In this document: piece after piece, positions 1-51,278 of the stretch
Layout: every line of letters begins with the position of its first letter
Numbering within the stretch: position 1 is the first letter of the stretch
From: Nitrospirota bacterium
GTDB taxonomy: Bacteria > Nitrospirota > Thermodesulfovibrionia > UBA6902 > JAJYJJ01
Assembly (NCBI GenBank): GCA_021789595.1
Contig: JAJYJJ010000015.1
Span: forward strand, 1-51,278
Reading direction: 5' to 3'
Length of the DNA: 51,278 nucleotides
Notes under the pieces: generated by a model
What the model saw: the letters and a program-made list of their open reading frames with translations, nothing else
Database searches by the model: none
What the model was told of the DNA's origin: nothing
Program-made: the position numbers and the translations under genes

Positions 1-82
<82 letters not shown>

Positions 83-114
83 TTTCCAATCTCAAAGAGC
101 CCTGCACCTCTTTA

Positions 115-126
115 GTTTTCAAAGAA
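115..126 (-). promoter_or_regulatory. rrn leader boxA antitermination site
   Basis: The minus strand reads TTCTTTGAAAAC between the rrn promoter and the 16S start. This matches the boxA element bound by NusB/S10 in rRNA antitermination. A second weaker CTCTTTGA copy lies at about 92-99. Confidence 0.6.
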
Positions 127-142
127 CCTGTGATAGATTTAA

Positions 143-172
143 AGGATACAATAAGCACAGAAAACTTGTCAA
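143..172 (-). promoter_or_regulatory. rRNA operon promoter (sigma70 type)
   Basis: On the minus strand a perfect -35 TTGACA (172-167) is followed after 18 bases by a -10 TATCCT (148-143). It points at the 16S gene and sits between that gene and the end of rfbD. Confidence 0.7.
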
Positions 173-198
173 GTGCTGTAAATGAGCCTTCAGTAAAA

Positions 199-1077
199 CT
201 AATGCGTGTAATCCTTCAGTGCCTCTTTCCATGGCCTTAATGTACCTATCCCCTCAAGCAACAGCATCCTGTTCTCAAGCACAGAGTTTTTAGGCCTCTT
301 TGCAGGTCTATCAATCTCTGTTGATTTAATTGGAATTACTTTTATGCTGTTTCCTACAATCTCCCTTGCAAGGTCATACCACGAACAATACCCGCTGTTT
401 GTGATGTGATAAATACCATACCTCTGTGATACTCCGGCGACTCTCCCTGCCATCTGGAGCCCCTTATTAAGCCCTATAACCTCAATAATCTTTGATGCAA
501 GGTCTTTAGTATATGTAGGGCTTCCTCTCTGGTCGTCCACAACCCTGAGAGACTTCTCTGTCTCTGCCTTCTTCAAGATAGTATCAACAAAATTCTTTCC
601 ACCTCTGCCATAAAGCCATGATGTCCTCACGATATAAAACCTATCTGAGAGCTCCCTTACAAATTCCTCTCCAAGGAGTTTGGACATTCCATATGCATTT
701 AATGGATTTGGCTCATCCCATTCTACATAGGGGCTGTCCTTTGTCCCATCAAATACATAATCTGTGCTTATGTATACCATCACACATTTTACACGGTTTG
801 CAGCCACGGTTACATTCCTTGTGCCAAGTGCATTTACCCTGTATGCCTTATCAGGGTCAAGTTCACAGCCGTCAACATCTGTATAGGCAGCAGAGTGGAT
901 AACAATATCAGGACGCATATCATCAAATACCCTTGCAACAAGATTCACATTTGTTATATCGAGGTCACTGTGCGTAAGACCATAGACATCACATCCAGAG
1001 AGGGCAGACAACAGATCCCTGCCGAGCATACCGCCTGCACCTGTTACAATTATTCGAGGCATGCCCTCTAAGCTCAT
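199..1077 (-). CDS. rfbD: dTDP-4-dehydrorhamnose reductase
   Basis: Catalyses the last step of dTDP-L-rhamnose synthesis, the NAD(P)H reduction of dTDP-4-keto-L-rhamnose. The 292-residue protein is a full-length extended SDR: an N-terminal Rossmann glycine motif (VTGAGGMLG, about residues 11-19), then STDYVFDG, and the catalytic YGMSK near residue 129. It is last in the rfbA-rfbC-rfbB-rfbD operon, and its ATG overlaps the rfbB stop as ATGA, which supports this start through translational coupling. An inner ATG at 1062 (MPRIIVTG) is the alternative. The gene runs towards the rrn operon in the same direction, with no obvious terminator between. Confidence 0.93.
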   Translation of the reverse strand: MSLEGMPRIIVTGAGGMLGRDLLSALSGCDVYGLTHSDLDITNVNLVARVFDDMRPDIVIHSAAYTDVDGCELDPDKAYRVNALGTRNVTVAANRVKCVMVYISTDYVFDGTKDSPYVEWDEPNPLNAYGMSKLLGEEFVRELSDRFYIVRTSWLYGRGGKNFVDTILKKAETEKSLRVVDDQRGSPTYTKDLASKIIEVIGLNKGLQMAGRVAGVSQRYGIYHITNSGYCSWYDLAREIVGNSIKVIPIKSTEIDRPAKRPKNSVLENRMLLLEGIGTLRPWKEALKDYTH

Positions 1078-2120
1078 CTTGCACCATACTGCCTTTCATA
1101 ATATTGCATATATTCGCCGCTTATTATCCTCTGCCACCACTGTCTGTTTTCCATATACCAGTCAATCGTCTGCCTGATGCCGTACTCAAAGAAATAACTC
1201 GGAGACCATCCCATAGCCCTCAGTTTTGATGAGTCCATAGAGTATCTCCTGTCATGACCAGGTCTGTCCTTAACAAAGTTTATGAGGCTGATTACATCCT
1301 TTCCAATCCTTTCTGACACCTCTTTGAGTATCATCTTTACAACCTCAATATTCTCCCTCTCTTCGCCTGAATCTATATTATATATCTCCCCTGGGACGCC
1401 TTTTTTAAAGATAAGCTCAATGGCGCTACAGTGGTCAGCGACATATATCCAGTCCCTGCGGTTTTTCCCATCACCGTAGATAGGCACTAACTTACCATTG
1501 AGGGCATTGATTATCACAAGGGGTATCAGCTTTTCAGGAAATTGATATGGCCCGTAGTTATTCGCACACCTCGTGATTATTGCAGGAAATCCGTATGTCT
1601 TATTGTATGCCCTGACAAGCATATCTGCACCTGCCTTTGATGCAGCATATGGACTGTTTGGAGAAAGTGGAGAATCCTCCCTGAATGAACCGCTTTCAAT
1701 GGAGCCATAGACCTCATCAGTTGATACCTGAAGGAACAATCCAATACCCTTTTCCCTTGCAATCTCAAGGAGGCTGTATGTCCCATAGATATTTGTCTTT
1801 AAAAATTCCTCGGGTTCAATGATACTCCTGTCAACATGGGATTCAGCAGCAAAGTTTATTACGACATCCGGCATGTATTTATCAAAGATACCCCTGAGCA
1901 CGGCCTTATCACATATGTCAGCTCTGAAAAAGTGGTAATTCTCATTTTCCTCGATATCCTTGAGGTTCTCAGGGTTTCCTGCATAGGTAAGCTTGTCCAC
2001 ATTTATTACTATGCTTAAAGGGTTTCTTCGGAGGAAATACCTTATAAAGTTTGAGCCTATAAAGCCTGCCCCGCCTGTGACAAGGACTGTCTGTTTAGCT
2101 GAATGGGCTGTTTGGGTCAT
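1074..2120 (-). CDS. rfbB: dTDP-glucose 4,6-dehydratase
   Basis: Converts dTDP-D-glucose to dTDP-4-keto-6-deoxyglucose using bound NAD+, the second step towards dTDP-rhamnose. The 348 residues match the usual family length. Visible are the nucleotide motif VTGGAGFIGSNF near the N-terminus, the diagnostic STDEVYG with the catalytic Asp-Glu pair, and YAASK with the catalytic Tyr/Lys. Its start lies 26 bases inside the 3' end of rfbC and it overlaps rfbD by 4 bases, so the four genes are tightly coupled. Confidence 0.95.
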   Translation of the reverse strand: MTQTAHSAKQTVLVTGGAGFIGSNFIRYFLRRNPLSIVINVDKLTYAGNPENLKDIEENENYHFFRADICDKAVLRGIFDKYMPDVVINFAAESHVDRSIIEPEEFLKTNIYGTYSLLEIAREKGIGLFLQVSTDEVYGSIESGSFREDSPLSPNSPYAASKAGADMLVRAYNKTYGFPAIITRCANNYGPYQFPEKLIPLVIINALNGKLVPIYGDGKNRRDWIYVADHCSAIELIFKKGVPGEIYNIDSGEERENIEVVKMILKEVSERIGKDVISLINFVKDRPGHDRRYSMDSSKLRAMGWSPSYFFEYGIRQTIDWYMENRQWWQRIISGEYMQYYERQYGAR

Positions 2121-2550
2121 TCTCGTATCTTACCTCATCAACTGCATCAACCCTTCCCCATCCCTTATAGAGCCTGTCAGGGAGGTTGATAACAAGCCCG
2201 TCCCTATCACCGATATTCTTATATCTGTGGACAACCAGGGGTGGTACCAGTATAATCGTCGGTGCATCCTCATCTGCCTGTATATCCATCCTTTCACCAA
2301 AGGTGGGTGATGTCCTGCGGTTATCCCAGAGTGTTACCATGAACCTTGAACTTAAAAAACAGAAGTAATCTGTCTGTTGTGAATGCTCATGAGGTCCCCT
2401 TTCTACGCCTGGTTGGGTCATAGATACATATGCCATGGCTGGTTTATGTATAGAAAGGGGCCCTGTCTCATCCTCTCTAAATATCTCTAATAGCCATCCC
2501 CTTTTATCAGAAAACCTGTTCAGGGTCTTTACAACCACTCCCTCTATCAT
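2095..2550 (-). CDS. rfbC: dTDP-4-dehydrorhamnose 3,5-epimerase family cupin
   Basis: Expected to epimerise C3 and C5 of dTDP-4-keto-6-deoxyglucose in rhamnose synthesis. The protein is 151 residues, shorter than the usual 180 or so. The cupin core is recognisable: KRGWLLEIFR, the histidine-bearing GVERGPHEHS where classical RmlC has RGLHYQ, and VPPLVVHRYKN. The altered catalytic loop makes it a divergent family member, so a related sugar epimerase is possible, but its place between rfbA and rfbB with 4- and 26-base overlaps argues for the rhamnose pathway. Confidence 0.82.
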   Translation of the reverse strand: MIEGVVVKTLNRFSDKRGWLLEIFREDETGPLSIHKPAMAYVSMTQPGVERGPHEHSQQTDYFCFLSSRFMVTLWDNRRTSPTFGERMDIQADEDAPTIILVPPLVVHRYKNIGDRDGLVINLPDRLYKGWGRVDAVDEVRYENDPNSPFS

Positions 2551-3611
2551 ACCTCTACCACCGAATCATCACCGAGGTTAAGTCTCAATGCCTTGTGGCT
2601 TTTCATATTCTTCTCAACCCTGACCCTTCTGCCGATAAGACAGTCCTCAAGCCTTTCTAAGTGTGAGACAAAACTACCCTGCATTATCACAGAATTTTCA
2701 ATGGCTGATTTGATGATCCTTGAACCATCACCTATGCTTGTGTATGGCCCTATAAATGCATCCTCTATTATTGCATCATCTCCTATAAAGGCAGGGCCTC
2801 TAATAGTGCTGTGGATTATCCTCGCACCTTTCCCTATGCTCACCCTTCCAAAGATAGAGGAGTCCTTATCAACCTCGCCCTTTATATCCCTCCTGCCCCA
2901 TTCATCGAGGACAACGGCATTGGCCGTGAGCAGGTCGTCCTTCTTGCCTGTATCAAGCCACCATCCTTCAAGCCTGTGGCTGATGACATCTCCATCTGTG
3001 TCTATAAGCCTCTGTATTGCATCTGTAATCTCAAGCTCTCCCCTTTTTGACGGCCTTATCTCGTCAATTGCCCTGTGTATAGAAGGAGAAAAGATGTAGA
3101 TGCCAACAAGTGCAAGATTGGATTGTGGCACATCAGGTTTTTCCTCAAGCCTTATTATCCTCTCGCCGTTAACAGTGGCAATCCCAAATGACCTCGGCTC
3201 ATCCACCTCTTTTAAGAGTATCAGTGCATCAGGCATCTTTCTGTTGAACTCATCTATGATGCCCATTATGCCACTGCCTATCAGGTTATCTCCAAGATAC
3301 ATGATAAAAGGAGAGTCCCTAAGAAAATCCCTTCCTGCCCTTACAGCATGGGCAAGGCCAGCGGGTGATTCCTGAAGAATATATGTAATATTAATGCCCC
3401 ATCTATCTCCATCGCCAACTGCATTCCTTACTTCCTCGCCTGTTTCAGGTGAGATAATCATACCGACATCCTTTATGCCTGCCTTTGCTATGTTGTCGAG
3501 GATATAAAAAAGAATCGGCCTGCCTCCAACAGGGACAAGCTGCTTTGCCCCTGTGTATGTAAGAGGCCTGAGCCGTGAGCCCTTACCTCCGCTTAGCACC
3601 AGTGCCTTCAT
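2547..3611 (-). CDS. rfbA: Glucose-1-phosphate thymidylyltransferase, long form
   Basis: Makes dTDP-glucose from dTTP and glucose-1-phosphate, the first committed step to dTDP-rhamnose. The N-terminus has the nucleotidyltransferase signature LSGGKGSRLRPLT (residues 6-18), and the LGDN metal motif follows. At 354 residues it is longer than standard RmlA (about 290) because of a C-terminal hexapeptide-type left-handed beta helix (IGKGARI, IGDDAII, IGDGSRI repeats), as in the RmlA-long/StrD subgroup. First gene of the operon. Confidence 0.92.
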   Translation of the reverse strand: MKALVLSGGKGSRLRPLTYTGAKQLVPVGGRPILFYILDNIAKAGIKDVGMIISPETGEEVRNAVGDGDRWGINITYILQESPAGLAHAVRAGRDFLRDSPFIMYLGDNLIGSGIMGIIDEFNRKMPDALILLKEVDEPRSFGIATVNGERIIRLEEKPDVPQSNLALVGIYIFSPSIHRAIDEIRPSKRGELEITDAIQRLIDTDGDVISHRLEGWWLDTGKKDDLLTANAVVLDEWGRRDIKGEVDKDSSIFGRVSIGKGARIIHSTIRGPAFIGDDAIIEDAFIGPYTSIGDGSRIIKSAIENSVIMQGSFVSHLERLEDCLIGRRVRVEKNMKSHKALRLNLGDDSVVEV

Positions 3612-3619
3612 AACTTTAG

Positions 3620-3648
3620 ATTATACTACATCATAAAAAATTCTGAAA
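3620..3648 (-). promoter_or_regulatory. Putative promoter of the rfb operon
   Basis: The minus strand has a perfect -10 TATAAT (3625-3620), 17 bases after a weak -35 TTTCAG (3648-3643). It lies 9 bases upstream of the rfbA ATG and would give a nearly leaderless transcript. Confidence 0.45.
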
Positions 3649-3744
3649 CATAATCGTCTAATCAAAAAGACGCGCTTGTTTAATTTCGTAATAGTAATTT
3701 TATGCTATTTCTGCTCATAATTGTCCATTGTCATAGTTGTCCAG

Positions 3745-3773
3745 TTGACAGTTTGATTTAAAAAGGGTTAAAT
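3745..3773 (+). promoter_or_regulatory. Putative degP promoter
   Basis: TTGACA (3745-3750), a 17-base spacer and TTAAAT (3768-3773), followed by a strong Shine-Dalgarno GAGGAGGT at 3787-3794 before the degP ATG at 3802. Confidence 0.55.
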
Positions 3774-3801
3774 TACAAAAAAATATGAGGAGGTTTGAAT
3801 A

Positions 3802-5247
3802 ATGAAGAACAGATACAGTCTCATAAAGAAGGCCCCCGTGGTCGCATTAATGGTCTTTGCATGGCTCGGCTTGACCTACAGCCCTGTTTCTGCAAAGGTT
3901 CCTCCAAAGGCGGTTGAGACGCTTACAAAGACAGGTGAGGCGCTTGCTGAGATTGCAAAGGAGGTTACTCCAGCGGTTGTAAACATATCTACTACAAGGA
4001 TTATCAAGGTTCCAGGTGGTGCACAACTACCGTTCAATGACCCATTTTTCAGGCAGTTTTTCGGTAATGAATTTAACCATATGTTCAATGTCCCTAAGGA
4101 GCAGCGACAGAGGAGTCTGGGCTCAGGTGTAATAGTTGACCCGAACGGATACATCATAACCAATAACCATGTTGTAAAAGGCGCAGATGAAATAAAGGTA
4201 TTTCTTTCAAATAAAAAGGAGTTCAAAGGAAAGGTGATCGGGACAGACCCTAAGACGGATATTGCTGTGGTGAAGATAGATGCCAAGGATCTACCTGTCA
4301 TCCCCTGGGGCAACTCAGATAAACTCAAGGTCGGCGAGATAGTCCTTGCCGTAGGTAATCCATTCGGCCTTAACCAGACCATCACAATGGGCATAGTCAG
4401 TGCTGTTGGAAGGGCGAATGTTGGGATTGCAGACTATGAGGATTTTATTCAAACAGATGCTGCTATAAATCCAGGAAACTCTGGCGGCGCACTTGTTAAT
4501 GCAAGAGGTGAGCTTGTGGGGATAAATACAGCAATATTCAGCACAAGTGGAGGATACGAAGGCATTGGTTTTGCAATCCCGAGCAATATGGCAAGGGCTG
4601 TTATGGAAGGCCTGATGAGATATGGAAAGATCGTAAGGGGCTGGTTAGGGGTTTCTATCCAGGATGTAACCCCTGAGATTGCCAAAGAGTTTGACCTGAA
4701 GCAACAAAAGGGTGCGCTTGTCAGCGATGTTGTTGAAGGCGGCCCTGCAGAGAAGGCAGGCATCAAGAGGGGAGATGTAATTATAGGCTATGATGGGAAG
4801 GATGTAGGGGATACCTTCCAGTTGAGGAATTTAGTTGCGGCAACTCATCCCAACAAAGAGGTGGCGCTAAAGGTTGTAAGGGATGGTGCCTTGAGATCGA
4901 TAAATGTCATTATTGGTGAGATGCCAAAGGAGGTAAAGGCTGCTGAGGGTGGAAGGTTTGAGAATGTCTTAAAGGGTATTGCTGTTCAGGATATAACACC
5001 AGAGATTGCAAACAGGCTTAACCTGCCGTCAAAGATAAAGGGAATTGTAATAACGGATATTGAAGGTGGCAGTCTGGCAGAGGCATCAGGGCTACAACGG
5101 GGTGATATCATCCTTGAGATAGACAGGAAAAAGATAATAAATACCCATGAGTATGAAGCCATAGTATCCAAGATAAAACCAAAGGACTCTGTGCTACTTC
5201 TCATATATCGGAGGGGTTCAACCTTTTATCTAACAATTACCCCATAG
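3802..5247 (+). CDS. degP: Periplasmic serine protease, DegP/HtrA family (Do)
   Basis: Envelope quality-control protease and chaperone. The 481-residue protein begins with a Sec signal peptide (basic start, hydrophobic stretch, SPVSA cleavage region near residue 31). A trypsin-like domain follows with the triad His123 (TNNHVVKG), Asp153 (KTDIAVVK) and Ser227 (NPGNSGGA), then two PDZ domains (about 270-360 and 390-480), the standard Do layout. The start is fixed by the strong Shine-Dalgarno. Its TAG stop is in the same reading frame as the downstream moeA, only 15 bases before that gene's homologous sequence begins. Confidence 0.95.
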   Translation: MKNRYSLIKKAPVVALMVFAWLGLTYSPVSAKVPPKAVETLTKTGEALAEIAKEVTPAVVNISTTRIIKVPGGAQLPFNDPFFRQFFGNEFNHMFNVPKEQRQRSLGSGVIVDPNGYIITNNHVVKGADEIKVFLSNKKEFKGKVIGTDPKTDIAVVKIDAKDLPVIPWGNSDKLKVGEIVLAVGNPFGLNQTITMGIVSAVGRANVGIADYEDFIQTDAAINPGNSGGALVNARGELVGINTAIFSTSGGYEGIGFAIPSNMARAVMEGLMRYGKIVRGWLGVSIQDVTPEIAKEFDLKQQKGALVSDVVEGGPAEKAGIKRGDVIIGYDGKDVGDTFQLRNLVAATHPNKEVALKVVRDGALRSINVIIGEMPKEVKAAEGGRFENVLKGIAVQDITPEIANRLNLPSKIKGIVITDIEGGSLAEASGLQRGDIILEIDRKKIINTHEYEAIVSKIKPKDSVLLLIYRRGSTFYLTITP

Positions 5248-5262
5248 AGATTCAGAATACAC

Positions 5263-7305
5263 ACGAAACGGGAAATATATCTGGAAAATACACCCCTCAA
5301 GGATGCCATCCATAGATGGCTCCAAAGGGTTGACAGCAGCGGCTCTGGAAGACCCCTTCCGGGGGAAAAGGTCAATGTTATAGATTCCCTCGGAAGGGTT
5401 ACAGCAGAGGCTGTTATAACACGCATCTCCTCGCCCTTTTATCATTCATCCGCAATGGACGGCTATGCCGTCAGATTCTCAGATACCTTTGGTGCCTCTG
5501 AGACCAATCCAAAACAGCTACGGCTGGGTGAGCAGGCAATCCCTGTAAATACTGGGGACCCGATCCCAGAGGGCTTCAATGCAGTAATCATGATTGAGGA
5601 TGTGAATATAATCAGAACACAGAACGGAGTCCCCAAAAAGTCGCAAGACTCTTTGGGGTACAACACAGAACACAGAACGAAGGACACCCCCTCCCTAACC
5701 CTCCCCCCTCAAGGGGGAGGGCAGGGGTGGGGGGGAGAATATATCGAAATCATAAAACCCCTAACACCCTGGCAACATGTAAGGACAATCGGAGAGGATA
5801 TTGTTTCAACAGAACTTATCCTTCCTGAAAACCACAGGATACGGCCTGTTGATATAGGTGCAATGCTTGCAAGCGGTATCCTGGATGTAATGGTAAGAAG
5901 AAGGCCAAAGGTCGTGATAATCCCCACAGGCACTGAGGTTGTAGAGCCTGGGAGTGATCTGAAGAAGGGTAATATAATTGAATATAACTCAAGGATACTT
6001 GCTGGACTTGTAAATCAGTGGGGCGGCGAATCCATCAGGTTCAGGATTGTCCCAGATGATTACGATGAGTTGAAAAAGGCCATACTTGAGGCGTATGAAC
6101 TGGGAGATATGGTCGTTGTAAATGCAGGTGCCTCTGCTGGCTCCAAGGACTTTTCATCTGCTGCCATCTCAGATCTCGGCGAGGTCATACTGCACGGTAT
6201 TAATATAAGACCCGGAAAACCATTAATCCTCGGATGGCTCAAAGATAAACCTGTGCTCGGCATCCCCGGATACCCTGTATCAGCCTACATAACCTTTAAT
6301 CTCTTTGCAAGGCCCATCATATATAAATGGCAGGGCATTAATGTAGAAAGGCCTGATATACTTCGGGCAAGGCTTAGCCGCCAGGTGGCATCAGCACTTG
6401 GCCAGGAGGAATTCATCAGGGTAAAGGTTGGAAAGGTTGGAGAAAATATTATAGCAACACCTATAAGCCGTGGTGCGGGTGTACTGATGAGCCTTGTAAG
6501 GGCAGATGGCATTGTCAGGGTTCCTGCCATGTCAGAGGGTCTCGGCGCAGGGACAGAGGTAGATGTTGAAATGCTCAGGGCTAAAGAGGATATTGAGAAT
6601 ACCATAGTCTGCATAGGAAGCCATGACAACTGCATTGACCTCCTGTCAAACTCCCTGAAGAAGAGGTATCCGGGGCTTTCACTTTCATCTGCTCATGTGG
6701 GCTCTATGGCGGGGCTTATTGCGATAAAAAGGGGAGAGGCACATATCGCAGGCACGCACCTTCTGGATGAGGAGACAGGTCAATATAACATAACATTTAT
6801 AAAGAGGCTTTTACCGGAAAAGAGGATAGTTCTTGTAAATCTTGTTTATCGTGAGCAGGGGCTGCTTGTGCCAAAGGGAAACCCAAAGAATATAAAGAGT
6901 TTTGGCGACCTTGCAAGGGATGATGTGACATTCATCAACAGGCAATCAGGCGCAGGGACAAGGCTCCTTACAGACAAACACCTGAAGGAGCTTGGCATAG
7001 ACCCGCGCAATGTAAAAGGCTATGACAGAGAGGAATACACACACATGGCAGTTGCCTCTGCTGTCTTAAACGGCGTGGCAGATACAGGACTTGCCATACT
7101 GGCTGCTTCAAAGGCACTCGGCCTTGATTTTATACCTGTTGCTAAAGAGAGGTATGACATAGTAATACCGAAGGAGTTTTATGGATCAGAGATGTTACAA
7201 TGCCTTTTACAGATAATAAGAGAGGATGCTGAGTTTAGGGAGCTTGTCCTTTCCCTTGGAGGCTATGATATAACAGATATGGGAAAGGTCATTTACGAGG
7301 ATTAA
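5263..7305 (+). CDS. moeA: MoeA molybdopterin molybdenumtransferase fused to PBP-like domain
   Basis: Inserts molybdate into adenylylated molybdopterin. MoeA motifs are SSAMDGYAV, GDPIPEGFNAVIM, GASAGSKD and LGIPGYPVSAY. The last 230 or so residues form a periplasmic-binding-like domain (starting near CIGSHDNCIDLLS, with INRQSGAGTRLL), a known fusion thought to sense substrate. No ATG, GTG or TTG exists before the internal ATG at 5455, yet the 64 codons upstream are clearly MoeA (IYLENTPL, LGRVTAEAV, ISSPFYH). The alignment implies a start at about 5263, where the codon is ACG in place of the expected ATG (MKREIYLE in homolog style). The conservative alternative is 5455, which would lose conserved N-terminal sequence. 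About 42 residues near 116-160 are an in-frame repeat insertion. Confidence 0.85.
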   Translation, partial: TKREIYLENTPLKDAIHRWLQRVDSSGSGRPLPGEKVNVIDSLGRVTAEAVITRISSPFYHSSAMDGYAVRFSDTFGASETNPKQLRLGEQAIPVNTGDPIPEGFNAVIMIEDVNIIRTQNGVPKKSQDSLGYNTEHRTKDTPSLTLPPQGGGQGWGGEYIEIIKPLTPWQHVRTIGEDIVSTELILPENHRIRPVDIGAMLASGILDVMVRRRPKVVIIPTGTEVVEPGSDLKKGNIIEYNSRILAGLVNQWGGESIRFRIVPDDYDELKKAILEAYELGDMVVVNAGASAGSKDFSSAAISDLGEVILHGINIRPGKPLILGWLKDKPVLGIPGYPVSAYITFNLFARPIIYKWQGINVERPDILRARLSRQVASALGQEEFIRVKVGKVGENIIATPISRGAGVLMSLVRADGIVRVPAMSEGLGAGTEVDVEMLRAKEDIENTIVCIGSHDNCIDLLSNSLKKRYPGLSLSSAHVGSMAGLIAIKRGEAHIAGTHLLDEETGQYNITFIKRLLPEKRIVLVNLVYREQGLLVPKGNPKNIKSFGDLARDDVTFINRQSGAGTRLLTDKHLKELGIDPRNVKGYDREEYTHMAVASAVLNGVADTGLAILAASKALGLDFIPVAKERYDIVIPKEFYGSEMLQCLLQIIREDAEFRELVLSLGGYDITDMGKVIYED
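5613..5736. repeat. Tandem palindromic repeat insertion inside moeA
   Basis: A 14-base direct repeat CAGAACACAGAACG occurs at 5613-5626 and 5666-5679. Between the copies is a near-perfect hairpin (CCCCAAA at 5631 pairing with TTTGGGG ending 5658, loop GCAA). After the second copy comes a G/C-rich palindrome at about 5687-5736, with inner arms CTCCCCC (5701-5707) and GGGGGAG (5713-5719). The block is open in the moeA frame and encodes low-complexity Pro/Gly-rich sequence. Confidence 0.75.
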
Positions 7306-7307
7306 AC

Positions 7308-8798
7308 TTGCTTAAGACCATTGCTCTATCATCACTTCACATGGAATATCCAAATGCTGAAACACTGAAAATGGCTATTAAACATACAGGATTTGATAAT
7401 GTAAGCATCCCACTATCAGTGCTCAGGTCATTGCCAGATGTTATCAAGAAAAAAGCAGGGGACAGCGAGCCTGAGGAATCTATTGTCCTTGGTTTTAAAG
7501 GTGATGGATGGGAGGTTATCAGCTTTTCAAAAGGCCCATTCTACGGCATTGCCCTTGACCTTGGCACAACAAACATTGCAGCCTCCATATCCGATCTATC
7601 CACTGGTGAAAGATTAGAGGAGTTAGTATTTGATAATCCCCAGATTCCATACGGCGAGGATATACTGACAAGGATAATGAGGGCAGATGATGACCTGAAA
7701 AGGCTTAACAGCGTCTTAATTACAGGTATAAATGGGATTATAAAAGACCTCTGCAATAGTGCTGGTATAAGAAGGGATAATATTTACGCCATGGCTGTTT
7801 CAGGCAATACTGCCATGTCTCATTTCCTGCTCGATCTCGACCCTGAGGGAATTGCAAAATATCCGCATGTCCCTGTAGTCTACAGGCCTGATTTTCTAAA
7901 GGCAAGGGACATAGGGATAAATATAAATCCAGAGGCATATGTATACATCTTTCCGAATGCAGGGGGATATATCGGTGGCGATATGGTCGCAGGCATACTC
8001 TGCTGTGAGATGTATAAGGATGAATCCATCTCGGTATTTGTAGATGTTGGAACCAACGCAGAGATTGCCATTGGCAATAAGCACTGGATAGTAGTCGGCT
8101 CTGGTGCAGCAGGCCCTGCACTTGAAGGAGGTATTGTAAGACATGGCAAAAGGGCATCAAAAGGAGCAATCAATAGTGTCAGGATTGAGGATGGCAATCC
8201 TGTATACTCGACTATTGGCGGTGAAAGGCCTGATGGCATCTGTGGCTCAGCACTGATAGACCTGATGGCAGAACTTTTCAGGGAGGGCATCATAGACAGG
8301 AAGGCGACTTTTGTCTCAGGTGATAAAAATATTGTAATGACCGATGACGGCCCTGCATATCTCATCGTCAGGTCAGAGGATACAGCAAACCGCCAGGACA
8401 TATTTGTAACAGAGAAGGAGTTAAAGGCCATTTTAAGGTCAAAAGGTGCAATGTTCACTGCAATAAGAATACTCTTGGCTGAGATGGGGATGGACTTCTC
8501 TCACATCAATAAGTTCTATATTGCAGGGACATTTGGCAGCTATATCAAACCAAAACAGGCAATAGCCATTGGCATGCTCCCTGATATTGCTGAGGAGCAT
8601 TACATCTGTCTTGGAAATACATCACTTAAAGGTGCAGAGATGTTTCTCAATAGATGGGAGACAATAGATGGAATCAACAGCATCATCTCAAAGATAACAT
8701 TTAATGACCTCAGTTCTGATAAGAACTTCATGAAGGAACTTTCAGGCTCCCTATTTCTACCCCATACAGACCTGTCACTTTTCCCCTCCGTCTGTTAG
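7308..8798 (+). CDS. ASKHA-domain ATPase (DUF4445), RACo-like without Fe-S domain
   Basis: The actin/Hsp70-fold core starts near residue 78 with the phosphate-1 motif GIALDLGTTNIAASI. VFVDVGTNAEIAIG and GSGAAGPALEGG follow, and the C-terminal adenosine motif is YIAGTFGSYIKP. Relatives are the reductive activators of corrinoid proteins (RACo), which usually carry an N-terminal 2Fe-2S ferredoxin domain. Here there is only a 75-residue N-terminal segment without a cysteine cluster. The start is TTG at 7308, with GAGG 8 bases upstream and the moeA stop 2 bases before; ATG at 7341 is the alternative. Co-transcribed with moeA; the target enzyme is unknown. The 3' end overlaps the convergent NlpC gene by 24 bases. 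Confidence 0.85.
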   Translation: MLKTIALSSLHMEYPNAETLKMAIKHTGFDNVSIPLSVLRSLPDVIKKKAGDSEPEESIVLGFKGDGWEVISFSKGPFYGIALDLGTTNIAASISDLSTGERLEELVFDNPQIPYGEDILTRIMRADDDLKRLNSVLITGINGIIKDLCNSAGIRRDNIYAMAVSGNTAMSHFLLDLDPEGIAKYPHVPVVYRPDFLKARDIGININPEAYVYIFPNAGGYIGGDMVAGILCCEMYKDESISVFVDVGTNAEIAIGNKHWIVVGSGAAGPALEGGIVRHGKRASKGAINSVRIEDGNPVYSTIGGERPDGICGSALIDLMAELFREGIIDRKATFVSGDKNIVMTDDGPAYLIVRSEDTANRQDIFVTEKELKAILRSKGAMFTAIRILLAEMGMDFSHINKFYIAGTFGSYIKPKQAIAIGMLPDIAEEHYICLGNTSLKGAEMFLNRWETIDGINSIISKITFNDLSSDKNFMKELSGSLFLPHTDLSLFPSVC

Positions 8799-9941
8799 GG
8801 CATCATTGACTCCATCCTCCATTATCCTCCTGGCACCTATAAACCTCTTCAGATAGTATGGCTCATCAAGGCTGTCAATGGTTACCCTTCTAACCTTTGA
8901 TGATGCATGGATAAAGAGATTATTGCCTATATATATGCCTACATGGGAAGGGAATCTTGCATATGTCCTGAAAAATACAAGGTCTCCTATAGAGAGGTCG
9001 TTTTTGTCGATATCCTCACCTACAGAAAATTGTTCCCTTGCCGTCCTTGGAAGGGGGACTTTAAAGAAACCAAATACCTTCTGAACAAAGGCAGAGCAGT
9101 CGATTCCAAACAGGGTAGAACCACCAAAACGATATGGTATGCCCAGGAATTTTTTTGCAAATAGGGCAAGCCTTTCCTGTTTATCAAGGCCTTCAATCCC
9201 CTCCTGTTTATCGCTTTCAGTTCCCTCTTTATGCTCTTGCACATCAACATCAGGTGCAGGGTCTTTTAGAAGCGGGTCATGGGAAAGCTCAGATAAGGTT
9301 ATATCAGGCCTTTCCGAAGGTGGTTTTTTTGTTTCTGTCTTTACATATAGCACAAGTCTTTGTCCTGGTTTTAACCTGTTGTCTTTAAGGCGGTTCGTCC
9401 TTCTGATCTCCTTTTGATTAATGCCATATCTTTTTGCAATGGCATAGATACTATCGCCCTTCTTAACAGCATATATTGTTTTATGATCTTCACCTGATGG
9501 TTTAACTGTGCCTGATGATTTAACTATGATAGAATGGCTGGCTGATGCCGCCAATGAAAGCCTCTGGCCGATCCTGAGGTTGCTGTCTTTAAGTCCATTT
9601 ATCTCCTTTAGCTCATCCACGCTAAGGCCGTACTGCCTGGCAATAGTATAAAGTGACTCTCCTTTTTTGACCTTATGGTATTTTATACCAGATGCCTTAG
9701 AGATGGCGTGTCTATCCACAGCCTTTTCAGAAGAGACCTTCGCAGGGATTACAAGTCTGCTGCCTATCTTTAATCTATTACTGCTTAGACCGTTTATCTC
9801 CTTTATCTCTTTTACCGAGACATGGAATTTCTTACCTATGTTATAAAGAGAATCGCCTTCTTTAACCTTATAGGTCTCAGCAATGGCCTGACCGCCTAAT
9901 AAAAAAATTATAACCACTACAAAAAAAACTCTTTGAAGCAA
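8775..9941 (-). CDS. LysM-repeat NlpC/P60 peptidoglycan endopeptidase
   Basis: Exported cell-wall hydrolase that cleaves peptide stems of peptidoglycan. The 388 residues comprise an N-terminal signal peptide (VFFVVVIIFLLGG, AIA cleavage), three LysM domains (about 23-66, 88-131 and 157-200, each with a VKKGDS-like start and an LKPGQRL-like end), an acidic linker, and a C-terminal NlpC/P60 domain with catalytic Cys (FGIDCSAFVQ) and His (PSHVGIYIG). The start is TTG, supported by GGAGGG 8 bases upstream. It lies 28 bases after scpB in the same direction. Confidence 0.92.
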   Translation of the reverse strand: MLQRVFFVVVIIFLLGGQAIAETYKVKEGDSLYNIGKKFHVSVKEIKEINGLSSNRLKIGSRLVIPAKVSSEKAVDRHAISKASGIKYHKVKKGESLYTIARQYGLSVDELKEINGLKDSNLRIGQRLSLAASASHSIIVKSSGTVKPSGEDHKTIYAVKKGDSIYAIAKRYGINQKEIRRTNRLKDNRLKPGQRLVLYVKTETKKPPSERPDITLSELSHDPLLKDPAPDVDVQEHKEGTESDKQEGIEGLDKQERLALFAKKFLGIPYRFGGSTLFGIDCSAFVQKVFGFFKVPLPRTAREQFSVGEDIDKNDLSIGDLVFFRTYARFPSHVGIYIGNNLFIHASSKVRRVTIDSLDEPYYLKRFIGARRIMEDGVNDALTDGGEK

Positions 9942-9969
9942 GGGTTATCCCTCCTTTCAAAAGATATAT

Positions 9970-10506
9970 CTATGAAGCTACCTTTTCTACATCATCAAAC
10001 TCCTTCAGCGTTGGCAGATCTGAGAGGTCTTTAAGACCAAAATACTGCAGGAATTCTTTTGTTGTCCCATACATAAGCGGCCTTCCAGGCATCTCTCTCC
10101 TGCCTAAGATCTTTATCAGCGACCTTTCTAAAAGGGTTTTCATAACCCCATCTGAATTTACACCCCTTATTGCCTCAATCTCAGCCTTTATTGCAGGCTG
10201 TTTATAGGCCACAATAGCAAGGGTCTCAAGGGCTGCCTGTGAGAGTTTAGCAGAGACAGTTATATTCGCCAGTTTTCTAACCCAGGGTGCGTATTGCTGC
10301 CTTGTAACTATCTGATAACCCTGTGCAACCTCAGCAACCTGCAGCCCGGAGCCCCGCATATCATATTCTGTCCTGAACTCCTCCAGAAGACCCTTTATCT
10401 CTGCCTCCCCAAGTTCAAGTATCCTCTTAATCTCAGCCATTGAAAGGGGCTGCCCTGATATAAACAGAAGCGCCTCTATTATAGCCTTTGCCTCTTTTCC
10501 CTCCAT
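9970..10506 (-). CDS. scpB: Segregation and condensation protein B
   Basis: Winged-helix partner of the SMC-ScpA condensin complex in chromosome segregation. The 178-residue form from ATG 10506 begins MEGKEAKAIIEALLF, typical of the family; a GTG at 10533 would add nine residues. The conserved RQQYAPWVRKL, LSQAALETLAIVAYKQP and GRPLMYGTT motifs are present. The usual neighbour scpA is not in this window; the gene follows glyS instead. Confidence 0.92.
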   Translation of the reverse strand: MEGKEAKAIIEALLFISGQPLSMAEIKRILELGEAEIKGLLEEFRTEYDMRGSGLQVAEVAQGYQIVTRQQYAPWVRKLANITVSAKLSQAALETLAIVAYKQPAIKAEIEAIRGVNSDGVMKTLLERSLIKILGRREMPGRPLMYGTTKEFLQYFGLKDLSDLPTLKEFDDVEKVAS

Positions 10507-10571
10507 AGCACAAAACCGTAAAAAGGATAGCACAACACAGAAGAAAATGCAACCTGAGGGTGAGTTTCGAG

Positions 10572-10590
10572 CCCTGAATCAAGTTCAGGG
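10572..10590. repeat. Intergenic palindrome between glyS and scpB
   Basis: Perfect 7-bp inverted repeat CCCTGAA / TTCAGGG around a 5-base loop (10579-10583), in the 164-base gap between glyS and scpB. It has no T-run on either strand, so it is more likely a dispersed palindromic repeat than a terminator. Confidence 0.5.
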
Positions 10591-10670
10591 TTAGAATTGT
10601 CAAAAATCTCCTCTTAAGCGAAAGCCCGTTCTGCTTATTAAGCCGTAATGTCTGGATCTGGGTGGTATGT

Positions 10671-12800
10671 CTATCTGAGGGTCTCTACTATCTTGGAGAA
10701 GTCTGCAATCCCCATAAATAGTTTCCATAACCCTCCAAGAAGGGATAGTCTATTTATTTTTATTTCATCCCTTTTGTCCATAACAAGTACATTATCGAAA
10801 AACCTGTTTATGACATCGGTAAGCCCTGTCATCAGCCTGAGCGATTCTATGTAATCCATGTTTTTCATGGACTCCTCAACACCCCTCTTCACATCAAGGA
10901 ATCTATTATAAATGGCCTTTTCCTCTTCCTCTAAAAGGAACTCTTCTTTTAGTTCTCTCAGCGGTAAATCAGATGGCAATATGTTGTTTATCCTCTTAGC
11001 GGCTGTAACAAACAGAGAGAATTCGGGCTCTCTTCTGAAAGAGGATAAGGCATGTATAATGCCTTTTATCTCTGTAAGCGTCTTAAAAGCATCTCCGCCT
11101 GCAAGTGCTGCATTTACGATATCATAATCATAGCCGTCGGAAATGAACATGGACTCAAGCCTCTGAGAGAAAAAGGCCATAACATCATCCTTCAGTCCAT
11201 CCCGCGCATTGTTAAGATTCTCAGATGCCTTATCTATAAGTCTTTCTATGGATATTTTATAGCCTTTATCTAAAAGGATGTTTATTATGCCGAGTGCCTG
11301 CCTTCTCAGTGCAAAGGGATCTTCAGAGCCTGTTGGTATTAGCCCGATATGGAAGAATGCGACTATGTTGTCTATCTTATCCGCGATGCTCAGGATGCTT
11401 CCAATATCTGATTCAGGATTCTTATCGCCTGAAAACCTCGGCAGATACTGCTCGTAGATCGCATGTGCAACATCTACGTCCTCTTTGTCATTCATGGCAT
11501 ATACCTTGCCCATCAGTCCCTGAAGCTCAGGGAACTCCCTGACAACACCTGTGAGCAGGTCTGTCTTTGAAAGCCAGCATGCCCTTTCAACCTTGCCTGT
11601 TAATCCAGGGGCAATCAAGGATGCTATATAAGTAGCGACCCTGTTTGTCCTCTCGACCTTATCATATAGCGTGCCGAGTTTTTCCTGATAGGTCACCCTT
11701 TTCAGATCATCTATTCTTCTGCTGAGCGGTATTTTCCTGTCCTCATCAAAATAGAACCTTGCATCCTCCAGTCTTGCCTTAAGAACCCTTTCCGCGCCAA
11801 TCCTTACGGTCTCTCTATTATCTTCCCTTGTATTGCTTATGGTTATAAAGTATGGCAAAAGCCTACTATTATCATCCACAATAGAGAAATACTTCTGATG
11901 CCCCTTCATGGCAGTTATGAGGAGCTCCTTAGGAAGGTGGAGATATGAGCTATCAAAGCCTCCAAGCACTGCCTTTGGGTATTCAACGAGGAATGTAACT
12001 GTTGTAAGAAGTTCCTCATCCTCTACAGGCATTCCATTTACTTCGTGTGCAAGCCTCCTTGTATCGTTAAGTATTATCCTTTTCCTCTCCTCAGGGTTGA
12101 CTATTACATAGTTGCTTGCAAGGAGGTGGATATATGATGAGATGTCCTTTATCTGGAATGCACCAGGAGATAAAAACCTGTGTCCCCTTGTCGATGCACT
12201 GCTTTTTATCCCGTCTATCTCAAATGTAACCGGCTCATTTCCAAATATGCAGAGTATCCATCTTATGGGCCTTGCAAATCTGAGATTGCCATTGGCCCAT
12301 CGCATGGATTTTGGGAATGACAGAGACAGGATTATCTCCTTCAGCATATCAGGAAGAACTGTCTCTGCCTCCTGACCTTTTTCCTCTATAACAGCTACAA
12401 GGTATTCTCCCCTGTCAGTCAACTTAATCCTCAATGAACCAACATCAACCCCCTGTGCCTTTGCGAAACCAATCGCTGCCTTTGTCGGCCTTCCATCAGG
12501 GTCAAAGGCCAGTTTTTTTGAAGGCCCTATTGCCTCCCTGACCCTGTCCCTCTGTCTTAGCGATACACGGTCGATGATCAGGCACAAACGCCTTGGAGTT
12601 GCATATGTCTTTATCCCGCCAATATCTATTGCCCATTCATCAAATATCTTTACTGCAAGGCTCTTAAGCCTCTTAAGTGCCTCTGGTAAAAAAGATGCAG
12701 GGATCTCCTCTGTCCCTATCTCCAACAATAGCGGCAGGCGATTAATCCCATTTTTGGTAAATGGGGGTACAGAATTTACTGCTGACCTTTCACTGCTCAC
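10671..12800 (-). CDS. glyS: Glycyl-tRNA synthetase beta subunit
   Basis: Beta chain of the bacterial alpha2beta2 glycyl-tRNA synthetase, providing tRNA recognition. At 709 residues it has family length and contains [41 protein letters not shown] and [13 protein letters not shown]. Its GTG start overlaps the glyQ stop (GTGA). The first 22 residues have no counterpart in the family and are encoded by a palindrome and low-complexity DNA; the family N-terminus begins at LPLLLEIG. Confidence 0.95.
12747..12765. repeat. Palindrome in the 5' end of glyS
   Basis: Perfect inverted repeat CCCATTT (12747-12753) / AAATGGG (12759-12765) with a 5-base loop, lying inside the N-terminal extension of GlyS and translated in frame (PPFTKNG). 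Confidence 0.6.
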
Positions 12801-13672
12801 TGTTTACCCCTTAACAGTGGAAAACCCATTTCCTCTCTCTGTTTCAGATACCCAAGTGCGCACTGCCTTGCCAGTGCTCTGACCCTTGTTATATAGCCTG
12901 TCCTCTCTGTGACACTCAGAGCACCTCTTGCATCAAGGATATTAAATGCGTGGGAGCATTTCAGACAAAAATCATAGGCAGGAAGCACGAGCCCCTTTTT
13001 TATAAGGCTCCTTGCCTCTGCCTCATACATATCAAATTGTGCCATGTGCATGTTTACATTTGCCTCATCGAAGTTATATCTTGAAAATTCCACCTCTCCT
13101 TGGTGATGGATATCCCTGTAGCTAATATCAGGTGACCAACTGAGGTCAAACACATTATCCACACCTTGAAGATACATGGCTATCCTCTCCAGACCGTATG
13201 TTATCTCTACAGATACAGGTTTGAGGTCAATGCCGCCAATCTGCTGAAAGTATGTAAACTGTGTTATCTCCATGCCGTCAAGCCATACCTCCCAGCCAAG
13301 ACCCCATGCACCGAGGGTGGGTGATTCCCAGTCGTCCTCAACAAACCTTATGTCGTGTTTTAGGGGTTCAATCCCTATCTCAGAGAGGCTTTCAAGATAA
13401 AGTTCCTGGCTGTCTATCGGTGACGGCTTAAGTATCACCTGATACTGATAGTAGTGCTGCAGCCTGTTTGGATTTTCGCCATAGCGGCCATCTGTCGGCC
13501 TTCTGGAAGGCTCAACATATGCGGTCCTCCACGGCTCAGGGCCTATGACCCTGAAAAATGTAGCAGGGTGAAAGGTGCCTGCGCCAACCTCCATATCATA
13601 TGGCTGGTGTAAGACACACCCCTTTTCTGTCCAGAACCTATGAAGTCTTAGGATTAATTCTTGAAAATACAA
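12797..13672 (-). CDS. glyQ: Glycyl-tRNA synthetase alpha subunit
   Basis: Catalytic chain of the tetrameric glycyl-tRNA synthetase, which activates glycine with ATP. The 291 residues match the family, with [63 protein letters not shown] and [12 protein letters not shown]. Translation begins at TTG 13672 (family start [10 protein letters not shown]), a few bases after an AAGGG Shine-Dalgarno. It is translationally coupled to glyS. Confidence 0.96.
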
Positions 13673-13702
13673 AATAGACCCTTGAATTTTTTTAGAGCAT
13701 CA

Positions 13703-13731
13703 TGATAAAAGAACACGGCTAATTTTGTCAA
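13703..13731 (-). promoter_or_regulatory. Putative glyQS promoter
   Basis: On the minus strand TTGACA (13731-13726), a 17-base spacer and TTATCA (13708-13703), about 30 bases upstream of the glyQ start. Confidence 0.55.
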
Positions 13732-13795
13732 TATTACAAGAATCTTCTGTTACAAGAATCTTCAAAATCATCCTCTAAGAAATCTTGTATGAATC

Positions 13796-14917
13796 TCAGG
13801 ATGGTAGACATTCCGATATTAAATCTACAAATTCACAACCCGCTCTTTCGATTGGGAAACCTTCAGCCTTTGTCCTTGCCCTTGCACCCATGATTTCTGC
13901 ATCATCCAAAGCAAGCATTATCTTATCGGATAGTTCTCCTGCATCCAATAAGTCGTCCAGGACAAAGCCTTCCTGTCCATCCTCTATGAGTTCAGATGCG
14001 CCGTTATTCTTTGTTGTAATCACAGGGATTCCAGATGCCATTGCCTCTATAGTCGCATTACTGAATGGGTCATAGACCGTTGGAAGGACAAAGAGGTCTG
14101 CTGCTGCATAAAATCTCTCTATCTCTGTCTGAGAACCCAAGAATGAGACTACATCATGAACCCTGTATCCCTCGGCAATGGATTTAAACTTTTCTGTATT
14201 ACCCTTGCCGATAACAAATAGCCTGAGAAATGCCTTATTAAGATTAAGGGAAGAAATTGCTGCAAGCAGGGTCTTAAGCCCCTTTCTCTCAAAGCCAGAG
14301 CCGACAAAGAGTACAAGCCCTGTATTGTCAGTAACAGAGTATTCAGACCTTACAGCGGTTCTCCACCTTTTTTTGTTCTCCGGGGAAAACCTCTTTAGAT
14401 CTACTCCATTGTATATGACCCTTATTCTTTCTTCCGGAACATTGTAGTGTTTTATTATATGGGACTTACCCATATCCGAATTTGCGATGATGATCCTTGT
14501 ATTAGAAAAGAGCCTTTTTTCAAGGTTAAGAAGCGTGATGTGTAGCGGGTTTATACTGAAGGAAACCCTCTTCCACACCGGGTCTATCTTTGCCCTCAGT
14601 CTCAGCCATTCTGCATGACAGCCCTCTCCAGCCCTGTATATATCCTGGAAAACTGTCCTTTCAAAACTCACTATGGCATCGAAACTGAGTCTTTTTAAAA
14701 TCCTTTTCTCATTCACAGCGAAACTGAGATTAGAAATGAAAGATGATATGTCTATGGATGGAATCTTATGGAAATAAAGCCCTGGCTGTTTTACCCATCT
14801 GTTGGCGAAGACATGAACCTCATGACCTGATGATAGGAGCTGCTCTATAACGGTCTTAAGATAATTTTCTGCCCCTCCAAAGGGGGCATAGTTTTTTTTT
14901 ACAAAGGCAAGCTTCAC
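13796..14917 (-). CDS. Glycosyltransferase, GT4/GT1 family
   Basis: GT-B fold glycosyltransferase probably acting on lipopolysaccharide or another envelope glycan. It shows the N-terminal glycine loop KKNYAPFGGAENYL, an Arg/Lys nucleotide site in VLFVGSGFERKGLKTLL, and the C-terminal EX7E region FSNATIEAMASGIPVITT. I chose GTG 14917 (VKLAFVKKNYAPFGG), which matches the family N-terminus; an ATG at 14968 would add 17 residues and overlap the zinc-protein gene. Sugar donor and acceptor cannot be read from sequence. The Trm112-like gene immediately upstream is a frequent neighbour of such transferases. Confidence 0.88.
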   Translation of the reverse strand: MKLAFVKKNYAPFGGAENYLKTVIEQLLSSGHEVHVFANRWVKQPGLYFHKIPSIDISSFISNLSFAVNEKRILKRLSFDAIVSFERTVFQDIYRAGEGCHAEWLRLRAKIDPVWKRVSFSINPLHITLLNLEKRLFSNTRIIIANSDMGKSHIIKHYNVPEERIRVIYNGVDLKRFSPENKKRWRTAVRSEYSVTDNTGLVLFVGSGFERKGLKTLLAAISSLNLNKAFLRLFVIGKGNTEKFKSIAEGYRVHDVVSFLGSQTEIERFYAAADLFVLPTVYDPFSNATIEAMASGIPVITTKNNGASELIEDGQEGFVLDDLLDAGELSDKIMLALDDAEIMGARARTKAEGFPIERAGCEFVDLISECLPS

Positions 14918-14939
14918 AGAATCTAAATCTTCTTTTATT

Positions 14940-15113
14940 CTAACCTGATGGCCTGATGGCCTCGCCAATAAGCATAACAGGTATATCGTCCTTTATCCGA
15001 TAGAGAAGTTTACAGGTATCGCATATCAGGCCGGCCTTAGAATCTGTAAGTCTTAGCTTGCCTTTACATTCTGGACATGCAAGTATATCAAGAAGTTCCC
15101 TATTTACAGGCAC
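14940..15113 (-). CDS. Trm112-like zinc-ribbon protein
   Basis: A 57-residue protein of the Trm112/YcaR family, with two cysteine pairs (LACPECKG and ICDTCKLLY) and the typical C-terminal IKDDIPVMLI. GTG 15113 (VPVNRELLDILACP) is the likely start, because AGAGGG lies 5 bases upstream; a longer frame opens at 15179. In bacteria these small zinc proteins are thought to support methyltransferases or glycan enzymes. The glycosyltransferase gene follows at once. Confidence 0.85.
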   Translation of the reverse strand: MPVNRELLDILACPECKGKLRLTDSKAGLICDTCKLLYRIKDDIPVMLIGEAIRPSG

Positions 15114-15248
15114 AGCATCCCTCTTAGAACTGCCTTCCTGAAGATTTAAGCATTTTTGTAAAGATAGCAGATTGCACATGATGTGTCAATAGTGCGAGTG
15201 ATCTCCGAATAATTTTATAAGGCACTGGGGACAGACTGGGGAAAGAAT

Positions 15249-15277
15249 TTGACTTATTTCTCAAAGTGTTTTATATT
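15249..15277 (+). promoter_or_regulatory. Promoter of the yicC-remA-gmk-rpoZ-coaBC operon
   Basis: TTGACT (15249-15254), a 17-base spacer and TATATT (15272-15277). The -10 ends 12 bases before the yicC ATG at 15290, so the mRNA would have a leader of only about 6 bases. Confidence 0.6.
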
Positions 15278-15289
15278 TTAGTTTGTCCT

Positions 15290-16138
15290 ATGGTACAGAG
15301 CATGACAGGTTATGGCAGAGGTGAAACAGGTCTATTTACTGTGGAGGTGAGGTCAACAAACCATAAATATCTTGATATACTTACGAAGACACCACCAGCA
15401 CTTTACAGATACGAGGATAGTTTAAGAAAGGCCCTAAAGGAAAGGTTTTCAAGGGGAAGGTTTGAGGTTATAATATCTATAAAGCCAGAGAAGGCAGTCA
15501 GGTTGAGGCTAAACATGGCGATTGCCAGAGAGATGTTTGACAATCTCAATTCTCTCAAAAAAGAATTCTCACTTTCAGGTGATATAGGCATAGACATGAT
15601 GTCTTCTTACAGAGATATACTGTTTTCCGATGAGCTTGTATTTGACCCTTCGGACATTGATACAGCATTTGATAGTGCTATTTCTGGACTTGAGAGGATG
15701 CGTTTTGAAGAGGGCCGGGCAATCCTCGAGGATATAAGGACACGACTGGAGTTAATAGACAAATATGTCGGAGATATAAAAGGCAGATGTGGTCTGTATG
15801 CACAGAATTGTAGGAGTCTGCTCATAGCGAGGGTAAAGGAATTTATAGGCGATTCAAAACTGGATGAATCGAGGATCCTGCAGGAGGTTGCCATCCTTGC
15901 TGAAAGGGCAGATATAACAGAGGAGGTTGTAAGGATTGGCAGTCACATTAATCAATTCAGGAAAACGATGAAGTCGGAAGACCCTATGGGAAGGAAGCTC
16001 GATTTCTTGCTTCAGGAGATGCACAGGGAGGTAAATACTATCTCTTCTAAGGCTAACGATGCGGATATATCCCATATGGCGGTTGAGATAAAAAGTGAGA
16101 TAGAACGGGTTAGGGAACAGGTTCAAAACCTTCAATGA
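15290..16138 (+). CDS. yicC: YicC family endoribonuclease
   Basis: Member of the YicC/YloC family of stress-linked endoribonucleases. The start MVQSMTGYGRGE matches the canonical MIRSMTGYGR, so ATG 15290 is chosen over an in-frame codon at 15266. The protein has about 282 residues. The C-terminal family block GRKLDFLLQEMHREVNTISSKAND is intact. First gene of the remA-gmk-rpoZ-coaBC operon, an arrangement seen in Firmicutes and many deep-branching Gram-negatives. No Shine-Dalgarno precedes it. Confidence 0.93.
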   Translation: MVQSMTGYGRGETGLFTVEVRSTNHKYLDILTKTPPALYRYEDSLRKALKERFSRGRFEVIISIKPEKAVRLRLNMAIAREMFDNLNSLKKEFSLSGDIGIDMMSSYRDILFSDELVFDPSDIDTAFDSAISGLERMRFEEGRAILEDIRTRLELIDKYVGDIKGRCGLYAQNCRSLLIARVKEFIGDSKLDESRILQEVAILAERADITEEVVRIGSHINQFRKTMKSEDPMGRKLDFLLQEMHREVNTISSKANDADISHMAVEIKSEIERVREQVQNLQ

Positions 16139-16146
16139 GGTGAGAT

Positions 16147-16422
16147 ATGAAGACTGCTGATTGTGGCCCAAGACTTATAAATATCGGCTTTGGCAATGTA
16201 GTTTCAGCATCGAGGGTAATAGCTATTGTTATCCCCGGCTCTGCACCTATAAAGAGGCTCAGGGAAGAGGCCAGGGAAAGGGGAAAGCTCGTTGATGCAA
16301 CAGAGGGCAGGAAGACAAGGGCAATAATAATTACGGATAGCGACCATGTTGTACTCTCTGCCCTTCAGGCTGAAACAATCACCCAGAGGTTTTCAGAGAG
16401 GAAAGGTGGTAAAGAACAATAG
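16147..16422 (+). CDS. remA: RemA family regulator (DUF370)
   Basis: The 91-residue protein carries the family core [33 protein letters not shown] and [10 protein letters not shown]. In Bacillus, RemA is a DNA-binding regulator of matrix genes; outside Firmicutes the role is unknown. A GAGGTGAG Shine-Dalgarno precedes the ATG. The N-terminus has about seven residues more than the usual [10 protein letters not shown]. The gene lies 8 bases after yicC and overlaps gmk by 17. Confidence 0.9.
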
Positions 16423-17065
16423 AGGTGCCATTTTTGTTGTATCTGCACCTTCAGGTGCAGGGAAGACCTCACTGTGCCAGGAGGTAACTAAGATAATCGA
16501 GGGGGTTAAACACTCAATATCATATACAACACGGAGCCCGAGGCAGGGCGAGGCAAATGATGTTGATTACACCTTTATAAAAGAGGAAGAATTCAGCAGG
16601 ATGGTGTCAGAAGGAGAATTTGTAGAATGGGCAGTCGTCCATGGAAACTTCTACGGGACATCCATGAAGAGGCTTGATGCCATAAGGGACGAGGGCTTTG
16701 ATGTCATCCTCGACATAGATACGCAGGGGGCAATACAGTTAAAGAGCAGGTTTAAAGATGGTGTATACATCTTCATCCTTCCACCGTCAATGGAGGTGCT
16801 TGAGGACAGACTGCGTAAGAGGATGTCCGACTCAGAGGAGGAGATTAGGAGGAGATTAAAAAGGGCAAGAGAGGAGATAAAGGAGTTTGATAGATATGAT
16901 TATTTAATCGTAAATGACAGATTTGATGTCGCCCTGAAAGAACTTGGGGCAATCATAATCTCCGAGAGGCTGCGGACAGAAAATATGGACGCAGTTTGGA
17001 TAAGGGAAAAATTCTCTATACAGGAGGGAAAAAATGGATATAATATCACTGCCGGTAGAATTTGA
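16406..17065 (+). CDS. gmk: Guanylate kinase
   Basis: Phosphorylates GMP to GDP with ATP. It has the P-loop [12 protein letters not shown], the GMP-binding [10 protein letters not shown]-like block [18 protein letters not shown], and the lid [19 protein letters not shown] place the start at GTG 16406 ([17 protein letters not shown]), behind an AGAGGA Shine-Dalgarno; an upstream ATG at 16346 would add 20 unrelated residues encoded within remA. The 219-residue product is of standard length. Confidence 0.95.
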
Positions 17066-17432
17066 CAGGAAGAAGATCGACGGCCGTTACAGGCTGGTTG
17101 CGATTGCCGCACAAAAGGCAAGGGAGCTTGCACAGGGCAACAAACCGACCATTGCAACAAAGGCCAGAAAGGTAACAACAATAGCCCTTCAAGAGGCGAT
17201 CTATGGCCCATTAGATTACCTTGTGGGCGAAGAGGCAAAAAAGGCAAAGGAAGAGGCAAGAAAACTCGAATTTAAACGCCTTGCTGAAGAGGCAGCAAAG
17301 AGGGCTGCAACCCCAGGTGAACTCTCTGAGCTTGAAAAGGATCTTAAGGTATATCTGCACGAGAAGGAAGAAAGACAAAAGAAGGGCTTAGAGGACATAT
17401 TTGTAGAAGAGGCTCCGACCGAGGGTGATTAA
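17034..17432 (+). CDS. rpoZ: RNA polymerase omega subunit, C-terminally extended
   Basis: Assembly subunit of RNA polymerase. The conserved core is residues 1-70: YRLVAIAAQKARELAQG, TIATKARKVTTIALQEA. At 132 residues it is longer than the usual 70-90; the last 60 residues are a highly charged Lys/Glu helix. A GGAGGG Shine-Dalgarno precedes ATG 17034, inside the end of gmk (32-base overlap). It overlaps coaBC by 8. Confidence 0.92.
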   Translation: MDIISLPVEFDRKKIDGRYRLVAIAAQKARELAQGNKPTIATKARKVTTIALQEAIYGPLDYLVGEEAKKAKEEARKLEFKRLAEEAAKRAATPGELSELEKDLKVYLHEKEERQKKGLEDIFVEEAPTEGD

Positions 17433-18600
17433 GGGGAAAAGGATCATCCTTGGAATTACAGGAAGCATTGCCGCATATAAAGGTATTGAGCTTGCAAGAG
17501 GCCTTAAGCAGGATGGCGCATATGTAACTGTCGTAATGACAGAGAATGCACAGAGGTTTATATCGCCCTTGACCTTTGAGGTCGTTTCTGAGAATAAGGT
17601 ATTTACAGACCTCTTTGATCCGCCTCTGAGCCATATAACATTATCAGAGCAGTCAGATGCACTGCTTGTTGCACCTGCAACTGCAGATATAATAAATAAG
17701 GCAGCCTCCGGCATAGGAGATGATCTCCTGACAACACTGCTTCTTTCCTTCAATGGTCCAATTGTCTTTGCACCTGCGATGAACTGGCGCATGTATGAGA
17801 ATCCCGTTGTCAAGAAGAATATTGATACACTACAGAGCCTTGGAAGGGTCTTTGTAGAGCCTGTAACTGGAAGGCTTGCATGCGGCGAGGAAGGGGTGGG
17901 AAGGCTTGCGCCAGTAGGTGACATAATTGAGGTTATAAAACAGGTTGTATCAATAAAGGATCTGGTTGGTAAAAAGGTTCTGGTTACTGCAGGGCCGACA
18001 AGAGAGCCTATAGATCCTGTTCGTTTTATATCAAACCGATCGTCAGGAAAAATGGGTTTTGCCCTTGCAAAGGCCGCAAGAAGAAGGGGTGCTGAAGTAA
18101 CGCTTATAACAGGGCCGACATATTTAGAAAGCCCTTATGGCATCAAAACAATAGGAGTTGAAAGGGCAGATGAGATGATGGATGCAGTGTTGAAAAATTT
18201 TAATGACTCATCCATAGTCGTGATGGCTGCGGCTGTATCTGACTTTACACCAGAAAAGGCAAGCAAGGAGAAGATCAAAAAGGAAGACATCAGCACACTC
18301 AGCCTCAGGAAAACAGGAGACATCCTTAAAAGGCTCAACAAGCTAAGGAAGAATCAGATCCTTGTGGGTTTTGCTGCAGAGACAGGCGATGTCATAAAGA
18401 AGGCCAAGGACAAACTCAGGACAAAGAACCTCGATATTATAGTTGTAAACGATATAACAGAAAAGGGTGCGGGGTTTGATGCCGATACCAACATTGTCAC
18501 GATAATAGAAAAAACAGGGAAACTATATAAGTGCCCTATACTATCCAAAGAAGCAGTAGCAGACATCATCTATGACATGGTATTAGAATTGAATGCTTGA
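17425..18600 (+). CDS. coaBC: Bifunctional phosphopantothenoylcysteine synthetase/decarboxylase
   Basis: Carries out two steps of coenzyme A synthesis. The N-terminal flavin decarboxylase domain (CoaC, about 1-180) has ITGSIAAYKGIELARGL and the PAMNWRMYENP motif. The C-terminal ligase domain (CoaB) has VTAGPTREPIDPVRFISN, SSGKMG, AAAVSDFTP and a nucleotide-binding Lys region KIKKED. At 391 residues it is full length. The start is GTG 17425, overlapping the 3' end of rpoZ. Confidence 0.95.
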   Translation: MIKGKRIILGITGSIAAYKGIELARGLKQDGAYVTVVMTENAQRFISPLTFEVVSENKVFTDLFDPPLSHITLSEQSDALLVAPATADIINKAASGIGDDLLTTLLLSFNGPIVFAPAMNWRMYENPVVKKNIDTLQSLGRVFVEPVTGRLACGEEGVGRLAPVGDIIEVIKQVVSIKDLVGKKVLVTAGPTREPIDPVRFISNRSSGKMGFALAKAARRRGAEVTLITGPTYLESPYGIKTIGVERADEMMDAVLKNFNDSSIVVMAAAVSDFTPEKASKEKIKKEDISTLSLRKTGDILKRLNKLRKNQILVGFAAETGDVIKKAKDKLRTKNLDIIVVNDITEKGAGFDADTNIVTIIEKTGKLYKCPILSKEAVADIIYDMVLELNA

Positions 18601-18624
18601 CTTTTACAGTATTTTTGTTAAAAT
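18597..18624 (+). promoter_or_regulatory. Promoter of the TPR-Roadblock pair
   Basis: TTGACT (18597-18602) overlaps the coaBC stop; after 16 bases comes TAAAAT (18619-18624). Transcription would begin at or next to ATG 18632, giving a leaderless message. No Shine-Dalgarno is present. Confidence 0.55.
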
Positions 18625-18631
18625 TTGAACA

Positions 18632-19645
18632 ATGGCACAAGAAGATATTGCAAAACTAAGGGAAAGGGTCGAAAAGGACCCGCAGTCTAAACTCTTTGTC
18701 CCTCTGGCAGAAGAATATAAAAAGGCAGGCATGCTTGATGAGGCCATAGAGGTGCTTCGCAGGGGACTTGAGCAACAGCCAAACTATATGAGTGCAAGGG
18801 TGTCGCTGGGTAAGATATACCTTGAAAAGGGTATGATTACCGAGGCACAGGAGGAGTTTGAAAGAGTAATTGCTGCAATCCCTGACAACCTTTTTTCCCA
18901 CAGGAAACTTTCAGATATCTATTACAGCCAGGGCAACAAGGCAAAAGCCATAGAGGAGTGTAATATAATCCTGAGCCTTAACTCATCTGATATAGAGGCA
19001 AGAAATCTTCTCGATTTGCTTAAAGATACGGAGGAGAGCCGTGAAGAGGCAACTCTAAAGGAGGCTGAAGGGGTATCAACAGAGGCAGTTGCCCCTGTCG
19101 AGGAAGAGATGCAACCAATGGACATTCTTAAGGAGGAGGTAAAATCTGCTATCCCTGAAAAACAAGAGGGGATAACACCAGAGGTTACAACAGAAGATTT
19201 TCAGTTTCCAGAGGGCCTTTCTATTCGGGACAATGAGCTTGAGGAGTCCAAGACATTGATATTCGGGAAGGCTGAAGGGATAATGGAAGAGACAGAAGAT
19301 GTAGCTATTGAGGAGAAGGGGGCTTTTGAAGAAGAGCCTGTTATTGCTGAGCCAATAATCGAGCCTGTGGAGGAGGAAGCATCAACCACCGATGAAGAGG
19401 ATGCTATACCTACAGGGACAATGGCTGATGTATATATCTCACAGGGATACTATGACAAGGCTTTAAATATCTATAGAGAGATACTCGGTAAGCAGCCAGA
19501 CAACAGGCATATACTTCAGAGACAGGCAGAATTGAAGATGCTTCTCCGCATCCTTGGGAAGGGAAAGGAAGAGGTAATAAGCAGACTGGATGATTTTCTC
19601 GAAAAGATAAAAAGGAGAGGCGATGAGCTTTACCGAAATACTTAA
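18632..19645 (+). CDS. Tetratricopeptide repeat protein, acidic linker
   Basis: The 337-residue protein has no signal peptide, so it is probably cytoplasmic. Three or so TPR units occupy residues 1-130 (PLAEEYKKAGMLDEAIEVL, GKIYLEKGMITEAQEEF, SDIYYSQGNKAKAIEEC). A long, very acidic low-complexity linker (about 135-260, rich in Glu) leads to another TPR near the C-terminus (ADVYISQGYYDKALNIYREIL). It overlaps the Roadblock gene by 23 bases, which suggests the two proteins act together, the TPR part as an interaction scaffold. No enzyme motif is seen. Confidence 0.85.
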   Translation: MAQEDIAKLRERVEKDPQSKLFVPLAEEYKKAGMLDEAIEVLRRGLEQQPNYMSARVSLGKIYLEKGMITEAQEEFERVIAAIPDNLFSHRKLSDIYYSQGNKAKAIEECNIILSLNSSDIEARNLLDLLKDTEESREEATLKEAEGVSTEAVAPVEEEMQPMDILKEEVKSAIPEKQEGITPEVTTEDFQFPEGLSIRDNELEESKTLIFGKAEGIMEETEDVAIEEKGAFEEEPVIAEPIIEPVEEEASTTDEEDAIPTGTMADVYISQGYYDKALNIYREILGKQPDNRHILQRQAELKMLLRILGKGKEEVISRLDDFLEKIKRRGDELYRNT

Positions 19646-19979
19646 AGAGGCAGTAGAGAAGGTTGATGGTGCTGTTTCAGCAATGCTTGTCGGCTCTGAT
19701 GGGATTGCAGTAGAGGAATACTTTTCAGAAAAGATTGTAGACCTTGCAGGCCTTGGTGCAGAGGCATCTGCCCTTATTAAGGACATAAACAGGGCATCCG
19801 AAACCCTCGGCCTTGGTGAGTCCAGAGAGTTCTCTATTGTATCGGATACCTGTGGCCTGTTATTCAGGCGTATTAATCCCGAATACTATCTGGCCCTGGT
19901 GATAAGACCTGATGGGAATTATGGTAAAGGAAGATTCATACTAAAGACCATAACCCCGAAGATAGAAAAAGAATTTTAG
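19623..19979 (+). CDS. Roadblock/LC7 domain protein (MglB-like)
   Basis: A single-domain 118-residue Roadblock/LC7 protein (EILKEAVEKVDGAVSAMLVGSDG at the start, YYLALVIRPDGNYGKGRF near the end). Such proteins bind Ras-like GTPases, for example MglB acting on MglA in cell polarity. No GTPase gene lies in the window. A GGAG Shine-Dalgarno within the TPR gene precedes ATG 19623. Function beyond GTPase partnering cannot be assigned. Confidence 0.85.
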   Translation: MSFTEILKEAVEKVDGAVSAMLVGSDGIAVEEYFSEKIVDLAGLGAEASALIKDINRASETLGLGESREFSIVSDTCGLLFRRINPEYYLALVIRPDGNYGKGRFILKTITPKIEKEF

Positions 19980-19993
19980 TCTGTTTGTAATCT

Positions 19994-20030
19994 TCACCAA
20001 TAACCACGGTTGGGGATTATTTTTTTATAA
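19994..20030 (+). terminator. Weak terminator-like hairpin upstream of aroQ
   Basis: Between the Roadblock gene and aroQ, CCAAT at 19997 and AACC pair imperfectly with GGTT and TTGGGG, followed by ATTATTTTTTTAT. The stem is short and mismatched, so the call is tentative. Confidence 0.25.
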
Positions 20031-20039
20031 GGAGGTAGT

Positions 20040-20504
20040 GTGAAGATACTCGTAATCCATGGGCCAAATCTCAATCTCCTTGGAAGAAGGCAGCCAGAGA
20101 TATATGGAAGACTTACATTAAAGGCAGTGGATGCCGCGATTAAATCCCTGGCAAGGGAGCTCGGGGTAAATGTCATAAAGATTATACAATCCAACCACGA
20201 AGGAGATATAGTTGAGGCCATCCAAGAGGCATCTGATTTTGATGCCCTCCTTATAAATCCTGGTGCATATACACACACAAGTATTGCAATAAGGGATGCC
20301 ATCTTATCTGTTCATATACCGACTATAGAGGTTCACCTTTCCAATATCCATGCGAGAGAGGAGTTCAGAAAAAATTCCTATATCGCAGGCGTGGCAATCG
20401 GGCAGATATCAGGCTTTGGGCTTAACAGTTATCTCCTTGGGTTGCGGGCTGCTGTTGGGATTGCAAGGGATGAGAAAAGACCTTATAAAACAACAGGTAG
20501 ATAG
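20040..20504 (+). CDS. aroQ: Type II 3-dehydroquinate dehydratase
   Basis: Third step of the shikimate pathway. The 154-residue protein begins [23 protein letters not shown], containing the catalytic Tyr of the type II enzyme; [15 protein letters not shown] and VEVHLSN-like [15 protein letters not shown] follow. The start is GTG 20040 behind the strong Shine-Dalgarno GGAGGTAG. The 3' end overlaps pepP by 35 bases. It heads the operon aroQ-pepP-efp-accB-accC. Confidence 0.94.
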
Positions 20505-21525
20505 ACTGTGCGGGGGGGCCTTCCTTGTTACAGATATAAAAAACATCAGATACCTCTCTAATTTTACAGGTTCCTCTGGCATGCTGCTCTTTACAGAGAG
20601 CAGGGATTTTTTTATTACAGACTTCAGGTATGAGGAGCAGTCAAAGATTGAGGTAAAGGGTTTTGATATAATTATCGAAAAAACAGACAAGATAAAGGCC
20701 ATTGGAAGGATTGTCTTAGACCTGAAGATCAGGACCCTCGGTTTTGAGGCAAGGGCTGTAACATATGATTTCTATAAGAGTCTTTCAAAAGAGGTGAGAC
20801 TGAAACCATTTAAAGACCTCGTTGAAAGGCTGCGGGTAATAAAGGATAAGGAAGAGGTCTCCAGCCTGAGACAGGCTGTATCAAGGGCAGAGGCTGCCTT
20901 CAAAAAGACATTCCATCATATACGGGTTGGCAGGAAAGAAAGGGATATAGCAGTCAGGCTTGAAGGTTATCTAAGGGATGCTGGATGTGTCTCCCTGCCT
21001 TTTGATATAATAGTGGCCTCTGGCCCAAGGTCTGCAATGCCCCATGCGTCAAGTTCTGAACGGGCATTAAAGAAAGGAGACATTGTTGTGATGGATTGGG
21101 GTGGAGAGGCAAATGGTTATTTCTCAGACATGACAAGGACATTTTTCTTGAAAGGGAGGGACCTGGGCAAAAAGATACACATATATGAAACAGTGCTTGA
21201 TGCCCAGAGGAATGCGATAAAGGCAATAAGGGAGGGACGCTCAACAAAGGATATTGATGCTGCCGCAAGGACGACTATAAAAAGGGCAGGCTATGGTGAG
21301 TTCTTTGGTCATAGTACAGGGCATGGCATTGGCCTTTCTGTGCACGAATCCCCGAATGTCACATGGGGTAAAGGAGAGCCTGTAAAGCGGTCAATGGTAT
21401 TTACTGTTGAGCCAGGGATCTATATACCAGGGCTCGGAGGAGTCAGGATAGAGGACATGATTGTTGCCAAAGGGAGCGGCGCGGAGGTATTGACACATCT
21501 GCCCAGAGAACTTCAGATAATTTAG
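20470..21525 (+). CDS. pepP: Xaa-Pro aminopeptidase family protein (M24B)
   Basis: Metallopeptidase of the pita-bread fold that removes residues N-terminal to proline. The 351-residue protein has a creatinase-like N-terminal domain ([26 protein letters not shown]) and a catalytic domain with metal ligands in [20 protein letters not shown] (two Asp), [14 protein letters not shown] (His), VEPGIYIPG (Glu) and VRIEDM (Glu). ATG 20470 with AAGGG upstream gives the family N-terminus; a frame from 20350 would add 40 residues translated from aroQ in another frame. Confidence 0.92.
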
Positions 21526-21538
21526 GAGGTATTGCACA

Positions 21539-22099
21539 TTGATAGCTACAAGCGAATTCAGGAAAGGACTCAGAATCGAGTTTAAGGGAGAACCCTTTGA
21601 GATTGCTGACTTTCAGCATGTAAAGATGGGCCGTGGCGGTGCCATTGTAAGGGTAAAGATGAAGAACATAAGGACAGGCAGCGTGCTTGAGGAGACCTTC
21701 AGGTCAGGAGATAAGGTGGAAACTCCAATGCTTGAAGAAAAGGCTATGCAGTATCTCTACGGCCAGGATGACCTCTACTATTTCATGGATACAGAGAGCT
21801 TTGAGCAGGTACATTTAACAGAGGAACAGCTTGGCGAGAGCAAGAGGTTTCTTGTGGAAAACATGGTGGTAAAGGTTCTTTATTATAAAGAGGTTCCCAT
21901 CACGGTAGAGGTGCCAACCTTTGTGGAACTTAAGATTGTGCAGACTGAGCCAGGCTTCAAAGGAGATACTGCCACAGGGGGGAGTAAATCAGCAATCCTT
22001 GAGACCGGGGCAACCGTAAAGGTCCCTCTGCATCTGAGTGAGGGAGATGTAATCAAGGTTGATACAAGGACCTCGGAGTATATAGAAAGGGTCAAGTAA
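21539..22099 (+). CDS. efp: Translation elongation factor P, arginine-type
   Basis: Rescues ribosomes stalled on polyproline. The 186 residues comprise the KOW-like N-terminal domain and two OB domains, ending with the family signature [20 protein letters not shown]. The loop that carries the modified residue reads HVKMGRGGA, with Arg at position 32 where most EF-Ps have Lys. Start TTG 21539 follows GGAGGT and the pepP stop. The stop overlaps the accB start. Arginine at this site is typical of EF-Ps glycosylated by EarP, but no earP is in the window. Confidence 0.95.
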
Positions 22100-22521
22100 T
22101 GGAACTCGACGAAATAAGGCAGCTTCTTGAACTCCTCAGGGATACCGATGTTACAGAGCTTCAGATAGAGAGGAACGGGACAAAGGTAAGGATACGGAGA
22201 GAGAAGTTCATGTCCCATTTTGAACCCCAGAAGCCGATGGTATCCATCAAAAAACAAGAGGAAGAAGAGGAACACAGGCTCATAACAGTCACATCCCCGA
22301 TTGTTGGGACCTTTTACAGGGCAGCATCGCCTGAGGCGCAGCCATTCGTTGATACAGGTGCAAGTGTTAAAAAAGGTCATGTCCTGTGCATCATAGAGGC
22401 AATGAAATTGATGAATGAGATAGAAAGCGAGGTCGACGGGATAGTGGTCAAGATCCTTGTTGAAAATGGACAGCCAGTGGAATATGGAGAACCCCTCTTC
22501 TTAATCGAACCGCTGTCATGA
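22099..22521 (+). CDS. accB: Biotin carboxyl carrier protein of acetyl-CoA carboxylase
   Basis: Carries biotin for the acetyl-CoA carboxylase reaction that starts fatty acid synthesis. The 140 residues have an N-terminal helix ([21 protein letters not shown]), a Lys/Glu-rich linker (about 50-60) and a C-terminal biotinyl domain with the EAMKLMNE motif, biotinylated on Lys103. ATG 22099 overlaps the efp stop by one base and the gene overlaps accC by four. Confidence 0.95.
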
Positions 22522-23873
22522 AACTGTTCAAAAAGGTACTGATTGCAAATAGAGGTGAAATAGCCCTTAGGGTCATAAGGGCATGTAAAGAGCTTGACAT
22601 AAAGACCATTGCGGTGTTCTCTGATATAGAGAAGGACTCCCTTCATGTCCGGTTTGCCGATGAGGCCATCTGCATAGGGCCTGCAAATGCCGCACAGAGC
22701 TACCTGAATATCCCCGCTGTTATCAGTGCCGCTGAGATTACAGATGCCGATGCCATACATCCAGGTTATGGTTTTCTCGCAGAAAACCACCATTTTGCCG
22801 AGGCATGTATTACATCAGGCATTACATTCATCGGCCCTACCCCTGAAAACATAAGGCTTGGCGGCGATAAGGCAAAGGCGCGGCAGATAATGAAGAGAAG
22901 GGGAATACCTATAGTCCCTGGAAGCGACGGGCCTGTTCTGGACGAGGATACAGCCATAAAGACCGCAAAAAAAATCGGTCTTCCAGTAATAATAAAGGCA
23001 TCCGCAGGCGGCGGCGGAAAGGGGATGAGGATTGTAGAGGATGAAAAAGACTTTATTAACACCTATCGAATAGCCCAGAGAGAGGCCCTTGCCTCATTCG
23101 GCAACAGTGAGCTTTATATAGAGAAATATATACCAGAGATAAGGCACATAGAGGTTCAGATAATAGCAGACAACAAGGGAAATGTTGTCCATCTGGGAGA
23201 GAGGGATTGCTCAATACAGAGGAGGCACCAAAAGCTTATAGAGGAATCACCTTCTCCGATATCAAACGACAGATTCCGTAAAAAGATCGGGGAGCTTGCA
23301 GTAAAGGCAGCAAAGGCCATGAAATACCGAAATGTCGGGACCATAGAATTTATAGTTGATAAAGAGGGGAATATATATTTCATGGAGATAAATACAAGGA
23401 TCCAGGTGGAGCATCCTGTTACAGAAATGGTAACAGGCATAGACATCGTAAAGGAGCAGATAAAATTGGCCGCAGGCAATCCTCTTATATATAAACAGGC
23501 AAAGATAAAACTTAATGGCCACAGCATAGAGTGCAGGATAAATGCAGAGGACCCTGAGCGTTTCATACCATCGCCAGGGAGGATAACATCATTCATCACG
23601 CCTGGCGGCCCAGGGGTAAGGGTTGATTCTGTCGGCTATACAAACTGGCTTGTGCCGCCATATTACGATTCGCTCATAGCAAAGCTTATTGTGCATGGAA
23701 GGGATAGGGACGAGGCTATATTGAAGATGAAAATGGCGCTCAATGAGTTTATAATAGAAGGCATACGAACGACGATCCCATTTCATAAGAAGGTGTTCGA
23801 TAACAAGGATTTTGTCAATGGTGATTTCAATACAGGTTTCTTAGATAAACTGAATGGGAAACAGGAAGATTAA
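22518..23873 (+). CDS. accC: Biotin carboxylase subunit of acetyl-CoA carboxylase
   Basis: ATP-grasp enzyme that carboxylates the biotin on AccB with bicarbonate. Of full length (451 residues): [29 protein letters not shown], the glycine-rich ATP loop [31 protein letters not shown] and [16 protein letters not shown] are all present. Translationally coupled to accB. The carboxyltransferase genes accA and accD are not in this window. Confidence 0.96.
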
Positions 23874-24486
23874 AGGGCTTTACCTTATAACCGATAGAAA
23901 GATAGCAGGGGTATCCATAAGAGATATTGCAGAGGAAGCACTAAAGGGTGGATTAAGCTGCCTGCAGCTCAGGGGGAAGGATATAACGCTCAGGGAGATC
24001 TATAATGAGGCTGTTTTTTTGAGGAAACTTACAAACGATTATAGTGCTGCACTTATAATTAATGACCATGCGGATGTCGCCCTTGTAACCGAAGCAGACG
24101 GCGTTCATCTTGGACAGCAAGACCTGCCGATTAAAGAGGCCAGGGATGTGCTCGGTAGAGAAAAGATAATAGGCATCTCAACCCACAGCCTTGAACAGGC
24201 AATAGAGGCTCAGAAAAACGGTGCGGACTACATAGGTTTCGGGCCAATCTTTCATACAGAGACAAAGGATGCAGGCTCTGCCAGGGGTCTTGATGCCTTA
24301 CGGGAGGTAAGAAGACATATATATATCCCGATTGTAGCTATTGGCGGAATCAAACTTGACGATGTAGAGGATGTCCTTTGTGCAGGGGCCGATGCAATCG
24401 CAGTGGTATCTGGCATACTGGCATCGGGTAATATAAGGGGAATGACTCAAGCATTCCTTGAACGGATAAATAAATCTTATAATTAG
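23854..24486 (+). CDS. thiE: Thiamine-phosphate synthase
   Basis: Joins HMP-pyrophosphate and the thiazole phosphate to give thiamine phosphate. The 210-residue TIM barrel has [64 protein letters not shown] and AIGGI. Its ATG lies 20 bases inside the end of accC, so it belongs to that operon even though the pathway is unrelated. No thiamine riboswitch is seen. Confidence 0.93.
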
Positions 24487-24497
24487 GGGAGAGGAAA

Positions 24498-25613
24498 ATG
24501 GATAACCGGAAGAGATGCATTGTTTTATTTCTTGTTATAGCCTTCATCTTTTCAGGTTGTGTCAGGAAGGATACGAATATAAAGATAGGCGTTGCCGGCC
24601 CTATGACAGGGGACCAGGCAAAGATGGGAACAGACTTCAGAAACGGTGTTACACTTGCAGTAGATGAGTGGAACTCAAAGGGAGGGGTTCTTGGGAAAAA
24701 GATAGAGATGTTGGTCGAAGATGATCAGCACGATCCAAAACAGGCCGTCTCTATTGCAAATAAGCTTGTAGATTCAGGCGTTATAGGGGTTATAGGGCAT
24801 TTCAACAGCAGCTGTTCCATACCTGCCTCTGATGTATATAACAGGGCAGGCATACCTATGATTACCCCTGCATCTACCAATCCGGAGCTGACAGAGCGCG
24901 GCTATAAGGGTGTATTCAGAGTCTGCGGCAGGGATGATCAGCAAGGGAAGGTAGCTGCAGATTTTGTATTAAACTACCTGAAGGCAAAGAGGGTTGCAAT
25001 CCTTCAGGACAAGACCACCTATGGTCAGGGTCTTGCAAATGAGTTCAGAAAATTCCTTGATAATAAGGCAGAGGTTGTCTACTATGGCGGCATTGTCCAG
25101 GGAGATAAGGACTTTAAGATGGTGCTCAGTGCTGTGAAGGAAAAGGCCCCGGACATCATATATTTTGGTGGGATATACCCTGAGGCCGGTCTGCTTGTAA
25201 GGCAGGCAAGGGAGCTTGATATAAAGGCGCCATTTATGAGCGGTGATGGGGTTATTGACCCAAAGTTCATAGAGATAGCCGGAGCAAAAGCAGCAGAAGG
25301 GACATATCTCACCTTTAGCCCTGACCCAAGAAATATCCCGAGCGCAAGGGAATTTATTACGAAATACACTGCAAGATTTGGCGAATTAGGTCCATATTCC
25401 ATATACGCATATGATGCCACAAATATCCTGCTCAGGGCTGTACAGGAGGCAGGCAGTACAGATAGTAGCAAGATAATAGATAAACTCCACAGTCTTGAAT
25501 TTAACGGTGCTACAGGAAATATAAGGTTTGATCAGAAGGGCGATGTAACACATGCCGGTTATGTTGTATGGATCACAAAAGGCGGAAAATTTGTAGAATA
25601 CTGGAAGCCTTAG
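24498..25613 (+). CDS. Branched-chain amino acid-type ABC substrate-binding lipoprotein
   Basis: Type I periplasmic-binding protein of the LivK/Leu-Ile-Val family. The 371 residues begin with a lipoprotein signal (VIAFIFSGC, lipidated Cys21), then KIGVAGPMTGDQAKMG, and the two-lobe core with VIGHFNSSCSIPASDVYN, TPASTNPELTERGY and RVCGRDDQQG. A GGGGAGAGG Shine-Dalgarno precedes it. No permease or ATPase genes adjoin it, so it may serve a transporter encoded elsewhere or a signalling role. Ligand unknown. Confidence 0.9.
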   Translation: MDNRKRCIVLFLVIAFIFSGCVRKDTNIKIGVAGPMTGDQAKMGTDFRNGVTLAVDEWNSKGGVLGKKIEMLVEDDQHDPKQAVSIANKLVDSGVIGVIGHFNSSCSIPASDVYNRAGIPMITPASTNPELTERGYKGVFRVCGRDDQQGKVAADFVLNYLKAKRVAILQDKTTYGQGLANEFRKFLDNKAEVVYYGGIVQGDKDFKMVLSAVKEKAPDIIYFGGIYPEAGLLVRQARELDIKAPFMSGDGVIDPKFIEIAGAKAAEGTYLTFSPDPRNIPSAREFITKYTARFGELGPYSIYAYDATNILLRAVQEAGSTDSSKIIDKLHSLEFNGATGNIRFDQKGDVTHAGYVVWITKGGKFVEYWKP

Positions 25614-25692
25614 ATTAACCTGACTTTTTCTTCCCTCTCTGACAAGCCATCATTCCATCTTTTTAAGCCCCTTCCTCTCTCAGATAATAGGG

Positions 25693-25755
25693 TTAGCAGG
25701 AGCTGTAACATTTACATGTCAATGCCTTTTTCTTTATGACCCTTTTAATCTTCAT
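25693..25755 (-). CDS. Candidate 20-residue cysteine-rich peptide
   Basis: An ATG at 25755, 4 bases after a very strong Shine-Dalgarno (GGGAGGTGAGG), opens a 20-codon frame reading MKIKRVIKKKALTCKCYSSC. It is strongly basic at the N-terminus and ends with three cysteines in a CKCYSSC tail. It lies about 45 bases downstream of the YHS gene on the same strand, in an otherwise empty 187-base gap. A metal-binding or modified peptide is possible; it could also be chance. No family is recognised. Confidence 0.4.
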   Translation of the reverse strand: MKIKRVIKKKALTCKCYSSC

Positions 25756-25800
25756 ATCCTCACCTCCCTTCTGTTACTAACAGCCTAATTCCTCTCATTT

Positions 25801-26190
25801 TTACATACTCTTGTGTTCATGTAGTTCTGGTTTTTGTTGTTCTTCTTCCATGGGCATATCCTTGATGTACTTCTCGGGATCCTTCAAAAATTCTTTTTTC
25901 ATCTCCTCTGAGTCAAAGTAGTATGTTTTATCCTTATAAACAGTCCATGGAGTATCCTTTGTAATCTTAAACTTCATGTGGCACACAGGACATATTACAT
26001 AGCCATGATCTTCTGCATTCTTGTTGTCCATCTTTGTGCCATCCATATTCTTACTGTGGTCATCCATACTTACCATTACTGAGTTGGAGCCGTATGGGTA
26101 TGCCTTTGCCCTATTTGCAAATACTACTACTGCTGCTGTTATTAAAAATCCAACAGAAAGCACCTTAACCATTAGATTCAATCTTTCCAT
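25801..26190 (-). CDS. Exported YHS-domain protein
   Basis: The 129-residue protein starts with a signal peptide or anchor (VKVLSVGFLITAAVVVFA, then NRAKA). A short Met/His/Asp-rich stretch (SMDDHSKNMDGTKMD) precedes a YHS domain (about 66-110: ICPVCHMKFKI, YKDKTYYFDSEEMKKEFLKDPEKYI). The tail is again acidic and His-rich. YHS domains and Met/His stretches are associated with copper or other heavy metals, and the divergent neighbour is the Cu+ ATPase copA, so a periplasmic copper-binding role is inferred. Confidence 0.8.
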   Translation of the reverse strand: MERLNLMVKVLSVGFLITAAVVVFANRAKAYPYGSNSVMVSMDDHSKNMDGTKMDNKNAEDHGYVICPVCHMKFKITKDTPWTVYKDKTYYFDSEEMKKEFLKDPEKYIKDMPMEEEQQKPELHEHKSM

Positions 26191-26199
26191 GATGCCTTC

Positions 26200-26427
26200 C
26201 TAACTTTTCATGAGGTCATCCCTCATCCTTCCAAATTCCTCTTTGCTTATCTCCCCTTTTGCATACCTCTTCTTGAGGATATCAAGAGGGCTCTCTTCGC
26301 GGTCATCCTTCTTAGCGCTGACTGCAATCAATCTGACAAGATAGACGACCCCAAGTATAACCAACACCCAGAAGATGACCATAAAAAACCATCCAAACCC
26401 CATTCCCCATCCATAATTCCAGTACAT
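26200..26427 (-). CDS. SHOCT-domain small membrane protein
   Basis: 75 residues: an N-terminal aromatic stretch (MYWNYGWGMGFGWFF), one transmembrane helix (MVIFWVLVILGVVYLVRLI) and a C-terminal SHOCT motif (LDILKKRYAKGEISKEEFGRMRDDL). A GGAGG Shine-Dalgarno lies 7 bases upstream. Such proteins occur often beside copper-handling genes. Divergent from copA and followed 9 bases later by the YHS gene, so the two form one operon. Confidence 0.85.
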   Translation of the reverse strand: MYWNYGWGMGFGWFFMVIFWVLVILGVVYLVRLIAVSAKKDDREESPLDILKKRYAKGEISKEEFGRMRDDLMKS

Positions 26428-26568
26428 TTGAACCTCCTCTCTTTTAACGAAGTTTAGAGCCTAATAATACAGTCTCTATATATACGAAATAATTATATAG
26501 TAAAAATGTGAAGGATGTATGAATATTCGGAGGATGCCGGAAACTACCTTAATCCTTACCAGTTATCA

Positions 26569-26586
26569 TATAATTTGTATTATAAT
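26569..26586 (+). promoter_or_regulatory. copA promoter -10 boxes
   Basis: Two perfect TATAAT hexamers lie at 26569-26574 and 26581-26586, the second ending only 6 bases before the copA ATG. No Shine-Dalgarno is present, so the message is probably leaderless or nearly so. No good -35 is spaced 17 bases from either, which would suit an activator-dependent promoter. The rest of the 165-base divergent region shows no operator that I recognise. Confidence 0.45.
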
Positions 26587-26592
26587 TAAACT

Positions 26593-28800
26593 ATGCCAAA
26601 GAGGATTGATATTCCTGTTTCTGGTATGACCTGTGCCTCGTGCGCCACTGCAGTTGAAAAGGCACTCAAAGGGTTAAACGGTGTTGTCTCAGCAAATGTT
26701 AACCTTGCAACCGAGAGAGCATCTATTGAATTCATACCAGGGATGGTTGATTTTGATGATTTTAAAAAGGCTATTGATGCAGCAGGCTATAAGGCATCGC
26801 CAATAACAGAAGGGCTTATGGACCGTGAAAAGGAGGAGAGGGAAAAGGAATACAGGGATTTAAAGAAAAGATTTTTAGTAAGCCTTATACTCACCATCCC
26901 TATAGTTATTGGAAGCATCATACATATACCGGTTATCTCCAACTGGCTGTTACTTTTTATCCTTGCAACGCCTGTCCAGTTCTGGGCGGGTCTAAGGTTC
27001 TACAGGGCAGCATGGTCAGCCCTAAAACATATGACAACAAACATGAATACACTCATTGCAGTCGGCACAACCTCTGCCTATGCATACAGTATACTTGCCA
27101 CTTTTCTACCAGGCATATTTATAAAAGGTGGATTAAGGCCTGATGTGTATTTTGATACATCATCTGTGATAATAACCCTTATACTCCTTGGAAGGCTGCT
27201 TGAGGCAAAGGCAAAAGGGAGGACATCAGAGGCAATAAGGCATCTGATGGGCCTTCAGGCAAAGGTTGCAAGGATACAAAGGGACGGACAGGACAAGGAG
27301 ATACCTATAGCGGAGGTTGTGGTTGGAGATATAGTGATTATGAGGCCGGGTGAGAGAATTCCTGTTGATGGCGACATTGTAAATGGATATTCAACTATTG
27401 ATGAATCAATGCTGACAGGTGAAAGCCTCCCTGTTGAAAAATCCATGGGTGATAAGGTCTTTGGAGGCACGGTAAACAAGGCAGGGAGTTTTAAGCTTAA
27501 GGCATTAAGGATAGGTAAGGAAACAGCCCTTGCCCAGATAATAAGGCTTGTAGAGGAGGCCCAGGGAAGTAAGGCGCCGATCCAGAGACTTGCAGATAAG
27601 GTGGCATCCATATTCGTGCCATCGGTAATATCCATAGCTGTTATCACATTCATAATGTGGTTTATATTTGGGCCAAGACCATCATTTACCCTTGCTATGA
27701 TGAACTTTATAGCTGTCCTTATCATAGCCTGTCCGTGTGCCCTTGGCCTTGCAACACCAACCGCTATAATGGTCGGCACTGGAAAGGCTGCTGAAAGAGG
27801 GATACTTATAAGGGATGCAGAGGCATTGGAGCTTGCACACAGGATTCAGACAGTTGTCCTTGACAAGACAGGGACGATAACAAAGGGTGAGCCTGAGGTG
27901 ATTGATGTATATGCTACAGGGGATATAACAGAGAAAGATGCCATTGCCCTTGCAGCATCAGCAGAGAGGGTTTCTGAACATCCACTGGGCCATGCAATAG
28001 TCAGGATGGCAAAGGAAAGGGGACTCGTTCTTGATGAGCCAGATAGATTTACTGCTATTTCAGGCGGAGGGATAAAGGCAGCATTATCTGGCAGAGAGAT
28101 ATTTATTGGTAATGAGACCCTTATGTCGAAGGAGGGCATAGACATATCACCACTGAGCGGATATGCCAAACAGGTATCTGAAGGAGCCAGGACTCCTGTA
28201 TTCATGGCTATTGATAATGAGATAAAGGCGTTATTTGCAATAGCAGATACTATAAAGGAAGGCTCCATTGATGCGATAAAGGGATTAAAGGCAATGGGCA
28301 TCGAGGTATCAATGCTAACAGGTGACCACAAAAAAACAGCAGAGGCTATTACACGGATGGTTGGAGTTGATAGGTTCTTTGCAGAGGTTCATCCGGCAGA
28401 AAAGGCAGAGGTTGTCAAGTCCCTTAAGGCAGAGGGTAAGATAACTGCAATGGTCGGCGATGGGATAAACGATGCACCTGCACTTGCAGAGGCTGATGTT
28501 GGGATTGCAATAGGTACAGGCACAGACATTGCCATGGAGGCATCTGACATAACATTGATAAAGGGTGACTTGAGAAGTGTTGCAGAGGCAATAAGACTGA
28601 GCAGGCTTACCTTGAAGACCATAAAGCAGAATCTATTCTGGGCATTCTTTTATAATGTGGTCGGCATCCCTGTGGCTGCCGGACTGCTTTACCCATTTGG
28701 TGGGCCGCTCCTTAACCCGATGATAGCATCGGCAGCAATGGCATTCAGCTCGGTCTCTGTTGTGAGCAATTCTCTCCGATTAAGGGAAAAACTGTTATGA
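26593..28800 (+). CDS. copA: Copper-exporting P1B-type ATPase
   Basis: Pumps Cu+ out of the cytoplasm at the cost of ATP. The 735 residues comprise one N-terminal heavy-metal-associated domain (GMTCASC, residues 11-17), eight predicted membrane helices, the TGES actuator motif, the transmembrane CPC metal site ([12 protein letters not shown], about residue 380), the phosphorylated Asp in DKTGTIT (about 422), the HP motif in SEHPLGHAI and GDGINDAP. The last helices carry [11 protein letters not shown] and [12 protein letters not shown], the Cu+ (P1B-1) signature. Divergent from the YHS/SHOCT pair. Confidence 0.95.
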
Positions 28801-28808
28801 GCGAGCTG

Positions 28809-28837
28809 TTGACAAAAGTCTTTCTGTTTTGTATTCT
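28809..28837 (+). promoter_or_regulatory. Promoter of the cbi operon leader
   Basis: Perfect TTGACA (28809-28814), a 17-base spacer and TATTCT (28832-28837), just after the copA stop. Transcription would start near 28844, giving a leader of about 185 bases before cbiM. Confidence 0.6.
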
Positions 28838-28843
28838 TATATA

Positions 28844-29028
28844 AAGACAGCGTTCTGCAAACTGACTGTAAAGCAGACGCAGTTTATATAGTGGATCAAG
28901 GAATAACAGCCACGAAGGCTTAAAACATGGCCAGCAGGCCAGGAAAGCTTTTGCGGCTTTTTTTATTCGCCGCGGAGAGGAAGAACAGCACAGAGATGGA
29001 ACCTTTTACTATCGAATGGAGGGTTTAG
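28844..29028 (+). ncRNA. Structured 5' leader of the cobalt/nickel transporter operon
   Basis: The leader contains the stem GCGTTCTGC (28850-28858) / GCAGACGC (28873-28880) with one bulge. Loop bases AAACTG (28859-28864) are complementary to CAGTTT (28880-28885) directly 3' of the stem, the layout of an H-type pseudoknot. Two perfect short hairpins follow: AGCC/GGCT (28908-28920) and TGGCC/GGCCA (28928-28941). Then a terminator-like hairpin leads to a T-run. I do not recognise the cobalamin (B12 box), NiCo or c-di-GMP consensus. A metal- or cofactor-responsive attenuator is inferred from position. Confidence 0.5.
28944..28964 (+). terminator. Intrinsic terminator in the cbiM leader
   Basis: AAAGC (28944-28948), a 7-base loop and GCTTT (28956-28960) running into a T-tract (28958-28964). 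The stem is short, but the position about 65 bases before cbiM fits transcription attenuation. Confidence 0.45.
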
Positions 29029-29700
29029 ATGCATATACCTGATGGATATTTAGGGCCAATAACATACGGAGGTTTATGGGCAGCCGTAGCGCCTGTATGG
29101 TATACTGCTGCAAAGAGAGTTAAGACAACACTGAAGGCAGCTCAGGTCCCTCTCCTTGCTCTTTCCTCTGCCTTCAGCTTTGTTATAATGATGTTTAATG
29201 TCCCAATCCCTGGCGGCACAACAGGCCACGCAACAGGTGCAACGCTTGTCGCCATACTGCTTGGCCCATGGTCAGCAGTCATAGCCATATCCATTACCAT
29301 AGTCGTTCAGGCATTTATCTTTGGCGACGGCGGTATAACAGCCATTGGTGCAAACTGTTTTAATATGGCATTTGCCGATGTCATCATGGGATACGGCATC
29401 TATAAGCTGATTAGAGGCAGCTCCCCTACTACATCAAAAAGGACAGTCATTTCCGGGGCTATAGGTGCCTATGCAGGCATAACCATCGGAGCATTCCTGA
29501 CAGGCGTTGAGCTTGGCATCCAGCCATACCTTTATAAAGGTCCTGATGGCAGGCCGCTTTACAGCCCGTTTCCGCTTAGTATAGCAGTGCCTGCAATGGT
29601 TATTGAATATGCTGTGGTCTTTGGGATAATAGAGGCGGTAATCACTGCCTTAGTGTTAATATATCTACAGAGATCAAACCCTGAACTGATAAGGGGATAG
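29029..29700 (+). CDS. cbiM: Cobalt/nickel ECF transporter substrate-specific subunit CbiM/NikM
   Basis: Integral membrane S-component that binds Co2+ or Ni2+. The mature-type N-terminus MHIPDGYLGP supplies the conserved metal-binding Met-His segment. The 223 residues hold about six membrane helices, with VPIPGGTTGHATGATLVA and FGDGGITAIGANCFNMA as family signatures. A GGAGGG Shine-Dalgarno precedes ATG 29029. Co versus Ni cannot be decided from sequence; no corrin synthesis or Ni-enzyme genes adjoin it. Confidence 0.93.
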   Translation: MHIPDGYLGPITYGGLWAAVAPVWYTAAKRVKTTLKAAQVPLLALSSAFSFVIMMFNVPIPGGTTGHATGATLVAILLGPWSAVIAISITIVVQAFIFGDGGITAIGANCFNMAFADVIMGYGIYKLIRGSSPTTSKRTVISGAIGAYAGITIGAFLTGVELGIQPYLYKGPDGRPLYSPFPLSIAVPAMVIEYAVVFGIIEAVITALVLIYLQRSNPELIRG

Positions 29701-29702
29701 CC

Positions 29703-30059
29703 ATGAAGATTTCAAATCTCAAGTCTCAAGTCTCAAATTATAAAAAACTCTGGATAGGTATTGGGATACTGATACTACTTACACCCCTTGGCTTGATTAT
29801 ACCTGAGATATTCAGGGCAGGAGGTGCATGGGGCGAATGGGGTACAGATGAGATAAAACACATAGTTGGATATGTCCCTGAAGGACTGAAACGGCTTTCT
29901 GAGATATGGTCTGCTCCCTTTCACGATTATGCATTCTCAGGCTGGGATAAAGGGATAAGGTCATATATAGCATACATTATATCAGGCCTTATTGGTGTTG
30001 CAATAGTTATTGTAGCGACATATCTTTTTGCAAAGGTCATCAAAAGGGGTGAACGATGA
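29703..30059 (+). CDS. PDGLE-type CbiN/NikN component
   Basis: A 118-residue protein with two membrane helices (about 15-37 and 90-112) and a periplasmic loop between them. It sits where CbiN or the PDGLE-domain component of Co/Ni ECF systems is always found, and has the same topology (GIGILILLTPLGLIIP near the start, HDYAFSGWD before helix 2). The first dozen residues (KISNLKSQVSNYKK) are encoded by a heptamer repeat. It overlaps the next gene by 4 bases. Confidence 0.8.
   Translation: MKISNLKSQVSNYKKLWIGIGILILLTPLGLIIPEIFRAGGAWGEWGTDEIKHIVGYVPEGLKRLSEIWSAPFHDYAFSGWDKGIRSYIAYIISGLIGVAIVIVATYLFAKVIKRGER
29711..29737. repeat. Short direct repeats at the 5' end of the CbiN-like gene
   Basis: TCAAATC, TCAAGTC, TCAAGTC and TCAAATT follow in tandem with a 7-base period right after the start codon. 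They encode part of a non-conserved N-terminus. Confidence 0.6.
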
Positions 30060-30256
30060 ATGAGCTTGAGAAACTAAAAAGACTGCTCCGCCACTGGATG
30101 CAGCACAATGATGAACACGCAGAGGTTTACATGGATTGGGCAGAAAAGGCATCGTCTCTTGGCAAAGAAGAATTATCAGAGGTTTTAAGCAGCCTTTATC
30201 ATGAGACCAGGAAACTGGATGGACTTTTTGAAGAAGCCATAAGGAAGACTGATTAA
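30056..30256 (+). CDS. Small HW-H-H-Y-WAEK domain protein of the cbi operon
   Basis: A 66-residue soluble helical protein with the conserved core LLRHWMQHNDEHAEVYMDWAEK shortened here as HW-x2-H-x3-H-x3-Y-x2-WAEK. About 40% of its residues are identical to the C-terminal 64 residues of CbiO in the same operon, so the two are paralogous domains. The spaced histidines could bind metal. No function is known to me; it is likely a regulator or metal-handling accessory of the transporter. Overlaps the CbiN-like gene by 4 bases. Confidence 0.75.
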   Translation: MNELEKLKRLLRHWMQHNDEHAEVYMDWAEKASSLGKEELSEVLSSLYHETRKLDGLFEEAIRKTD

Positions 30257-30282
30257 GCCAGAAAAACCATGCAGGCCAGGCA

Positions 30283-31215
30283 ATGCTACAAATAAAGATG
30301 GAAATACCAGAGTGGCTGATTGAGAGGCAAACACCTGCACAGTTAGCAGTCAGGCAGCCAAAAGAGGGCTTTGCAGATAAGACCTTAAGGCATGTCCTTT
30401 CCTTTATAAAAGGCACACTCTTTAATGAGGGCATCTCATCAAAGAAAGGGTTTATGCAGCATATTGAACCAAGGGTCAAGGCGCTGAGTCTTATTGGCCT
30501 CATTGTGGTTTTAAGCTTTTTAAAGGATGCCAGGGCCATATCCTTATTCCTTGTTCTGTCAATAATACTATACCTGTATTCGAGGATACCCATTATGCTT
30601 TACCTTAAAAAACTCATGCCTGTTGTGCTCGTTACCATATTCATCTCACTGCCTGCGGCATTGAACCTGATAGTAAAAGGCGATGCTGTTTTTACACTGT
30701 TCAGCCTCTCAAGGGACTATACCATTGGCCCGTGGTATATACAAAAGGAGATAGCCCTTACAAGGCAGGGCATACATAGTGTGTTGATGCTGAATCTCAG
30801 GGTCTTAACATCTATTTCCCTTGCCATGCTTATCGCACTAACGACAAAGCCAGAGAGTATGGTTAAGGCAATCTCCTCTCTCCTGCCAGGGCCGTTTAAT
30901 CTCATAGTCTCGATAAGCTACAGATATATCTTTTTTCTTTTAAAAAGGGTAGAGCAGTCAATAATGGCATTAAAAAGCAGGAGCCTGGGCAGAATAAGCA
31001 CGAAAGGCCAGCAGAGATGGGTTGCATCGAGGATGGGTTTTCTGTTTTCTTTGAGCTACAGGCTCAGCGAGGATCTCTATAAGGCCATGGAGGCAAGGGG
31101 TTACAAAGGTGAAACAAAGGTCATTGATATATTCAGGATTACAGCCATGGATATAATCTGGTCTGTCTTCTGCATAATATTTTCAGCGGTGATACTGTGG
31201 AAGTTTTCGAGCTAA
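30283..31215 (+). CDS. cbiQ: ECF transporter transmembrane subunit CbiQ/NikQ
   Basis: Energy-coupling membrane component that links the S-component to the ATPase. The 310 residues include several hydrophobic helices and the coupling-helix motifs SMVKAISSL-like TKPESMVKAISSLLPGP and ALKSRSLGR, with EARGYKGE-like MEARGYKG near the end. The N-terminal 60 residues are a soluble extension. It overlaps cbiO by 19 bases. Confidence 0.9.
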   Translation: MLQIKMEIPEWLIERQTPAQLAVRQPKEGFADKTLRHVLSFIKGTLFNEGISSKKGFMQHIEPRVKALSLIGLIVVLSFLKDARAISLFLVLSIILYLYSRIPIMLYLKKLMPVVLVTIFISLPAALNLIVKGDAVFTLFSLSRDYTIGPWYIQKEIALTRQGIHSVLMLNLRVLTSISLAMLIALTTKPESMVKAISSLLPGPFNLIVSISYRYIFFLLKRVEQSIMALKSRSLGRISTKGQQRWVASRMGFLFSLSYRLSEDLYKAMEARGYKGETKVIDIFRITAMDIIWSVFCIIFSAVILWKFSS

Positions 31216-32234
31216 AGGATGTTTTTTATCTGCATCCTGGAGAAAGACCTGCACTTTCTGGTGTGTCCTTCAGTGTAAAGGATGGAGAAAGCCTCACCAT
31301 CCTTGGGGCAAATGGCTCTGGAAAGTCGACCCTCTTATTTCTGCTTGATGGTCTCATAACACCAAGGAGTGGGATGATAAAGGCCTTTGGCAGGGATATA
31401 GGGAACGGTCTTTTGCCAGAATTAAGGCAGAGGGTCTCGATCCTGTTTCAAAACCCGCAGGTCCAGCTTTTTTCTCTAACCGTATGGGATGAGCTCTGCT
31501 TTGGCCCGATACAGCTCGGGCTTGTAAAGGAGGAGGTCACAAAAAGGGCAGAAGATGTCCTTCATCTACTTGGCATAGAGCATCTGCAGGACAGAGGGCC
31601 CTGGAACCTAAGCGGCGGCGAGATGAAAAAGGTAGCGCTCGGCACATGCCTGATCACAAACCCTGATGTCATACTACTTGATGAGCCCACAACTGGTCTT
31701 GACCCAAGGAGTCAGGTAGAATTTATCGAACTGATTAACAGCTTAAGGGATGCTAAAAAGACAGTAATAACAGCAACGCACGACCTGGATATAATAGAGG
31801 ATATCTCTGAAAAAACTATTGTGTTCGGTGAGAATCACAGGATTATAGCTGAAGCCCGCCCATACGAGGTTATTAACGATACAGGGCTTCTGCTTGATGC
31901 CAACCTCATACATGCCCATGCCCATAAACACAGAGAGATAGTCCACAGCCACGGCCATTATTCTGCACACAGCCATGAACACCTTATGGATAGGATTATG
32001 GCAGAATCCCCCAGAAGTCCCATGGCCTCTGGAGGAAAAAATGAGATAGAAAAGCTCAGGATACTTCTTGACCACTGGATTGAACACAGTGAATCGCACA
32101 GGGATAGCTATATAAGCTGGGCTGAAAAGATGGAGGGAATTGGGAGGGCAGATGTTGCAGAGGTTTTAAGAAAGGCATCTTCAGAGACCCAGGAGGTTGA
32201 CAAACTTTTTAGAAAGGCAAAGGCAATGCTTTAG
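31197..32234 (+). CDS. cbiO: ECF transporter ATPase CbiO with His-rich linker and C-terminal domain
   Basis: ABC ATPase powering Co/Ni uptake. Residues 1-230 are a standard ECF ATPase with Walker A (GANGSGKSTL), signature LSGGEMKKVALG, and Walker B VILLDEPTTGLDP. Unusually, residues about 238-262 are a linker with ten histidines, mostly alternating (HAHAHKH, HSHGHYSAHSHEH). A C-terminal domain (about 282-345) is homologous to the small protein encoded three genes upstream. At 345 residues it is about 70-100 longer than a plain CbiO. Start GTG 31197 lies inside cbiQ. Confidence 0.93.
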   Translation: MEVFELKDVFYLHPGERPALSGVSFSVKDGESLTILGANGSGKSTLLFLLDGLITPRSGMIKAFGRDIGNGLLPELRQRVSILFQNPQVQLFSLTVWDELCFGPIQLGLVKEEVTKRAEDVLHLLGIEHLQDRGPWNLSGGEMKKVALGTCLITNPDVILLDEPTTGLDPRSQVEFIELINSLRDAKKTVITATHDLDIIEDISEKTIVFGENHRIIAEARPYEVINDTGLLLDANLIHAHAHKHREIVHSHGHYSAHSHEHLMDRIMAESPRSPMASGGKNEIEKLRILLDHWIEHSESHRDSYISWAEKMEGIGRADVAEVLRKASSETQEVDKLFRKAKAML

Positions 32235-32260
32235 AATAGATTTTTGCAGTTCTTCCGGTT

Positions 32261-32266
32261 TATAAT
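32261..32266 (+). promoter_or_regulatory. Promoter -10 box of the thioredoxin-like gene
   Basis: A perfect TATAAT ends 9 bases before ATG 32276, in the 41-base gap after cbiO. No good -35 or Shine-Dalgarno is visible; a leaderless message is likely if it is used. Confidence 0.35.
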
Positions 32267-32275
32267 AGCAAGATT

Positions 32276-32794
32276 ATGCGTTATAAAAAGATATTAGTTC
32301 TATCATTTATAGGTATTGCCCTTGTTGCAGGCATGCTGGCCTATTACTTTCTCTGGCATGAAAGGCAGGTTGACTTAGTATATTTTTATGACCCCCGCTG
32401 TCCCAATTGCAGGGCAGTGGAGCCGTATATATCATTGTTGGAAAAGGAGCTTAAAAAGAAAGATATTCATTTTGAACGATGCAGCGTCCCAGATGTAGAT
32501 ACCTGCTCTGTAAAGGCCAGGTTTATCCTGTATACCATATACCCAAAAGGCAATATAAGGATACCAACCGTAGGCGTCAAACACAGTAAAAACATATCAG
32601 TATTTATTGGCAGACTTGATGTCATTAAAGTCGGCTCTTATCTCAATAAGAACTTTGGAGTCCCCGAGGTCAAGGCGCAACTGCAAGATGTGAATTACCC
32701 AGTAGAGGAATGTTTAAAATGCCATCAGGAAAGAAACATTAAGCCGCCTTCAACCTACACATGCACCTACTGCTGCCATAATGCAAAAAAGTGA
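32276..32794 (+). CDS. Membrane-anchored thioredoxin-like protein with CXXCH motif
   Basis: One N-terminal membrane helix (about 6-26) anchors a 172-residue periplasmic protein. The thioredoxin-fold part has a CPNC redox motif (Cys42, Cys45; FYDPRCPNC) and the cis-Pro region RIPTVGV. Near the C-terminus there is CLKCH (146-150), a c-type heme-binding motif, and a cysteine-rich tail CTYCCH. It may couple disulfide and heme chemistry, or the motif may bind metal. Located between the Co/Ni operon and convergent moaC; partners unknown. Confidence 0.75.
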   Translation: MRYKKILVLSFIGIALVAGMLAYYFLWHERQVDLVYFYDPRCPNCRAVEPYISLLEKELKKKDIHFERCSVPDVDTCSVKARFILYTIYPKGNIRIPTVGVKHSKNISVFIGRLDVIKVGSYLNKNFGVPEVKAQLQDVNYPVEECLKCHQERNIKPPSTYTCTYCCHNAKK

Positions 32795-32822
32795 TTGGGA
32801 TAGATGTTAGAACACTTAACCC

Positions 32823-33296
32823 TTAATCTCTCTTGAACTCTCCGCTCTTACCGCCCCTTTTCTTCATGAGCATTATGTCTGAGATGACCATTGCCCTGTC
32901 AGCGGACTTACACATGTCATAGATTGTAAGGGCTGCTGTTGAGACTGCTGTCATGGCCTCCATCTCAACACCTGTCCGGCCAACAATCCTTACACATGCC
33001 TCTATATCGATCCTGTTTTTTGCGTCATTGAGCTTAAAATCTATATCTACAGATGTGATGTTTAGCGGATGGCACATTGGTATCAATTCAGCCGTCTTTT
33101 TTGCAGCCATTATCCCTGCAACCCTTGCAACGCATATCACATCACCCTTGGATACCTTTTTATCCCTGATAAGCCTCAGGGTCTCAGGCCTCATATATAC
33201 AGAGCCGAATGCAACAGCCTCCCTGTGGGTTAATGGTTTCTCAGTAACATCTACCATCCTTGCGTGGCCTTCCTTATCAAGATGTGTTAGCTCCAT
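32823..33296 (-). CDS. moaC: Cyclic pyranopterin monophosphate synthase
   Basis: With MoaA, converts GTP-derived 3',8-cyclo-GTP to cyclic pyranopterin monophosphate, the first stage of molybdenum cofactor synthesis. The 157 residues show the family motifs MCHPLNIT, TGVEMEAMTAVS and DMCKSADRAM. It starts 5 bases after the moaA stop. Convergent with the thioredoxin-like gene across 28 bases. Confidence 0.95.
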   Translation of the reverse strand: MELTHLDKEGHARMVDVTEKPLTHREAVAFGSVYMRPETLRLIRDKKVSKGDVICVARVAGIMAAKKTAELIPMCHPLNITSVDIDFKLNDAKNRIDIEACVRIVGRTGVEMEAMTAVSTAALTIYDMCKSADRAMVISDIMLMKKRGGKSGEFKRD

Positions 33297-33301
33297 CTAC
33301 C

Positions 33302-34276
33302 CTACCCTCCAATCCTTGACATGGGCCTTACAACCTCAAACCTCCTTTTATCAAGCCCATGGCCTTTGGGCTTTGAGAAGACAGCTCCTTCGAGTATTCG
33401 GCCTATATCCTCATCAGAGGCGCCATTTTGCATTGCCGTCTTAAGGTCTATCTCCTCATCCGAAAACAGGCACGGCCTCAACTTCCCATCCGCAGTGAGG
33501 CGTATCCTGTTGCATTCGCTGCAGAAATGATTGCTTATAGGGCTTATAAAACCGATTAATCCCCTGGCACCTTCAAGCCTGTAATACACGGCAGGACCTG
33601 CCTTTTTACCTTTTACAGGCTCCAGTCTTCCAATACCCTGGACGATGCTCTTTATCCTTGCGCATGGGATACATTTTCCCCTTTCCCATATGTCCTTTGG
33701 CCCTATGGGCATGAACTCTATAAATCTTACATGATAGGGTTTTTCAATGGTAAGTTGAGCAAAGGGTATAATCTCATCATCATTAAATCCCTTTATCGGC
33801 ACAACATTTATCTTTATGGGATTAAGACCTGCCTTCTCTGCCTCTTCTATCCCCTGCCACACCTCTGCTATGGAGCCCCCCCTTGTTATCTCCCTATACC
33901 TATCGGGTCTTAATGAGTCGAGGCTTATGTTTATCCTGTCAAGGCCAGAGGATGAAAGGATATGGGCATAGCCCTTAAGCAGGACGCCGTTTGTGGTAAG
34001 GCTTATGCTCTTTATGCCATCTATCTCCCTGACGGCCTTTATAAGCGTAGGAAGGCCTTTCCTTACAAGGGGTTCGCCCCCCGTAAGCCTTACATTTGTA
34101 ATGCCATATCCTGCTGCAATCCTGACAATCCTCACCATCTCCTCGTATCTGAGGATGTCGCGGTGCTCTATCGGCCTGACCCCTTCAGCAGGCATGCAGT
34201 AGATGCACCTTAGATTACACCTGTCTGTTATTGATACACGAAGGTAGTCAATCTTTCGATTGAAACGGTCCTTCAT
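33302..34276 (-). CDS. moaA: GTP 3',8-cyclase
   Basis: Radical SAM enzyme starting molybdenum cofactor synthesis from GTP. The 324 residues have the N-terminal 4Fe-4S triad Cys20/Cys24/Cys27 (CNLRCIYC), LTGGEPLVR, and the second cluster site FCSECNRIRLTADG...PCLF near the C-terminus. The final residues lack the canonical tandem Gly-Gly end but read MSRIGG, which restores the required GG tail. ATG 34276 overlaps the cpoB stop (ATGA), so it is the distal part of the tol-pal transcription unit. Confidence 0.96.
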   Translation of the reverse strand: MKDRFNRKIDYLRVSITDRCNLRCIYCMPAEGVRPIEHRDILRYEEMVRIVRIAAGYGITNVRLTGGEPLVRKGLPTLIKAVREIDGIKSISLTTNGVLLKGYAHILSSSGLDRINISLDSLRPDRYREITRGGSIAEVWQGIEEAEKAGLNPIKINVVPIKGFNDDEIIPFAQLTIEKPYHVRFIEFMPIGPKDIWERGKCIPCARIKSIVQGIGRLEPVKGKKAGPAVYYRLEGARGLIGFISPISNHFCSECNRIRLTADGKLRPCLFSDEEIDLKTAMQNGASDEDIGRILEGAVFSKPKGHGLDKRRFEVVRPMSRIGG

Positions 34277-35082
34277 TTCTTCTTTGCCATTTCCCTCAGT
34301 TTGGCCCTCGCTGTTTTCGCTTCCTCCGACTTTGGGAAACGCTCTATTACCCTGTTCAGGTCTACCCTTGCCGTCTTCTTATCGCCTATTGCCCAAAATG
34401 ATAACCCTTGTTTTAAAAGGGCGGCTGCAACCTTTCCGCTCTTAGGAAAATTCTTTATCACATCCTCATAGGCAAGGATTGCATTGTCATAGTCCTTTTC
34501 CTTGAAATAGGTTTCGCCTATCCAGAACTGGGCATTAGGGGCATTTTCGCTCTTTGGAAATTCCTGAAGGATCCTCTTGAACTTATCCCTCGCCACCTTT
34601 GTCTTATTTGCGTTAAAGGCATCCATGGCACTGTTGTAGATATACTGCGGATCATTCTGTTTCTTGGCCTCCTCTGCTGCCTTTTCCTTCTGTGCTGCCT
34701 CTATTATGGAAAGCCTGTTCTGAAGATCATTTACCTTAGCCTCAAGCGCTGTGAGCCTTGAATTGAGGACATCCTTGCCTGTGTTTATCCCCTTAAGGGA
34801 CGTCTCGATATGGTGGCTTTCCTCATCAAGCCGGCCGTTGAGCCTTTCCACATCGCTGTTGAGGCTGTCAACCCTCGAGAGCATGTCTGCCTGACTCTTC
34901 TTTATGGCATCGAGTGTCTCATCATAGTTTTGCACCTTTGCCCTGAGGTCCTTTATGGCAGCCTTTGTCTCATATACCCCCATCTTTGCATCATTTACAT
35001 CGTTCTGTAACTGCTGGACATCGCCTGATGTTGCACAGGCAGATAAGAAAAAACTTATACCGATAATAAGCAGCCGTTTCAT
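34273..35082 (-). CDS. cpoB: Cell division coordinator CpoB (YbgF), lipoprotein form
   Basis: Periplasmic Tol-Pal partner coordinating peptidoglycan synthesis and outer-membrane constriction. The 269 residues begin with a lipoprotein signal (ISFFLSAC, Cys16); homologs often have a cleavable signal instead. A long coiled coil (about 20-135) precedes a C-terminal TPR domain (AFNANKTKVARDKF, FWIGETYFKEKDYDNAI, ALLKQGLSFWAIGDKKTA). Follows pal by one base and overlaps moaA. Confidence 0.9.
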   Translation of the reverse strand: MKRLLIIGISFFLSACATSGDVQQLQNDVNDAKMGVYETKAAIKDLRAKVQNYDETLDAIKKSQADMLSRVDSLNSDVERLNGRLDEESHHIETSLKGINTGKDVLNSRLTALEAKVNDLQNRLSIIEAAQKEKAAEEAKKQNDPQYIYNSAMDAFNANKTKVARDKFKRILQEFPKSENAPNAQFWIGETYFKEKDYDNAILAYEDVIKNFPKSGKVAAALLKQGLSFWAIGDKKTARVDLNRVIERFPKSEEAKTARAKLREMAKKK

Positions 35083-35083
35083 C

Positions 35084-35620
35084 TTACTGGATTACAAAAT
35101 GGTCTCTACGGTTTTTTGCCCAGCACTCTTCATTGTGCTCTGTGCAGAGAGGTTTCTCTTTACCGTAGCTTATGGTTGCAATCCTGGCCGGGGAGATGCC
35201 AAGGGAAACAAGATAATCCTTTGCTGCCTTTGCCCTCTTCTCGCCAAGTGCAAGGTTATACTCGATGGTTCCGCGCTCATCACAGTTGCCTTCTATCAGT
35301 ACCTTTACATTCCTGTTCTTCGAGAGCCATCCTGCAATCTTCTCAAGCACAGGCTTTGCATCATCCTTTATATTGTATCTGTCAAAGTCAAAATGTATGT
35401 CTGAGAAGATTGATTTGGCCTCCTCCATTGGGGTTGGAGTTCTTGTCTCCTTTGCGATCTGCTCGCTGACATGCTCGCCGCCTGGCTGTCCTGCAGATTT
35501 GGCACCCTCGCTAACCTTTTGCTGCGGCTGCGTCTCCATCCCCTGCGGCACTGTTGTGGCCGTCCTTTTTGCACATCCAAAGGCAAAAACCAACAGCACT
35601 AAAACCACGAACCTCTTCAT
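35084..35620 (-). CDS. pal: Peptidoglycan-associated outer membrane lipoprotein
   Basis: Anchors the outer membrane to peptidoglycan. The 178 residues begin with a lipoprotein signal (LVFAFGC, Cys16), have a Pro/Gln-rich tether, and end with an OmpA domain (FDFDRYNIKDDAKPVL, VLIEGNCDERGTIEYNLALGEKRA, SYGKEKP). It has its own promoter after tolB. Confidence 0.95.
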   Translation of the reverse strand: MKRFVVLVLLVFAFGCAKRTATTVPQGMETQPQQKVSEGAKSAGQPGGEHVSEQIAKETRTPTPMEEAKSIFSDIHFDFDRYNIKDDAKPVLEKIAGWLSKNRNVKVLIEGNCDERGTIEYNLALGEKRAKAAKDYLVSLGISPARIATISYGKEKPLCTEHNEECWAKNRRDHFVIQ

Positions 35621-35646
35621 CCCTCTACCTCCATAATGTTTTAGAT

Positions 35647-35675
35647 ATATTAGCTCAAAGAGCCTATATTATCAA
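35647..35675 (-). promoter_or_regulatory. Putative pal promoter
   Basis: On the minus strand TTGATA (35675-35670), a 17-base spacer and TAATAT (35652-35647), between tolB and pal. A small hairpin (GCTC/GAGC) lies inside the spacer. A GGAGGTAGAGG Shine-Dalgarno follows before pal. Confidence 0.5.
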
Positions 35676-35696
35676 GCCTTATAAGGTCTCGGTCAT

Positions 35697-36998
35697 CTAC
35701 CTTATCATAGGCGACCATCTCGGCGATACGGCCGTTATGCCCCTGCGGGTTATCATCTTCTGTCCATCGCCATTTGCCCTCATTATGTATATCCCCCTTG
35801 AACCATCCCTGTATGAACTGAAGGTTATATATCTACCGTCTGGAGAAAAGGATGGGTCCTCATTACTGCCTGAGGTTGTAAGCTGTGTTAACCCTGAGCC
35901 GTCAGGATTTATCAGGAATATCTGGAAGGAGCTGCCTATCCTTGCAACATATGCAATCTTATCGCCCCTTGGCGACCACACAGGTGATGTATTATAGCCG
36001 CCTTTAAAGGTCAACCTCCTTATGTCTTTTCCATCAGCATCCATGATATATATCTGAGGACTTCCGCCTCTGTCTGAGACAAATGCAATCTTTGAACCGT
36101 CAGGAGAGAAGGTTGGAGAGACATCTATACCCCTGTGCGATGTCAGCCTCCTTACATCCGAACCTGATGTATCCATTATAAAGATTCCAGGACTGCCGTT
36201 TTTTGATGATGCAAAGGCTATTTGTCTTCCATCAGGTGAAAAGTCGCCAGCAAGGCACATGCCGTGAGATGAAAATAGCTGTCTCATCTTTAATGTATCT
36301 ATATTAAGGAGATATATCCTCCACGACTCGCCGCTCAATGATGAATATGCGATGTGTTTTCCATCAGGCGACCACCTGGGTGAAAGGTCAAGCGAGCCTG
36401 CTGTTACCCTTCTTAAATTTCCTCCGTCCCAATCCATGATATAAATGTCCTTTGTGCCCTTACCTACAATGACACAGGCTATCTTGCTGCGAAATATCCC
36501 GTCCTCACCTGTAATGGCCTTATAGATATCGTTAGAGATACTGTGGGCAACTGCCCTGAGGAATTCAGGTCTTGCCCTATAATTTCCCTTCAAGATCGTT
36601 TTATTTTCGACGGGGTCGTAAAGGGTGGTTTCAACAACGATTTCGCTGTTTATCGTTACCTTACCCTTCAGCACTGCCTCTACGCCAAACCCTATCCAGT
36701 TTTTTGGATCGAATGGGGCGTCAGGGCCTTCAATAAATGCATTGGTGTCCAGATTTTGGAAAAAACCTGTGAAATCAAGGTCATCTCTTATTATCGAGGC
36801 TATCTCCTGTCCCTGATGCGGTCCTGAAAGGTCCTCTATTGCAATGGGGAATCGTTTAAACGCAGGGGCTGTTATGTCAATATAGATCTTTGCCTCAGCA
36901 GTCTCAGGCGAGCAGAAAAGTATAGGGATAAAACTCAATAAGAGTAAAAACACATTAATGCTGAAAATCAGAAAAGCAGAATGCCTTAATGCCTTCAT
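35697..36998 (-). CDS. tolB: Tol-Pal system beta-propeller protein TolB
   Basis: Periplasmic protein that cycles between Pal and TolA during outer-membrane constriction. The 433 residues have an N-terminal signal (hydrophobic stretch to about 34), the TolB N-terminal domain (YIDITAPAFKRFPIAIEDL) and a C-terminal WD40-like propeller with repeated SPDGKHIAY/SPDGSKIAF motifs. Overlaps tolA by four bases. Confidence 0.95.
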   Translation of the reverse strand: MKALRHSAFLIFSINVFLLLLSFIPILFCSPETAEAKIYIDITAPAFKRFPIAIEDLSGPHQGQEIASIIRDDLDFTGFFQNLDTNAFIEGPDAPFDPKNWIGFGVEAVLKGKVTINSEIVVETTLYDPVENKTILKGNYRARPEFLRAVAHSISNDIYKAITGEDGIFRSKIACVIVGKGTKDIYIMDWDGGNLRRVTAGSLDLSPRWSPDGKHIAYSSLSGESWRIYLLNIDTLKMRQLFSSHGMCLAGDFSPDGRQIAFASSKNGSPGIFIMDTSGSDVRRLTSHRGIDVSPTFSPDGSKIAFVSDRGGSPQIYIMDADGKDIRRLTFKGGYNTSPVWSPRGDKIAYVARIGSSFQIFLINPDGSGLTQLTTSGSNEDPSFSPDGRYITFSSYRDGSRGIYIMRANGDGQKMITRRGITAVSPRWSPMIR

Positions 36999-37681
36999 GG
37001 CGTAAACCTCACCCCAATATCGAGCTCTGAAGTGTCCCCTGGAATAGGCGGCAGGGGGTTTGCTTTGGCTATTGCCCTCAGGGCAGATGTGTCAAACAAA
37101 GGGTCACCTGAGGACTTTTCTATCTTCTTATCAACAATCCTGCCGTCTTTCAGTATCCTTATTGATACTATAGTCTCAAGATTACTGTTTGCAGGGCCGG
37201 AAAAGGCCCACTGTGCCCATATCTTATGTCTTACAAGGTCAATGTATGTCCCGCTACTTTCTGAGCCCTTTTCACCTGTCCCTGATGCGCCTGTTTGAGG
37301 TATGTTCTGAGATCTGCCCAGTGTTATAATCTTCCTCAACCTTTCAAGTTCTTGAATCCTCTTTATCGCCTTTAATCTGCTTATCTCTCCCTCAACAGCA
37401 TTCTCGGCATTCTGATCTTTGGTCACTTCTTTTTGAGGCAATCTCGGGACGATAGCCTGCTTTGCTACAGGTTGCGCTGTTTTTTTCTCTGCCTTCTGAA
37501 TCGTAGTAGAGGTGCCCTTATTCCCAGGCATCTCTATCGGGCCGACTATGTCAACAAAATAGGGGCTTGGTATATGAAAGACCGGTGTATTTTTCATGGA
37601 TATAAGTATGATGCCTGTCAGGATGGAGGCATGAATCAGGGCAGAGAAAAAGGCGCTCAACCCAAGACTCGGCTCCCTCAT
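36995..37681 (-). CDS. tolA: TolA/TonB-family energy-transducing protein
   Basis: Couples the TolQR motor to the outer membrane. 228 residues: an N-terminal membrane anchor (LSAFFSALIHASILTGIILI, about 8-27), a mixed Pro/Lys and helical middle, and a C-terminal TonB/TolA domain (YIDLVRHKIWAQWAF, VSIRILKDGRIVDKKI, ALRAIAKANPLPPIP). It is short for TolA (E. coli about 420). The position between tolR and tolB supports TolA over TonB. Confidence 0.9.
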   Translation of the reverse strand: MREPSLGLSAFFSALIHASILTGIILISMKNTPVFHIPSPYFVDIVGPIEMPGNKGTSTTIQKAEKKTAQPVAKQAIVPRLPQKEVTKDQNAENAVEGEISRLKAIKRIQELERLRKIITLGRSQNIPQTGASGTGEKGSESSGTYIDLVRHKIWAQWAFSGPANSNLETIVSIRILKDGRIVDKKIEKSSGDPLFDTSALRAIAKANPLPPIPGDTSELDIGVRFTP

Positions 37682-38079
37682 GGCAGTTTTAGTTTTGGCT
37701 CCGTAACCATCCCTAATTTTTCTATCCCCGCCTCCCTTATCTCTCCCATTACCTCAACAACAAATCCGTAGGGGACATCCTTGTCTGCCTTTAGAAATAC
37801 CTCCTTATCAGTCCTGTTTGAAAATATGGCCTTTAGTTTACTGCCAAGCCCTGTGATCTCTATAGGGGTATTGTTTACGTAGATCTTTCTATCTGCCTTT
37901 ACAGTAAGGATAATCCTCTCCTCTGCGGGTAATTCTCTTCCCTTAGCCTTTGGCAGATTAACATCTACACCCTGCTGCATTAATGGGGCAGTGACCATGA
38001 AGATAACGAGAAGGACGAGCATGACATCGACAAGCGGCGTTACATTTATCTCTGAAAGGGCATGTCTTCTCTGTTCCAT
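37678..38079 (-). CDS. tolR: Biopolymer transport protein TolR/ExbD
   Basis: Stator subunit of the proton-driven Tol motor. The 133 residues have the typical start INVTPLVDVMLVLLVIFMV, whose membrane Asp (VDVM) is the proton carrier, and a periplasmic domain (NLPKAKG, YVNNTPIEI, LKADKDVPYGFVVEVMG). Overlaps tolA by 4 bases and follows tolQ by 10. Confidence 0.94.
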   Translation of the reverse strand: MEQRRHALSEINVTPLVDVMLVLLVIFMVTAPLMQQGVDVNLPKAKGRELPAEERIILTVKADRKIYVNNTPIEITGLGSKLKAIFSNRTDKEVFLKADKDVPYGFVVEVMGEIREAGIEKLGMVTEPKLKLP

Positions 38080-38089
38080 ATCCTGTATC

Positions 38090-38734
38090 TCAGACCCCTG
38101 TATTATGGCCTTTGTAGCTGAGCATATAATCTACCAGCTCCTCGGAAAACTCCTCCATCTCAACAGTAATCCTTCGGGCCCTGCTTAAATAATAGTTGTA
38201 GGCAATGACCGCTGGAATGGCAGCAGCAAGGCCTGCAGCAGTTGTAATAAGGGCCTCTGCTATGCCAGGGGCTACAACAGCCAGCGAGGCAGAGCCCATT
38301 CGGCCAATACCTCTAAAGGCGTTCATTATGCCCCATACTGTCCCGAAGAGGCCAATGAAAGGTGTTGTTGTGCCCGTGGTTGCAAGAAATGTAAGGTATC
38401 TCTCAAGCCTCGCACCTTCAAGCCCTTCTAATCTCCTTAGAAATCTCCTCATCTCATCCCTGCTGATACCCCCGGGTTCAGCATACAGTGACCTGAAGAT
38501 GTTTGCAACAGGGCTGAGAAGTAGAGACTTTGTTGTCTGTTGAAGGGCATCAGGGTTTTTGCTCCTTCTGAATGCCTTATAAAATACATCGGATTCTTTC
38601 TGAACCTTCCGGATGAAACTGAATTTATATATGATTATTGCCCATGAGAATATGGAAAAAAACAGAAGGACAGCGAGCACGCCTTTAACAACTGCACCTG
38701 CCTGAAGTATGAGACTTATTGCCGTGTCACCCAT
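38090..38734 (-). CDS. tolQ: Biopolymer transport protein TolQ/ExbB
   Basis: Three-helix inner-membrane subunit of the Tol proton channel. The 214 residues show the first helix (VLAVLLFFSIFSWAIIIY), the conserved TPFIGLFGTVWGIMNAFRGIG and GIAEALITTAAGLAAAIPAVIAYNYY. First gene of the tol operon and preceded by a strong promoter. Confidence 0.95.
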   Translation of the reverse strand: MGDTAISLILQAGAVVKGVLAVLLFFSIFSWAIIIYKFSFIRKVQKESDVFYKAFRRSKNPDALQQTTKSLLLSPVANIFRSLYAEPGGISRDEMRRFLRRLEGLEGARLERYLTFLATTGTTTPFIGLFGTVWGIMNAFRGIGRMGSASLAVVAPGIAEALITTAAGLAAAIPAVIAYNYYLSRARRITVEMEEFSEELVDYMLSYKGHNTGV

Positions 38735-38742
38735 AGATGGGA

Positions 38743-38771
38743 ATTTAAAACAAATCTCACTAAAAAGTCAA
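38743..38771 (-). promoter_or_regulatory. tol operon promoter
   Basis: On the minus strand TTGACT (38771-38766), a 17-base spacer and TTAAAT (38748-38743), just upstream of the tolQ ATG at 38734. Confidence 0.55.
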
Positions 38772-38835
38772 ATGGATTCCTTTCGCAAAATTTTTTTAAC
38801 CATGCCTTCTTTCAGCTTCCCATCTCTTATGCCTT

Positions 38836-40524
38836 TTAATCGACATACGGTCTGATGCCCTTCAGGTTCAACTGGAGGGATTGGCCTCCCTCCCAGTTAT
38901 TTATGCACGGGGTAAACGCTGCATCGACCTTTGTATCCTGTAACCTTTCAAGCATATCACCCATATCAAAACCTATTGTATCAACAGTGTGGAACCGCTG
39001 TCTCAATTTCATCTTCAGGTGGTTGTTTCCAACGATCCTTGGATAGAGTATCTCTAACCCCCTCGCGCCTAAGATAGGTTCTTCATTGCCTGTTCCAAAG
39101 GGCTCAAGAAGTGCAATCTCCTTACACAGGTTGAGGTTTATGTCCTGAAGCTCTATGGATGCATCAATATTAAGCCTTGGGCTCAGGTCTTCCTTATTTA
39201 TAGAATCCATAAATATGGAATTGAGCGTCCTCTTAAAGGCATGGAGCTTATCCGACTGCATCCTCAGACCTGCTGCCTGTTTGTGTCCCCCGTAGGCTAT
39301 GAGGAGCTGTTGGCATTTTTCAAGTGCATTATACAGGTGAAATGCCGGGATGCTCCTTGCAGAGCCCTTTGCAATGCCATCTTTTATGGAGAACAGGAAT
39401 GTAGGCCTGAAAAAAGACTCTGCTATCCTTGAGGCAACAATTCCTATAACACCCGGGTGCCAGTTTTCAGAAGACAGCACTATAACGCCGTTTGCGTCCT
39501 GCATTGCTAACATGCTTAATGCCTCTTGATAAACTGTTCCCTCAATACGCTGTCTTTCACGGTTTTTCTCATCAAGTTCAGATGCAACCATTATCGCCCT
39601 ATCCATATCATCGCTCAGGAGAAGCTCAACAACAGCGCTGGCATTGGCTATACGGCCCATAGCGTTTATCCTCGGTATCAGGCTGAAGGAAAGAAGTCCT
39701 GTGTTTATTTCCCTGTTAGAAAAACCTGATGCTTCAAGCATTGCCTTTATCCCAACCCTCTCACCCCTGTCTATGGCATTAAGCCCATGGGTTACTACTA
39801 CCCTGTTGTCTGAAACAAGGGGAACTATATCAGCTACTGTCCCCAGTGCAACAATGTCCAGTAATTGATATGCATCTGAATGGTTTGAAGAGTCTTGAAG
39901 AAGTGCCTGCGCAATCTTAAAGGCAACGCCAACGCCTGAAAGCTCCTTAAATTTACATCTGCAATCCTCTCTCTTGGGGTTTACCACAGCAAAAGCATCA
40001 GGGATTCCAGCCATTGACGGCTCATGGTGGTCTGTAATTATAACATCAATGCCGAGGGCATTTGCCATCAGCACCTCATCAAATGCCGTGATACCACAGT
40101 CAACGGTCATTATCAGCCCAATGCCGTATGCCTTTGCCATCTCGACTGTATCCTTGTTAAAGCCATAGCCGTCTTTCAATCTGTCGGGTATGTGGTATAG
40201 CGGCTTAAGCCCCAGGCTTCTCAGAGTTGATACCATGAGTGCAGTTGCAGTCAGACCATCTGCATCATAGTCGCCATGGACAAGTATCCCTTCGTTGTTC
40301 CTTATGGCCGACTTCAGCCGCTGGACAGCCTTATCCATATCTGGCAGTAGATATGGGTCTTGAAGATTATCAAGGGATGGATTTAGAAATTCCTTTATCG
40401 CCTCCTGGGTTGTCAATCCCCTGTTGATAAGTATCTGAGAAAAGGCGTTTGAAATGGAGAGCCTTTGTGAGAGGTATCTTAAGAACTCCGCATTTGTCTT
40501 ACTTACCAGCCACTGCCTATGCAC
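38836..40524 (-). CDS. recJ: Single-stranded-DNA-specific exonuclease RecJ
   Basis: 5'-3' exonuclease in recombination and mismatch repair. The 562 residues carry the DHH phosphoesterase motifs: HGDYDADGLTATALM, TVDCGITA, ITDHHEPS and the DHHA1 signature YGGHKQAAGLRM. The length matches the family. It starts one base after secF on the same strand. Confidence 0.95.
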   Translation of the reverse strand: MHRQWLVSKTNAEFLRYLSQRLSISNAFSQILINRGLTTQEAIKEFLNPSLDNLQDPYLLPDMDKAVQRLKSAIRNNEGILVHGDYDADGLTATALMVSTLRSLGLKPLYHIPDRLKDGYGFNKDTVEMAKAYGIGLIMTVDCGITAFDEVLMANALGIDVIITDHHEPSMAGIPDAFAVVNPKREDCRCKFKELSGVGVAFKIAQALLQDSSNHSDAYQLLDIVALGTVADIVPLVSDNRVVVTHGLNAIDRGERVGIKAMLEASGFSNREINTGLLSFSLIPRINAMGRIANASAVVELLLSDDMDRAIMVASELDEKNRERQRIEGTVYQEALSMLAMQDANGVIVLSSENWHPGVIGIVASRIAESFFRPTFLFSIKDGIAKGSARSIPAFHLYNALEKCQQLLIAYGGHKQAAGLRMQSDKLHAFKRTLNSIFMDSINKEDLSPRLNIDASIELQDINLNLCKEIALLEPFGTGNEEPILGARGLEILYPRIVGNNHLKMKLRQRFHTVDTIGFDMGDMLERLQDTKVDAAFTPCINNWEGGQSLQLNLKGIRPYVD

Positions 40525-40525
40525 C

Positions 40526-41437
40526 CTACACCTTTTTAAGAGGTTTATTCCTCTTCCACAGGTATACTATGGGGCTTGCAACAAACACAGAGGAGTATGT
40601 GCCAACGATGACTCCAAGCAGCATCGCTAACGCAAAGTCATGGATTACCTCGCCGCCGAAGAAAAAGAGCGCAAGCGTGACAAGCAAGACAGTTGCGGAT
40701 GTAACAATAGTCCTTGAAAGGACCTCGTTTATGGACTTATTCATTACCTTGTCCAGGGGCTCCTTTGTAAGGAATTTTATGTTTTCTCTTATCCTGTCAA
40801 AGACCACGACCGTGTCGGTAAGGGAATAACCTGCAAGTGTAAGCAGGGCAGTGACGACGATAAGATTTATCTCCCTGCCAAGCAGATAGAATACACCGAG
40901 CACTGCAAGGACATCATGGAAGGTCGCTACAGTTGCCCCTATGCCGAAACTGAACTGGAAGCGCCATGCAATGTATATGAGGATACCTATGATGGCAAGT
41001 GTTATAGCGATTATAGCATCCCTTCTGAGCTTGCTGCCCACGGTTGGCCCGATCTCTGTAGTGCCTTCAACCAAAAACTTGTTATCTGGAAAACTCGCTG
41101 ATATGGCAGATGTTACCCTGCTGGCAGCCTCGCCCATTGGGAGGTCAGTCCTTTTCACCTTTACGAGAACCTCGTCGATATACGGGAAATCCTGAAGCTC
41201 AAAGTTTTTAAGCCCGCCTTTATCAAGTGACGACCTGACCTGGCTCAGGTTTACAGGTTTCTCAAACTTTAAAAGAACGGATGTCCCACCCATGAAGTCA
41301 ATGCCAAGGTTTGCTTCGCCTCTGGCAATTTGTATGATGGCTAACAGACCGATTGCTACAAGTATGCCTGAGAATAAAAATGCATAGTTTCTTCTTCCAA
41401 GGAAATCTATCTTCGTGTTTTTTATAAGCTCTAACAT
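40526..41437 (-). CDS. secF: Protein translocase subunit SecF
   Basis: RND-type accessory of the Sec translocon. The 303 residues show KIDFLGRRNYAFLFSGI at the start, LGIDFMGGTSVLLKFE, GIGATVATFHDVLAVLG, LTLAGYSLTDTVVVFDRIREN and LNRTIVTS-like LSRTIVTSATVLLVT. A GGAGG Shine-Dalgarno precedes it. The usual partner secD is absent from the adjacent positions; upstream is spoIID. Confidence 0.95.
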   Translation of the reverse strand: MLELIKNTKIDFLGRRNYAFLFSGILVAIGLLAIIQIARGEANLGIDFMGGTSVLLKFEKPVNLSQVRSSLDKGGLKNFELQDFPYIDEVLVKVKRTDLPMGEAASRVTSAISASFPDNKFLVEGTTEIGPTVGSKLRRDAIIAITLAIIGILIYIAWRFQFSFGIGATVATFHDVLAVLGVFYLLGREINLIVVTALLTLAGYSLTDTVVVFDRIRENIKFLTKEPLDKVMNKSINEVLSRTIVTSATVLLVTLALFFFGGEVIHDFALAMLLGVIVGTYSSVFVASPIVYLWKRNKPLKKV

Positions 41438-41480
41438 GATGCCTCCAGTAATAAAGACAGTGGATAAAAAATCAGCAATT

Positions 41481-41510
41481 AATATACATAATAACCAGGA
41501 ATTTTATCAA
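41481..41510 (-). promoter_or_regulatory. Putative secF-recJ promoter
   Basis: On the minus strand TTGATA (41510-41505), an 18-base spacer and TATATT (41486-41481), in the 81-base gap between spoIID and secF. Confidence 0.45.
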
Positions 41511-41518
41511 GCATCGTT

Positions 41519-42505
41519 TTAAAAGGCCTTTATGCCCTTAATCGAATCGTATCTTTTTATTACTGTCCCGGGATAAAAGTATTCAAGTATCTCCCTATAG
41601 GTTTCCCCTTGTTTTGCCATCTCAAGTGCACACCACTGGCAAAGGCCGACACCGTGGCCATAACCACTGCCATCAAATATAACTGTATCGTCAACGACCT
41701 TTACCTCAAAATCTGTGCTTGGAAGCTGACTATAGCCAAGCAGTTTTCTCAGGTCTGTTGCCTGAAACTCGTATTTTTTCCCATCATCTGTAATCACTCT
41801 AACTGTCTTGGCCCTGCCTGTCTCTGTAACTGCAATTATCTCCATATCCTTTATGCTCCTTAAATTAAGTGCCCTTTCCACTACATCTATGGGAAACTCT
41901 CTGTGCCATTTTACATACGGCGAGGAACCGCCTGAGCATTCAACAGGCCTTAGATATGGATAATCCTTGCCCCATACATCCATCGGGTCTTCTGTAAGGC
42001 CGACAGAGGTCGAATGGTAAAAGACCGCTATAAGCCCTCCATTATATGTAAGCACCTCATCCTCTGTATCCTTAACAGCCTGTTTGATCCTGAGGTTATC
42101 ATTGTCCCCTTTATATACCTGATGTAAAACAGACGATGTGAGGTAACAGCCGTTATTATTGCTGGCAGTCTTCTGGTAGAGTGCATATGTCCTTGCAAGA
42201 ACCGCCTGGGCCTTGAGCGCTTCTATATCCCATTTTGAACCCATCTCCGCTGCCACAACACCCTCGACATAGTCCTCTATTGGAAGTTCATTTATCACTA
42301 TCAGCCCTTTATCAGTCCTTTTGACATCGATATTCCCCCTGTATCTCACACCATTAACCAGAACCCGCTCATGGCCATTCCAGCCCGCACTCTCGATAGT
42401 TATATGTGCAGCCTTATCATCGGTTATAAGCACCTTGACAGTCTCCTCTGCATAGAGGTTGCATGAAAAGAATATAAGGATGATTGACAGGAGAAGATAT
42501 TTCAT
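41519..42505 (-). CDS. SpoIID/LytB-domain lytic transglycosylase
   Basis: Peptidoglycan enzyme related to sporulation protein SpoIID but common in non-sporulating bacteria. From ATG 42505 the 328-residue product begins with a signal peptide (MKYLLLSIILIFFSCNLYAEE); an open frame from 42631 would add 42 residues from the neighbouring gene. The domain has EDYVEGVVAAEMGSKW with the probable catalytic Glu, LKAQAVLARTYALYQ, and GYGHGVGLCQWCALEMAKQG. Its ATG overlaps the DUF2905 stop (ATGA). Confidence 0.9.
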   Translation of the reverse strand: MKYLLLSIILIFFSCNLYAEETVKVLITDDKAAHITIESAGWNGHERVLVNGVRYRGNIDVKRTDKGLIVINELPIEDYVEGVVAAEMGSKWDIEALKAQAVLARTYALYQKTASNNNGCYLTSSVLHQVYKGDNDNLRIKQAVKDTEDEVLTYNGGLIAVFYHSTSVGLTEDPMDVWGKDYPYLRPVECSGGSSPYVKWHREFPIDVVERALNLRSIKDMEIIAVTETGRAKTVRVITDDGKKYEFQATDLRKLLGYSQLPSTDFEVKVVDDTVIFDGSGYGHGVGLCQWCALEMAKQGETYREILEYFYPGTVIKRYDSIKGIKAF

Positions 42506-42726
42506 TTTCTTCCAAGGAGCCACATGATAAGGGTTAGAAGAAGGCTTAAAAGTATGCTTGTCGCAAGTGGAAGGTAGAATGTGAAATTCTTCCTCTGGAT
42601 GATTATGTCTCCAGGAAGTCGGCCTATCCATGGAAGCCTTCCTGCAAGGAGCATGACTGCACCAACGACAACCATAACTATACCAAAAATAATCAATAGC
42701 CTTCCGAAAAATTGAATATCCTGCAT
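42502..42726 (-). CDS. DUF2905 small membrane protein
   Basis: 74 residues with two membrane helices (LIIFGIVMVVVGAVMLL and FYLPLATSILLSLLLTLIMWLL) joined by the family signature GRLPWIGRLPGDI. Function unknown. Usually encoded near ruvB, spoIID or queuosine genes, as here between queH and spoIID. Confidence 0.92.
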   Translation of the reverse strand: MQDIQFFGRLLIIFGIVMVVVGAVMLLAGRLPWIGRLPGDIIIQRKNFTFYLPLATSILLSLLLTLIMWLLGRK

Positions 42727-42744
42727 AAAGCTTAAAATTAGTCC

Positions 42745-43335
42745 TTAAGTTTTTTCTGAAATATATCTCTCCATCTCGCTGTATATGCAGCCGCAGTATT
42801 TCTGCTGGTAAAGTCCGAGCTCTCTTGACATCCTTCTGCCCTCATTAAACCCCTTCCTGAAGTCTTCAATATAAAATTCGACGGAATACCTGTCCTGCAT
42901 CATCCTGCCTATATCCATAATCATATCAAATTTTTGATATGGGCTCACCAGCAGGGATGTAGTAAAGGCATCAGCGCTCATATCCTTAGCCCTTTTAGCC
43001 GTTTCCTCCAATCTTGTAGTATAGCAGTATTCACACCTGTTATCCTCATTGCCAACCACATTTCTCAAAAATTCTTTCAAGCCGTATTCATCAATATATT
43101 CAACTTTGAATCCCCTCTTGCCCCCCTTTTCTAAAGGGGGGATGGGGGGATTTGTATCTTCAGTATCGCAAAGCATCTCTAATCTCTTCACAGCTTCCAG
43201 CCTGTTTTGGTACTCTGTGTATGGATGTATGTTTGGATTAAACCAGAGACCTCTGATTTCATGGCCGTCTGCCGTGAGCTTGCTGACAGGATACAGGGCG
43301 CAATTGGCACAGCATATATGCATCAGGAGTTTCAT
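42745..43335 (-). CDS. queH: Epoxyqueuosine reductase QueH with repeat insertion
   Basis: Reduces epoxyqueuosine to queuosine in tRNA using an Fe-S cluster. The 196 residues carry the cysteine motifs MHICCANC (Cys8, Cys9, Cys12), CEYCYTTRLEETA and KYCGCIYSEMERY, plus TTSLLVSPYQKFD. Between RLEMLCD and YIDEYGLKEFL about 18 residues (NPPIPPLEKGGKRGF region, near 75-92) have no family counterpart and come from a palindromic repeat inserted in frame. Confidence 0.92.
   Translation of the reverse strand: MKLLMHICCANCALYPVSKLTADGHEIRGLWFNPNIHPYTEYQNRLEAVKRLEMLCDTEDTNPPIPPLEKGGKRGFKVEYIDEYGLKEFLRNVVGNEDNRCEYCYTTRLEETAKRAKDMSADAFTTSLLVSPYQKFDMIMDIGRMMQDRYSVEFYIEDFRKGFNEGRRMSRELGLYQQKYCGCIYSEMERYISEKT
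43109..43152. repeat. Compound palindrome inserted in queH
   Basis: Inner perfect inverted repeat CCCCCCTTT (43121-43129) / AAAGGGGGG (43133-43141) with a 3-base loop; outer arms AATCCCC (43109-43115) / GGGGATT (43146-43152). Open in the queH frame. Resembles the G/C-rich palindrome in moeA in design, though not in exact sequence. Confidence 0.75.
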
Positions 43336-43423
43336 ATTCTGCCACCCATATTATAAATTATGCCTAAAGGATGAGGAGAGGAAGATAGTTGAGCACGAAT
43401 GATCTTATGAAAGCTGAGAAACA

Positions 43424-46057
43424 CTACATCCTGCCTATGATTTCATAGACTGCCTTCAGCACATCATCGAGCCTCTCTATATCCTTGACCCCGCCTTGGG
43501 CCATATCAGCCCTACCCCCACCTTTACCGCCAGCAACCGCTATAACATCCTTCAGGATCTCACCTGCATGAAACCTTTGAGTGAGGTCTTTTGAAACAAC
43601 TGCAATGACAGATGCCTGACTATCCCTTGCAGAGCCAAGGACAATAACACCAGAGCCCATCTTGTCCCTTAATCTATCAGCAAGGTTGCGGAGGTCCTTT
43701 AGCTCCATCCCGTCAAACCTCTTTGCAATAACCTTTATCCCTTTTATGACCCTCACATCATCTTCATAGGACATGGATTTCCCAAGGGCAGCCTTTGTCC
43801 TCAGTGATTCAACCTCCTTCTCAAGTTCTCTGCTGTCTTTGAGAAGCCTTTCAACCCTTGATGATACCTTTATATCCCTGCTCTTAAAAAGGGATGCTAT
43901 TTTCAGCATCTCATCTTCCTGCTCCTTAAAATAGTTAATTGCATATCTGCCTGTGACAGCCTCTATCCTCCTTATGCCGGCAGCAACACTGCCCTCTGAG
44001 ATTATCTTAAACAGGCCGATATCTCCTGTAGCCCTGCAGTGGGTGCCTCCACAAAGCTCTGCGCTGAAGTCTCCTATCCTTATAACCCTTACCCTGTCGC
44101 CATATCTCTCACCAAAAAGGGCAGTAGCCCCTGATGCTATTGCATCCTCTATGGCCATATCTTTGATGTCAAGGGGTATGTTCTCAATGACCTTATTATT
44201 TACAATCTCCCCGACCTCTTCTATTTCATGACCCTCCATAGGGTAAAAGTGGGTAAAGTCAAAGCGCAGCCTTTCAGGTGCAACAAGGGAACCTGCCTGT
44301 TTTACATGGTCTCCAAGCACGACCATGAGCGCTGCCTGAAGGAGATGGGTTGCCGTATGATTGCGCATGATCGCCCTTCTTCTGTCCTCATCCACATGGA
44401 GATGAAGTATATCGCCTTGTGATACCCTGCCTGTCTTTATAGTTGCCATATGCGATATGAGTTCTGAAACAGGCCTCTTAGTATCCTTTACCATAATCTT
44501 TGCAGCCTTTGTCTTTATGGCCCCTGTATCTCCAACCTGTCCTCCTGATTCTCCATAAAATGGAGTCATGTCAAAGAAGAGCTCAACCTCATCGCCTTCC
44601 TTTGCATCCCTGACAATCCTGCCGTCCTTGATTATTCTTAATAGTTTAGCATCTGCCTCAAGGCTCACATAACCAAGGAAATCTGTATGGCCTATCTCCT
44701 TCAAGATTTCCTTATATAAGGGAGCTACTCCTTCTTCAGCACCGACCCATGATGCCCTTGCCCTGTGCCTCTGAAGCTCCATCTCCTTTTCAAAACCCTG
44801 AATATCAATATGAAGACCCTTATCTGTTGCAATATCCTGAGCAAGGTCAAGGGGAAAACCAAAGGTATCATAGAGTCTAAAAAGCTCTGCTCCTGGAAGG
44901 AGCTTGCTATCTGATGCCACAACATTATCTATAAGCTCATCAAGCAGCCTCATCCCCTGTGTAAGGGTATGTACAAACCTTTCCTCCTCAAACCTCAGCA
45001 CCTTCCTTGCCCTTTCGGGTTCCTCAAGAAGCTCCGGGTATATATCACCCATGGTCTCATCAACAGCATCAAGAACCCTGTAGAGGAACGGTTCATCAAG
45101 CCCAAGGAGCCTGCCATGCCTTGCAGCCCTTCTTATAATCCGTCTTAAGACATAGCCCCTTCCCTCATTTGAAGGCATAATGCCCTCTGCAAGGAGAAAG
45201 GCTACAGCCCTTATATGGTCGGCAATAACGCGTATGGATACATCTGTATTACTATCTTTCCCATATCTCCTGCCACTAATGGACTCAATAAGGGAGATGA
45301 TATTGGAAAACAGGTCTGTATCGAAATTCGTTGGCCTTAACTGAAGCACGGCTGAGAGCCTCTCAATGCCCATCCCTGTGTCTATGCTTGGCCTTGGCAG
45401 TGCAGTGAGGTTCATGGATGGATCCCTGTTATACTGCATAAATACAAGGTTCCATAACTCAAGAAACCTGTCACAGTCGCATCCAACAGCACATGTAGAC
45501 CTACCACATCCAACATGCGGCCCCTGGTCTATTATTATCTCAGAGCATGGGCCGCATGGCCCTATATCACCCATCTGCCAGAAGTTGTCCTTTTCGCCAA
45601 GCCTCACAATCCTTTCATGGGATACATCTGTAAATTCCTTCCAGAGCCTTTCTGCCTCATCATCCTTCTTATATACAGATACCCAGAGCCTGTCCTTTGA
45701 CAGACCGAGTGTAGAGGTCAAGAACTCCCACGCCCATGCTATTGCATCCTTTTTGAAATAATCCCCGAAGGAGAAATTTCCAAGCATCTCAAAGAAGGTA
45801 TGGTGTCTTGCAGTGCGGCCGACATTTTCAAGATCGTTGTGCTTCCCCCCTGCCCTCAGGCACTTCTGAACAGTGACAGCCCTTTTATAGGGTATCGTCT
45901 CAGCCCCCAGGAAGACCCCCTTAAACTGAACCATCCCTGCGTTGGTAAAAAGCAGTGACGGGTCATCTGCAGGTATAAGGGAAGAGCTCGGTAATACCTC
46001 ATGTCCTTTCTCCCTGAAAAATTCAAGGAACAGTCTCCTTATCTCTTTACTGTCCAT
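43424..46057 (-). CDS. alaS: Alanyl-tRNA synthetase
   Basis: Charges tRNA-Ala. Full length at 877 residues: class II catalytic core (EIRRLFLEFFREKGH, TNAGMVQFKGVFLG, RKHNDLE-like GKHNDLENVG), tRNA recognition, the editing domain zinc site (HTATHLLQAAL and ELCGGTHC), and the C-terminal DHHA1 oligomerisation domain (GGKGGGRADMAQGG). Starts 2 bases after the upstream lipoprotein stop. Confidence 0.97.
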   Translation of the reverse strand: MDSKEIRRLFLEFFREKGHEVLPSSSLIPADDPSLLFTNAGMVQFKGVFLGAETIPYKRAVTVQKCLRAGGKHNDLENVGRTARHHTFFEMLGNFSFGDYFKKDAIAWAWEFLTSTLGLSKDRLWVSVYKKDDEAERLWKEFTDVSHERIVRLGEKDNFWQMGDIGPCGPCSEIIIDQGPHVGCGRSTCAVGCDCDRFLELWNLVFMQYNRDPSMNLTALPRPSIDTGMGIERLSAVLQLRPTNFDTDLFSNIISLIESISGRRYGKDSNTDVSIRVIADHIRAVAFLLAEGIMPSNEGRGYVLRRIIRRAARHGRLLGLDEPFLYRVLDAVDETMGDIYPELLEEPERARKVLRFEEERFVHTLTQGMRLLDELIDNVVASDSKLLPGAELFRLYDTFGFPLDLAQDIATDKGLHIDIQGFEKEMELQRHRARASWVGAEEGVAPLYKEILKEIGHTDFLGYVSLEADAKLLRIIKDGRIVRDAKEGDEVELFFDMTPFYGESGGQVGDTGAIKTKAAKIMVKDTKRPVSELISHMATIKTGRVSQGDILHLHVDEDRRRAIMRNHTATHLLQAALMVVLGDHVKQAGSLVAPERLRFDFTHFYPMEGHEIEEVGEIVNNKVIENIPLDIKDMAIEDAIASGATALFGERYGDRVRVIRIGDFSAELCGGTHCRATGDIGLFKIISEGSVAAGIRRIEAVTGRYAINYFKEQEDEMLKIASLFKSRDIKVSSRVERLLKDSRELEKEVESLRTKAALGKSMSYEDDVRVIKGIKVIAKRFDGMELKDLRNLADRLRDKMGSGVIVLGSARDSQASVIAVVSKDLTQRFHAGEILKDVIAVAGGKGGGRADMAQGGVKDIERLDDVLKAVYEIIGRM

Positions 46058-46059
46058 TG

Positions 46060-46398
46060 CTACTTCTGCTTTATATCAGATGGATTACCAGCTATAATCT
46101 GGGTAAGCCTGTCCCCTTCAAAGTATAGATATGTCTTTGAAAGACCGAGGATATTGGAATAAACCCATTCCTCCTCAAGCCTTCCTTCCTTTGTTGTTAG
46201 TGTCCTTACAAGCTGCGGAGAGCCCCATGCAAACCTGACCTGCTGCATTGTCATCCCGAGGACAATCTCTCCATTTTTTATATGCTCCTGAATATCCTTC
46301 GGGTAAGAGCTAAGCTCCTGAGGAGAATATTTAACCCCTGTTGCACAGGCAGCAAAGAAAAGCACGATCGCTACAGCCAAAAACATCCTCGTCCTCAT
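46060..46398 (-). CDS. Small lipoprotein, BamE/SmpA-like
   Basis: From ATG 46398, which follows a strong AAAGGAGG Shine-Dalgarno, the product has 112 residues; a longer frame opens at 46440. It starts with a lipoprotein signal (AIVLFFAAC, Cys18). The domain IVLGMTMQQVRFAWGSPQLV, EEEWVYSN and YLYFEGDRLTQI resembles the BamE/OmlA fold and its VGMTxxQVxxxxGxP motif, so an outer-membrane assembly role is possible. Assignment is by motif only. Confidence 0.7.
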   Translation of the reverse strand: MRTRMFLAVAIVLFFAACATGVKYSPQELSSYPKDIQEHIKNGEIVLGMTMQQVRFAWGSPQLVRTLTTKEGRLEEEWVYSNILGLSKTYLYFEGDRLTQIIAGNPSDIKQK

Positions 46399-46436
46399 AA
46401 AAACCTCCTTTTTGACATTATATAAAGTGTCCAGCG

Positions 46437-46940
46437 TCATTCTTCATCGGATTGACGATCCAATTCAATCTTCAGGACCTTCCTTATTGTATCCTTAGAG
46501 AATCCCCTCTGCATGAGAAATCTCCATAGCCTCTTTTTCCTCTCATCCTCAGAATACCGAAAGAGGGCAGGGGCCTTTTTTTCCATAAGCCTGACTGCTA
46601 TATCAAATTCTTCCGAGGGTGTAAGCTGTGCAAGGGTTTCCTCCACTATTGCCTTGTCAATCCCTTTTTTTAGTAAAACATCTCTCACCCCCCCTCTGCC
46701 AAACCCCCTCCTGGATGCATTCCTAAAAAGCTCTCCTGCAAAGGCATTATCATCAACAAACGCTTTTTCTTTAAGAAAAGAAATGACATCAGCGATAACC
46801 TCAGAGGAATATCCTCTGAGGGCCAGTCTATCCTGCATCTCCTTTATGCCCCTCAGGCGGTATCCAAGGAGTTTAAAGGCATATTTTTTTGCCTCAGTTG
46901 CCGAATCTATCAACCTTGAGTTTTTCCGCAGCCGTTGCAC
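46437..46940 (-). CDS. recX: Regulatory protein RecX
   Basis: Modulates RecA filaments. 167 residues of three-helix repeats: AFKLLGYRLRGIKEMQDRLALRGYS, VDDNAFAGELFRNASRRGFGR, LMQRGFSKDTIRKVL. The GTG start at 46940 lies 47 bases inside pilT; the strong GAGGAGG just before it is too close, so the true start could be a few codons downstream (for example TTG 46913). Separated from recA by pilT. Confidence 0.88.
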   Translation of the reverse strand: MQRLRKNSRLIDSATEAKKYAFKLLGYRLRGIKEMQDRLALRGYSSEVIADVISFLKEKAFVDDNAFAGELFRNASRRGFGRGGVRDVLLKKGIDKAIVEETLAQLTPSEEFDIAVRLMEKKAPALFRYSEDERKKRLWRFLMQRGFSKDTIRKVLKIELDRQSDEE

Positions 46941-48042
46941 CCTCCTCTATAGTTAGGTCGCTTGTTGAATGAACGCCCTTTACCTTCAGGATAAAGTCAT
47001 CTGGATTTGATGCCCTTCTTAATGCATCATCATAGGTAATCAATCCATCCTTATAAAGCCTGAACAGGGATTGGTCAAAGGTCTGCATGCCATACTGGGT
47101 ATAGCCCTGTGCAATGAAATCAGGGATGAGTTTTGTTTTGTCCTGGTCAACTATACAGTCCCTTATGGTTGCAGTTGCTATAAGAACCTCAACCGCAGGA
47201 ACCCTGCCTTTGCCGTCTGCCCTCGGGACGAGCCTCATAGATATTATACCCCTTAACACAGATGCAAGCTGGATCCTCACCTGCTTCTGCTGATAGGGCG
47301 GAAAGACAGAGATTATGCGGTTTATTGTCTCTGCTGCATCAACTGTATGAAGGGTACTTAAGACAAGGTGGCCTGTCTCAGCAGCTACAAGGGCAGTCTG
47401 GATGGTCTCAAAATCCCTCATCTCGCCAACAAGGACTACATCAGGGTCCTGTCTCAGGGCAGCCCTTAATGCCTTACTGAATGACTCCGTATCAGAACCA
47501 ACCTCCCTCTGGTTTACTATGCTTCGTTTGTCCCTGTGGAGATATTCAATCGGGTCCTCGATGGTTATTATGTGTTCTGTTTTATTGTCGTTTATGTAAT
47601 CTATCATTGAGGCAAGAGTTGTTGTCTTACCGCTGCCTGTTGTCCCTGTGACAAGTATCATGCCCCTCGGCTCCAGTGCAATCTTCTTTAAGACTACAGG
47701 AAGGTTAAGCTCCTCTATGCCGAGTATCTTCATGGGGATTACCCTGAAGACAAGTCCAATAGTCCCCCTCTGTATAAAGACGCTTACCCTGAACCTGCCA
47801 AGACCAGATACGCTATAGGCAAGGTCGAGGTCGTTTTTCTTCTTGAACATATCCCTTTGCGCAGGACTCATTACAGACAATGCAATCTTGACAGCATCAT
47901 CGTTTGTTAACCTCTTTGTGTCAGGAAAGGGACTTAATTCCCCGTTTATTCTAATGACTGGGGGGCTTCCAACCTTTATATGGAGGTCTGATGCACCAAG
48001 GGCAGACGCCTTTTTCAAAAGCTCATTTATGTCAAGCTCCAT
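46894..48042 (-). CDS. pilT: Type IV pilus retraction ATPase PilT
   Basis: Hexameric ATPase that depolymerises type IV pili for twitching. The 382 residues show the N-terminal ASDLHIKVGSPPVIRINGEL, Walker A GTTGSGKTTT (about 133-142), the Asp box EDPIEYLH, Walker B DVVLVGEMRDFET and the His box LVLSTLHT, plus AIRNLIRE-like recognition region ATIRDCIVDQDKTKLI. Starts 4 bases after recA. No other pilus genes are present here. Confidence 0.93.
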   Translation of the reverse strand: MELDINELLKKASALGASDLHIKVGSPPVIRINGELSPFPDTKRLTNDDAVKIALSVMSPAQRDMFKKKNDLDLAYSVSGLGRFRVSVFIQRGTIGLVFRVIPMKILGIEELNLPVVLKKIALEPRGMILVTGTTGSGKTTTLASMIDYINDNKTEHIITIEDPIEYLHRDKRSIVNQREVGSDTESFSKALRAALRQDPDVVLVGEMRDFETIQTALVAAETGHLVLSTLHTVDAAETINRIISVFPPYQQKQVRIQLASVLRGIISMRLVPRADGKGRVPAVEVLIATATIRDCIVDQDKTKLIPDFIAQGYTQYGMQTFDQSLFRLYKDGLITYDDALRRASNPDDFILKVKGVHSTSDLTIEEGATAAEKLKVDRFGN

Positions 48043-48046
48043 GTTT

Positions 48047-49048
48047 CTACCTCCTCAGATCATAGACCTCAAGGATTTTCGTCTCTATCTCAGAGGCAGC
48101 AGTCTGATTAGCCCTGAGATATTCCAGGGCATTATCCCTGCCCTGACCAATGCGTGAGCCGTTGCAGGAATACCATGCACCTGATTTCTCTATAATACCC
48201 CTTTCTACAGCAAGGTCAAGTATCTCCCCAATCCTCGATATACCCTCGTTGAAGTATACATCAAACTCGGCCTGCTTAAATGGCGGTGCCACCTTATTCT
48301 TTACTACCTTAACCCTGACCCTTCCACCAACAGCATTCTGGTCCTCTTTAAGGGTTTCTATCCTCCTTATATCAAGCCTTACTGATGAATAGAACTTCAG
48401 GGCATTACCGCCTGTCGTTGTCTCTGGATTACCGAACATAACTCCAATCTTCATCCTTATCTGATTAATAAAGACAACCGTTGTCTGAGATCTTGATATG
48501 GCTGCCGTCAGTTTTCTAAGGGCCTGACTCATAAGCCTTGCCTGAAGCCCTGGAAGGGCATCGCCCATATCCCCCTCAATCTCTGCCTTTGGGACAAGTG
48601 CTGCAACCGAGTCTATAACTATAATATCTATTGCCCCGCTGCGAACAAGGGATTCGGTCACCTCAAGGGCCTGCTCCCCTGTATCAGGTTGTGAGACAAG
48701 CAGGTCCTCAACCTTTACGCCAAGCCTCCTTGCATAGTTCACATCAAGGGCATGTTCGGCATCTATAAAGGCCGCTAACCCACCTGCCTTCTGAGCCTCT
48801 GCTATTGCATGTAGGGCAAGGGTTGTCTTTCCCGATGATTCAGGGCCGTATATCTCTATAACCCTTCCCCTTGGATAACCACCAACACCAAGGGCAATAT
48901 CAAGCGATATAGAGCCTGAAGGAATAACCGAGACATCAGTTGTAACCCCTTCTGCACCGAGACGCATTATGGTACCTTTACCAAATTGCTTCTCTATATG
49001 CGATATCGCCATCTCCAATGCCTTTACCTTACTATCCTTTTCTGCCAT
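48047..49048 (-). CDS. recA: Recombinase RecA
   Basis: DNA strand exchange and SOS coprotease. The 333 residues include [14 protein letters not shown], Walker [23 protein letters not shown], loop regions [15 protein letters not shown] and [20 protein letters not shown], and [17 protein letters not shown]. It is slightly shorter than E. coli RecA, lacking the acidic C-terminal tail. It overlaps thpR by 17 bases. No LexA box is evident close upstream. Confidence 0.97.
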
Positions 49049-49619
49049 TATGTCCCCCTTCTCCTAAAGGAGTCTCAGCCAATCCTGTATACTGAGCGCC
49101 TGTAGGTTTTAACTCGCTTTTTATCAATGCCAATGCCCTGACCTCCATAGCTGCAAGTTCCTTATCCTTAACACCCTCTATAATTTTAGCTAATTCAACC
49201 ACACCTTTTAAAGACCTGATCCTCCCGATGGTAAGATGGGGAGAGAACCGCCTTTCCTCTTTTTGAAAACCAAGGGCAAACATCCTTTCCTCTATTTCCC
49301 TTTGAAGGGAGATAAGGGGGATGCTGTCTTTGACGCCAACCCATACAACCCTCGGCTGTCTCAGGTTCGGGAATGCACCCACCCCTTTCAGCCCCATGCT
49401 AAAAGGCGGCAATCCCTTACACACCTCAGATATAGCCTTTGCTATGGTATTAATCTTATCCTCCCTTACATAACCAAGAAACTTTAATGTGAGATGTACC
49501 CCGTCTATGTTAACCCACCTGACATCGGCATTGCTCTTTCTTAATTCACCTTGAAGTGCAGAGAGTTTCTCTTTTATCTCCTCAGAAAGCTCTATCGCAA
49601 TAAAACTCCTTATATCCAC
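49032..49619 (-). CDS. thpR: RNA 2',3'-cyclic phosphodiesterase (LigT/ThpR)
   Basis: 2H phosphoesterase; 195 residues. The two HxTx catalytic motifs are visible as VHLTLKFLG and PHLTIGRIR. It begins [16 protein letters not shown] as usual for the family. Commonly encoded next to cinA and recA, as here. Confidence 0.92.
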
Positions 49620-50134
49620 TGCTCGATATGCTCCTTCAGAAACCTGAGGGCAGCCTTAGCAGCAAGTGTCTTTATTTCCTGTCTGCTGCCTGAAAATCTG
49701 TACTGTCTTACACGAACCCCTTTCCATGATGAAAGTGCGACATATACTGTGCCCGCAGGCACTGCCCCCTGAGTATCCGGACCTGCAACACCTGTAACAG
49801 CAAGACCAATGGTTGTATCTCGCTTCAGCCTTACAGCCTCTGCCATGGCCTCAGTCACCTCAGAGCTGACAGGGCCGTGTTCAAGGATAGTAGAACCCCC
49901 AACCCCCAGAAGGTCTTCCTTCGATGCATTAGAATAACATATAACAGCGCTGTCAAAATACTGGGAGCTTCCGGGTATATTGGTCAGTATATCTGAGATA
50001 AGGCCCCCTGTGCAAGATTCAGCTACAGATATGGTCATCCCCCTTTCCTTTAGAAGTTTGCCAACTCCTTCATCTGATAAAGATTCATCCTGCACCGGCT
50101 GTAAATCTCCATATCTGAAGCAACAGGTTCGCAT
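49610..50134 (-). CDS. CinA C-terminal domain protein (nicotinamide-nucleotide amidase)
   Basis: Stand-alone PncC-type domain that deamidates NMN to nicotinate mononucleotide, without the N-terminal MoCF-like domain of full CinA. Motifs: VAESCTGGLISDILTNIPGSS, YSNASKEDLLGV, GLAVTGVAGPDTQGAVPAGTVY. The frame opens at 50134, but GTG 50095 (VQDESLSDEGVGKLL) with GGAG upstream is also plausible and would reduce the 50-base overlap with pgpA. Confidence 0.9.
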   Translation of the reverse strand: MRTCCFRYGDLQPVQDESLSDEGVGKLLKERGMTISVAESCTGGLISDILTNIPGSSQYFDSAVICYSNASKEDLLGVGGSTILEHGPVSSEVTEAMAEAVRLKRDTTIGLAVTGVAGPDTQGAVPAGTVYVALSSWKGVRVRQYRFSGSRQEIKTLAAKAALRFLKEHIEQWI

Positions 50135-50567
50135 ATATGCCTGCTATTATATCATCTCCCATCACCCCAAGACCGCCTTCAATTCTTTCATCTATCCATC
50201 TTGCAGGAAAAGGCTTTATAATATCAAAGAGCCTGAAGACAATAAAGGCAGCAGCTATATACAAAGCCTTATCAGGTATCAGAAAGGCAGCCACCAGGAA
50301 CCCAACAAGCTCATCTATCACAATGTGCCTGCTGTCTTTTTGTTTAAATATCTCCTCGGCATCTTCAGCAGCAGATATCCCGATAATGAAAAGGAGAAGT
50401 GTAATTGACAGATAGATTGCCCATGATGTATTCCTTATAATGAGATAGAGCAAGAGGCCTGCAAGGCTTCCAAATGTCCCTGGGGCAATTGGTGCATAAC
50501 CAACAAAACCAATTGTGGCAATGTTTTTTAATGCCAATTGGACAAAGCTATTAGACTGCCCTTTCAT
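50085..50567 (-). CDS. pgpA: Phosphatidylglycerophosphatase A
   Basis: Dephosphorylates phosphatidylglycerol phosphate in the inner membrane. The 160 residues show FVGYAPIAPGTFGSLAGLLLY near the N-terminus, membrane helices, the acidic catalytic region HIVIDELVGFLVA and RLFDIIKPFPARWID ... GVMGDDIIAGIYANLLL. First recognisable gene of the pgpA-cinA-thpR-recA-pilT-recX-alaS unit. Confidence 0.93.
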   Translation of the reverse strand: MKGQSNSFVQLALKNIATIGFVGYAPIAPGTFGSLAGLLLYLIIRNTSWAIYLSITLLLFIIGISAAEDAEEIFKQKDSRHIVIDELVGFLVAAFLIPDKALYIAAAFIVFRLFDIIKPFPARWIDERIEGGLGVMGDDIIAGIYANLLLQIWRFTAGAG

Positions 50568-50623
50568 TCACTCTCACAGTCAATCTATTAATTTCTCCTC
50601 TGCAAAACCTCTATCTCCTCATT

Positions 50624-50761
50624 TCAAGCCCCTGAACGATGATCATATTCCAATTTAAAACGATAGTTTTGTCCTGCAGTTTTGCTCCCATTCCCCCTTG
50701 TTATTTTTATTTGTAAATATCCTTCCTGTGTCCAATCCTTAGGGAGATCACTAAAGTTTAT
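50624..50761 (-). pseudogene. Open 45-codon fragment without a start
   Basis: Translation of the minus strand from 50761 to the TGA at 50624 gives protein-like sequence (DLPKDWTQEGYLQIKITRGN, then YRFKLEYDHRSGA), bounded upstream by a stop and lacking any start codon. It looks like the C-terminal relic of a gene, but 45 codons could also be open by chance. Confidence 0.3.
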
Positions 50762-50880
50762 TTAAATTACTATAAGGCTCAGCCTTTTTTATAGAGTATT
50801 TTACCATATAAAAATATTTGAGATTGCATCTCGCTTATCCTTAAACGCTTTGTCCAGAATGCTCGGCATCAGGGCGTAAT

Positions 50881-50994
50881 TCAATATAACTTTACATCGT
50901 AATCGCGGAAGATTGATTTTGAAATATTTTCGAGCTTTTGAACTACGAGGGTTTTCTTTGAAGAATTGTTTCTTCTTGGTCTATTCTCTTTCAT
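50881..50994 (-). pseudogene. Truncated N-terminus resembling a GIY-YIG nuclease family protein
   Basis: ATG 50994 follows AAAGGAG and opens 37 codons, including SSKKTLVVQKLENISKSIF and RDYDVKLY. From memory this resembles the N-terminus of small GIY-YIG family proteins (KTLVIDHIESISKKIF type), but it stops before the catalytic GIY-YIG region. Frame +1 continues for 16 codons (SYIELRPDAEHSGQSV), suggesting a frameshifted remnant. Confidence 0.35.
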
Positions 50995-51203
50995 AAGCTC
51001 CTTTCTCCCCTTTTTTGTTCAGAATAATAGTTCATTCAAATGTAGGATATACAAAGTTATAGTTCCACGGTTGTTCACCGGTAGCTACCCGGAAATGATT
51101 TTCAGTCATGACTACTGCGTTCTGCCGAAGTCTTTCCACTTCCCCCGTTGTTATTAATTAACGCAAAAGTAATGTCCTATTTAAGGCGTAAAGAAAGAGG
51201 ACT

Positions 51204-51278
51204 ATGATTAACGAAAGAACGAAGGAGATTTTGCTTGCGTTGAACGCTACGGCTGCCTCTTCTGGCATTATCGGTCAA
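51204..51278 (+). CDS. Unidentified gene, 5' end only
   Basis: ATG 51204, 4 bases after AAAGAGG, opens a frame of 25 codons to the window edge (MINERTKEILLALNATAASS, then GIIGQ). The codon choice (GCG, GCT, TTG) differs from the window's usual GCA/ATA/AGG style. No family recognised from so short a piece. Confidence 0.45.
   Translation, partial: MINERTKEILLALNATAASSGIIGQ

Follow-up and report, generated by a model that had tools for sequence, protein, structure and literature searches.

An ECF-type cobalt/nickel transporter operon of a Nitrospirota bacterium encodes a small histidine-bearing domain twice, once as a free protein and once fused to the transporter's ATPase, which raises the question of what such a domain does at a metal importer. 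The operon lies within 51,278 nucleotides of contig JAJYJJ010000015.1, the whole stretch that we analysed and refer to as the window. Its gene order, M-N-free domain-Q-O::domain (29029-32234), was upheld by Pfam, and its features are listed here with the domain named as argued below.

29029..29700, plus strand: CbiM/NikM substrate-specific subunit (Pfam CbiM, 1.7e-59; NCBIfam)
29703..30059, plus strand: PDGLE-type N subunit (Pfam PDGLE, 5.2e-9)
30056..30256, plus strand: free CooJ-like two-helix domain protein, 66 aa (putative Ni-site motif HWMQHNDEH at 30092-30118)
30283..31215, plus strand: CbiQ/NikQ transmembrane coupling subunit (Pfam CbiQ, 3.4e-22; NCBIfam)
31197..32234, plus strand: CbiO/NikO-type ECF ATPase with C-terminal CooJ-like domain, 345 aa (Pfam ABC_tran, 7.6e-31; NCBIfam)
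31908..31982, plus strand: His-rich tail or linker of CbiO, IHAHAHKHREIVHSHGHYSAHSHEH, with ten histidines (sequence reading)
32037..32231, plus strand: CooJ-like domain fused to CbiO (motif HWIEHSESH at 32073-32099)

The M, Q and O subunits expected of a CbiMNQO/NikMNQO ECF transporter were all found by Pfam and NCBIfam, and the ATPase motifs of CbiO are intact (Walker A GANGSGKST, signature LSGGE, Walker B VILLDEP). In Pfam, the N subunit matched PDGLE and not CbiN, and the NCBIfam CbiN models gave E values of 0.002-0.003, far under their cut-off. The operon thus resembles group I ECF operons in holding M, N (PDGLE), Q and O together, but differs from CbiMNQO and NikMNQO in the extra free gene between N and Q and the extra domain on CbiO, and from CbiMNQO also in its N subunit, which falls outside the CbiN family. 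The start codon of the 66-residue ORF and the stop codon of the N gene share the four letters ATGA, preceded by a AAAAGGGG stretch, so that the ORF looks like a real, translationally coupled gene. Directly 3' of the operon lies a gene for a thioredoxin-like protein with an N-terminal hydrophobic stretch, C-terminal CxxCH/CxxC motifs and a weak Pfam match (32276-32794). Upstream on the same strand is a copper-type P-type ATPase with an N-terminal metal-binding motif (26593-28800), from which genes for YHS-domain and SHOCT proteins diverge, and the 5' end of a 16S rRNA gene occupies the contig edge (1-82, minus strand).

We compared the 66-residue protein with the last 64 residues of CbiO in a single BLASTP comparison, and found 26 of 60 residues identical (43%) and 43 of 60 positive (E 4e-17). 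The sequence-only reading, which had claimed a twice-encoded domain with about 40% identity and a common motif, was thus borne out, both copies being in place. The common motif reads HWMQHNDEH...YMDWAEK in the free protein (residues 13-31) and HWIEHSESH...YISWAEK in CbiO (residues 293-311), and the linker ahead of the fused copy holds exactly the ten histidines counted earlier (CbiO residues 239-262). The window's genome (2.23 Mb, 99% complete) has these two copies and no third. AlphaFold2 predicted the free copy, as a monomer, to be a two-helix hairpin (helices 3-34 and 38-65, pLDDT 97.5), and predicted the same fold for a relative encoded beside cooT. Judging from their i, i+4, i+8 spacing, H13, H17 and H21 would share one face of the first helix, which Y25 and W28 would extend. 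Searching the window against Pfam and NCBIfam returned no family model for the domain, a plasmid search gave no match, and the literature searched made no mention of DUF8180, a possible name for the domain.

We then analysed the spread and conservation of the domain. When the window copies were aligned with six relatives, the resulting profile detected it in 148 of 396 genomes of Nitrospirota, the window's own phylum. A wider profile detected it in 110 of 297 genomes of a second phylum, that of a Syntrophaceae locus (L005) and probably Desulfobacterota. W14, H17 and W28 are invariant among 79 Nitrospirota copies, with K6, L7, H13, H21, Y25 and A29 each conserved in at least 90%. The histidines noted earlier are likewise conserved, since the exact pattern H[WF]x2Hx3H occurs in 120 of 130 distinct family members from both phyla.

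From the match lists, we chose 140 loci by rank and diversity (80 from Nitrospirota and 60 from the second phylum); the fractions that follow describe this sample, in which some flanks end at contig edges. Among the 80 Nitrospirota loci, 32 have the domain as a fusion to CbiO and 22 have it as a free gene within a CbiM/Q operon, a group that L072, adjoining a CbiN-type gene, can join. The domain adjoins cooT in three loci and a NicO/UreH-like permease with a His-rich loop (Pfam DsbD_2) in four; the loop and an HxxxxxDH motif suggest that this permease is of the Ni/Co type. Three further loci place it close to TonB receptors, one places it close to NikR/NikK/NikL components, and 15 have none of these contexts. 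NikR (PF08753) was found on the same strand in 13 of the 80, ten of them CbiO fusions, and relatives of NikK (DUF4198) and NikL also occur among the loci examined. The tie to Co/Ni ECF operons in Nitrospirota is strong, and the earlier view of a metal-related cytoplasmic domain is supported. Confinement to such operons, for which a profile search had been proposed, does not hold: only three of the 60 second-phylum loci have CbiM/Q, and for 47 the scan recognised no metal neighbour, although some of these do have cooT in a more sensitive scan. Given the rarity of CbiM/Q in the second phylum, the domain is a module of general use that was taken up by ECF operons in one phylum.

The same sensitive scan placed cooT within 180 bp and on the same strand in 15 of the 140 loci, and the neighbours belong to PF10133 in the three tested. 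As there is about one cooT per genome, we estimate that chance would put it that close in well under one locus. The window's own copies are not adjacent to cooT, and no gene like the CODHs of the window's genome lies near any examined copy (phmmer, E<=1e-20).

Several other arrangements were observed. Two loci (L098 and L108) combine TonB receptors, a NikA-related family 5 solute-binding protein and a gene for the domain, and are candidate outer-membrane nickel uptake loci. Within CbiM/CbiQ operons, the domain is also fused ahead of a PNPOx/F420-type split-barrel domain (L112:6606-7310, L114:2902-3795). In the second phylum, it is fused behind a thioredoxin domain (L210:5970-6557, L213:5229-5798). 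Directly after cooT, a copy carrying YWVGHNKAH is fused ahead of a TrmO-type tRNA methyltransferase domain (L211:4962-5759).

The sequence-only reading knew of no assigned function, but the nickel protein CooJ is indicated by the motif, by the partnership with cooT and by a weak structural-database match. The HW-x2-H-x3-H pattern is one that we take to be the H(W/F)x2Hx3H motif of CooJ, a nickel-binding CODH accessory protein. The R. rubrum protein was reportedly described by Watt and Ludden in 1998, and the title of a 2019 paper by Alfano and colleagues names an unexpected Ni(II)-binding site in a dimer that is multidomain and histidine-rich. Both window copies carry the CooJ-type motif, as do 120 of 130 relatives. 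In searches of 177,635 PDB chains, a phmmer query with a cooT-linked relative reached 6HK5, CooJ of Rhodospirillum rubrum, at a non-significant E of 0.4, with HFLDHVEGH aligned exactly to HWIEHNQGH. Two profiles matched almost the full CooJ chain (E 0.99 and 0.75, not significant alone). Shuffled CooJ pieces scored as high in about 2.2% of cases with the motif fixed, and in 0-1 of 2000 when fully shuffled. Only cooT-linked or broad queries reached CooJ in the PDB; the narrow profile A1, the Nitrospirota profile A2 and two other cooT-linked single queries did not. An hhalign comparison of A2 with the CooJ piece gave a probability of 3.9%, aligning the motif alone, and Foldseek searches with two models returned generic helical hairpins, with 6HK5 not among the best 50 matches listed.

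Because of the motif, the weak 6HK5 match and the cooT partnership, which does not depend on any sequence score, we call the domain CooJ-like; the window proteins are not classed as CooJ itself, since a His tail is missing from the free copy and the CooJ score is not significant. The likeness to R. rubrum CooJ lies in a helical domain of about 65 residues with the H(W/F)x2Hx3H motif in its first helix, in the His-rich extensions of many relatives and in the 15 relatives beside cooT. The differences are a low overall identity, the lack of a CODH operon at the window locus, the absence from the free copy of the variable C-terminal His-rich tail, and the fusion of one copy to an ATPase, with the His-rich stretch ahead of the domain. 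The pairing of cooT with cooJ is known in R. rubrum and Citrobacter (PMC6006190), and a 2026 survey listed 68 CooJ candidates (PMC13056359).

Which metal the transporter carries was considered separately. CbiN has been called cobalt-specific (Zhang et al. 2009, PMC2667541). Since relatives have NikR and the window has a PDGLE N subunit instead of CbiN, the balance leans towards nickel rather than cobalt. For the window itself this assignment rests on analogy, because its genome has no NikR, its NikR-type palindromes (26 matches versus 21.4 expected) are not beyond chance, and Rfam found no riboswitch in it. Elsewhere, the genome encodes three Ni-CODHs, one NiFe(Se) hydrogenase and one CooT. 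The hydrogenase large subunit gene (L247; G000:C16:78501-80051) contains two in-frame TGA codons, which are perhaps selenocysteines.

We also examined the linker and the history of the fusion. A view in which the His-rich linker belongs to the small domain is not supported. The linker is the conserved tail of Nitrospirota CbiO itself (LLLxANLIHxHxHxH...HEHSH...HEH), present with or without a following domain, with typically 9-12 and up to 30 histidines. A second CbiO subtype (ending ...ENNLELPLSLQ) lacks it but is fused to the domain as well. Among fused relatives, the linker measures 33-118 residues, and a separate domain gene often follows cbiO in place of the fusion. His-rich stretches recur near the domain in other positions also, N-terminally in L161, L167, L170 and L178 and C-terminally in L196, L199 and L204. 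In a tree with few well-supported forks, the free window copy groups with free copies and the fused copy with CbiO-fused ones, so that the two are old paralogues, and a recent tandem duplication as their origin is unsupported. The fusion state changed at least twice judging by well-supported branches, and ten times by parsimony on the drawn tree, a rough figure from few alignment columns. Free and fused copies also coexist in two other genomes (G264 and G352).

Taken on balance, we favour, with about even confidence, a reading of the domain as a dimerisation module of the CooJ type, which would bind Ni(II) and, in its free and tethered forms, pick up metal where it leaves the transporter, to pass it on or store it. 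We infer the binding of metal, its identity as nickel, dimerisation, and the steps of capture and hand-over. The first-helix face carrying H13, H17, H21, W14, Y25 and W28 would be where two copies meet and bind metal. On release by CbiMNQO into the cytosol, metal would first encounter the His-rich tail of CbiO and the tethered domains, of which a transporter with a CbiO homodimer would have two. By exchange it would then reach the soluble copy, to be stored or delivered to nickel enzymes such as the CODHs and the hydrogenase; by analogy with CooJ, which forms a dimer, free and bound copies could plausibly pair. We favour capture because the tether is dispensable, because the domain also stands beside unrelated permeases and cooT, and because the His-rich stretches occur in varied places.

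The sharpest rival is feedback of the ModC kind, which we consider improbable though better placed than the other alternatives. Here, a Ni- or Co-bridged dimer of CbiO tails would hold the ATPases apart (transinhibition), with the free copy tuning the effect by heterodimerising. The position of the domain at the ATPase C-terminus and the location of the counterpart motif at the CooJ dimer interface are consistent with such a gate, and the repeated fusion changes suggest that the tether was favoured repeatedly. Like the window CbiO, the ATPases of MetNI and ModABC carry a C-terminal domain, and ModC binds molybdate at the dimer interface of those domains, but they have no known kinship to the window domain, which also occurs free and outside ABC transporters. 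In many operons the domain is a separate gene, and beside cooT or the single-polypeptide permeases without NBDs (L066, L067, L074 and L076) its role could not be ATPase gating. A long flexible linker also suits capture better than rigid gating. Since the tether is not essential and a separate gene often takes its place after cbiO, the pattern is better explained by a chaperone than by an obligate NBD gate.

Less probable still, and in our view doubtful, is a plain cytoplasmic buffer or store, in which domain and His tail would do no more than increase the local capacity for metal, taking no part in delivery or gating. Two roles have been proposed for CooJ, and storage is one of them, in line with this view, as is the recurrence of His-rich stretches in different places; the conserved Trp/Tyr stripe and the cooT pairing suggest instead a specific site and partner. 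We regard an iron-binding or redox half bundle of the ferritin-like/rubrerythrin type as very unlikely. The domain shares the two-helix hairpin with such proteins and gave weak profile matches to EncFtn-like proteins (16 of 79 members, best 6e-5) and to sulerythrin (1.3e-6 with profile A3), and its best Foldseek matches were rubrerythrins (E 0.16-0.23, TM about 0.8 across the hairpin). The sulerythrin alignment, however, leaves out the His motif, the conserved residues form a His/Trp/Tyr stripe, no invariant or near-invariant column of A2 or A3 is Glu, in contrast to the Glu/ExxH di-iron carboxylate ligands of rubrerythrin and EncFtn, and the gene contexts are those of nickel/cobalt, not iron.

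The capture and hand-over reading, ranked over these three, can be put in a more specific form, which we hold only tentatively: a metallochaperone built into the Nitrospirota nickel ECF ATPase would take Ni(II) at the exit and exchange it by hetero-dimerisation with its soluble paralogue. These results bear on how imported nickel, which is toxic, reaches its enzyme without being free in the cytosol. CooJ has been treated as a rare CODH accessory protein, whereas the CooJ-like family described here occurs in about a third of the genomes of two phyla and, in Nitrospirota, is mostly attached to, or encoded with, a nickel/cobalt importer. With the domain on the pump, incoming metal may be captured or sensed at the transporter itself. 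Overall, the finding provides a direct and testable connection from importer to chaperone, and it gives many small, unnamed proteins a likely function.
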